Assembly: GCF_015354405.1 (NCBI RefSeq)
Contig: NZ_JADKYP010000064.1
Location: forward strand, 1-33,759
Direction: 5' to 3'
Length of the DNA: 33,759 bases
Origin: Nocardia sp. BSTN01
GTDB taxonomy: Bacteria; Actinomycetota; Actinomycetes; Mycobacteriales; Mycobacteriaceae
Shown: in pieces, positions 1 to 33,759 of the stretch
How positions within the stretch are numbered: the stretch's first letter is position 1
Layout: every line of letters starts with the position of its first letter
Made by a program: the position numbers and the translations under genes
The notes under the pieces: model-generated
Databases searched by the model: none
What the model was told of the DNA's origin: nothing
Seen by the model: only the letters and a program-made list of their open reading frames with translations

Positions 1-45
1 GCTAGTCACCGCATCGGCGCCGGTTCCGACGCACCCGCCGTGCGA

Positions 46-681
46 TTACGGGACCGGCACCGACGGTTGCGCCATCACCGCGCGCAGACCGACGAGCAGC
101 ATCTTCATACCGCGCAGTTGCAGCGCCTCCACCTCGGAGAAATCGCCGCCGACTTCCTCGTCGACCCACTGGATGTAGGCCTGGCGGCTGGTGTGCACGA
201 TCAGCTCGGCCGGAAGTCTGCGCAGGAACGGATCGTCACCGAGTTCGACTCTCGCCGAAAGGAATTGCGTGATCGGCGCGCAGAGTTGCTCGCCCCATTC
301 CAGCCAGCGCAGACGGTACTGCGGCGTATGGATCATCAACGTCATGAATGTGCGGTCGGACTCGGGCGTCCGGCGCTTGTACACCTCGGTGGTGAATGCG
401 CGCGCCAGTGTTTCGGCGACGTCGGCGTCGGCCGGCGCGTTCTTCAGGAAGTCGATGATGATGGCCTGGCTGCGCCGGAACAGCGGCCCCATGACATCTT
501 CCTTCACCGGGAAGTGGCGGTGGAAGGTCCTCGGCGCGATGCCGACCGTCTCGCAGATGCGCTCCACGGTCGCGGAGGTGTCACCGTCGGCGACGAACAT
601 GTCGCGCGCGGTATTCGCGATGGCCAGGCGCAACTCCTCCGCGCGGCGTTCGGTCAGCGTCGGCCTGGACGACTTGCTCAC
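46..681 (-). CDS. TetR/AcrR family transcriptional regulator
   Basis: The product is a 211-residue TetR-type repressor. An N-terminal helix-turn-helix lies at about residues 38-58, where VERICETVGIAPRTFHRHF has the typical TetR recognition-helix pattern. The rest is an all-helical ligand/dimer domain without a recognisable ligand signature. The start is the GTG at 681: a strong AAGGAGG lies about 9 bases upstream, and the open frame that continues further upstream has no better site and runs through the divergent regulator. It is transcribed away from the IclR-family gene at 875, and the ~190 bp between them holds two palindromes that either protein could bind. No enzyme gene follows within the window, so its target is unknown. 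Confidence 0.88.
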   Translation of the reverse strand: MSKSSRPTLTERRAEELRLAIANTARDMFVADGDTSATVERICETVGIAPRTFHRHFPVKEDVMGPLFRRSQAIIIDFLKNAPADADVAETLARAFTTEVYKRRTPESDRTFMTLMIHTPQYRLRWLEWGEQLCAPITQFLSARVELGDDPFLRRLPAELIVHTSRQAYIQWVDEEVGGDFSEVEALQLRGMKMLLVGLRAVMAQPSVPVP

Positions 682-765
682 GACCTCTGTCCTCCTTGAT
701 CGCAGTCCACAGTAACGCGGTCGGGAAAACGCCTGGAGGGGTTCGCATCCGTCGATCTGTTCGAG

Positions 766-777
766 CACATCGATGTG
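766..777. promoter_or_regulatory. 12-bp palindrome between divergent TetR and IclR genes
   Basis: CACATCGATGTG is a perfect 12-bp palindrome in the regulator-regulator intergenic space, 85 bases upstream of the TetR GTG. A palindrome of this length can arise by chance in 34 kb, so position is the main argument for an operator. Confidence 0.3.
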
Positions 778-817
778 ATCTGCTTTACATCCATCTGCGC
801 CCTCCTTACACTCAGAC

Positions 818-834
818 CTGTCAGAATCTGACAG
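818..834. promoter_or_regulatory. 17-bp inverted repeat, likely operator of the TetR or IclR regulator
   Basis: CTGTCAGA-A-TCTGACAG is a perfect 8-bp inverted repeat around a single base. It lies 41 bases upstream of the chosen IclR start and 137 bases upstream of the TetR start. The length and symmetry match dimeric repressor operators. Which of the two regulators binds cannot be told from sequence; its closeness to the IclR gene favours control of that promoter. Confidence 0.55.
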
Positions 835-874
835 ACGGTCATATTCTGCAATGTCTGGCGGTCGGAGGCAACAG

Positions 875-1657
875 GTGGCAACGGTGCGGCTCGAACAAAC
901 CCCCAACGCGATGATCGATCGCGTGGCGTCCCTGCTGGAGGCCTTCGTCGGGCAGCGGCCCATGACGCTGGCCGATATCGCCCGGCGTTCCCATCTGCCG
1001 CGCTCGTCGGCGCATCGGATCCTGCAGCGGCTCGTGGAACTCGGCTGGGTGGAACGCCACGGCTTCGAATACGCCTTGGGCATAAGGATGTTCGAATTCG
1101 GGTCGCAGGTGGTGCGCCAGCGCAGCGTCAACGACGTGGCGATGGCCGTCATGACCGCACTGCACCGGCGCACGGGCCTGACCGCACATCTGAGCCTGCT
1201 GTCCGGCGCGGAGATCCTGCATCTGAACCGTGTGGGCGCCTGGCCGACGCCGGGCCGCCAGTGGGCGGTCGGCGCTCGCCAGCCCGTCGAGCTCACCGCG
1301 GCCGGGCACGCGCTGCTCGCCGCGATGGAACCGGAGCAGTGGCCCGACCTGCCGTTCGCCGGCGCGCCCACCTGCTACAGCGTGCGGACTCGCCGGCAAC
1401 TGGAACGCGAGCTGGAGAAGGTTCGCGATCGCAGCGGGGTCGCGGTGGACTCGCAGGGCTGCGCGCTGGGCGTGACGGTGGTCGCGGCCGCGCTCGACAT
1501 CGATGTCGACCGAGGTCGCGTGGCGGTGTCCCTGTGCGGTCCGACGCGCTCGATCAAAACCAGCGCGGTCGTCTCGGACGTGCGGCTGGCGGCGAACGAG
1601 ATCCGGCGCGTGGCGCTGGCGGCGCCGCGGAGGGGCCCGCAGCCGGTGCGCGTCTGA
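875..1657 (+). CDS. IclR family transcriptional regulator
   Basis: A 260-residue protein with an N-terminal winged helix-turn-helix (about residues 13-62; LADIARRSHLPRSSAHRILQ is typical of IclR) and a C-terminal effector-binding domain (about 80-250) with the family pattern LTAAGHALLA and RSGVAVDSQGCALGV. I place the start at the GTG at 875 because CGGAGG lies 6 bases upstream; an ATG at 851 in the same frame has no ribosome site. IclR proteins usually control a neighbouring catabolic operon, but here the neighbours are a divergent TetR regulator and a convergent dehydrogenase, so the regulated pathway is not obvious. A 17-bp inverted repeat upstream is a plausible operator. Confidence 0.88.
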   Translation: MATVRLEQTPNAMIDRVASLLEAFVGQRPMTLADIARRSHLPRSSAHRILQRLVELGWVERHGFEYALGIRMFEFGSQVVRQRSVNDVAMAVMTALHRRTGLTAHLSLLSGAEILHLNRVGAWPTPGRQWAVGARQPVELTAAGHALLAAMEPEQWPDLPFAGAPTCYSVRTRRQLERELEKVRDRSGVAVDSQGCALGVTVVAAALDIDVDRGRVAVSLCGPTRSIKTSAVVSDVRLAANEIRRVALAAPRRGPQPVRV

Positions 1658-1720
1658 CCGTCACGAGTAACCTTGCGGCACAGGCACTTTCGCAGGAGCG
1701 AGCACCGGCGCCCCCTGAAG

Positions 1721-2482
1721 TCAGGCGGGCTGGCCGATCGGACGGATCGTCACCGTGTTGAGGTCGACACCCGCCGGCTGATCGAGCGCGAAGCCGATCG
1801 CCTCGGCCACCGCATCCGGGCTCATCGCGAGGGGCGGAACCTGTCCGTGCCAGAACGCGGTGTCGATCATGCCCGGGTTCACGACCGTGACTCCGATGCC
1901 GCGGGTCGTGGCGTGCAGGCGGAGGTTCTCGGCGAAGCCGACCACGGCCCACTTCGTCGCGGAGTAGAGGTTGCCCGGACTGTTCTTGATTCCGGCCACA
2001 CTGCCGATGAGCACCAGCCGGCCGCCGGACCGTTCGAGGTGGGGCAGGGTCGCTGTCGCCAGCAGAGCCGGGCCGAGCACGTTGGCGAGCACCATCGGCG
2101 CCCACAGCTCCGGATCGCCGCCGTCGACGACGCCGGCAGCGCCGCTGCGGAAGTGATCCGCGGACGCCCCGCCCGCGTTCGCGACGGCCGCGTCGAGCGA
2201 CCCGAAGCGCTCCACCGTGCTGGTGACCGCCGTGTTCGTGGAGTCCCACTCGGAGGCGTCGGCCACCAGGCCCAGCACGCGGTCCGCGTGGCCGGCTTCG
2301 TCGAGGAAGGCCTCGAGCCGACCGGGATCGCGCCCGGTGACGGCGACCCGGTGGCCGCGCGCGAGCAGGAGCCGAGCGGTCGCGGCGCCGATTCCGCTCG
2401 TGCCACCGGTGATCAGGACCGTCTTCCCGGCCACCGGCGATGCGCCGGAATTAGTGAGTGTGTCGGTGAGTGAGGTGTTCAT
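1721..2482 (-). CDS. Short-chain dehydrogenase/reductase (SDR)
   Basis: A classical SDR of 253 residues, the usual length. Visible motifs are the nucleotide-binding TGGTSGIG (residues 25-32), NAGG (102-105), the catalytic Ser in IGSVAG (161) and YSATK (Tyr173, Lys177). The Rossmann loop with Arg at TGRD (48-51) suggests NADP(H), which is inference. The substrate is unknown. I start at the ATG at 2482, giving a short polar lead before the first beta strand. It is divergent from an XRE/MmyB-type regulator at 2584, a common arrangement in actinobacteria in which the regulator represses the adjacent oxidoreductase. Confidence 0.9.
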   Translation of the reverse strand: MNTSLTDTLTNSGASPVAGKTVLITGGTSGIGAATARLLLARGHRVAVTGRDPGRLEAFLDEAGHADRVLGLVADASEWDSTNTAVTSTVERFGSLDAAVANAGGASADHFRSGAAGVVDGGDPELWAPMVLANVLGPALLATATLPHLERSGGRLVLIGSVAGIKNSPGNLYSATKWAVVGFAENLRLHATTRGIGVTVVNPGMIDTAFWHGQVPPLAMSPDAVAEAIGFALDQPAGVDLNTVTIRPIGQPA

Positions 2483-2533
2483 GACGTCCACTCTGTAGCG
2501 CGGCGCGGGCCCGCGACAGTTGCTCGCGAAGGT

Positions 2534-2548
2534 GGGGACGCCGTCCCC
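2534..2548. promoter_or_regulatory. Inverted repeat between divergent SDR and XRE genes
   Basis: GGGGAC-GCC-GTCCCC is a perfect 6-bp inverted repeat with a 3-base spacer. A second palindrome, CGCGGGCCCGCG, lies at 2504-2515. Both are in the 101 bp between the SDR and regulator starts, so either could be the operator for the XRE-family protein. GC-rich palindromes are common in such DNA, so this rests on location. Confidence 0.4.
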
Positions 2549-2583
2549 TGGCACCGTCCGCGCCGCCCAGGGAAGCTGGTTCC

Positions 2584-3447
2584 ATGTCGAACACGAGGTA
2601 CTCCGAACTCGGTGGCTTCCTGCGTTCGCGACGCGAGCGAATCCGTCCCGAGGAGGTCGGGCTCGCGCCCGGCCCGCGGCGCCGCGTCCCCGGTCTGCGT
2701 CGCGACGAGGTCGCCGTTCTGGCCGGGGCCTCGGTGGAGTACTACACCGAACTCGAGCGCGGTGCCGGCTCGCAACCCTCCGACCAGATGCTCGCCGCGC
2801 TCGCCCGCGCCCTGCGCCTCAGCCGCGACGAGCGAGACCATCTGTACCGGTTGGCGAACCGCTCGATCCCGCATCAGGGCGGGACGGCCGCACACGTCCA
2901 CCCCGCGATGCTCGACCTGCTGAGCCGGATCGACGGGACCCCGGCGATGGTGAGCACCGACCTGCACACCGTTCTGATCCAGAACCCGCTCGCCGTCGCG
3001 ATGCTCGGCGACCTCGCCGGGCATCACGGCCGCGCGGCGAGCTTCATCTACCGATGGTTCACCGACCCGGCCTCGCGGCGGATCTACCCGCAGGAGGACC
3101 TCGCTCCGCAGTCACGCTCGTTCGTCGCCGACCTGCGCGCGGCAGTCGGGCGACGCGGCCCGGGCGACAGCGAGGCGAGCGCACTGGTGGACGAGCTGTC
3201 GCAGCAGTCGCCGGAGTTCCGGGAGCTGTGGGCCGACCAGGACGTGGGGGTGCGCAGAGACGAGCGCAAGCGGATCCTGCACCCCACCGTCGGCATGCTC
3301 GACCTCACCTGCCTCAGCCTCTTCAGCGAGGACAGCCGCCAGCGGTTGCTCTGGTTCACCCCACGCGCCGGGACCGACACCGCCGAGAAGCTCGCGCTGC
3401 TGACCGTCGTGGGCACACAGGCGATGCACACCGAACCGGTCCGATGA
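2584..3447 (+). CDS. XRE-family regulator with MmyB-like ligand-binding domain
   Basis: A 287-residue regulator. Residues about 8-80 form a lambda-repressor-type helix-turn-helix with the characteristic LGGFLRSRRERI and VPGLRRDEVAVLAGASVEYYTELERG pieces. Residues about 100-275 match the MmyB-like ligand-binding (PAS-like) domain that follows this helix-turn-helix in actinobacteria. The ATG at 2584 is preceded by AGGGAAGC. It is divergent from the SDR gene, whose promoter it probably represses or activates in response to a small molecule. Its 3' end overlaps the end of the convergent gene at 3356-3685 by 92 bases. Confidence 0.88.
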   Translation: MSNTRYSELGGFLRSRRERIRPEEVGLAPGPRRRVPGLRRDEVAVLAGASVEYYTELERGAGSQPSDQMLAALARALRLSRDERDHLYRLANRSIPHQGGTAAHVHPAMLDLLSRIDGTPAMVSTDLHTVLIQNPLAVAMLGDLAGHHGRAASFIYRWFTDPASRRIYPQEDLAPQSRSFVADLRAAVGRRGPGDSEASALVDELSQQSPEFRELWADQDVGVRRDERKRILHPTVGMLDLTCLSLFSEDSRQRLLWFTPRAGTDTAEKLALLTVVGTQAMHTEPVR

Positions 3448-3685
3448 ACCGATCGAGTTCCGCAGCGGACCGGATCGATTCACGCAGCTGTGAGCAGTGC
3501 CGCATCGCCGCGTCCGAGAATGCGCCGGCGACATGACGTTCCACGCACGCGGCACTCGACTCCGCATCCCACTGAATGCTCGTCTGCGCCCAGCTGCTCT
3601 TGCGAGCGAGCACGCGCGCACCGCACTGCCGACACTCGACCGGCGCCATGGGAACTTCCCGGATGCGTTCGTCGATCGGCGTCAC
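3356..3685 (-). CDS. Small cysteine-containing protein coupled to KshA
   Basis: The GTG start at 3685 overlaps the TGA of kshA in a GTGA junction, so it is probably translationally coupled. The first ~75 residues resemble a small conserved protein that I recall beside ketosteroid-type Rieske oxygenases: VECRQCGARV near the N-terminus (Cys18, Cys21), then QTSIQWD, Cys47, and a late Cys64 followed by LRESI. Four cysteines suggest metal or Fe-S binding, but this is inference. Homologs as I recall them stop shortly after LRESI; here the frame runs ~38 residues further through Arg/Cys-rich sequence antisense to the end of the XRE gene, as if the native stop was lost. Function unknown. Confidence 0.7.
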   Translation of the reverse strand: MTPIDERIREVPMAPVECRQCGARVLARKSSWAQTSIQWDAESSAACVERHVAGAFSDAAMRHCSQLRESIRSAAELDRFIGPVRCASPVCPRRSAARASRRCRSRRVG

Positions 3686-4818
3686 GAGGTCGCCTCCGCG
3701 GCTTTGCGGGCGACGTTCTCGCGGACCTCCTCCTGCCAGGCGGCCAGCGGTCGCGTGGTGTCGAGTTCGAATTCGAACCGGTCGACCATTTCGGGGGTGA
3801 CATCGGCGACGTCGACGTAGAACTGCTGATACCAGCGGCGCAGCTGATAGACCGGGCCGTCCTCCTCGCAGAGCAGCGGATTGTCGATGCGTGCCTTGCT
3901 CTTCCAGATCGTGACGTCCTGTTCGAAGCCGAGTTTGACCCAGTCGCCGAGCGCGACGGCGGTGGCCATCGCCTGATCCTCGGGCAGCGTGTCGGACTTC
4001 TCGACGATGATGCCGTACTGCAGGACGAACGAATTCTCGTCGATCGGATAGTGGCAGTTGAGCAACACCGTCTTGTAGTCACCGTGCTCGTAGTGATAAA
4101 CGAGGTCGTCGATCATGAACGATGGCCCATAGTACGAGGCGACCGACGAGGTACCGAGCAGCTGCGGCTGCCCGACCGGTCCGGGCAGATCGTCGCGGGC
4201 GCCACTTTCGAAATACTGCGTCGCCACCGGTCCCTCGAAGACGTTCTTGAAGAAGGTCGGCAGCGAACCGTGGATGTAGAAGAAATGCGCCATGTCCACG
4301 ACATTGTCGATGATTTCGCGGCAATTCGTGTCGACGATCGTGGTGTACCAATGCCATTCGGTCCAGTTGGGATCGCCCGCGCCCGCGATCCGCGGGATGG
4401 TCACTCCCTCCGGCGGCGGATTGCCCTCGGGATCGTTCCAGACGAACAGCATGCCGTCCTGCTCGAGCGTGGTCCACGCCCGGGTACGGGCCAGCGGCGG
4501 CACCCGACGGGCGTACGGGATCTGCTTGCAGCGCCCGTTGCCGCCCCAGCGCCAGTCGTGAAAGGGGCAGGCGATCTCGTTGCCCTTGACCTCGCCGTCG
4601 GACAGGTCCCCGCCCATATGCCGGCAGAACGCGTCGAGGACGTTGACCCGGCCGTCCTCACCGCGGAAAACCACCAGTTTGGTGCCGAAGGCCTGGACCG
4701 CATGCGGCCGGCCGTCGGCGAAGTCTCGGATCAGCCCGAGACAATGCCAGCCGCGCGCGAATCGCGTCGGCACCGTCCCGGCCTCGATCTGGCGAACCTC
4801 GTCATGCGTCGTTGTCAT
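3682..4818 (-). CDS. kshA: 3-ketosteroid 9-alpha-monooxygenase, oxygenase component (KshA)
   Basis: KshA is the Rieske non-heme iron oxygenase that hydroxylates C9 of 3-ketosteroids; with 1,2-dehydrogenation this causes spontaneous opening of ring B. The product is 378 residues, the normal KshA length. The Rieske cluster ligands are CRH (Cys65, His67) and CPFH (Cys84, His87). The mononuclear iron ligands are His178 and His183 in DMAHFFYIHG and Asp301 in EQDVTIW. KshA hallmarks include GWHCLGL, DWRWGGNGRCK and PYARRVPPLARTRAW. The ATG at 4818 sits 2 bases after the kstD stop with AAGGA upstream, and the stop overlaps the next gene. The reductase partner KshB is not in the window and would have to come from elsewhere. 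Confidence 0.95.
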   Translation of the reverse strand: MTTTHDEVRQIEAGTVPTRFARGWHCLGLIRDFADGRPHAVQAFGTKLVVFRGEDGRVNVLDAFCRHMGGDLSDGEVKGNEIACPFHDWRWGGNGRCKQIPYARRVPPLARTRAWTTLEQDGMLFVWNDPEGNPPPEGVTIPRIAGAGDPNWTEWHWYTTIVDTNCREIIDNVVDMAHFFYIHGSLPTFFKNVFEGPVATQYFESGARDDLPGPVGQPQLLGTSSVASYYGPSFMIDDLVYHYEHGDYKTVLLNCHYPIDENSFVLQYGIIVEKSDTLPEDQAMATAVALGDWVKLGFEQDVTIWKSKARIDNPLLCEEDGPVYQLRRWYQQFYVDVADVTPEMVDRFEFELDTTRPLAAWQEEVRENVARKAAEATS

Positions 4819-4820
4819 GT

Positions 4821-6578
4821 TCACCGTCCTTGAAAAGAGAGATGTCCCGCAGCGGTTTTCGCGGCGATGTAGCCGAAGACCAGTCCCTGGCCGATGGTCG
4901 CGCCCGCGCCCGGATATGTGTTGCCGAAGGCATTGGCCGCCGTATTGCCGATCGCGTACAGGCCCTCGATGACGCTGCCGTCCTCGCGCAGCACGCGGGC
5001 CGATCCGTCCGCGCGCACACCGCCGCACGTGCCGAGGTCGGACAGCACCAGCTTCACCGCGTACAAGGCTCCCTTCCCGCCCAGCGGCCGCAGATTCGGG
5101 TTCGGGCCGATCGTGGGGTCGCCGTAGTAGCGGTCGTAGGCGCTTGCGCCCCTGGCGAATTCGTGATCGACACCCAGCTCCGCGGAGGCGTTGAAGCTGT
5201 CGAAGGTCGCGGCGAACGCGTCCGCGGGGACACCCATCGCCCGTGCCAGGCTTGCCGGATCGGTGGCCGTCACCGCGATGCGGTTGTCGTACCAGGGCTG
5301 AGGCAACGGCTGGCGCGGGAACAGGCCCGCGGCGAAGATGTAGCTGTTGCGGTAGCGCTGATCGAAAACGAGCCACATCTGCTCCACCGGATCACCGGCA
5401 CGCTCACGCTCGAGCACCCGCTGACCGAAGGACATGTAGTCCGTTGCCTCGTTGACGAAGCGCCGCCCGCTCTGGTCGACGATGAACGATCCGGGCAGCG
5501 CACGCTCCGCCAGCAGCACCGCCGGCTGCCCGCCGGGAAGCGCGGCCACGGCCGGGAACCACCATGCCTGATCCATCAGCCCGATCGCCGCACCGGCCTG
5601 CTGCGCCACGGTGATGGCATCGCCGGTATTGGTGTCGCAGCCGAGGCTCGCATGCTCGACCAGCCTGTCCGACTGGTACTTTCGCCGCATCTCGGTGTCG
5701 TGGTCGAACCCACCGGCGGCCAGCACCACTGCGCGCCGGGCGGTGATCTCGGTGCGGACGCCGTCGCGGTCGACCACCGCTCCGGTGACCGCGCCGTCCT
5801 CCCCCACCAGCAGGCGCACCAGCGAGGTGTCGGTCCAGATCGGAATTCCGGCGCGCAGCGCGCCCGCGAACAGGCCCGCCGCGAGCGCCTGCCCACCGGC
5901 GATGTATTCGCGTTTGAAGACGAGTCCGCCCACGCCGATCGCCATGGCCTTCATGCCGCGCCACAGCGCCTTGCGCGGGGTGCGCGCGATCAGGTTGAGC
6001 CACTTGTAATCCGCGCCGGTCACCGGCATCGGCAGCCCGGATGCCTCCATCACCCCGGGACGCAGCCGCGACCGGTGCGCACCGAGCCGGGACGCGTCGA
6101 ACGGCTTGCACTCGCAGGTGCGTCCCGCCGCCGATCCGCCCGGCAGTTCGGGGTGATAGTCGGAGTAGCCGTCGGCCCACATGAATGTCATCGGAGTGGT
6201 CCGTGCGAGCATCTCGACCGCGGCGGGCCCGTGTTCGAGGAAGGCCGCGCCGCGTTCCCGCGGCGCCGAATCACCCACTACCGCTTCGACATACGCCGCG
6301 GCGGCGCGGGCATCGTCGGCGGGCTGCTGTTCGCGCAGCAGGAAATTACCCGGCACCCAGAACGCCCCGCCGGAGCGGGCCGTGGAACCGCCGACATATT
6401 CCGACTTCTCCACGACCAGGACCGACAATCCCGCCTCGGCGGCGGTGAGCGCGGCGGCCAGACCGGTGCCCGATCCCACGACCAGCAGATCTACTTCGTG
6501 CTCGGCTGTGTGGTTTTCGCTGGAGTTCATCACCGATGGGCCCTTCATGCTTGCTTCATCTGCTTGGCCCGCAAACAT
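4821..6578 (-). CDS. kstD: 3-ketosteroid delta-1-dehydrogenase (KstD), FAD-dependent
   Basis: KstD introduces the C1-C2 double bond in ring A of 3-ketosteroids. An FAD-binding GSGTGL motif follows a beta strand near residue 35, the GGSTARSGGAFW segment is typical, and YIAGGQALAAGLFAG and the C-terminal NTYPGAGATIGQGLVFGYIAAK region match the family; the Tyr and last Gly of YPGAG correspond to active-site residues in characterised KstDs. Three starts are possible: ATG 6578 (GAGGGG 6 bases upstream), 6548 (ATGA overlap with the remnant ORF's stop) and 6530. I chose 6578 for its ribosome site; the true N-terminus may be 10-16 residues shorter. It lies in an operon with kshA. Confidence 0.92.
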   Translation of the reverse strand: MFAGQADEASMKGPSVMNSSENHTAEHEVDLLVVGSGTGLAAALTAAEAGLSVLVVEKSEYVGGSTARSGGAFWVPGNFLLREQQPADDARAAAAYVEAVVGDSAPRERGAAFLEHGPAAVEMLARTTPMTFMWADGYSDYHPELPGGSAAGRTCECKPFDASRLGAHRSRLRPGVMEASGLPMPVTGADYKWLNLIARTPRKALWRGMKAMAIGVGGLVFKREYIAGGQALAAGLFAGALRAGIPIWTDTSLVRLLVGEDGAVTGAVVDRDGVRTEITARRAVVLAAGGFDHDTEMRRKYQSDRLVEHASLGCDTNTGDAITVAQQAGAAIGLMDQAWWFPAVAALPGGQPAVLLAERALPGSFIVDQSGRRFVNEATDYMSFGQRVLERERAGDPVEQMWLVFDQRYRNSYIFAAGLFPRQPLPQPWYDNRIAVTATDPASLARAMGVPADAFAATFDSFNASAELGVDHEFARGASAYDRYYGDPTIGPNPNLRPLGGKGALYAVKLVLSDLGTCGGVRADGSARVLREDGSVIEGLYAIGNTAANAFGNTYPGAGATIGQGLVFGYIAAKTAAGHLSFQGR

Positions 6579-6664
6579 TCGTGACCCCTCGGTCGGCCAA
6601 TGCCTGTGCGATCCATATCGGCGGCGAGCACCCGGACATAGCCGAGCCCCTTGATTTCAGTCAT
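6545..6664 (-). pseudogene. 5' remnant of an extradiol (HsaC/BphC-type) dioxygenase
   Basis: The ATG at 6664 opens a 39-codon frame whose first residues, MTEIKGLGYVRVLAADMDR, match the start of the vicinal oxygen chelate domain of extradiol ring-cleavage dioxygenases of the HsaC/BphC type (normally ~300 residues). The next expected residues (W, then a conserved VLGL strand) are missing; instead TGIGRPRGHE and unrelated residues lead to a TGA at 6545 that overlaps an internal kstD ATG. The break is near 6607. I read this as a deletion that removed about 95% of the gene and joined its 5' end to the kstD leader. It may still be translated as a short leader peptide. Confidence 0.6.
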
Positions 6665-6713
6665 GGACAACCGCTTTCGGTCATGAAGTAACTCGCGTCC
6701 TGTTCGGGCTCGG

Positions 6714-7898
6714 TCAGATCATCACGCGCAGGGGACCCTGCGGTACTTCCACACCCAGTGAGGACATGGCCGCGGCGTGATAGGTCGTGCTGGAGACGTG
6801 GATGGCGTGATGCAGCCCCGCGTGGGCATCGCGCCAGAATCGTTGCAGCGCATTGTCCATGCGCAGCGCGTTGCCACCGGCGCGGTCGAAGATGTCGTCG
6901 GCGGCGCGGACGGCCCGCCACGCCGACCGGATCTGATCCCGGCGCACTCGGGCGCGCATGTCGAAATCGATCTCCTTGCCGGCGTCGACCAGATCCCAGA
7001 TGCGGTCGACATTGGCCAGCAACTGCTGCCGGGCGGCATCGATCTCGGAGGCCGATTCGCCGAGTGCGTGCAGGACGTAGGGGTCGTCCTTGACCAGAGT
7101 TCCGGTGGCCCCCACCCGATTTCGCTGATAGTCGATTCCGGCGGCCAGCACGCCCTCACAGATGCCGATCGTCGCCGAGGTGATGCCCAGCGGGAACATG
7201 GTCGACCACGGCATCTTGTACAGCGTTTCCGTCACCCCGTATTCCGCGGCCGCGCTCCCGTCGATGACCTTGCCCTGATCCATCACCCGGTAATCGGGAA
7301 TGAAGGCGTTCTTCACCACGATGTCCTTGCTGCCGGTGCCGCGCAGCCCGACCACATCCCACGAGTCCGCGACGATCTCGTAGTCCGAGCGGGGCAGGAT
7401 CACATGCAGCGGATGCGGCGGCATGACCGGTTTGCCGTCCGCACCGCCCACCAGGGCACCCAGGAAGATCCAGTCACAGTGATCGGTGCCGGAGGAGAAC
7501 TGCCAGCGCCCGCTCATGACGTATCCGCCGGCGGTCGGCACCGCGACGCCGCCCGGCATATACGGCGAGGCCATCCAGGTGTCGGTGTCCTCGCCGAGAA
7601 CCTCCTCCTGCACCTTCGGATCGGCGAAGGCGAGCTGCCATGGGTGCACGCCGACGATCCCGGCCACCCAGCCCGCGGAACCGTAGAGGCTCGCGGTCTT
7701 CATCACCGTCTCGGCGAACTCGCGCGGATGCGACTCGTAGCCGTTGTACTTCTTGCGCTGCAGCATCCGGATGACGCCGGCGTCCTTCAGCCCTTTGGCC
7801 ATGTCGTCGGGCAGCCGGCCCAGCGAATCACCCTCGTCGGCCCCGTTGCGAATCTGCTCGGCGATGCTGTCGATACTGCCGATCACTGTGTTGGACAT
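6714..7898 (-). CDS. HsaA-like flavin-dependent monooxygenase (acyl-CoA dehydrogenase fold)
   Basis: A 394-residue protein that follows the whole length of HsaA, the FMNH2-dependent hydroxylase that converts the phenolic seco-steroid 3-HSA to a catechol (about 390-400 residues). Family landmarks are GSAGWVAGIVGVHPWQLA (residues 73-90), FSSG (134-137), VVGLRGTGS (about 182-190) and QRFWRDAHAG (about 360). It differs from canonical HsaA at the C-terminus (LGVEVPQGPLRVMI), so it may be a paralog for another phenolic or steroid substrate. A flavin reductase partner (HsaB) is not present. It is the first gene of the minus-strand operon with kstD and kshA. A 15-bp inverted repeat lies about 40 bases upstream. 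Confidence 0.85.
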   Translation of the reverse strand: MSNTVIGSIDSIAEQIRNGADEGDSLGRLPDDMAKGLKDAGVIRMLQRKKYNGYESHPREFAETVMKTASLYGSAGWVAGIVGVHPWQLAFADPKVQEEVLGEDTDTWMASPYMPGGVAVPTAGGYVMSGRWQFSSGTDHCDWIFLGALVGGADGKPVMPPHPLHVILPRSDYEIVADSWDVVGLRGTGSKDIVVKNAFIPDYRVMDQGKVIDGSAAAEYGVTETLYKMPWSTMFPLGITSATIGICEGVLAAGIDYQRNRVGATGTLVKDDPYVLHALGESASEIDAARQQLLANVDRIWDLVDAGKEIDFDMRARVRRDQIRSAWRAVRAADDIFDRAGGNALRMDNALQRFWRDAHAGLHHAIHVSSTTYHAAAMSSLGVEVPQGPLRVMI

Positions 7899-7935
7899 AC
7901 GGCCAAGCTTGACCGCTCGGCCCCCATTTGTGACC

Positions 7936-7950
7936 TGAGTCTCCTACTCA
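7936..7950. promoter_or_regulatory. Inverted repeat upstream of the steroid-type operon
   Basis: TGAGT-CTCCT-ACTCA has perfect 5-bp arms, 38 bases upstream of the first gene of the minus-strand operon and 176 bases upstream of the NACHT gene. It does not match the KstR or KstR2 operator consensus. It is a weak operator candidate; nothing else stands out in the 227-bp divergent space. Confidence 0.3.
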
Positions 7951-8125
7951 TCGGAACAACGGATCGTGGCCGGGGCCCGGTCGCAGAGCCGTCCGATCGA
8001 TTGAGGTAGCGGACTACTCGTGTGGAACACACGCGGCCGAGCCACGCTGAGCACATTGCCTTCACGCCGAGGCGAGCCGCCGGCTCGGACGTACCGGTGG
8101 CCTTTCCGAACGAGGGAATGGTGTC

Positions 8126-11100
8126 GTGGGTATTACGTGGGCGCGTCGGCTGCCGGCCGGAATCGCCCTGATCGGAGTTACCGGACTGCTGCTGTGGGTC
8201 TGGCTCGCATCCGGATGGGAGACCATCGGAAAGGTCGCCGGCCTGATCACCGCGGTCATCGGCGTCCTGACCGCGGTGGCGGCACGATGGCCGGGACAGC
8301 GGACCACCGTCGATCCCGACGCCGCCTTGGAGGCGCTGGCCGGCGCGGTACGTGAGCAGTGGCAGGCGGAGGAGAGACTGCGCCGGCTGCCCGACCCGCG
8401 GCCGCTGCAACTGCACTGGGACAACTGCCGCCGAGACGGGGTGATGGATTACTGGGAAGTGATCCGCGGCGTCGAGGGCTGCGATACCCCGATCGAACTC
8501 GGCGGACGGCTCTGCGAGATCGTCGAGGTCTTCGAGCGGATCCCGGCACGGCGGCTGGTGGTCCTCGGCGAACCCGGATCGGGCAAATCCGTGCTCGCGA
8601 TGCAATTCACCCTGACCACGGTGCGACGGCGAAGCCCCGGCGATCCGGTCCCGGTTTTGATGCCGGTCGCGTCGTGGAATCCGGGCGAGGCGAGCCTGGC
8701 GGCATGGATGGAAGCGCGGTTGTGCGTGGACTATCCACTGCTCGGCGGCCGCGGCGCCTCGGGATCGACGCTGGCGCACGACCTGATCGCCCGGGGCCGG
8801 ATCTGGCCGGTTCTCGACGGCCTCGACGAAGTCCCCGAAGAGGTGCGTGCCGAGGTGATCACCGCATTGAACCGCACCCTCACCGTGGGCGACCCGCTCC
8901 TGCTGACCAGCCGCTCGGCGGAGTACGAGGCCGCGGTCGACGCTGCCGGGGACGTCGTGACGGCCGCCGCGGTGATCGAATTGACGCCGCTCGGACTCGA
9001 GGAGGTCGCGTCCTATCTGCGGGTCACGGCGGCGCCGCGGCGGGGACTGAACAAGTGGGATCCCGTCCTCACCCATCTCCACGAGCATCCGCAGGACCGC
9101 CTGGCCTCGGTATTGACGACACCGCTCATGACCTCGCTCGCGCGGGCTGCCTACAGTGACGGACGCGCCGACCCCAGCGAGCTCCTCGACGCCACCGCCT
9201 TCGATACCCGGGAGGCCGTCGAGACGCACCTCCTCGACCAGGCGATCCCCGCCGGCTATGCGAGCGAAAACCCGCCCGCGGGTCACAACGGCGACGCGGT
9301 GGTCGACGCCGAACGCCGACTGCGGCTCCTCGCCGGTGACCTCGACCGCTGTGGCGATCGTGAATTGGCCTGGTGGAAGCGGCATCTCGCCATTCCTTCG
9401 CCATTGTTCGCGGCGGTGTCGGGACTCGCGGTCGGGATGCTCGTGGTGGCAGTGACGCTCGCAGCGGCATGGCCGACCGACAGCTTCACATCGACCAGAT
9501 GGGGGGAGAGTGTCGAGTGGTCCGTTCGGCTGGGTTCGCTCGCCGCGGTCGTCATCGGCTTCTTCACCCTTGCAGACCTGGACCGCGAGAGACCGACATT
9601 CCGCCGCCAGGCTGGGCGCTTCACCATGGTGATGGCACTCGGTTCGATCGCCGCGCTCGCCGTCGGCGGGCTGACCTACCGGGCGTGGATCGACACGAGC
9701 TATCGGTCCGATATTGCCGACAGCGCAGTCGATACCGCGCAATACGTCGCGGAGAGCTTCTTGCTCATCGCCCTCGTCGTCGGTTTTCTGCGCGTACCCC
9801 CGGTACGGTCGCCCACCGCTGTCCTCCGAGAATCACCTCGAACCGCCGATACGACAGCCGGACGCTTCCGGGCGAGGATCGGGCCGATCGCGGGCACAGC
9901 GACCGTAGTCGGGATCGTTTTCGGGCTCGTCCATGCAATCGGCGTGTCGGCTGCGGGTGTTGTGGTACGGCACGAGTCCGTGCGGGACGGAGTTCTCGAC
10001 GTGCCGCGCGAGTGGTTGACGGTGGGACCGATCGCCGGGATCTGCTCGGCACTCGGCGTGCAGCTCGGCCGTCGCATTCTGCGGCCGGTTTTCGCAGCCG
10101 GCGCCGAACGCACGACGACGGGCCAGCCGCGGATTCTGGCAGCCGTCACGGTCACCGTGGTCGGGGTAGTCGCCGGCGCGTTCCTGCTACCGATCGTGAG
10201 AGACATGCTCGGTGATGGCAGGGCGGTGTGGGACTCGGCACTGAGCGCCGCGAAGGACGGTATCCGGCTCGGCATCGGCCCTGCGGTCATCCTCGCATTC
10301 CTGCCATGGGAAACCCGGCCGATGAGCCTGCAACTGCGGTTGCGAGGCAGGCTTCTGCGTTTGCTCATCGTTTCCGCGATCGCCGCGACAGTGGGAGCGG
10401 CGGCGCTCTGGTTCGCGGCAGACCTTCCCGATGCCGGGCAGAAGGCACGAGACTGTGTGCTCGTCGGTGCGCCATTCGGCCTCGCCGTCGGAATACTCGC
10501 CGTCGCGCTGGATCGGCCGGTCACCTTGGACCGGCCGATGGGACCACTGGCATCGCTACGCCTGGATCGACGAGCGGCCGTCATCTACAGCCTCGCCTAT
10601 GCGGTCGCCGCCGGCGCGGCCAATTGGCTCCACGCCGCGATCAGCTCGACGGCCGCGCTCGGCGCCCAGGACATCGGCGTCTTCGCCGTCGCGTTCTTCG
10701 TGATCTCGTATTTCCTCACGGCCTCCGGAAGACATGCGATCACATCCGTCTGGTTGTGGCTGGCCGGTCGAATGCCGTTGCGGGACATGGAATTCTATCG
10801 CACCGCCCATCGCCGCGGGGTGCTCCGGCAGGTCGGCAGCGTCTACCAATTCCGGCATGCCCTGCTGCAGGACCGGCTCGCCGCCGGCGCGCGACGGCCG
10901 TTCCGCCACAGTCGCGCGCACGCCGCACTCGTCCTCGCCGCCGCCGCGGCGCTGGTCCTTTCATCCGTCGCCGCGCTCGTGCACCACGCGTACGAACACC
11001 GGGAGTGGCTCGCGCGGAGCAATGCGGCCGTACTCCCCTTCGACGACGTCTCCCTACCCCTCGGTGTCGCGGTCGACCACGCCGGAACCCTGTACGTGGC

Positions 11101-11812
11101 CGGCACGAGGTTCGGGAGGAGCGCCAACCACGTCGACGACACCTCCGCCCTCGGCCGGTTGTGGCGATGGGAGAAGGGTGCGCCGAGACCGTCGATGCTC
11201 CCTCTCACCGACCTCGGACTGGCCTTCACACTGGCGATCGACCGAGCGAACAACCTCTACGTCGCCGACCGCGACAACCATCACGTTCTCGTATTGGGTC
11301 CTCGATCGATCGTCCCGGTCACATTGCCGTTCTCCGAACTGGTGGCGCCCATCGGCCTGGACGTCAGCGAATCGGGTGATGTGTATGTTTCCGACAATGG
11401 CACCGGTGTGGTCTGGAAGCTGCCGGCCGGGTCGACGACCGCGATCGCCCTTCCGTTCCCGAGACTCGACCATGTCACCGCTGTCGCGATCGACTCCGCG
11501 GGGACCGTGTACGCAAACGAAGCGGGCCGCAATCGCGTATTGAAGCTGCCCCTCGGATCGACTGTCCCGACGGCACTGCCGTTCGACGGCCTCGACAAAC
11601 CGAGCGGGATCGCCGTCGACTCCGAAGACACCCTCTATGTCTGCGACTGGAGCGGCCAAGTGATGAAACTTCGCGCCGGATCGGCTACGCCCGAGGTGGT
11701 GCACATGACCGGACTCAATTGGCCACAGTCCATCGCCGTCGACGATGCGCACAACCTGTACGTCACGAACCCCTACGACAACCGCGTACTCGAACTACCT
11801 TCCCCTCGATGA
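8126..11812 (+). CDS. Membrane NACHT NTPase with C-terminal PknD-like NHL beta-propeller
   Basis: A 1228-residue multidomain protein. In order: two N-terminal membrane segments (about 11-28 and 37-53); a NACHT STAND-type NTPase with Walker A GEPGSGKS (148-155), Walker B VLDGLDE (229-235) and the LLLTSRS sensor (258-264); roughly a dozen membrane helices (426-866); a YQFRHALLQDRLA segment (907-919) seen in actinobacterial membrane NACHT proteins; one more helix (932-953); and six NHL-type repeats (968-1226), each like LPF..L..P.GVAVD..GTLYV, very close to the sensor propeller of PknD. The last helix would place the propeller outside the cell, with the NTPase in the cytosol. NACHT proteins often act in antiphage defence or regulation. 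Start GTG 8126 with GAGGG about 10 bases upstream. A phospholipase D-family gene follows. Confidence 0.88.
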   Translation: MGITWARRLPAGIALIGVTGLLLWVWLASGWETIGKVAGLITAVIGVLTAVAARWPGQRTTVDPDAALEALAGAVREQWQAEERLRRLPDPRPLQLHWDNCRRDGVMDYWEVIRGVEGCDTPIELGGRLCEIVEVFERIPARRLVVLGEPGSGKSVLAMQFTLTTVRRRSPGDPVPVLMPVASWNPGEASLAAWMEARLCVDYPLLGGRGASGSTLAHDLIARGRIWPVLDGLDEVPEEVRAEVITALNRTLTVGDPLLLTSRSAEYEAAVDAAGDVVTAAAVIELTPLGLEEVASYLRVTAAPRRGLNKWDPVLTHLHEHPQDRLASVLTTPLMTSLARAAYSDGRADPSELLDATAFDTREAVETHLLDQAIPAGYASENPPAGHNGDAVVDAERRLRLLAGDLDRCGDRELAWWKRHLAIPSPLFAAVSGLAVGMLVVAVTLAAAWPTDSFTSTRWGESVEWSVRLGSLAAVVIGFFTLADLDRERPTFRRQAGRFTMVMALGSIAALAVGGLTYRAWIDTSYRSDIADSAVDTAQYVAESFLLIALVVGFLRVPPVRSPTAVLRESPRTADTTAGRFRARIGPIAGTATVVGIVFGLVHAIGVSAAGVVVRHESVRDGVLDVPREWLTVGPIAGICSALGVQLGRRILRPVFAAGAERTTTGQPRILAAVTVTVVGVVAGAFLLPIVRDMLGDGRAVWDSALSAAKDGIRLGIGPAVILAFLPWETRPMSLQLRLRGRLLRLLIVSAIAATVGAAALWFAADLPDAGQKARDCVLVGAPFGLAVGILAVALDRPVTLDRPMGPLASLRLDRRAAVIYSLAYAVAAGAANWLHAAISSTAALGAQDIGVFAVAFFVISYFLTASGRHAITSVWLWLAGRMPLRDMEFYRTAHRRGVLRQVGSVYQFRHALLQDRLAAGARRPFRHSRAHAALVLAAAAALVLSSVAALVHHAYEHREWLARSNAAVLPFDDVSLPLGVAVDHAGTLYVAGTRFGRSANHVDDTSALGRLWRWEKGAPRPSMLPLTDLGLAFTLAIDRANNLYVADRDNHHVLVLGPRSIVPVTLPFSELVAPIGLDVSESGDVYVSDNGTGVVWKLPAGSTTAIALPFPRLDHVTAVAIDSAGTVYANEAGRNRVLKLPLGSTVPTALPFDGLDKPSGIAVDSEDTLYVCDWSGQVMKLRAGSATPEVVHMTGLNWPQSIAVDDAHNLYVTNPYDNRVLELPSPR

Positions 11813-11949
11813 ACGAATCGGCGTGCGGCGTCGGAATTCCAGTCGAGGAATTGGCAGAAGTGCATTGCGCGTACTTTCCTGGACATCGAGCCGGCCACTC
11901 GCGGCGGCGCACCATTTCTATTATGGCGGGCGAAAACCGTCGCGATCTC

Positions 11950-11970
11950 GGGTAGCACACTACCCTCTTT
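11950..11970 (+). terminator. Short hairpin plus T-rich tail, possible terminator after NACHT gene
   Basis: GGGTAG-CACA-CTACCC (6-bp arms, 4-base loop) is followed directly by TCTTT. It is 138 bases after the NACHT stop. If real, it would partly uncouple the downstream phospholipase D gene. Confidence 0.4.
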
Positions 11971-12058
11971 CAACTGGGGGCATAAGGCGAAGTCGAGTAT
12001 GCACGACCCTCCCCGAACAATGCGGCAACCATTAGAATTCAAGGGCACCAAATCTTTT

Positions 12059-12075
12059 GGATCGCCAGGCGATCC
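12059..12075. promoter_or_regulatory. 17-bp palindrome upstream of phospholipase D gene
   Basis: GGATCGCC-A-GGCGATCC is a perfect 8-bp inverted repeat around one base, 121 bases before the phospholipase D start. Its size suits a dimeric regulator's operator; no regulator gene adjoins it, so the binding protein would be encoded elsewhere. Confidence 0.4.
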
Positions 12076-12196
12076 GGTTCTCCGAGACTTCCAGCCGTGA
12101 TGGGGCCGGGTTCGGCCGCCCCTGCGCGCCGTCCTCCCGGAGTGAACTCCGTCTATCCGTTCGCCCTGGTAATCCTTTTCCGAAGGGCGAAAAGAC

Positions 12197-13861
12197 ATGC
12201 TGGTACGAATTCATCACAACGGCGACGACGCACTGATCGCATGGAAACCCGACGGGTTCATTCCGGGGTGCCGCGGGTTCGCGCTCATGCGTCGACGCAA
12301 CGGCATCGAAGAGGTCGTGAGCACGTGGGTCGGCTTCACCGACGACCAGGCCACCGCCGGCGAACGTCGCGCGTCCACGAACTGGCCGATTCAGAAATAT
12401 CAATGGATCGACTACATGGCCGACCCCGGTGACAAGGTCGCATATCGGGTCCTACCGATGGTCGGCGACGACAAGGCGAACCTGCGCCCCGCCCCGGACG
12501 CCGCGAGCGACTGGACCGACGAGATCACCCTGACGCATATGGCATCGCCCGATATCGAGGCGGTATTCAACCGCGGAATCGTTGCCGCACAATGGGTCTC
12601 GCGCCGACTGGGCGTCACCGGCCACGAACTGCAGAACGCGAAGCTGGAAACCGTGCTCGAGACCACCGGCGATCCACTCCGCAACTACCTCGCCGGACCA
12701 CTGGGCACGCGGTTGTTCGCGCTGCTCGACACGGCCGCCCGGAACGGATCCGATGTGTACGCGGCGCTGTACGAACTCGACGATCCTCAGCTGGAATCCG
12801 CCCTGGCCCGGCTGGGCAACCACGCGCACGTCGTGCTGGCGAACGGGAGCGTGAAGAAGAAGGGCGACGATCAGAACGCCGACGCGCGCGACAAGTTGCG
12901 TGGGCAGATCGACCTACACGATCGGATGTGTTCGCCACGTGCTCTGGGACACAACAAGTTCCTGGTCGTCTGCGATCAGGAATCCACCCCGCGATGGGTG
13001 TGGACCGGCAGCCAGAATTGGACCATGACCGGGTTGTGCACCCAGGCCAACAACTCACTCCTGATCGAGGACCCGGACCTCGCCGAGCAGTATCGGCACC
13101 AGTGGGACCTGCTCGAGCAGGCGGGCGACGCCACACCGGCGAGCCTGCGCGCCGACAACAGCACACCCCGCGACGAGGCGGTGGATCCGGCCCGGGTGCG
13201 ACTGTGGTTCACCCCGACCGTCGGACAGGTCGACCTCGACGACGCACGCACGCTCATCACGGGCGCGGAGACCGGCATCCTCTTCCTGATGTTCAATCCG
13301 GGACCCAAGGACACCCTGCTCAATACGATCCTCGACACGGCTCGCGCGGGACGACCCGACGACCGGCGTCTCTACATTCGCGGCGTCCTCAACCAGGACC
13401 CGAGCACCACGGCCAACCCGGTGCACCTGTTCGATCAGGAGAACTCGGAGAAGGCCGATTTCGACGTCGTCCTCCCCGCGGCCATCGACGCGCCGACCAT
13501 GTTCTTCCGGGAAGAACTGAAGAAGCTGGATCGAGCATTCGCGATGGTGCACAGCAAGGTCATCGTGATCGACCCCCTCAGGGCGAACCCTGTCGTGCTC
13601 ACCGGCTCGCACAACCTGGGTCCGAAAGCCAGCGGGACCAACGACGAGAATCTGCTCCTCATTCGCGATACGCCGGGTCTGGCCGACGCGTACGCGACGA
13701 ACATCATGTCCGTCTACAACCAGTACCGGTGGCGCTTTCGCCGGCACCTGCAACCACCGAATCTCCGATGGCAGGGCCTGATCGACAGCGACTCCTGGCA
13801 GAGCTGGTATCTGAAACCCGACAGCCCTCAGATCCGCGAGATCGACTTCTGGGTCGCATAG
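12197..13861 (+). CDS. Phospholipase D-family protein with two HKD motifs
   Basis: A 554-residue protein with two complete PLD catalytic half-sites. Motif 1 is HNKFLVVCD (His252, Lys254, Asp260) followed by TGSQN (270-274); motif 2 is HSKVIVID (His452, Lys454, Asp459) followed by TGSHN (469-473). Two active half-sites in one chain is the arrangement of phospholipases, cardiolipin synthases and some nucleases of this superfamily. Residues 1-115 look like an all-beta, fibronectin-like module and no signal peptide is visible, so a cytosolic location is likely. The ATG at 12197 has AAGGG upstream. It follows the NACHT gene on the same strand after 384 bp, which suggests but does not prove joint function. 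Its substrate (lipid or nucleic acid) is unknown. Confidence 0.88.
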   Translation: MLVRIHHNGDDALIAWKPDGFIPGCRGFALMRRRNGIEEVVSTWVGFTDDQATAGERRASTNWPIQKYQWIDYMADPGDKVAYRVLPMVGDDKANLRPAPDAASDWTDEITLTHMASPDIEAVFNRGIVAAQWVSRRLGVTGHELQNAKLETVLETTGDPLRNYLAGPLGTRLFALLDTAARNGSDVYAALYELDDPQLESALARLGNHAHVVLANGSVKKKGDDQNADARDKLRGQIDLHDRMCSPRALGHNKFLVVCDQESTPRWVWTGSQNWTMTGLCTQANNSLLIEDPDLAEQYRHQWDLLEQAGDATPASLRADNSTPRDEAVDPARVRLWFTPTVGQVDLDDARTLITGAETGILFLMFNPGPKDTLLNTILDTARAGRPDDRRLYIRGVLNQDPSTTANPVHLFDQENSEKADFDVVLPAAIDAPTMFFREELKKLDRAFAMVHSKVIVIDPLRANPVVLTGSHNLGPKASGTNDENLLLIRDTPGLADAYATNIMSVYNQYRWRFRRHLQPPNLRWQGLIDSDSWQSWYLKPDSPQIREIDFWVA

Positions 13862-14057
13862 CCGGCGGAGCTCGAACCGACTGTGCCCGCACCGTTTTCG
13901 GAGCTCGGGTTCTATCTGCTCGCCGGAGCGGGTGGCGAGGGGCCCGCCATCTTGGTCCAGGAAGCCCGCCGAGGCGAGGAGTTCGGTCTGGGCTGTGCTG
14001 CAACGCTTTCGCGACGACCCGATCGTGCAGTCGCGACGGCCGTGCCCGGCCACTCGG

Positions 14058-14792
14058 TCAGTGCGAGCGCAGCCAGTCACGGTAGTGGGTGGCGGCCAGG
14101 TGGGCGTCGGGGGGCGCTGTCAGCTCGTCGCCTTCTACCGCGGCGAACAGGCCCGCGCTGTTGTCGGTGACGACGTGGCGGTGGTCGCCGGTGAGTTCCA
14201 GCGTCAGGCGGCCGAGTTCGTCGAGAGCGAAGACGTCGGGGCCGGCGATGTTGCGAATGCCCTGCAGTGGTGAGCCGACAGCCACCGCCGCGACCTCGGC
14301 GGCGACCTCCGCGGAGCTGATGGGCTGGATCGGGGTGGCGGGCAGGTGGACGGCGTCACCCTCGGCGGTCGATTCCATCGTCGGCGCGATGAACTCCATG
14401 AACTGGGTGGCGCGCACGATCGAGTACGGGATCGGTCCCGCCTCGACCAGGTTCTCCTGCAGGGTCTTCGCCCGGTAGTAGGCAAGGGCGGGCACCCGGT
14501 CGACGCCGACGATGGACAGCGTCACGAGGTGCCCGACGCCGGCCGCCTTCGCCGCGGTCAGCAGGTTGGTCACCGTGGTGCGGAAGAAGTCGAGGGACGC
14601 GTCGTCGAAGGTCGGCGAGTTGGTCACGTTCACGACGACCTCGGCGCCGCCCAGCGCGTCGTCGAGGCCCTGCCCGGTGAGCAGGTCGAGGCCGGTCGAG
14701 CGAGAGTGCCCGGTCGCCTCGTTTCCCGCAGCGGTGAGACGCTCGATCACCTGGGAGCCGATCAGTCCGGTGCCGATGACGGAGACTTTCAT
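14058..14792 (-). CDS. NmrA-like NAD(P)-binding atypical SDR
   Basis: A 244-residue atypical short-chain dehydrogenase of the NmrA/NAD(P)H-binding type. MKVSVIGTGLIGSQVIERL at the start gives the Rossmann GTGLIGS (7-13); the middle has VGHLVTLSIVGVD and LAYYRAKTLQE, where Tyr and Lys of YYRAK replace the classical SDR catalytic pair; SIVRATQFMEF is typical of NmrA-like proteins. Members are either sensors of redox state or reductases, and nothing here decides between them. It is monocistronic in appearance, with the phospholipase D gene converging on it (196 bp between the stops, nothing recognisable there). Confidence 0.88.
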   Translation of the reverse strand: MKVSVIGTGLIGSQVIERLTAAGNEATGHSRSTGLDLLTGQGLDDALGGAEVVVNVTNSPTFDDASLDFFRTTVTNLLTAAKAAGVGHLVTLSIVGVDRVPALAYYRAKTLQENLVEAGPIPYSIVRATQFMEFIAPTMESTAEGDAVHLPATPIQPISSAEVAAEVAAVAVGSPLQGIRNIAGPDVFALDELGRLTLELTGDHRHVVTDNSAGLFAAVEGDELTAPPDAHLAATHYRDWLRSH

Positions 14793-14827
14793 GAATGCTC
14801 CTACGGTGGGGATGTTCGAACTCGGAG

Positions 14828-14877
14828 GCCCGGAACACCCGGGCTGAATGTCAGGGCCTAGCGCCGACCTCGGTCGG
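14828..14877. promoter_or_regulatory. Two inverted repeats upstream of NmrA-like gene
   Basis: GCCCGG-AACAC-CCGGGC (14828-14844) and CCGACC-TC-GGTCGG (14864-14877) lie 36-85 bases upstream of the NmrA-like start, in the 231 bp before the next gene. They could be operator sites or, for the first, the terminator of the upstream TetR operon; neither has a T-rich tail. The rest of this interval shows nothing recognisable. Confidence 0.35.
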
Positions 14878-15023
14878 TGCAGCGTAAGCGCCGTGGCGGC
14901 TTCGTAGTTCAGCGCACCAATAGTATCGGCGTGCGTACGCGGGCCAGGTCGATGCGCCGAGAGGGTTTCGACGGTGCTGCCGAGTTGCCGCCGTCTCGTG
15001 ATCCGACGCGGACCGCGCCCGGC

Positions 15024-15650
15024 TCATCGTTTCCGCGTCGGGGTGATCCCGGCCAGGAGAACGTCGGCGATGTGGTCGGCGTAGCTCAGTGGGTCGATGT
15101 CCGGGTTCGTGTCGAGATATTCGAGCATGCTGTCGACCATCCCCTGATAGGTCACCGCCAGCAGGTGCGGATCGAGATCCGCGCGCAGCTGCCCCTGTTC
15201 CTGACCGCGCCGCAGGAGTGTGGCCTGCCGGGCATACAGGGCGCGGTACTCGCGGTCGCGAAGCGCGGCACCGCCGCCGAACGCGCCCAGATCGAGCACG
15301 ATCTGGCGGATCGTTCGCAGCTCGGCGCCGTGCGTCGCGGGCAGTTGCGCCGCGCGCCGAATCGCCGCTCGCAGGAGATCGTCGACATCGGCGTCGCGGT
15401 CGATATCGGCCGCTACGACCGCTTCGAGCGAGGTGAACGCACGCCGGGCGGCATGTGCCATCAGGTCGTCGAAGTCGGTGAAGTAGTGCCAGAGCAAGCC
15501 TTTCGACACCCCGGCGGCGCGCGCGATCGCGTCGGCGGTGGCCGCGGCGAGCCCGTCACGTCCGACGATCTCGATCGCGGCGGTCTCCAATTGGTGGCGG
15601 CGGGCCTCGGCACTGAGCCGCTGCCGGGTGCGCTGATTCGCGGCCGTCAT
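15024..15650 (-). CDS. TetR/AcrR family transcriptional regulator
   Basis: A 208-residue TetR repressor. The DNA-binding helix-turn-helix is at about residues 37-62 (ADAIARAAGVSKGLLWHYFTDF), followed by a helical ligand domain ending ADHIADVLLAGI. The ATG at 15650 overlaps the stop of the upstream membrane-protein gene in an ATGA junction, so the two are one operon and probably translationally coupled. Two TGAC-N6-GTCA-type sites at the operon start are likely operators for this protein, giving autorepression. The inducer is unknown. Confidence 0.9.
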   Translation of the reverse strand: MTAANQRTRQRLSAEARRHQLETAAIEIVGRDGLAAATADAIARAAGVSKGLLWHYFTDFDDLMAHAARRAFTSLEAVVAADIDRDADVDDLLRAAIRRAAQLPATHGAELRTIRQIVLDLGAFGGGAALRDREYRALYARQATLLRRGQEQGQLRADLDPHLLAVTYQGMVDSMLEYLDTNPDIDPLSYADHIADVLLAGITPTRKR

Positions 15651-16033
15651 ATCCGCTCGCGAACGACCAGGCCGATGATCAGCGCCATCAGCACGGCGGT
15701 GCCGAACATCTCCACTCGCATCCACCCCGGGACGAAATCCGGCAGCAGCGCCTCGACGACGTTCACCAGGAACAGTGCGGCCGCGATCAGGCCGACGGCA
15801 CGCAGCGCCGCGACGCTGCCACGACGTGCCGACCGGAAGCGCAGCGGCAGCAGCACGGCGAACGCCGCCACGATCACCGCATGCCCCCACGCCTCGGGCG
15901 GCGCCTCGTGCGGGGCCGTCGCCGACAGAATCGCCAGGGCGACAACGGTCCCGACCGCGGTCACGAGATAGGCCCACACCAGCATGCCCAGACGATCGAG
16001 CTCGATCGACGCGGCGGACGTCTTATTGACCAT
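15647..16033 (-). CDS. Small four-helix membrane protein in TetR operon
   Basis: A 128-residue protein with four predicted membrane segments: about residues 15-38 (MLVWAYLVTAVGTVVALAIL region), 50-66, 78-97 and 105-123. It has no catalytic motif that I recognise and looks like a DoxX/DUF-type small membrane protein. The stop overlaps the start of the TetR gene (ATGA). The start codon at 16033 lies inside one of two operator-like repeats, so binding there would block both transcription and translation start. It may be an efflux accessory or membrane-stress protein controlled by the adjacent TetR, which is inference from context only. Confidence 0.8.
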   Translation of the reverse strand: MVNKTSAASIELDRLGMLVWAYLVTAVGTVVALAILSATAPHEAPPEAWGHAVIVAAFAVLLPLRFRSARRGSVAALRAVGLIAAALFLVNVVEALLPDFVPGWMRVEMFGTAVLMALIIGLVVRERI

Positions 16034-16041
16034 GCAGTCAA
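16026..16041. promoter_or_regulatory. TetR operator-like site overlapping the operon's start codon
   Basis: TTGAC-N6-GTCAA, 16 bp, with the start codon of the membrane-protein gene (16031-16033) in its centre. It shares half-site sequence and spacing with the site at 16048-16061, and their centres are 21 bp apart, two helical turns. Confidence 0.6.
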
Positions 16042-16047
16042 CACTAA

Positions 16048-16061
16048 TGACCGGCCAGTCA
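16048..16061. promoter_or_regulatory. TetR operator-like near-palindrome
   Basis: TGACCGGCCAGTCA is symmetric except at one position pair. The half-sites TGAC and GTCA with a 6-base centre match its neighbour at 16026-16041. It lies just upstream of the membrane-protein/TetR operon on the face of the helix expected for cooperative dimer binding. Confidence 0.6.
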
Positions 16062-16091
16062 ATACGTCAACGCGTCCTCGGCACATCCGCG

Positions 16092-17012
16092 CTATTCGTC
16101 GGCGACCCGAATGATCGTTCTGCCGGGCGTGCGGTGGCGGCGAGCGAACGCGGACGCCGTGTCGGCGAGCGGTCGCACGGAGCCGACGAGAGGCTCGAGC
16201 CGCCCGTTCCTGACCCGCTCGGCGAGATCGGCCAGGCGCGCGCGGTCGGGTTCGACGACGAAGAAGACGGCCCGCCCGTCCCTGGGCTGCGTGGTCGGCG
16301 GCATGGCGATGGTGACGAGAGTACCGCCGGGACGCACCAATTCGGTCGATCGCTCGAGGATTCGGCCGCCGATGACGTCGAATACCACGTCCACCGCACC
16401 GACGTCCCGCAGGTCGTCGCCGTCCAGATCGAAAAACGCCTGGGCGCCGAGTCCGAGCACGATGTCCCGGTCGCCGGCTCGGCCGGTGCCGATCACGTGC
16501 GCGCCCACCTCGCGCGCGAGTTGCACGGCGATCGAGCCGACCCCACCCGCGGCGCCGTGAATCAGGACCGTACGGCCACAGGTCAGGTCCGCGTGGTCGA
16601 ACAACCCCTGCCATGCGGTCAGGCCCGAAATGGGCAGCGCGGCGGCCACGGTGAAGTCGATATCGGCCGCGAGCGGGGCGAGGTTGCGAGCCTCGACCGC
16701 GGTGTATTCGGCCAGCGATCCGTCGCGGGCCCAGTCGGTCGGCCCGAAAACCCGCTGGCCGACGGTGAGACCGGCGGTTCCGTAGCCGAGTTCGACCACG
16801 ACACCGGCCAGCTCGTGCCCGGGGATGCTGGGTGTCCGGTCGCGACCGGCACGGTCGGACCAGGTCGCCGGCCACTCGAGTTCGCCGGGCGTGAAGCCGG
16901 CGGCGTGCACCCGCACGACGACATCGTTCTCCGCGGCGTGCGGGTAGGGCATATCGGTCAGCGTGAGCCCGGCGATACCGGAATCACGGTCGCGCACGGT
17001 GATCGCTCGCAT
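16092..17012 (-). CDS. Quinone-oxidoreductase-type (zeta-crystallin-like) NAD(P) oxidoreductase
   Basis: A 306-residue medium-chain dehydrogenase. The GroES-like N-domain contains PSIPGHELAGVVVELG and GQRVFG; the Rossmann domain has the motif HGAAGGVGSIAVQLA. The zinc-binding cysteines and GHE-type catalytic zinc ligands of alcohol dehydrogenases are not complete, so it belongs to the zinc-free quinone oxidoreductase branch, which reduces quinones or enones with NADPH. The ATG at 17012 is preceded by GGAAAGGACT. It follows the broken HD-domain gene on the same strand with 40 bases between, and may be read from the same promoter. Confidence 0.9.
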   Translation of the reverse strand: MRAITVRDRDSGIAGLTLTDMPYPHAAENDVVVRVHAAGFTPGELEWPATWSDRAGRDRTPSIPGHELAGVVVELGYGTAGLTVGQRVFGPTDWARDGSLAEYTAVEARNLAPLAADIDFTVAAALPISGLTAWQGLFDHADLTCGRTVLIHGAAGGVGSIAVQLAREVGAHVIGTGRAGDRDIVLGLGAQAFFDLDGDDLRDVGAVDVVFDVIGGRILERSTELVRPGGTLVTIAMPPTTQPRDGRAVFFVVEPDRARLADLAERVRNGRLEPLVGSVRPLADTASAFARRHRTPGRTIIRVADE

Positions 17013-17052
17013 GCGGGAGTCCTTTCCGGGGCGTCGGCGTCGCGGCGGCCGA

Positions 17053-17548
17053 TCAGCTCGGCCACGGCGAGCCGAGGATGTTCTCGACCGTCGTCGTGCG
17101 CCGGAAGTGGTCGTGGTCCAGTCCGTCCATACCGAAGCCGACCACATTGGAAGACGCCGAGGTGCGTGGCCGCGATCTCCGCCGCCATCCGAACCGGAAT
17201 GCCCGGCGTGGTGTGCAACGCGACCGCAGTCCAGACCGTGTCGGCCGCGGTGGTCGAAAAGCCATGCGCCGCAAGGAACTTCCGTGCGTGGTCGGCGCTG
17301 TCGACCTCGAAACGCTGAACGCCGTCGGAAAAAGGGGTCAGTAGGCCGCTGTCGTGGAATATGGCCGCCAGGTACAACAGTTCCGGATCGGGCGTCAGAG
17401 CGAGCCTCTCGGCGTTGAGGAGGCCGAAGAGAAATACCCGCCTGGAGTGATGGTAGATGAGCGGGCCGGTCGTCTCCCGAATGAACCGGGTCGCCTCCGC
17501 GACCGCCACGGTATCGGGAATCCTCAACCCCGCGATGACCTCTGGCAT
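17053..17548 (-). pseudogene. Frameshifted, truncated HD-domain (cyanamide-hydratase-like) gene
   Basis: From the ATG at 17548 (AAGGGG upstream) the frame encodes an HD-family metal phosphohydrolase-type domain: YHHSRRVFLFG (His34), IFHDSG (His65, Asp66) and ALHTTPGIP (His112), as in the cyanamide hydratase-like group. At about 17146-17153, after ATHLGVF, homology leaves this frame and continues in another one as NVVGFGMDGLDHDHFRR, ending at a TGA at 17055-17053. Without the shift the original frame runs on to 16958 into the next gene as Arg/Pro-rich sequence. Family members that I recall are over 200 residues, so ~40-60 C-terminal residues are also lost. A sequencing error could explain the shift but not the early stop. 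Confidence 0.65.
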
Positions 17549-17632
17549 GACCTGCCCCTTCCGACTCTGCATACCTCATCCCCCCGCGACGGGACGACCA
17601 CGAGGGGATGGGACCGGAGCGGTAACCGTGCG

Positions 17633-18427
17633 CTATATCGCCGCAGGACCGGCCGCATCGGCGGGAACGGGCGCATCGGTGGGAGCGGGGTTCTGCGGCA
17701 GGGGCGCGGTGAGCCCGACGATCGCGCCGACCGCCGCGCCGAGTGCGCCGCCGAGCGCGGCCGCGGGACCGGCGACGATCGCGGCGCCGACGGCAGCGCC
17801 GACCAGTGGACCGACCACCACGCCGGTCGGCAGGAACGGGAGACCGACGACGAATCCGGCGGCCGCGCCGAGTGCCGCGGCCGGGATCGCGAGCGGCGCG
17901 GATACCGCCGCACCGATGCCGGCGCCGATGGCCGCGCCGACGCCCGCGTCTACGACCGTCGCGGCGCAGCGATCGGGATCGGCCGGAACCTGTTCGCAGA
18001 ACGTCTCGATCGGATGCTGATCCTCGACGGGCAGCGCATCCGCGACCGGGGCCGGTGTGGCGGCCACAGGATCGACGGGTAGCGCGGTCGCGGTGTCGGC
18101 GGGCAGTGCGTCATCCGTCACGGCCGGGGCCGAAGCGTCGTCGACGGGCACGTTCTGCGGGCCGGCGGCCGAATTGTCCTGGACCACAGGACCGTCTGCG
18201 GGCGGCAGCGGCACCGGGAACGGAATCAACCCCTGCACATCATGTGCCAGCGTTTGCCAGTCCACTGCCAGCGGCGGTGCGGCGGGCGCCTGCGCGGCGT
18301 CGACCGGAACGAGAACGAGATCGCCGGGAGATGCGGTAGCCACTCCCGTACCTAAAATGACCGCGAGCGGCAACATGCCCGCAATCAACATCGGACGTGA
18401 CATGCGCCGATGACCGACCTTCGGCAT
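17633..18427 (-). CDS. Secreted Ala/Pro-rich protein with glycine-zipper-like C-terminal region
   Basis: A 264-residue hypothetical. The N-terminus is a signal peptide (basic start, hydrophobic stretch about residues 13-31, likely cleavage after VATAS near 33). Residues 34-145 are low-complexity Ala/Pro/Val/Asp. Two cysteines (in TFCEQV and DRCAAT) could form a disulfide. Residues about 160-240 are an Ala/Gly-rich hydrophobic region with repeated GxxxG-like spacing (AAIGAGIGAAVSAP, VGAAVGAAIVAG), suggesting membrane or cell-envelope insertion. The start at 18427 has GGGAGG 7 bases upstream. Proteins of this build are common in Nocardia-type envelopes; the function is unknown. Confidence 0.75.
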   Translation of the reverse strand: MPKVGHRRMSRPMLIAGMLPLAVILGTGVATASPGDLVLVPVDAAQAPAAPPLAVDWQTLAHDVQGLIPFPVPLPPADGPVVQDNSAAGPQNVPVDDASAPAVTDDALPADTATALPVDPVAATPAPVADALPVEDQHPIETFCEQVPADPDRCAATVVDAGVGAAIGAGIGAAVSAPLAIPAAALGAAAGFVVGLPFLPTGVVVGPLVGAAVGAAIVAGPAAALGGALGAAVGAIVGLTAPLPQNPAPTDAPVPADAAGPAAI

Positions 18428-18885
18428 TTCACACCTCCCGGGTGGATATCTCTGAGTTGTTCCCGACCCTCTCGCATGCGTGTACGTTGCGGCTGAGGTA
18501 GTTTAAGCGCCCGTCGGTGCCGGACATCGGAGAAACGGCGAATTCACGTGCGTCGATCGAATGACGATTTCCGATGTCTAACCCTCGAATACGAGCTGCG
18601 GGCGCAGTCGCCTACGAGATTTCGGCAAATTCACGGCAGTCCGCAGGAGGCGCGCGACGCACAACACATCCGCACAGCCCAGGGTGGAGTATCGCCACCT
18701 ATGCCGCCGATTAGCCACCGGACGGTGGGTGGCTGTCAGCCGCCCACCGTCCGGGCGACTCACACCGCCGCAGCCGCAGCCCGGGCACAGGAACACCGCC
18801 ACCGAGCAGTCGCGGTCCGTTCCGCGGCCGGGCCTCCCCCGAAATTTCCTCGCGCGGCGGCGGCGACCAGGCGTAGAAAGAGTTC
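18428..18885. other. 458-bp gene-free divergent region
   Basis: I see no supported protein gene. Frames here have no ribosome site and no recognisable product. The region carries promoters for genes leaving in both directions (18427 minus, 18886 plus) and one long perfect hairpin (18718-18754). An untranslated RNA in 18480-18755 is possible but unproven. Confidence 0.5.
18718..18754. repeat. Long hairpin in gene-free region, terminator-like
   Basis: CCGGACGGTGGG pairs perfectly with CCCACCGTCCGG (12 bp), and the inner GGCT-GTC-AGCC extends the stem by four pairs past one T-G wobble. No T tract follows. There is no annotated gene that it would terminate: the flanking genes both read away from it. 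Confidence 0.7.
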
Positions 18886-19053
18886 ATGGAAAGGCCGACA
18901 GCCGCCGTAATCTACGTGCTCGCCCTGGTGGCCGTCGTGGTGAGCGTGGACGTCCTGTTCTTCAGGCATTATTTCTGGGAACGGCTGCTGGTGAATGTCG
19001 GGATCGTGCTGGTGTTCGCCGCGTTCTATCTCAGGTTCGTGCAGCGTTCGTAA
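18886..19053 (+). CDS. Small two-helix membrane protein (55 residues)
   Basis: A 55-residue protein starting MERPTAAVIYVLALVAVVV, with two hydrophobic helices (about 6-25 and 34-51) joined by FFRHYFWERLLV. It resembles a small conserved actinobacterial membrane protein of unknown role. The ATG is preceded by GAAAGAG. Coding is supported by the membrane-protein pattern and by the good terminator placed 85 bases after its stop. Confidence 0.75.
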   Translation: MERPTAAVIYVLALVAVVVSVDVLFFRHYFWERLLVNVGIVLVFAAFYLRFVQRS

Positions 19054-19137
19054 CGCGGCGGGCGATATCGGAGACGAACACACTCGCCTCTTCGAAGCGT
19101 CCGTAGCGCAGGAGCAAGTCGCCGGACGCCGACGAAA

Positions 19138-19172
19138 GCCTGGGATACGCTGGCACGCAGCGTATCCCAGGC
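19138..19172. terminator. Bidirectional hairpin terminator between convergent genes
   Basis: GCCTGGGATACGCTG-GCACG-CAGCGTATCCCAGGC: perfect 15-bp arms, 5-base loop. It sits between the stops of two convergent small membrane protein genes (19053 plus, 19211 minus). No U tract, as is usual for actinobacterial hairpin terminators. Confidence 0.85.
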
Positions 19173-19210
19173 CGGTTCCGTCGTTCGCCGACTGCCGGGG
19201 CGAGTCGGCG

Positions 19211-19645
19211 TCAGGGTTGCGGTTGCGCGGTACGCGACATTCCGGTGCCGCGGCGCGCGAACGGATTGCGCAGGCGCGGCTTCGTGGCGGCCGCCGGTTG
19301 CGCGGGCGCCGTCTTCGCGACGGTCGGTTGGGCCGGCGGTGTCTTCGCGAGATCCTTACGGGTGGCGGTCATTTCGCGGCGGGAGTGCCGTAGTTCGCGC
19401 CGGATCTCGGCATGGCGGCGCGCCGAGGAGAACGCCCCGGTGAGGGCGATGCCCAGGCCGAGCATGCCGACCGCGCCGACGGCGGCACCGGCGGCGAACA
19501 GTTCGTTCTGAGTAGGAGTGAAATGGGCGCCGAAGACGGTGAATTCGGTCGCCAGCACGTGCGTGTCGCCAGAATTGGCCAGCGCTGCGGCGATTCCGAC
19601 CACCACTGCGGCGAACAGAATGATCAACCCGATGAATACGATCAT
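19211..19645 (-). CDS. Membrane protein with two helices and basic, Ala/Pro-rich tail
   Basis: A 144-residue protein. Two hydrophobic helices (about 2-24 and 50-72) flank an extracellular loop SGDTHVLATEFTVFGAHFTPT; the C-terminal half is a charged stretch (RRHAEIRRELRHSRREM) followed by a Thr/Ala/Pro/Lys-rich tail, cytoplasmic by the positive-inside rule. The pattern resembles LapA-like small actinobacterial membrane proteins. Start ATG 19645 has only a weak ribosome site. Function unknown; it is monocistronic and ends at the shared hairpin terminator. Confidence 0.78.
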   Translation of the reverse strand: MIVFIGLIILFAAVVVGIAAALANSGDTHVLATEFTVFGAHFTPTQNELFAAGAAVGAVGMLGLGIALTGAFSSARRHAEIRRELRHSRREMTATRKDLAKTPPAQPTVAKTAPAQPAAATKPRLRNPFARRGTGMSRTAQPQP

Positions 19646-20070
19646 GGCTACTACCGATTCTCAACATCGATGGACTGTTGTAGTTCGGAAATAACCGGCT
19701 TTCGGATCGTCAAACAACAGTCTCGGCAGGACACTTCGAACACGCGGCTCCGCCCGGTCGCCGGAACCGGCCCAGCTCAGCCACTTTCGGATGAGGCCGG
19801 AGCCCAGTGCGGGCCCTCGACACAACCGCGTGCGCCATACTCCCGGCGCCACCGGCGAGGGATGGGGCACGACGGTCGCCCCTCGGGCCGGCCGGCGGAA
19901 TCGCGAGCGATCTTCGGCTGTCCATCGCGACAGACCACTGATCGGATATGCGAGAAAATATCGAGCAATTTATCGGCAAATGCGAAATATTGCGAAACGC
20001 CTCCGGTATCGGAGTAAAACTCTACAGTCGATATGTCCAGCAGAGCCGGTCGCGGGTCTTGGAGGCTCGT
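19646..20070. other. 425-bp upstream region of the molybdenum hydroxylase operon
   Basis: No gene found. The open frame beginning at 19948 is the untranslated extension of the FAD-subunit gene. The part 19940-20040 is markedly AT-rich for this genome (for example AAAATAT, AATTTAT and AAATATTG tracts) and contains an inverted repeat (20001-20014) and GCAAT...ATTGC arms (19965-19993), so it is probably the operon promoter. Confidence 0.55.
20001..20014. promoter_or_regulatory. Inverted repeat upstream of the hydroxylase operon
   Basis: CTCCG-GTAT-CGGAG, perfect 5-bp arms, 56 bases upstream of the FAD-subunit start and next to the AT-rich promoter block. A candidate operator; the regulator could be the PucR-type protein at 28136, which is inference. 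Confidence 0.4.
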
Positions 20071-20892
20071 ATGGATCTGAACACCGTCGAGGACGTCATT
20101 CGCCGGCCCTCGGCCCGACCGGGTTCCGACTGGCACGCCGGAGATGCGTGGCTGGCCGGGGGGACGTGGTTGTTCTCCGAACCGCAGCCCACGGTGCGCC
20201 GGCTCGTCGATCTCACCGCGCTCGACTGGCCCACCCTGGTGCCCACCGACCAGGGCCTGGAAATCGGCGCGACGTGCACGATCAGGGAGCTGCACGAGTT
20301 CGCGCCGCCGCAACACTGGTCCGCAGGCAGTCTGCTGCGAACCAGCTGCGAGGCGTTCCTGGCGTCGTTCAAGATATGGAACGCCGCGACAGTGGGCGGC
20401 AACATCTGCATGTCGCTGCCCGCCGGTCCGATGATCACCCTGAGCGTGGCACTCGAGGCGACCTATCGGTTGTGGGCCACGGACGGGACGGAACGAACGA
20501 TCGCGGCCGAGAATTTCGTGGGCGGCGATCATCTGAATGCGCTGGGACCGGGCGAAATACTGCGCAGCATTCATATCCCTGCCGACGCGTTACACAAATC
20601 GTACGCACACCGGCGATTCACGCTGACCAAGCTGGGCCGGTCCACGATATTCATGGTCGCCACCCGGACGCCGGATACCGACGACCTGTCTCTCAGCATC
20701 ACAGCGGCAACCGCGTATCCGATTGTCCTGCATTTCGATTCCGCACCCGACGCCGACGCCGTGCGGGACCGTATCGATGCGATCCCGGCGGACGTATGGT
20801 TCGCCGACGCCAACGGCACACCGGAGCACCGCAGACACCTCGCCCGGCACTACGCCGAGGAACTCCGGGCTGAACTCGGAGGCGCGAGATGA
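20071..20892 (+). CDS. Molybdenum hydroxylase FAD-binding subunit (CoxM/XdhB type)
   Basis: The medium, FAD-binding subunit of a xanthine dehydrogenase-type molybdenum hydroxylase (273 residues; family 260-300). Visible motifs are AGGTWLFSE, the counterpart of the AGGTDL flavin site, and NAATVGGNICMSLPAGP, the TxGGN FAD/cluster-contact region. It passes electrons from the 2Fe-2S clusters to an acceptor. I start at the ATG at 20071, where GGAGG lies 5 bases upstream, rather than at an upstream ATG in the AT-rich leader. The stop overlaps the next gene's start (ATGA), so the two subunits are made together. Confidence 0.9.
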   Translation: MDLNTVEDVIRRPSARPGSDWHAGDAWLAGGTWLFSEPQPTVRRLVDLTALDWPTLVPTDQGLEIGATCTIRELHEFAPPQHWSAGSLLRTSCEAFLASFKIWNAATVGGNICMSLPAGPMITLSVALEATYRLWATDGTERTIAAENFVGGDHLNALGPGEILRSIHIPADALHKSYAHRRFTLTKLGRSTIFMVATRTPDTDDLSLSITAATAYPIVLHFDSAPDADAVRDRIDAIPADVWFADANGTPEHRRHLARHYAEELRAELGGAR

Positions 20893-23603
20893 GCTTCGTC
20901 GTCAACGGCAAGACGTTTTCCCAGCAGCCGCGGCCCGGACAGTGCCTGCGGACCTTCCTGCGGCACCTGGGCTGGTTCGGGGTCAAGAAGGGCTGCGACG
21001 CCGGCGATTGCGGCGCCTGCACCGTCTGGCTCGACGGGCGTCCCGTGCACAGTTGCATCACACCCGCGTTCCGCGCCGAGGGACACGAGGTGACGACCAT
21101 CGAGGGGCTCGGAACGCCCGAGAATCCGCATCCGATGCAGCGGCAGTTCCGCGACGCCCCCGGATTCCAGTGCGGCTTCTGCACCGCCGGCATGATCATG
21201 ACCGCGGCGGCCCTGACCGACGAACAGAAGCAGGACCTGCCGCATGCGCTGAAGGGAAACCTCTGCCGCTGCACCGGTTATCGGGCCGTCGAGGACGCGA
21301 TCAACGGCGTCTGCGCGATCGAGGTGGCGGAACCGGGCGCGGTGATCGGCACCAGCGTCGCCGCACCGGCCGCCACCGGCGTGGTGACCGGCCGCGCCGA
21401 GTACACGATGGATACCGAACCCGAGGGCATGCTTCATCTGAAAGTGCTGCACTCCCCCCACGCCCACGCGCGCATCGTCTCCGTCGACAAGTCCGCGGCG
21501 CTGGCCGTGCCGGGCGTACAACGCGTCTACACCTGGGAAGACGTGCCGCGCAAGCTGTTCACCACCGCCGTCCACACCGACCATCTCGTCGACCCCGACG
21601 ACACCTACATCCTGGACGACGTCGTGCGTTTCGTCGGCCAGCGGGTCGTCGCGGTCCTCGCCGATTCGATCGCCGCGGCGGAAGAGGGCTGCCGCCGGGT
21701 CGTCGTCGAGTACGAGGTGCTGCCCGCGGTGTTCGATCCCGAGCAGGCGATGGCCTTCGGCGCGCCCCAACTGCACGGCTCCGACGATCCGTTCGTCCAG
21801 GACCCGGTCCACAACATCCTCATCGAGCTGCACGGCGAAATCGGTGATACCACACAGGGTTTCGCCGAGGCCGATGTCGTTCACGAAGGCACGTACTTCT
21901 CACCGCGGGTGCAGCACGTGCATCTGGAGACGCACGGATCGATCGCCTGGATGGACGCGGGCCGGCTGCATGTGCGGACCAGTTCGCAATCTCCGTGGGT
22001 CGCCAAGGGCAAACTGGCCCACCTGTTCGACCTGCGCCCCGACCAGATCCGGGTCTTCTGCGAACGCGTCGGCGGCGGTTTCGGCGGCAAACAGGAGGTG
22101 CTCAGCGAAGACCTGGTCGCGCTGGCAACCTTGGACACCGGTCGCCCGACCTGCCTGGAGTACACCCGTGAGGAGGAGTTCACCAGCGCCACGACGCGGC
22201 ATCCGATGAAGATCACCGTGAAGCTGGGAGCGCGCGCCGACGGCACCCTGACCGCGATCCAGTTCCGCAACATCTCCAATACCGGCGCGTACGGCAATCA
22301 CGGCGGCGAGACGCTGTTCGCCGGGGGCTCGGCCGTCGCCGCCTACCGCTGCCCAAACAAGAAGTTCGACGGCTACGTGGTCTACACCAACACCCTGCCC
22401 AGTGGCGGCTTGCGCGGCTACGGCATGACCCAGCCGGTCTTCGCGATGGAATCGGCGATGCACGAACTGGCCGTCGCCCTCGGCATGGATCCACTGGAAT
22501 TGCGGCGCCGCAACATCGTTCGTCCGGGCGACGCGCTGCTGTCCATCGACGACGAGGCCGACGACGTCGCCTTCACCGAGGACGGGCTGGGCACGTGTAT
22601 CGACCGCGTCGACGCCGCCCTGCGCGCGCACCCGGATGGGCAGGCGCTGGGCCCGGACTGGTCGATCGGCGTCGGCACCGCCGCCTCGATACACGAGACC
22701 GCACCGCCGACCGAACACATCTCGGTCGGGCTCGCCACACTCGGTGACGACGGATTCTACGAAATCGCGGTGGGCACAGTCGAATTCGGGGAGGGCACCT
22801 CCACCGCGCACGTCCAGATCGCGGCAGCCGAGCTGGGAACCACGCCGGCGCGGATCCGGCTCGTCCAATCCGATACCGACAGGACCGGTTTCGACACCGG
22901 CGCCTTCGCCAGCGCCGGGCTTTTCGTGGCCGGCAACGCCGTTGCGCGATCCGCGGCGGCATTGCGCGACCGGATCCTGCGCTTCGCCTCCGCCCACACC
23001 GGTGCCGCCCTGGAATCGTGTGCCATGGACGACGACGCCGTGCGTTGCGGTGACACTCGCGTCCCGCTGGCCGACCTCGCGGTGGCCGCCCGGAGCCGGG
23101 GCGCGCGATTGACCGAATCGCGCAAGGCGTACGGCTCGCCGCGCAGCCTGTCCTGCAACGCACACGGATTCCGGATCGCGGTGCACCGCGTGACCGGCGA
23201 GATCCGGATCCTCTACAGCGTGCAGGCGATCGACGCCGGGGTGGTGATCAACCCGGAACAGGTCCGCGGACAGATCGAAGGCGGTGTGGTCCAGGGCGTC
23301 GGTTTCGTGCTGACCGAACACCATCTGATGACCGACGGCGTCGTCACCAATCCGACGCTGCGCAACTACCGCATCCCCACCTACGCCGACGCTCCGCGCA
23401 CCGAGGTGATCCTGGTCGGCTCGACCGATTCGGCGGGCCCGGTGCGGGCCAAGGGCATCGCCGAATCCTGCGTCAATCCCGTGGCGCCCGCACTGGCCAA
23501 CGCGGTGCAGGACGCGACCGGCATCCGCTACCGCGAGCTACCGCTGACGCCCGACCGGATCTTCCCGGCGCTGCGGACATCCCGGCTGACCTCGACCGGC
23601 TGA
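20889..23603 (+). CDS. Fused 2Fe-2S plus molybdopterin subunit of a molybdenum hydroxylase
   Basis: A 904-residue protein joining what are usually separate small and large subunits. Residues 1-140 carry both 2Fe-2S clusters (Cys36, 41, 44, 56 and Cys95, 98, 126, 128). Residues about 165-900 are the aldehyde oxidase/xanthine dehydrogenase molybdopterin domain, with GGGFGGK (395-401), GLRGYG (507-512) and the active-site Glu859 in AKGIAES. Enzymes of this family hydroxylate purines, aldehydes or N-heterocycles. The split (FAD alone, FeS plus Mo fused) resembles the YgfM/XdhD layout of enterobacteria, but here all cluster cysteines are present. Substrate is not decided by sequence; the deaminase downstream favours a purine or other nitrogen heterocycle. 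Confidence 0.92.
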   Translation: MSFVVNGKTFSQQPRPGQCLRTFLRHLGWFGVKKGCDAGDCGACTVWLDGRPVHSCITPAFRAEGHEVTTIEGLGTPENPHPMQRQFRDAPGFQCGFCTAGMIMTAAALTDEQKQDLPHALKGNLCRCTGYRAVEDAINGVCAIEVAEPGAVIGTSVAAPAATGVVTGRAEYTMDTEPEGMLHLKVLHSPHAHARIVSVDKSAALAVPGVQRVYTWEDVPRKLFTTAVHTDHLVDPDDTYILDDVVRFVGQRVVAVLADSIAAAEEGCRRVVVEYEVLPAVFDPEQAMAFGAPQLHGSDDPFVQDPVHNILIELHGEIGDTTQGFAEADVVHEGTYFSPRVQHVHLETHGSIAWMDAGRLHVRTSSQSPWVAKGKLAHLFDLRPDQIRVFCERVGGGFGGKQEVLSEDLVALATLDTGRPTCLEYTREEEFTSATTRHPMKITVKLGARADGTLTAIQFRNISNTGAYGNHGGETLFAGGSAVAAYRCPNKKFDGYVVYTNTLPSGGLRGYGMTQPVFAMESAMHELAVALGMDPLELRRRNIVRPGDALLSIDDEADDVAFTEDGLGTCIDRVDAALRAHPDGQALGPDWSIGVGTAASIHETAPPTEHISVGLATLGDDGFYEIAVGTVEFGEGTSTAHVQIAAAELGTTPARIRLVQSDTDRTGFDTGAFASAGLFVAGNAVARSAAALRDRILRFASAHTGAALESCAMDDDAVRCGDTRVPLADLAVAARSRGARLTESRKAYGSPRSLSCNAHGFRIAVHRVTGEIRILYSVQAIDAGVVINPEQVRGQIEGGVVQGVGFVLTEHHLMTDGVVTNPTLRNYRIPTYADAPRTEVILVGSTDSAGPVRAKGIAESCVNPVAPALANAVQDATGIRYRELPLTPDRIFPALRTSRLTSTG

Positions 23604-23617
23604 GCCTGGAGACCACG

Positions 23618-24586
23618 ATGCCCCGCGAGACGCCGGTCGGCCACGCCGCCACCGTCATCATCGGTGAGAAGGTTCGTCCCGGCTGTGAGGAGGCTTTCCT
23701 GGCCTGGCAGCACGGGCTCAACAGCATGGCGTCGCAATATCCGGGATTCATTGCCGCGGAGATCGATCCGCCCACCCACCCGCAGGCGCACTGGTCGCTG
23801 ATCTACCGCTTCGACTCGATTCCGAATCTGCGCGCGTGGATCAACAGCGCCACCCGCCAGGACAGCCTCGCCGAGGGGCGGCGCTATCTCGACGGCCCGC
23901 CCACGCAGCAGATCGTCACCGGCGCGGCCGCGCCGCCCGACACCCTCGTCACGGCGGTGGTGACCCATCGAGTGGTTCCCGAGCAGATCGACGAGTTCCT
24001 GGCGTGGCAGGAACGACTTCGCCACGCGGAGAACAGGTTTCCCGGCTTCCGCGGTTCGGAGATCTTCCGGCCGATCGAGGGCGTGCAGGACGAGTGGACG
24101 ATGCTCTACCGCTACGACAGCGCCGCCGACCTGGATCGCTGGCTGACCTCCGGCGAGCGGCAGCGACTGCTCGACGAGGGAAAACGGTTCAGCGACTTCC
24201 GATTACGCACGATCGACAACTCGTTCGGCAGCTGGTTCGCCTTCGACGAGGAGGGTCCCGCCCACGCACCGTCGCAGACGAAGACGTCGATCGCGGTGTG
24301 GGTCGGGTTGTATCCGACGGTCGTGCTGCTCTCGCTGGCGTTGGCGCCCGCGGGAATGCCGCTGTGGCTGGGCATGCTGGTCGGAAATCTGTTGTCCAGC
24401 TTCGTCATGACGTTCGTGACGATGCCGCGCTATGTGAATCCGTTGCTCGAACGCTGGCTGCAGCCGGCCCCCGGGTCGCCGCGCAAGGCGATCGAGATCC
24501 GCGGCGCCATGCTCATCACCGCCGTGATGGCGTTCTGGACGGTGCTGTTCTGGCTGGTGACCACCGTGTTCTGGCATCTGCCGTGA
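23618..24586 (+). CDS. Tandem antibiotic-biosynthesis-monooxygenase (ABM) domain membrane protein
   Basis: A 322-residue protein with two ABM (dimeric alpha-beta barrel) domains in tandem, about 10-95 and 108-200; the second repeats the pattern of the first (EEAFLAWQ.. / DEFLAWQERL, YPGF / FPGF, SLIYRFDS / TMLYRYDS). Three membrane helices follow (about 225-243, 247-268, 297-318). Such fused ABM-membrane proteins occur in bacteria but have no established role. The gene begins 14 bases after the hydroxylase stop, so it belongs to the operon; it could handle a reactive product at the membrane or tether a complex, both speculative. Confidence 0.85.
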   Translation: MPRETPVGHAATVIIGEKVRPGCEEAFLAWQHGLNSMASQYPGFIAAEIDPPTHPQAHWSLIYRFDSIPNLRAWINSATRQDSLAEGRRYLDGPPTQQIVTGAAAPPDTLVTAVVTHRVVPEQIDEFLAWQERLRHAENRFPGFRGSEIFRPIEGVQDEWTMLYRYDSAADLDRWLTSGERQRLLDEGKRFSDFRLRTIDNSFGSWFAFDEEGPAHAPSQTKTSIAVWVGLYPTVVLLSLALAPAGMPLWLGMLVGNLLSSFVMTFVTMPRYVNPLLERWLQPAPGSPRKAIEIRGAMLITAVMAFWTVLFWLVTTVFWHLP

Positions 24587-24621
24587 CAGCGGCCCACAAC
24601 CGAGAAGGAGAAGTGACGACA

Positions 24622-25701
24622 ATGACCGAATCCAACGGCAGCGCGGTCCCGGCCTTCATGCGCCCGGTGATTGCCGACGAGCCGCCCGCCAGCGCCCGCA
24701 CCGTCGCCGAACAGTCGGTGCTGGCGCTGAACGGCGCCATGTTGCAGCTGTACGACACATCGCTGGAGAAGTTCAAACAGAACATGCTCGACCAGGTGCC
24801 CATCATTCTGGCGCTGTTCACCGGCGCGGGCGGGCAGATGATTCTGTACCGGCCCGGCCGGGAACCGGAAGTCGCAGCGCCGGTGCCGATCGTCTACCAG
24901 CTGGCGAAGTCGGTGGGCCACAGCACCATGGCGATCTACGAGATCGTCGCACCGTACATCTCCAACGCGTATGCCAATCAGCTGTGGCGTCCGCCGCTGG
25001 AGATGTACCGGGCACAGCATCGCACCGCCTTCGACGGCCTCGGCGCACTGGAGATCTCGGACGAGGACCGCGCGGTGCTGCACGAGATCCTGCACCGCAA
25101 TCTCACCTTCATGGACGAATGCCTCGACCGGGGCGGGTACAGCTACGACGACGTCGAAACATTCATTCGCGACACCGAACCGTATTCGGCCCGGTCGATC
25201 GGCATCGGCTCGAGAGCTCAGGTCGGCCACTGGATGTCGGTCCTCGATGACTGGAAGGCGAGCCTCGGCGAGGACTGGGAGCGCACCTACGCGGTGAGCA
25301 ACTCGCTGTACGTCGCGCGGCAGAACAACATCCTCTACAGCGTTCTCGTCCAATTCATGGGCACCGAGACGATGGGCGACCGGTTGCTGCTGGTCGAGAC
25401 GACGGAATTCGAGACCACACCCGAGAAGTTGCTCGATGTGCTCGGCCGCATCGTCGCCGACCGCTCGCTGGGCATGGTGTTCTTCCGCGACTACTACCTG
25501 ATGGACGTGGAACTACTCGGTGGCGGCGGGCGCGCGGCCATCGAACGCGAAATGGCCGCGCGCGGAAGGGAACCGATACTGCCGCCGCTGGCGCCGTTCC
25601 GTTCCGACGATTGGCCGTGGAAGACCGACCCCGCCAAGGGCACCGGACCGGCACGGCTGGAGGATGTCGGATGCCCGATCCGCCCGGAGCCGGTCCGCTG
25701 A
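24622..25701 (+). CDS. Conserved-looking hypothetical protein of 359 residues
   Basis: I do not recognise this family. The ATG at 24622 has a good AGAAGGAG site. The protein is soluble, without signal peptide or membrane segment, and rich in helices. Distinct features are a helical block LEKFKQNMLDQVPIILALF (about 50-68) followed by TGAGGQMILYRPG, a repeated aromatic character (YEIVAPYISNAYANQLW), and a late FFRDYYLMDVELLGGGGRAAIE. No cofactor motif is visible. The stop overlaps the deaminase ATG by one base (TGATG), and the gene sits inside the hydroxylase operon, so it probably serves that pathway. Confidence 0.82.
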   Translation: MTESNGSAVPAFMRPVIADEPPASARTVAEQSVLALNGAMLQLYDTSLEKFKQNMLDQVPIILALFTGAGGQMILYRPGREPEVAAPVPIVYQLAKSVGHSTMAIYEIVAPYISNAYANQLWRPPLEMYRAQHRTAFDGLGALEISDEDRAVLHEILHRNLTFMDECLDRGGYSYDDVETFIRDTEPYSARSIGIGSRAQVGHWMSVLDDWKASLGEDWERTYAVSNSLYVARQNNILYSVLVQFMGTETMGDRLLLVETTEFETTPEKLLDVLGRIVADRSLGMVFFRDYYLMDVELLGGGGRAAIEREMAARGREPILPPLAPFRSDDWPWKTDPAKGTGPARLEDVGCPIRPEPVR

Positions 25702-26201
25702 TGCCGGAGGTGACGAGTCCCGCGGATTTCGCACAGCGTGCCATCGACATCGCTCGCACCAGTGTCGCAGCGGGCGGACTGCCGTTCGGGACCGTGATCG
25801 TCAAGGACGGCGCGATTCTCGCCGAGGGCAGCAATGGTGTCGCCAGTACTCATGATCCGACCGATCACGCGGAGATTCACGCCATCCGCGAGGCGTGCCG
25901 GACATTGGGGACCGAATATCTGACCGGCTGTACCGTCTACGCCATCGCCCACCCGTGCCCGATGTGCCTGGCGGCGCTGTACCACTGCGCGCCCGACGAG
26001 GTCGTCTTCCTGGCCACGCGGGAGGATTGCGCGCCGTACATGGCGGGCGGGAAGGACAAGTACTTCGAACCGGCCACCTTCTACGCCGAATTCGCCAAAC
26101 CCTGGAATGAGCGGCGGCTGCCGATGCGCTATCTGCCGCGTGCCGATGCCGTGGAGGTGTACAAGCTGTTCGGAGAACGACACGGCGGTACATCGTTGTG
26201 A
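25701..26201 (+). CDS. Cytidine/guanine deaminase-fold enzyme
   Basis: A 166-residue zinc deaminase of the guanine/tRNA adenosine deaminase branch. The zinc site is HAE (His56, catalytic Glu58) and PCPMC (Cys86, Cys89). LPFGTVIVKDG near the N-terminus and YLTGCTVYAIAHPCPMCLAALYHC are typical. With a xanthine dehydrogenase-type enzyme in the same operon, guanine to xanthine conversion followed by oxidation is a reasonable hypothesis, but another amino-heterocycle is equally possible. The ATG overlaps the preceding stop (TGATG), which indicates translational coupling; the longer upstream frame overlaps the previous gene and is rejected. Confidence 0.88.
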   Translation: MPEVTSPADFAQRAIDIARTSVAAGGLPFGTVIVKDGAILAEGSNGVASTHDPTDHAEIHAIREACRTLGTEYLTGCTVYAIAHPCPMCLAALYHCAPDEVVFLATREDCAPYMAGGKDKYFEPATFYAEFAKPWNERRLPMRYLPRADAVEVYKLFGERHGGTSL

Positions 26202-26222
26202 CACAACGATATTCGCGCCGCG

Positions 26223-27338
26223 TCACGGCGTGTGGTCGTGATGGATCCGTCCTCCGAGTTCGGTCAGCGGGTGACCGGCGCCGCCGTGGGTGCGCATGAT
26301 GATCTCCGCGACGATCGATACCGCCGTTTCCTGTGGGGTGCGAGCGCCCAGGTCGAGACCGAGCGGACTGGCGAACCGGCACAATTCGATCTCGGTGAGT
26401 CCGGCCGCGCGCAATCGGCGCAGCCGATCGTCGTGGGTGCGCCGGGATCCCATCGCGCCGACGTAACCGAGTGCCGGAAGCCGCAATGCCACCCGCAGCA
26501 CAGGGACGTCGAACTTCGGGTCGTGGGTCAGGACGCAGACGACGGTCCGGCCGTCGAGGGTGTTTCGCCGCGCCTGCGCGGTGAGGTAGCGATCCGGCCA
26601 GTCCACGACGACCTCGTCCGCGGCCGGAAAACGGTCCGCGGTCGCGAACCTCGGGCGGGCGTCGCAGACCGTCACCCGGTAGCCGATCAGCGCGCCCTGC
26701 TGTGCCAGCGCGGCGGCGAAGTCGACGGCGCCGAAGATCAGCAGCCGCGGGCGGGGAGCCAAGGTGTTCACGAAGACGTCCGCGCCGGCCTCCAGCGGCG
26801 CGCAGCCGATCAGCTCGGCATGGTCGGCTGCGAGCAGTTCGCGGGCCCGCTCGGTCACGGCCGCGTCGGCTCGGGCGGATCCGAGCGAGCCGTGGACCGT
26901 ATCCGGGGTGATGATCAGCCGCCGGCCCGGCCGCGCGCAGTCCGAATTCGCGACGACGGTGGCGGTCGCGACCGGGCGGTCCGCGGCGACCGCGGCGATC
27001 ATCACCGGCAGGTGTGGGCACGTCGTTCGGGATATCGGCTCGGCGAAGATGTCGATCTCACCGCCACAGGTGAGCGCGGTGCCGAACAGTTCATCGGTAT
27101 CGACTCCGTAGCTGTGCCGCCGGGGCCGCCCGGTCCGCGCCACCTCGGCGGCCAGCTCGTAGACGGCCGCGTCCACGCAGCCGCCGGAGACCGATCCGGC
27201 CACGGTGCCGTCGGGGGCCACGATCATCGCCGCGCCCACCGGCCGCGGCGCCGATCCCCGGGTGCGGACCACCGTGGCGACACCGGCGGTGCCACCGGAT
27301 CGCCAGACGGAAGTCAGTGCGGCCAGGACGTCGCGCAC
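26223..27338 (-). CDS. XdhC/CoxI-family molybdenum hydroxylase maturation factor
   Basis: XdhC-type proteins bind molybdenum cofactor and insert the sulfido ligand into xanthine dehydrogenase-family enzymes. The product is 371 residues, as usual. The N-domain has ATVVRTRGSAPRPVGAAM and GSVSGGCVDAAV with its conserved Cys; the C-domain Rossmann motif LLIFGAVDFAAAL and the family tail YVGAMGSRRTHDDRLRRL are clear. The start is the GTG at 27338; the frame remains open to 27941 but upstream residues are unrelated. It converges on the deaminase gene (21 bases between stops), so its promoter is separate from that of the hydroxylase operon that it serves. Confidence 0.9.
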   Translation of the reverse strand: MRDVLAALTSVWRSGGTAGVATVVRTRGSAPRPVGAAMIVAPDGTVAGSVSGGCVDAAVYELAAEVARTGRPRRHSYGVDTDELFGTALTCGGEIDIFAEPISRTTCPHLPVMIAAVAADRPVATATVVANSDCARPGRRLIITPDTVHGSLGSARADAAVTERARELLAADHAELIGCAPLEAGADVFVNTLAPRPRLLIFGAVDFAAALAQQGALIGYRVTVCDARPRFATADRFPAADEVVVDWPDRYLTAQARRNTLDGRTVVCVLTHDPKFDVPVLRVALRLPALGYVGAMGSRRTHDDRLRRLRAAGLTEIELCRFASPLGLDLGARTPQETAVSIVAEIIMRTHGGAGHPLTELGGRIHHDHTP

Positions 27339-27386
27339 CGGCGTTCGAGCCCTTCGGTCGTGGCCGCGGCGTTCGCCTGCTGTAAC

Positions 27387-27405
27387 CGCATCTTTGAATG
27401 ATGCG
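27387..27405. promoter_or_regulatory. Inverted repeat upstream of xdhC-type gene
   Basis: CGCATC-TTTGAAT-GATGCG has perfect 6-bp arms around an AT-rich centre, 49 bases upstream of the GTG start of the XdhC-type gene. Suits a repressor operator or promoter element. The 215-bp interval to tatA shows nothing else. Confidence 0.45.
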
Positions 27406-27553
27406 CGTTCCCCGGCAGTCGCGCGGCCACAATGGGATGCCGAAAACGTGCTGTCGAGAATGCGCCCGCCGGCCGCGGCGAACGACCGCCTACGCCTGGC
27501 CGGCAGCTCGGCTCCCGGTATGCGCCCGTCACCGGCGTGCGCCGGACCAGGTG

Positions 27554-27835
27554 TCAGCTCCGGTGACGATCCTCGACGGCCGACGACGAGGGAGTCGCCG
27601 GTCGCCCGGGCGGCAGCGGTGCCGCGGGCGCCGCCCGGTGACCCGCATCCGGGACACTCGCGGATGCGGTGTTCGGCGAGCCGGAATCCTCGGAGTGCAT
27701 CTCGCTCATTTCGCTTTTGAAGATGCGCAGCGAGCGACCGAGGCCGCGGGCGGTGTCGGGCAGGCGTTTGGCGCCGAACAACACCACGACAACCAGTGCG
27801 ATGATGAGCCAGTGGGTCGGACTCAACGAACCCAT
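27554..27835 (-). CDS. tatA: Sec-independent (Tat) translocase subunit TatA
   Basis: A 93-residue TatA. One N-terminal membrane helix ([20 protein letters not shown]) is followed by the hinge and amphipathic helix [20 protein letters not shown], then a disordered Pro/Ser-rich tail: the standard TatA build and length. TatA oligomers form the channel of the twin-arginine pathway for folded proteins. The ATG at 27835 is preceded by CGGAGG. TatB and TatC genes are not adjacent, so this is either the housekeeping tatA away from tatC or a second copy. Confidence 0.93.
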
Positions 27836-28135
27836 CGGAACCTCCGTTCGTGCGCCGGAGCCGCTCGGACGGTGACCGACGGCCCGGCGGATTCCACCGG
27901 CGAGACCATTCGTCCCCGGCGTCGGAATTGGACGAGTTCATAATAACTTGCCACGCCCCAGAAGAAAGCGAATTGCGCCTTCACCTGGCTTGATGAAGCT
28001 TGCCGAAGCTACCTAAGAATGTGAATGTGAAGTAACATACTCGCCGTTGCCGACGTGGCGGTCACCGGGTCGGCAGCGACAGAGTCGAAGAGCCGGTCGC
28101 GTGTGATGTGCACCGGAACGCAGGTGGAGGTTGCT
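27836..28135. other. 300-bp divergent region between tatA and PucR-type regulator
   Basis: No gene seen. A TATTAT on the minus strand (27945-27940) is a possible -10 box for tatA, about 105 bases from its start, without a clear -35. GAAGCT occurs twice (27995-28010). The in-frame GTG/ATG codons from 28055 upstream of the regulator have no ribosome site. Confidence 0.5.
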
Positions 28136-29257
28136 ATGGGTGTCGAGATTGCCGCGGCCCCGTCGTCCGTCGAGCAGCTGCCCGTCGAGGTGGGCGAGAT
28201 CACCGGCCGGTGTCACGACGTTCTGGACGAATTGTCCTTCGGCGGAAGCTGTTCGGGCGCGGCCGCGCGACTCACCGCCGCCGCGGACCGCTGGGTCCGG
28301 TGCGGGGTGAGCCTCGAGACCGTTCAGCACACGGTGTTCGAGGCATTCCGGCTGCACCTGGGCACGCTGCGGACCTCCGGCGACGACGTCGACACGGTCG
28401 TGACGTCGGTCGATCGTGTGCTGGACGCCTTGGAGATCGTGACAACCGGTGTCGCGGACGCCTATTCGGCAGCGGTTCCCGACGCGGCCGAGGACTACCG
28501 GCCGAGCAGCGATCCGGTGACCTCCGCGTTGCTCGGCGGCCGATCCGCCGCCGCGGCGGCCAGGGAATGCGGAGTGGAACTCGCCGAGCGCTATCACGTG
28601 CTGGCGATGTCGTTCCCGACGGAGTCCGGCGGCGACGGCCCCGGTTCCGACGTGTCGGTGCGGGTGCGACGAACCATGCGCCGCGCCCGCGCCGTCCTGG
28701 AACGGATGAACAACGGCGCGGTGCTGTTCCAGTTGTCGCCGAGCGGCGGCACCGTACTGGTCCCCTCTCCGGTCGTCGGTTCCGACCGCTGTCTCGATCA
28801 CGTCGTGCACACGCTGGCCGCGGCCACTCGGACACCGATCACCGCCACGGCGGTCCACGCCGCCCGGGCCGCTGTCCCCGCGGCGGCCACCCAAGCGCAC
28901 GAGTTGCTGGACACCGTGCACGCACTGCGATGCCGGCCCGGCCTCTACCGCATGCGCGACCTCGCTCTCGAATACCAGCTCACGCGGCCCGGGCCGGCGC
29001 TGGACATCCTCGGCACCCTCCTCGACCCGCTCGACGACCATCCGGAACTGACCGAGACCCTGGTGCGCCACTGCGGTAACGAGCTGAATCGGCAGCGCAC
29101 CGCACACGAGATGCGCGTTCACACCAATACGGTCGACTACCGGCTCAAACGCATCGGCCGGCTGATCGGAGTGGACCCGACCTCCCCGTCCGGACTGCTC
29201 CAGGTCCGGGCCGCGCTCGTCGCCCGCGCCTATCGCGCACATATCCCGGCCCGCTGA
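28136..29257 (+). CDS. PucR-type helix-turn-helix transcriptional regulator
   Basis: A 373-residue regulator with the C-terminal PucR-type helix-turn-helix (about 315-365): LVRHCGNELNRQRTAHE followed by VHTNTVDYRLKRIGRLIG. The middle part (about 130-240) resembles the GGDEF-like middle domain of CdaR/PucR proteins and the N-terminus is helical. I start at ATG 28136 because GGAGG lies 5 bases upstream; the same frame opens earlier at 28055 without such a site. PucR proteins often regulate purine catabolism, so the hydroxylase/deaminase cluster 2 kb away is a plausible target, which is inference. Confidence 0.86.
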   Translation: MGVEIAAAPSSVEQLPVEVGEITGRCHDVLDELSFGGSCSGAAARLTAAADRWVRCGVSLETVQHTVFEAFRLHLGTLRTSGDDVDTVVTSVDRVLDALEIVTTGVADAYSAAVPDAAEDYRPSSDPVTSALLGGRSAAAAARECGVELAERYHVLAMSFPTESGGDGPGSDVSVRVRRTMRRARAVLERMNNGAVLFQLSPSGGTVLVPSPVVGSDRCLDHVVHTLAAATRTPITATAVHAARAAVPAAATQAHELLDTVHALRCRPGLYRMRDLALEYQLTRPGPALDILGTLLDPLDDHPELTETLVRHCGNELNRQRTAHEMRVHTNTVDYRLKRIGRLIGVDPTSPSGLLQVRAALVARAYRAHIPAR

Positions 29258-29414
29258 CGGCCCCCGCCGAGATGGAGCGCGGCGTTGCGGCTCGGTGCGC
29301 GCCTCCAGGGGGATGTATCCGACTGGCGGCAGGGGTCGCCGTACATACTGGCCACGTCACAGCAGAGGCGACGACAACCGTGCCCGCGGCGTCGTCGACG
29401 ACGAAAGTGGATAG

Positions 29415-30317
29415 GTGCGCAACGGATCGGCAAGCGACGAACTATCGGAAGACAATGGCCCCCTCAGTGGTTCGACCGCCCCGGCACCACCATCGTGGTC
29501 CTCGATTCCGCCCGGCGACCACGGCGTGCGCTTGGTCGTCTGCGATATGGACGGCACCCTGCTCACGAAGTCCGGGGCCGTGCCCGACACGTTCTGGCCG
29601 CTGCTCGAGATGATGCGTTCGCGCGGAGTGACCTTCGTACCGGCCAGCGGGCGGCAGTACGCGACACTCGCCGCACTGTTCGAGCAGGCCGCGGACGAGG
29701 TGTCCTACATCGCCGAGAACGGTTGTCTGGTAGTCCATTCCGGCGTCACCGTGTCCGCGACCTGCCTCGATGCCGATATCGTGCGAGAGGTCGTGCGGGC
29801 GGTGCGGACAGCGCCCGCAGCCACCGGACTCGGCTTGGTGGTGTGCGGCCTGGACAGTGCCTATATCGAGCGCACGGATCCGGCGTTCGTCGCCGCGGCG
29901 GCGAAGTACTACGCCCGCCTCGAGCGCGTCGACGATCTCACCGCGGTGACCGACAAGGTCCTGAAACTGGCGATCTACGACTTCACCGACGCCGAGCGGA
30001 CAGCCGAGCGAGTTTTCGGATCCATCGCCGCGCGCGAGCAGGTCGTGGTGTCCGGTAAACACTGGATCGACATCATGAGCCGGGATGCGGACAAGGGACG
30101 CGCGGTGCGGTCGCTGCAGGAAACACTCGGCATCCCGCCCGCCCGGACCGCGGTGTTCGGCGACTACCTCAACGACCTCGAAATGCTGGATGCCGCGCGG
30201 TGGTCGTTCGCGATGGCCAACGCCCACCCCGACGTTCGAGCCCGCGCCCGCTACCTCGCACCCGCCGACGACGAGGACGGCGTCGTGACGGTGCTGTCGC
30301 GGTTGTTCGATTCCTGA
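29415..30317 (+). CDS. Cof-type HAD-superfamily phosphatase
   Basis: A haloacid dehalogenase-superfamily hydrolase of the Cof/YbiV subfamily. The catalytic motif I is VVCDMDGTLL (Asp44, Asp46), followed by PASGRQYATL (motif II region), a cap domain, and the C-terminal GDYLNDLEMLDAA (motif IV) with Lys in DADKGRAV. Substrates are usually sugar phosphates or cofactor phosphates. The GTG at 29415 adds ~37 low-complexity residues before the domain; a GTG at 29526 at the domain edge is the alternative, but no ribosome site supports it. It is preceded by 157 bp with nothing recognised. Confidence 0.85.
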   Translation: MRNGSASDELSEDNGPLSGSTAPAPPSWSSIPPGDHGVRLVVCDMDGTLLTKSGAVPDTFWPLLEMMRSRGVTFVPASGRQYATLAALFEQAADEVSYIAENGCLVVHSGVTVSATCLDADIVREVVRAVRTAPAATGLGLVVCGLDSAYIERTDPAFVAAAAKYYARLERVDDLTAVTDKVLKLAIYDFTDAERTAERVFGSIAAREQVVVSGKHWIDIMSRDADKGRAVRSLQETLGIPPARTAVFGDYLNDLEMLDAARWSFAMANAHPDVRARARYLAPADDEDGVVTVLSRLFDS

Positions 30318-30327
30318 ACACCGATCG

Positions 30328-31179
30328 TCACACCGCGCGCTCCGGCGCTCCTGCCATCCGCAGTACCGCGGCGGCCACCTGATCCGGGCATTCGGCCGGC
30401 ACGATGTGCTCGGAGTCCGCGTCCTCGAACCGGCCGTTCACCCGATCTGCGAATCGGCGTTGGTATTCGCGGACGGTGTCGTGACGGCGAGCGTGCAACC
30501 GGTCGGCCCGCAGCGCGGAGAGGACGACGACCTCGCCGCCCGGCGGCTGCGGCGGGTTGTCCCGGAACGGGCCGATACCGGTGGCGAAGGCATCGAATTC
30601 GCTTCGCGTGCTTGCGATGCCCGCGGGAGTGAAATCCTCCCGCAGCATGGTCTCGTAGGTGTCGGCCGGGAACATGCGGCCGTAGGACCCGGTCAGCGCC
30701 CGCATCACCGGTCGAAAGCGAGCGAGCGACTGTTGCACCGCGAGAATACGATCCGTCCTCGCCGCCGTGGCCGCCCAGTCCGCGTAGAAGGGAGCCGCTT
30801 CCGGAGTCGGATCGACCAGCACCAACCCGATCGGTTGCGGCACCACACTTTCCGCGGCGCGACGTACGATCAGCCCGCCCATGCTGTGCCCGACGAGAAT
30901 CAGCCGACGCGGCGCCAGCATCTCGACCAGAGCGACCAGGGTGGCTGCCATCTCGTCGATATCTTGCGGCGGCCGCACCCGGGCACTGCGGCCGCGACCG
31001 GCCCGATCGTAGGTGGCGGTCCGCACGGTATCGCCGAGCAGGGACACCACCGGATCCCACAGTGTCCGCCCGGCGCCGGCGCCGGATTCGAAGAGTACGA
31101 AGGTCTCCCCCGCACCACGCTGCTCGACATATAACTCGATGCCGCGCACCGTCATTCGTTCGCCGGGCACGTCCCGCAT
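30328..31179 (-). CDS. Alpha/beta-hydrolase fold protein
   Basis: A 283-residue alpha/beta hydrolase. The nucleophile elbow is GHSMGG (Ser99); LFESGAGAG (about 30-37) supplies the oxyanion-hole region; the catalytic His is in DSEHIVPAE near residue 260; the acid is probably the Asp in LRADRLHAR. Ester, lactone or epoxide hydrolysis are all possible. The ATG at 31179 has GAGAGGGGG upstream. It is divergent from an ArsR-like regulator at 31242 and a 34-bp imperfect inverted repeat lies between the two starts, so the regulator probably controls it. Confidence 0.88.
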   Translation of the reverse strand: MRDVPGERMTVRGIELYVEQRGAGETFVLFESGAGAGRTLWDPVVSLLGDTVRTATYDRAGRGRSARVRPPQDIDEMAATLVALVEMLAPRRLILVGHSMGGLIVRRAAESVVPQPIGLVLVDPTPEAAPFYADWAATAARTDRILAVQQSLARFRPVMRALTGSYGRMFPADTYETMLREDFTPAGIASTRSEFDAFATGIGPFRDNPPQPPGGEVVVLSALRADRLHARRHDTVREYQRRFADRVNGRFEDADSEHIVPAECPDQVAAAVLRMAGAPERAV

Positions 31180-31198
31180 CCGGGCCCCCTCTCCATCA

Positions 31199-31232
31199 AT
31201 CCCAACTTTGGAAATGATACCAACAATGGGAT
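31199..31232. promoter_or_regulatory. Operator-like inverted repeat between hydrolase and ArsR-like regulator
   Basis: ATCCCAACTTTGG (31199-31211) and CCAACAATGGGAT (31220-31232) are inverted copies matching at 10 of 13 positions, with an 8-base AT-rich spacer. It occupies the middle of the 62-bp divergent intergenic space, so it would overlap both promoters. Confidence 0.55.
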
Positions 31233-31241
31233 AGTTAAGCT

Positions 31242-31778
31242 ATGGATCCTGCCGACCTCCTTCTGCATCCGGTGCGGTTGCGCATCGTGCACGCGTTGTC
31301 CGGGAACACGCCGCGAAACGCAGGCGAGTTGTGCGACCGCCTGCCCGAGGTGCCCCGGACGACGATCTACCGGCACCTCGGTCTGCTGGTGGACGGCGGC
31401 ATCCTGGAGGTTGCCGATGAGCGGCGGGTCCGCGGTGCGGTCGAGCGGTCCTATCGGCTGCGCGCCGACCGCCCCGCGATCGACGAAAAGGCGGCCGCGG
31501 CCATGACCCTCGACGACCACCGCCGTGGTTTCGCCACCGCCATGGCCGTCCTGATCGCTGAATTCGACGCCTATCTCGACGAGCCCGGTGCCGATCCGGT
31601 CGCGGACTCGGTCGGCTATCGCCAAGGCACGCTGTGGCTTTCACCCGACGAACTGAACACGATGCTCGACGGTTTCCGCCGCGTCCTCGCCTCGGTCGCC
31701 GGGAACGGTGCCGGACCGAATCGTCGCCCCTACCTGATCAGTCCGGTCATGTTTCCCGGTGCGCGAACGCCCGACTGA
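31242..31778 (+). CDS. ArsR-like winged-helix transcriptional regulator
   Basis: A 178-residue regulator. The N-terminal winged helix spans about residues 5-75: LLLHPVRLRIVHALSG, the recognition segment PRTTIYRHLGLLVDGGILEV, and the wing ERRVRGAVERSYRL. The C-terminal half is helical, with a DDHRRGFATAMAVL stretch, typical of actinobacterial ArsR/PadR-like proteins found beside alpha/beta hydrolases. It lacks the Cys pair of metal-sensing ArsR, so it probably senses an organic ligand or simply represses its neighbour. Start ATG 31242 has only GGGA about 10 bases upstream; translation may be weak. Confidence 0.85.
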   Translation: MDPADLLLHPVRLRIVHALSGNTPRNAGELCDRLPEVPRTTIYRHLGLLVDGGILEVADERRVRGAVERSYRLRADRPAIDEKAAAAMTLDDHRRGFATAMAVLIAEFDAYLDEPGADPVADSVGYRQGTLWLSPDELNTMLDGFRRVLASVAGNGAGPNRRPYLISPVMFPGARTPD

Positions 31779-31835
31779 GCCGGTCGCACCGCATTCGCCG
31801 TGCGTGCGGGATACCGACGTGCGAGGCTGAGCGAC

Positions 31836-32216
31836 ATGTCCGAACGTGCGGATGTCTCACCGAATCTCACCGAACAGGGCCGCGGCCCGGCCATCGCGCG
31901 ATTCGCCACGGAACTGATCGCCTGGGTCGCCGCGCCGTGGGCGCTGGCGTCGTGGTCCGTGGCGGCGGCGGTGATCGCGGTGGTCGTCCTGATCGGCGTG
32001 CCGTCGATCTTCGCGACCCGCGGTGACAAGAAGCAGGTGCTCGTCGCCGTTCCTGGCTGGGCCACCATCGCGATGATGCTCGTGTTGATCGCCGCGGCGG
32101 TGCTGGGCGCCTGGTTCGCCTGGCCCGCCTGGGTTGCCCTCCTCGTCACCGTGCTGGCGGTAGCGACGGTCGGCACCGAACTGCCGCGCTGGCGGTGGCT
32201 GGCCCGAGCGCCCTGA
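31836..32216 (+). CDS. YrdB/DUF2568-like small membrane protein
   Basis: A 126-residue protein with about four hydrophobic helices (roughly 22-36, 38-56, 68-88, 90-108). The segments ELIAWVAAPWALASWS, IGVPSIFATRGDKKQV and ELPRWRWL match the YrdB/DUF2568 pattern; function unknown. I start at the ATG at 31836 with GAGGCTGAGCG upstream, because the frame further upstream overlaps noncoding sequence. It is on the same strand as the ArsR-like gene, 57 bases after it, and may be co-transcribed. Confidence 0.8.
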   Translation: MSERADVSPNLTEQGRGPAIARFATELIAWVAAPWALASWSVAAAVIAVVVLIGVPSIFATRGDKKQVLVAVPGWATIAMMLVLIAAAVLGAWFAWPAWVALLVTVLAVATVGTELPRWRWLARAP

Positions 32217-32242
32217 GGCCGCGTTCTCTCCCGATACGTTCT

Positions 32243-32267
32243 GTTTACGCCCGTCGAGGCCGGGTAT
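32243..32267 (+). promoter_or_regulatory. SigF/SigB-type stress promoter for DUF6131 gene
   Basis: GTTT (32243-32246), 15-base spacer, GGGTAT (32262-32267). This matches the actinobacterial alternative sigma-factor consensus (SigF in mycobacteria, SigB group in Streptomyces: GTTT, 14-17 bases, GGGTAT). The predicted transcription start at about 32274 is 66 bases upstream of the small membrane-protein ATG. Confidence 0.65.
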
Positions 32268-32273
32268 CTGCGA

Positions 32274-32319
32274 TTTGTTATCGAAGTACGGCCGAACGCG
32301 GCAGCGCCTGGATAACAAA
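32274..32319. repeat. 9-bp inverted repeat in the 5' leader of the DUF6131 gene
   Basis: TTTGTTATC (32274-32282) and GATAACAAA (32311-32319) are perfect inverted copies with a 28-base GC-rich spacer. The left arm starts at the predicted transcription start and the right arm ends 4-5 bases before the AAAGGGAG ribosome site, so the mRNA leader could fold as a closed stem. Confidence 0.6.
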
Positions 32320-32339
32320 AGGCAAAGGGAGAGTTTCAC

Positions 32340-32495
32340 ATGATTATTCTGGGAGTCATCCTCCTCGTTCTCGGGTTCGTGTTCAGCATCCCGATCCTCT
32401 GGACCCTGGGCATCATCGCCGTCGTCATCGGCGCGATCCTCGCCCTGCTCGGAGCGTTCGGACGTCCGGTCGCCGGCCGCGCGCATTATTTCTAG
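32340..32495 (+). CDS. DUF6131-type small membrane protein (51 residues)
   Basis: A 51-residue protein beginning MIILGVILLVLGFVF, with two hydrophobic helices (about 1-20 and 23-40) and a C-terminal GRPVAGRAHYF. This is the pattern of the DUF6131 family of short actinobacterial membrane proteins. The ATG is preceded by AAAGGGAG at the right distance, and the SigF/SigB-type promoter upstream suggests stress or stationary-phase expression. Function unknown. Confidence 0.85.
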   Translation: MIILGVILLVLGFVFSIPILWTLGIIAVVIGAILALLGAFGRPVAGRAHYF

Positions 32496-32657
32496 CGGCG
32501 GCGAATTCCTTTCTCCGGAGCGCGTACTTCCCCCGCGGGGTGGAAGTGCGCGCTTCGCTGTTCGTCTGCGCCAACCGCATCGTCTCGGCACATCCGGGAA
32601 CAAAACGTGGGTCGGGCATCCTTGGACGGTATACGCCGATCCAGAAGGAGACCCGTA

Positions 32658-33284
32658 GTGACCGAACTGCTTCCGCTCACGCCGGACGAATTGCTGACCA
32701 CCACACGCGCGGTGCGCCGCCGTCTGGATCTGACCCGGCCGGTGCCGCTGGACGTGATTCGCGAGGCACTGGAGGTGGCGCTGCAGGCACCGTCGGGAGG
32801 CAACCGGCAGCATTGGCACTGGATCGTGCTCACCGATCCGGCGATCAAGGCGCAGGTCGCCGAGCATTACCGGCGCTCACATCTGGCGTACCGGGAAGCC
32901 GGAGGCGAACCGGCCGACCAGAGCGCCGCCCGCATCGCCACGAGTTCGGATTATCTGCGTGAGGTGATGGCCGAGGTCCCGGTACTGGTGATCGGCGCGA
33001 TCAGCACCGGCGATAACGCCGCGCTGCCGGAGAATCAGGCCGGACTGTGGGGGTCGCTGCTCCCTGCGGCGTGGAGTCTGGCGCTGGCCTTGCGCGCACG
33101 CGGCCTCGGAACCACCTGGACGACACTGCATTTGCAGTACGAGCGCGAGGTGGCAAAAATTCTCGGTCTTCCCGACGACGTCCGTCAGGGCGTGCTGCTC
33201 CCGGTCGCCTACACCAAGGGCACCGACTTCCGGCCCGGCCCGCGCGTGGATCTGGATTCGGTGCTGCACGTCAACGGCTGGTGA
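32658..33284 (+). CDS. Nitroreductase family FMN-dependent oxidoreductase
   Basis: A 208-residue nitroreductase. The start region LLTTTRAVRRRLDLTRPV and EALEVALQAPSGGNRQHWHWIVLTD give the flavin phosphate-binding RxxxR and PSGGN motifs; the C-terminal half has GLWGSLLPAAWSLALALRARGLGTTW and LGLPDDVRQGVLLPVAYTKG, as in the family. These proteins use NAD(P)H and FMN to reduce nitro compounds or other electron-poor substrates. Start GTG 32658 has AAGGAG 7 bases upstream, and the frame upstream has no such site. Confidence 0.9.
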   Translation: MTELLPLTPDELLTTTRAVRRRLDLTRPVPLDVIREALEVALQAPSGGNRQHWHWIVLTDPAIKAQVAEHYRRSHLAYREAGGEPADQSAARIATSSDYLREVMAEVPVLVIGAISTGDNAALPENQAGLWGSLLPAAWSLALALRARGLGTTWTTLHLQYEREVAKILGLPDDVRQGVLLPVAYTKGTDFRPGPRVDLDSVLHVNGW

Positions 33285-33305
33285 CGGCGGCCGGACGCGA
33301 ATTGC

Positions 33306-33530
33306 CTAGCGGGACTGCCGTTCCGGGTCGGGCAGCGCCATCATTCTCAACGCGACCACGATGGCGCCCGCCAAGCCCACGCTCCCCAGAATCGCCACCG
33401 GCGCGGAAGCCAAGGTGGACAAGCCGACCAGGAACAGCAGGCAGATGCCCAGTGCGAACGCGGTGCTGATCGGATCGATGCGTGCCGGACGACGTTCGAA
33501 GCCACCGGGTTCCCGGACGCTGTGACACAC
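33306..33530 (-). CDS. Small membrane protein, two helices
   Basis: A 74-residue protein with two hydrophobic segments (about 23-40 and 43-63) after a basic stretch GFERRPARIDPISTAF, and a polar end PDPERQSR. The hydrophobic build supports it as a gene. The start is uncertain: GTG 33530 is the longest, but its ribosome site is poor. Unknown function. It converges with the nitroreductase gene and is divergent from the gene at 33623. Confidence 0.6.
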   Translation of the reverse strand: MCHSVREPGGFERRPARIDPISTAFALGICLLFLVGLSTLASAPVAILGSVGLAGAIVVALRMMALPDPERQSR

Positions 33531-33622
33531 CCCATACGCCGAAGGTGCGGAAAATGTTGTGGCGCTTCGGGTTCGGGGTAGGCCGACCGGTAGTACCGAC
33601 CGATCGCGGAAGGAGAGAGCTC

Positions 33623-33759
33623 GTGAACGTTTCGATCACCGCTTCCCACCGTCGCCGCCGGGCCACGCCGAACGAACCCGAGGACGCCCGGTCGGCCGTC
33701 CTCGTCCTGATGGTCTGGGCCGCCTTGATCGTCGCGGCCGGCGTGCTGCTGATCTCGCT
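33623..33759 (+). CDS. Membrane protein N-terminus, cut by window end
   Basis: A GTG at 33623 with GGAAGGAGAG upstream opens a frame that is open to the window end (45 codons): a basic start VNVSITASHRRRRATPNEPE followed by a hydrophobic helix AVLVLMVWAALIVAAGVLLIS. It is therefore the N-terminus of a membrane protein of unknown size. Upstream, CGGTA-G-TACCG (33588-33598) is a short palindrome. Confidence 0.65.
   Translation, partial: MNVSITASHRRRRATPNEPEDARSAVLVLMVWAALIVAAGVLLIS

Follow-up and report, generated by a model that had tools for sequence, protein, structure and literature searches.

A Nocardia NACHT protein with a membrane belt and a PknD-type NHL propeller predicted to lie outside the cell

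Introduction

NACHT proteins of the NLR type are generally regarded as sentinels of the cytosol. In bacteria, the NLR-related bNACHT proteins form a family in which a NACHT NTPase with Walker motifs is joined to swappable N- and C-terminal modules. Those described in the available part of PMC12169576 carry N-terminal nucleases or short C-terminal domains, and the words transmembrane, extracellular, and propeller are absent from the main text of that paper. A different kind of surface protein is PknD, a kinase with an extracellular sensor domain that is reported to interact with laminin (PMC3322341, in the sections accessible).

Several conflict or NTP-dependent systems have parts that are predicted to lie beyond the membrane, as far as the excerpts of the respective papers go. 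These include the DGR 3 target 2 NACHT-CLec, in which both NACHT and CLec are predicted to be periplasmic (PMC10907252); the GAP1-N2 conflict protein with TM and cadherin, part of which is predicted beyond the membrane (PMC7159879); and TRADD-N systems with CHASE2, whose second component is likened to EACC1 (PMC8195603). The NACHT domain, the PknD sensor, and the swappable modules of conflict systems are already known, and conflict-system parts predicted to be extracellular or periplasmic appear in the accessible text of these sources.

Here we describe a protein of Nocardia sp. BSTN01 that can be compared with each of these. It resembles the bNACHT proteins in its Walker-motif NTPase and in belonging to a family with exchangeable ends, and differs from those portrayed in the part of PMC12169576 at hand in what it carries at either end. 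With the PknD-type Ser/Thr receptor kinases, represented by the Mycobacterium tuberculosis PknD sensor (1rwi), it shares the order of an Arg-rich juxtamembrane stretch, a single span, and a six-repeat NHL propeller; unlike them, it has no kinase domain, in place of which stand a NACHT switch and a 12-span belt. To judge from the passages available, the systems of PMC10907252, PMC7159879, and PMC8195603 are similar in placing domains outside or in the periplasm and different in their sensors and organization. The same core and tail occur in actinomycete proteins that Streptomyces plasmids encode under the annotation "NACHT domain-containing protein", whereas 82 of 95 sampled tail-bearing actinomycete relatives lack an extension of at least 120 residues. 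Among the titles and abstract starts listed from the open-licence literature we came across no account of a NACHT-belt-NHL protein, which is weak evidence of absence.

Results

The window is the whole stretch of 33,759 nucleotides that was analyzed, from contig NZ_JADKYP010000064.1. Its open frame at 8126-11812 on the forward strand starts with GTG and runs for 1228 codons with no internal stop. The parts of the encoded protein, and the gene that follows it, are as follows.

8126..11812, + strand: gene for the NACHT - membrane belt - tail - span - NHL propeller protein, 1228 aa (open frame, Pfam, hydropathy, orthologues)
8150..8281, + strand: N-terminal two-span hairpin, residues 9-52 (hydropathy)
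8549..9022, + strand: NACHT domain, residues 142-299 (Pfam PF05729)
8567..8590, + strand: Walker A GEPGSGKS, residues 148-155 (sequence, identical in 5/5 proteins)
8813..8830, + strand: Walker B LDGLDE, residues 230-235 (sequence, identical in 5/5 proteins)
9404..10729, + strand: membrane belt of 12 predicted spans, residues 427-868 (hydropathy, loop charges)
10730..10924, + strand: conserved positively charged tail, predicted cytosolic, with RGVLRQVGSVYQFRH, residues 869-933 (family alignment, charge, lowest dN/dS of the chain)
10925..10981, + strand: final membrane span, residues 934-952, aligned to the PknD span (hydropathy, alignment)
11033..11809, + strand: six-repeat NHL propeller of the PknD-sensor type, predicted outside, residues 970-1228 (Pfam, structure-sequence match, repeats by eye)
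12197..13861, + strand: gene for a PLD-superfamily protein, the next gene on the same strand and a possible partner (Pfam PLDc_2, E 2.1e-16; HNK and HSK motifs)

A sequence-only reading of this DNA had proposed a NACHT domain with Walker A and B motifs, about a dozen membrane helices, and six NHL repeats in a single 1228-residue chain, and each of these elements was recovered. Pfam places NACHT (PF05729) on residues 142-299 with an E value of 7.1e-9 and 36.1 bits, against a gathering cut-off of 26.7. As far as its sequence goes, the NACHT NTPase is shown by its motifs to be intact, Walker A, Walker B, and a sensor-1-like LTSR being without variation in the BSTN01 protein and its four orthologues. 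Hydropathy gives two spans N-terminal to NACHT (9-52), twelve C-terminal to it (427-868), which fits the predicted dozen, and one more at 934-952. We interpret two weaker peaks over the same threshold, at 273-291 within NACHT and 1062-1080 within the propeller, as segments buried in those domains.

The NHL family scored 56 bits against a cut-off of 20 (E 2.7e-15, four scored stretches), and six repeats of ~42 residues, with an insert in repeat 1, can be read by eye across residues 970-1228. Of the solved proteins that are natural, to judge by their names, the PknD propeller 1rwi matches best (E 5.8e-49); designed "Pizza" chains, which presumably derive from PknD, outscore it. No kinase family is among the 11 Pfam matches of the protein, which is thus not a PknD receptor kinase. 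Pfam likewise found no domain N-terminal to NACHT and no DNA-binding domain. Among antiphage system models, neither Avs nor bNACHT matched, and PADLOC returned only a partial match to PD-T4-6, in four stretches (E 1.1e-27), the best of which aligns positions 294-435 of the 452-position profile with residues 915-1105, in the span and propeller; there was no whole-profile match. The NCBIfam model EruA scored 20.5 bits, far below its cut-off of 1000.

The likeness to PknD extends beyond the propeller. In a MAFFT alignment, the Arg-rich stretch, the span, and the propeller matched up with those of all ten PknD-type proteins compared, and BLAST extended through the Arg-rich stretch and span for one of the ten. 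Four kinase matches in the genus search start at residues 915-924 of the 1228-residue protein.

We assessed sidedness from hydropathy and loop charge. The belt loops of the BSTN01 protein alternate strictly, with a net charge of -1 or -2 outside and +2 to +4 inside, and +10 in the tail. All six inside loops, counting the tail as one, are net positive and all six outside loops net negative, a split so clean that random dealing of sides would produce it with a chance of 1 in 924. Some outside loops of the four orthologues reach 0 or +1, but within any one protein the least positive inside loop still exceeds the most positive outside loop in charge. By loop charge, NACHT thus comes to lie inside and the propeller outside in 5/5 proteins. 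NACHT requires ATP and so has to be inside; from there, a belt with an even span count would return the tail to the inside, and the span at 934-952 would then carry the propeller out. This span has a mean hydropathy of 2.56, the second highest in the chain. We compared the BSTN01 protein with nine relatives that have one early span: in 10/10 the tail carries a net charge of +6 to +14 and the first 20 residues past the span a net charge of at most 0. Hydropathy gives an odd number of belt spans (5 or 7) in 4/9 of these relatives, and parity is not clean across the family. From these data we strongly infer a cytosolic position for NACHT and tail; the propeller very probably sits outside the cell, as the sequence-only reading had assumed.

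The full chain is present in 5 of 151 genomes of the genus, BSTN01 included. Identities to the orthologues are 94% (N. kruczakiae), 92% (N. aobensis), 92% (N. cerradoensis), and 88% (N. mikamii). With a mean pairwise dN/dS of 0.31 for the chain over the five species, the coding sequences show the whole chain kept together under purifying selection. By part, dN/dS is lowest in the tail (0.13), followed by NACHT (0.21), propeller (0.35), and belt (0.44). The retention of the whole chain by four further species at 88-94% identity and this dN/dS argue that the architecture is more than chance. A fusion artefact or mis-assembly is ruled out by the same frame in the assemblies of four other species.

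A query of tail, span, and propeller (349 aa) gave full-length matches in 3 of 401 family genomes, all of the five-species group. Among the matches listed in 397 order, 394 class, and 396 phylum genomes, there was no full chain beyond the BSTN01 genome, in searches that score few candidates per genome (two at order, class, and phylum level), so that a distant case could escape. Among all frames compared, a NACHT core and a PknD-like propeller share a frame only in the five orthologues. A survey of NACHT proteins ending in NHL repeats thus gives, among the matches listed, the five Nocardia genomes only. There were no homologues in 50,697 phage records; 72 plasmid records had a match, none of which reached 80% query coverage in one place.

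Judged by sequence comparison, the NACHT-belt-tail core is a common actinomycete family. The BSTN01 protein has its defining features, namely NACHT, several spans, and then the tail RGVLRQxGxVYQFRH (tail score 78.9 bits). The sample was drawn from the highest-ranking NACHT matches, namely 48 of the top 50 at class level and all of the top 50 at order level, with one shared; two class-level entries were left out, one with an in-frame stop and one with a short frame. The sample of 96 loci holds 100 NACHT frames, 95 with the tail and 5 without, and the 95 are ranked by similarity to the BSTN01 protein and are not a census. At the survey threshold, the BSTN01 protein has 11-12 belt spans against a modal 6 in the sample. 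Two spans precede NACHT within 160 residues in 29/95, as they do in the BSTN01 protein.

In 82/95 the stop comes within 120 residues after the tail (within 40 in 81 of these 82), and in 13/95 the frame runs at least 120 residues past it. In 9 of the 13 extensions there is a span in the first 60 residues; seven of the nine have a single span, one has two, and one has four. Ten extensions, part from the sample and part picked for length, were scanned with Pfam. WD40 exceeded its cut-off in L081, L118, L119, and L106; in the first three it lies past the span that follows the tail, whereas in L106 four spans precede it, and its side is not settled. The L128 extension has a weak propeller match, masked letters, and a match just over cut-off to an adenovirus fibre family, the last of which is taken as chance. 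Sub-threshold matches to DUF3558 and DUF3060 were seen in L092 and L097, there was no family match in L088 and L139, and only a chance-level one in L158. Other relatives have long extensions with no early span, some TPR-like by eye, which are presumably cytosolic.

The opposite end also varies. Ten relatives with long N-terminal leaders carried HTH (five), BTAD plus Trans_reg_C of SARP type (two), Trypsin_2 (one), or nothing recognizable (two). Nine full-length relatives compared with PADLOC gave partial matches only, in 3/9.

A reading of the tail as a winged-helix end of the NLR kind, suggested by resemblance only, was rejected: its profile matches no NLR structure, only five weak, chance-level chains. 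Among 47 tails, Pfam matches were single strays, and 6/47 had a weak PADLOC match to PDC-M07B (best E 0.0012).

In a quick core tree, the five NHL forms make one clade and L081, L119, and L128 another, with L118, L088, and L106 apart; the backbone is weak. Explaining the propeller plug-in label on this tree takes five changes, a count over the labelled rows that leaves out 101 unlabelled ones; just one change is forced by the starred branches. NHL and WD40 are different propeller families, which argues for at least two origins of the plug-in, and its repeated gain is likely on this comparison of sequences. Kinase motifs (HRD and DFG) are present in 25/26 proteins of the propeller tree. There the five NHL forms group as a single clade, whose stem is long (1.23) and whose placement is unsure; a recent copy of a local PknD is not supported.

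Since WD40 or other domains occupy the same joint in several relatives, the BSTN01 gene would be the NHL form of a recurrent plug-in design. The proposal of a single-protein transmembrane receptor therefore holds for the one-chain architecture and, by prediction, the outside propeller, and not as an isolated case, its core being that of a common family.

Discussion

We propose that the BSTN01 protein is a one-chain transmembrane STAND receptor in which a surface-sensing propeller signals via span and tail to NACHT, with an output by membrane rearrangement, and we see the chances of this as evenly balanced. A ligand at the surface or in the envelope can be inferred, and the propeller would sense a soluble ligand, the state of the wall, or an attacker there. 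The signal would cross via the span at 934-952 into the tail, which would release NACHT to bind ATP and cluster. That the tail relays between span and NACHT is a guess, since neither NLR structures nor Pfam domains match it. With no Pfam domain before NACHT, the likeliest output would be a rearrangement of the membrane parts, the N-terminal hairpin and belt, that alters membrane permeability.

Other readings change the side, the purpose, or the output. WD40-NACHT proteins elsewhere are cytosolic, and the call of a span at 934-952 comes from hydropathy, not experiment; the propeller could on these grounds be cytosolic and the span not a true one. This is very improbable given the hydropathy of the segment, its alignment to the PknD span, and the charge pattern of tail and post-span residues in 10/10 proteins. 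Propellers are also generic binding scaffolds, and one placed outside might hold the NACHT protein in position, as an adhesin or an anchor to the wall, with no sensing. The laminin interaction reported for the PknD sensor domain in the accessible part of PMC3322341 would fit such a role, which we nevertheless regard as a long shot, because the unrelated extension types found at the same joint suit the swapping of sensors better. The output, in turn, may be gene regulation or envelope homeostasis rather than defence, the protein being a sensor of surface state that is PknD-like in purpose, with a STAND switch replacing the kinase. The HTH and SARP-type N-termini in seven of the ten long-leader relatives, the ordinary metabolism genes nearby, and the description of PknD as a kinase with an extracellular sensor (PMC3322341, as far as available) point this way. 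Against it, the BSTN01 gene has no DNA-binding domain. One of the ten leaders is trypsin-like, moreover, and trypsin-like modules are common in conflict systems; a regulatory output is on balance unlikely.

The same receptor might instead act through the neighbouring PLD protein, with the activated NACHT cluster recruiting or licensing a cytosolic PLD nuclease or phospholipase. The PLD gene adjoins the NACHT gene on its 3' side, on the same strand, in 5/5 species, and in the four species aligned to the window the alignment breaks just past it, at 13867-13877, and resumes further on. Its product has the HNK and HSK motifs, shows no secretion signal on inspection by eye, and weakly matches Nuc 1byr (E 0.0067) and DrmC (E 0.00096). 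However, the two frames are 384 bases apart, G092 has the PLD gene with no NACHT-core frame within the 14 kb around it (L201), no PLD relative was found within the short flanks of other NACHT loci, and shared neighbours in five close species are explicable by descent alone. From gene order and sequence a partnership of the two genes is possible; that the PLD protein is the output seems to us quite unlikely.

Beyond this gene, the relatives suggest an actinomycete class of single-chain transmembrane STAND receptors, with a cytosolic switch, a signal-carrying belt and tail, and cassette-swapped outside sensors (NHL and WD40 propellers, other envelope domains) and inside outputs (HTH, SARP, protease, two-span hairpin). 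We put this forward tentatively, as somewhat less probable than not. The family-wide plug-in pattern is the more interesting claim than the single NHL gene: if true, such a class would be the surface-facing counterparts of cytosolic NLRs, and a sensor outside with an ATP switch inside would show a STAND switch coupled to surface signals in one polypeptide. Since the joint is fixed while the outside domain varies, the passage of a signal across the belt could be probed directly with chimeras of different members.

A defence island around the gene is not supported, as those neighbouring genes that match a family belong to metabolism or regulation; among 10 neighbouring proteins PADLOC matched the PLD protein only, and weakly. 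Genes for an acyl-CoA dehydrogenase and an FAD-binding protein lie upstream in divergent orientation; on the downstream side are an NmrA-like gene and a xanthine-dehydrogenase-like cluster. Among 40 relatives searched, a long PLD match occurred in three only (the BSTN01 genome, G040, and G092), and a DNA match to the acyl-CoA dehydrogenase gene in 31.

Defence annotation and the adjacent gene

The NACHT-NHL protein was matched in PADLOC by PD-T4-6 (E 1.1e-27), and the best stretch of this match covers the membrane span and the propeller:

10868-11440, PD-T4-6 best stretch, residues 915-1105 of the NACHT-NHL protein

Because that stretch lies on the span and propeller, the gene at 8126-11812 could be mislabelled by automated defence annotation. 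In five Nocardia species, the NACHT gene is adjoined by a PLD-superfamily gene, whose product shows weak similarity to DrmC and Nuc:

12197-13861, + strand, PLD-superfamily protein with two HxK motifs

Further along, the window encodes an XdhC-like maturation factor close to two stretches of metabolic genes:

19948-24586 and 26223-27941, xanthine-dehydrogenase/aldehyde-oxidoreductase-like genes

Modules attached to the NACHT-belt core in relatives

Three related loci (L102, L113, and L180) carry a SARP-type N-terminus fused to the core of NACHT and membrane belt, assigned through Pfam matches to BTAD and Trans_reg_C in L113 and L180 and by eye in L102. These fusions are of a predicted membrane-anchored transcription-factor design. 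L125 joins the same core to a trypsin-like N-terminus, and L085 and L086 each contain two NACHT-core matches in a single chain.

At the C-terminal end, the conserved tail is followed in L139 and L152 by a span and then a Cys-containing stretch, about 150-170 residues; a Pfam scan of the extension, covering L139 of this pair, returned no matches. In L106, a NACHT-belt protein from the same genus, four spans separate the tail from a strong WD40 propeller.
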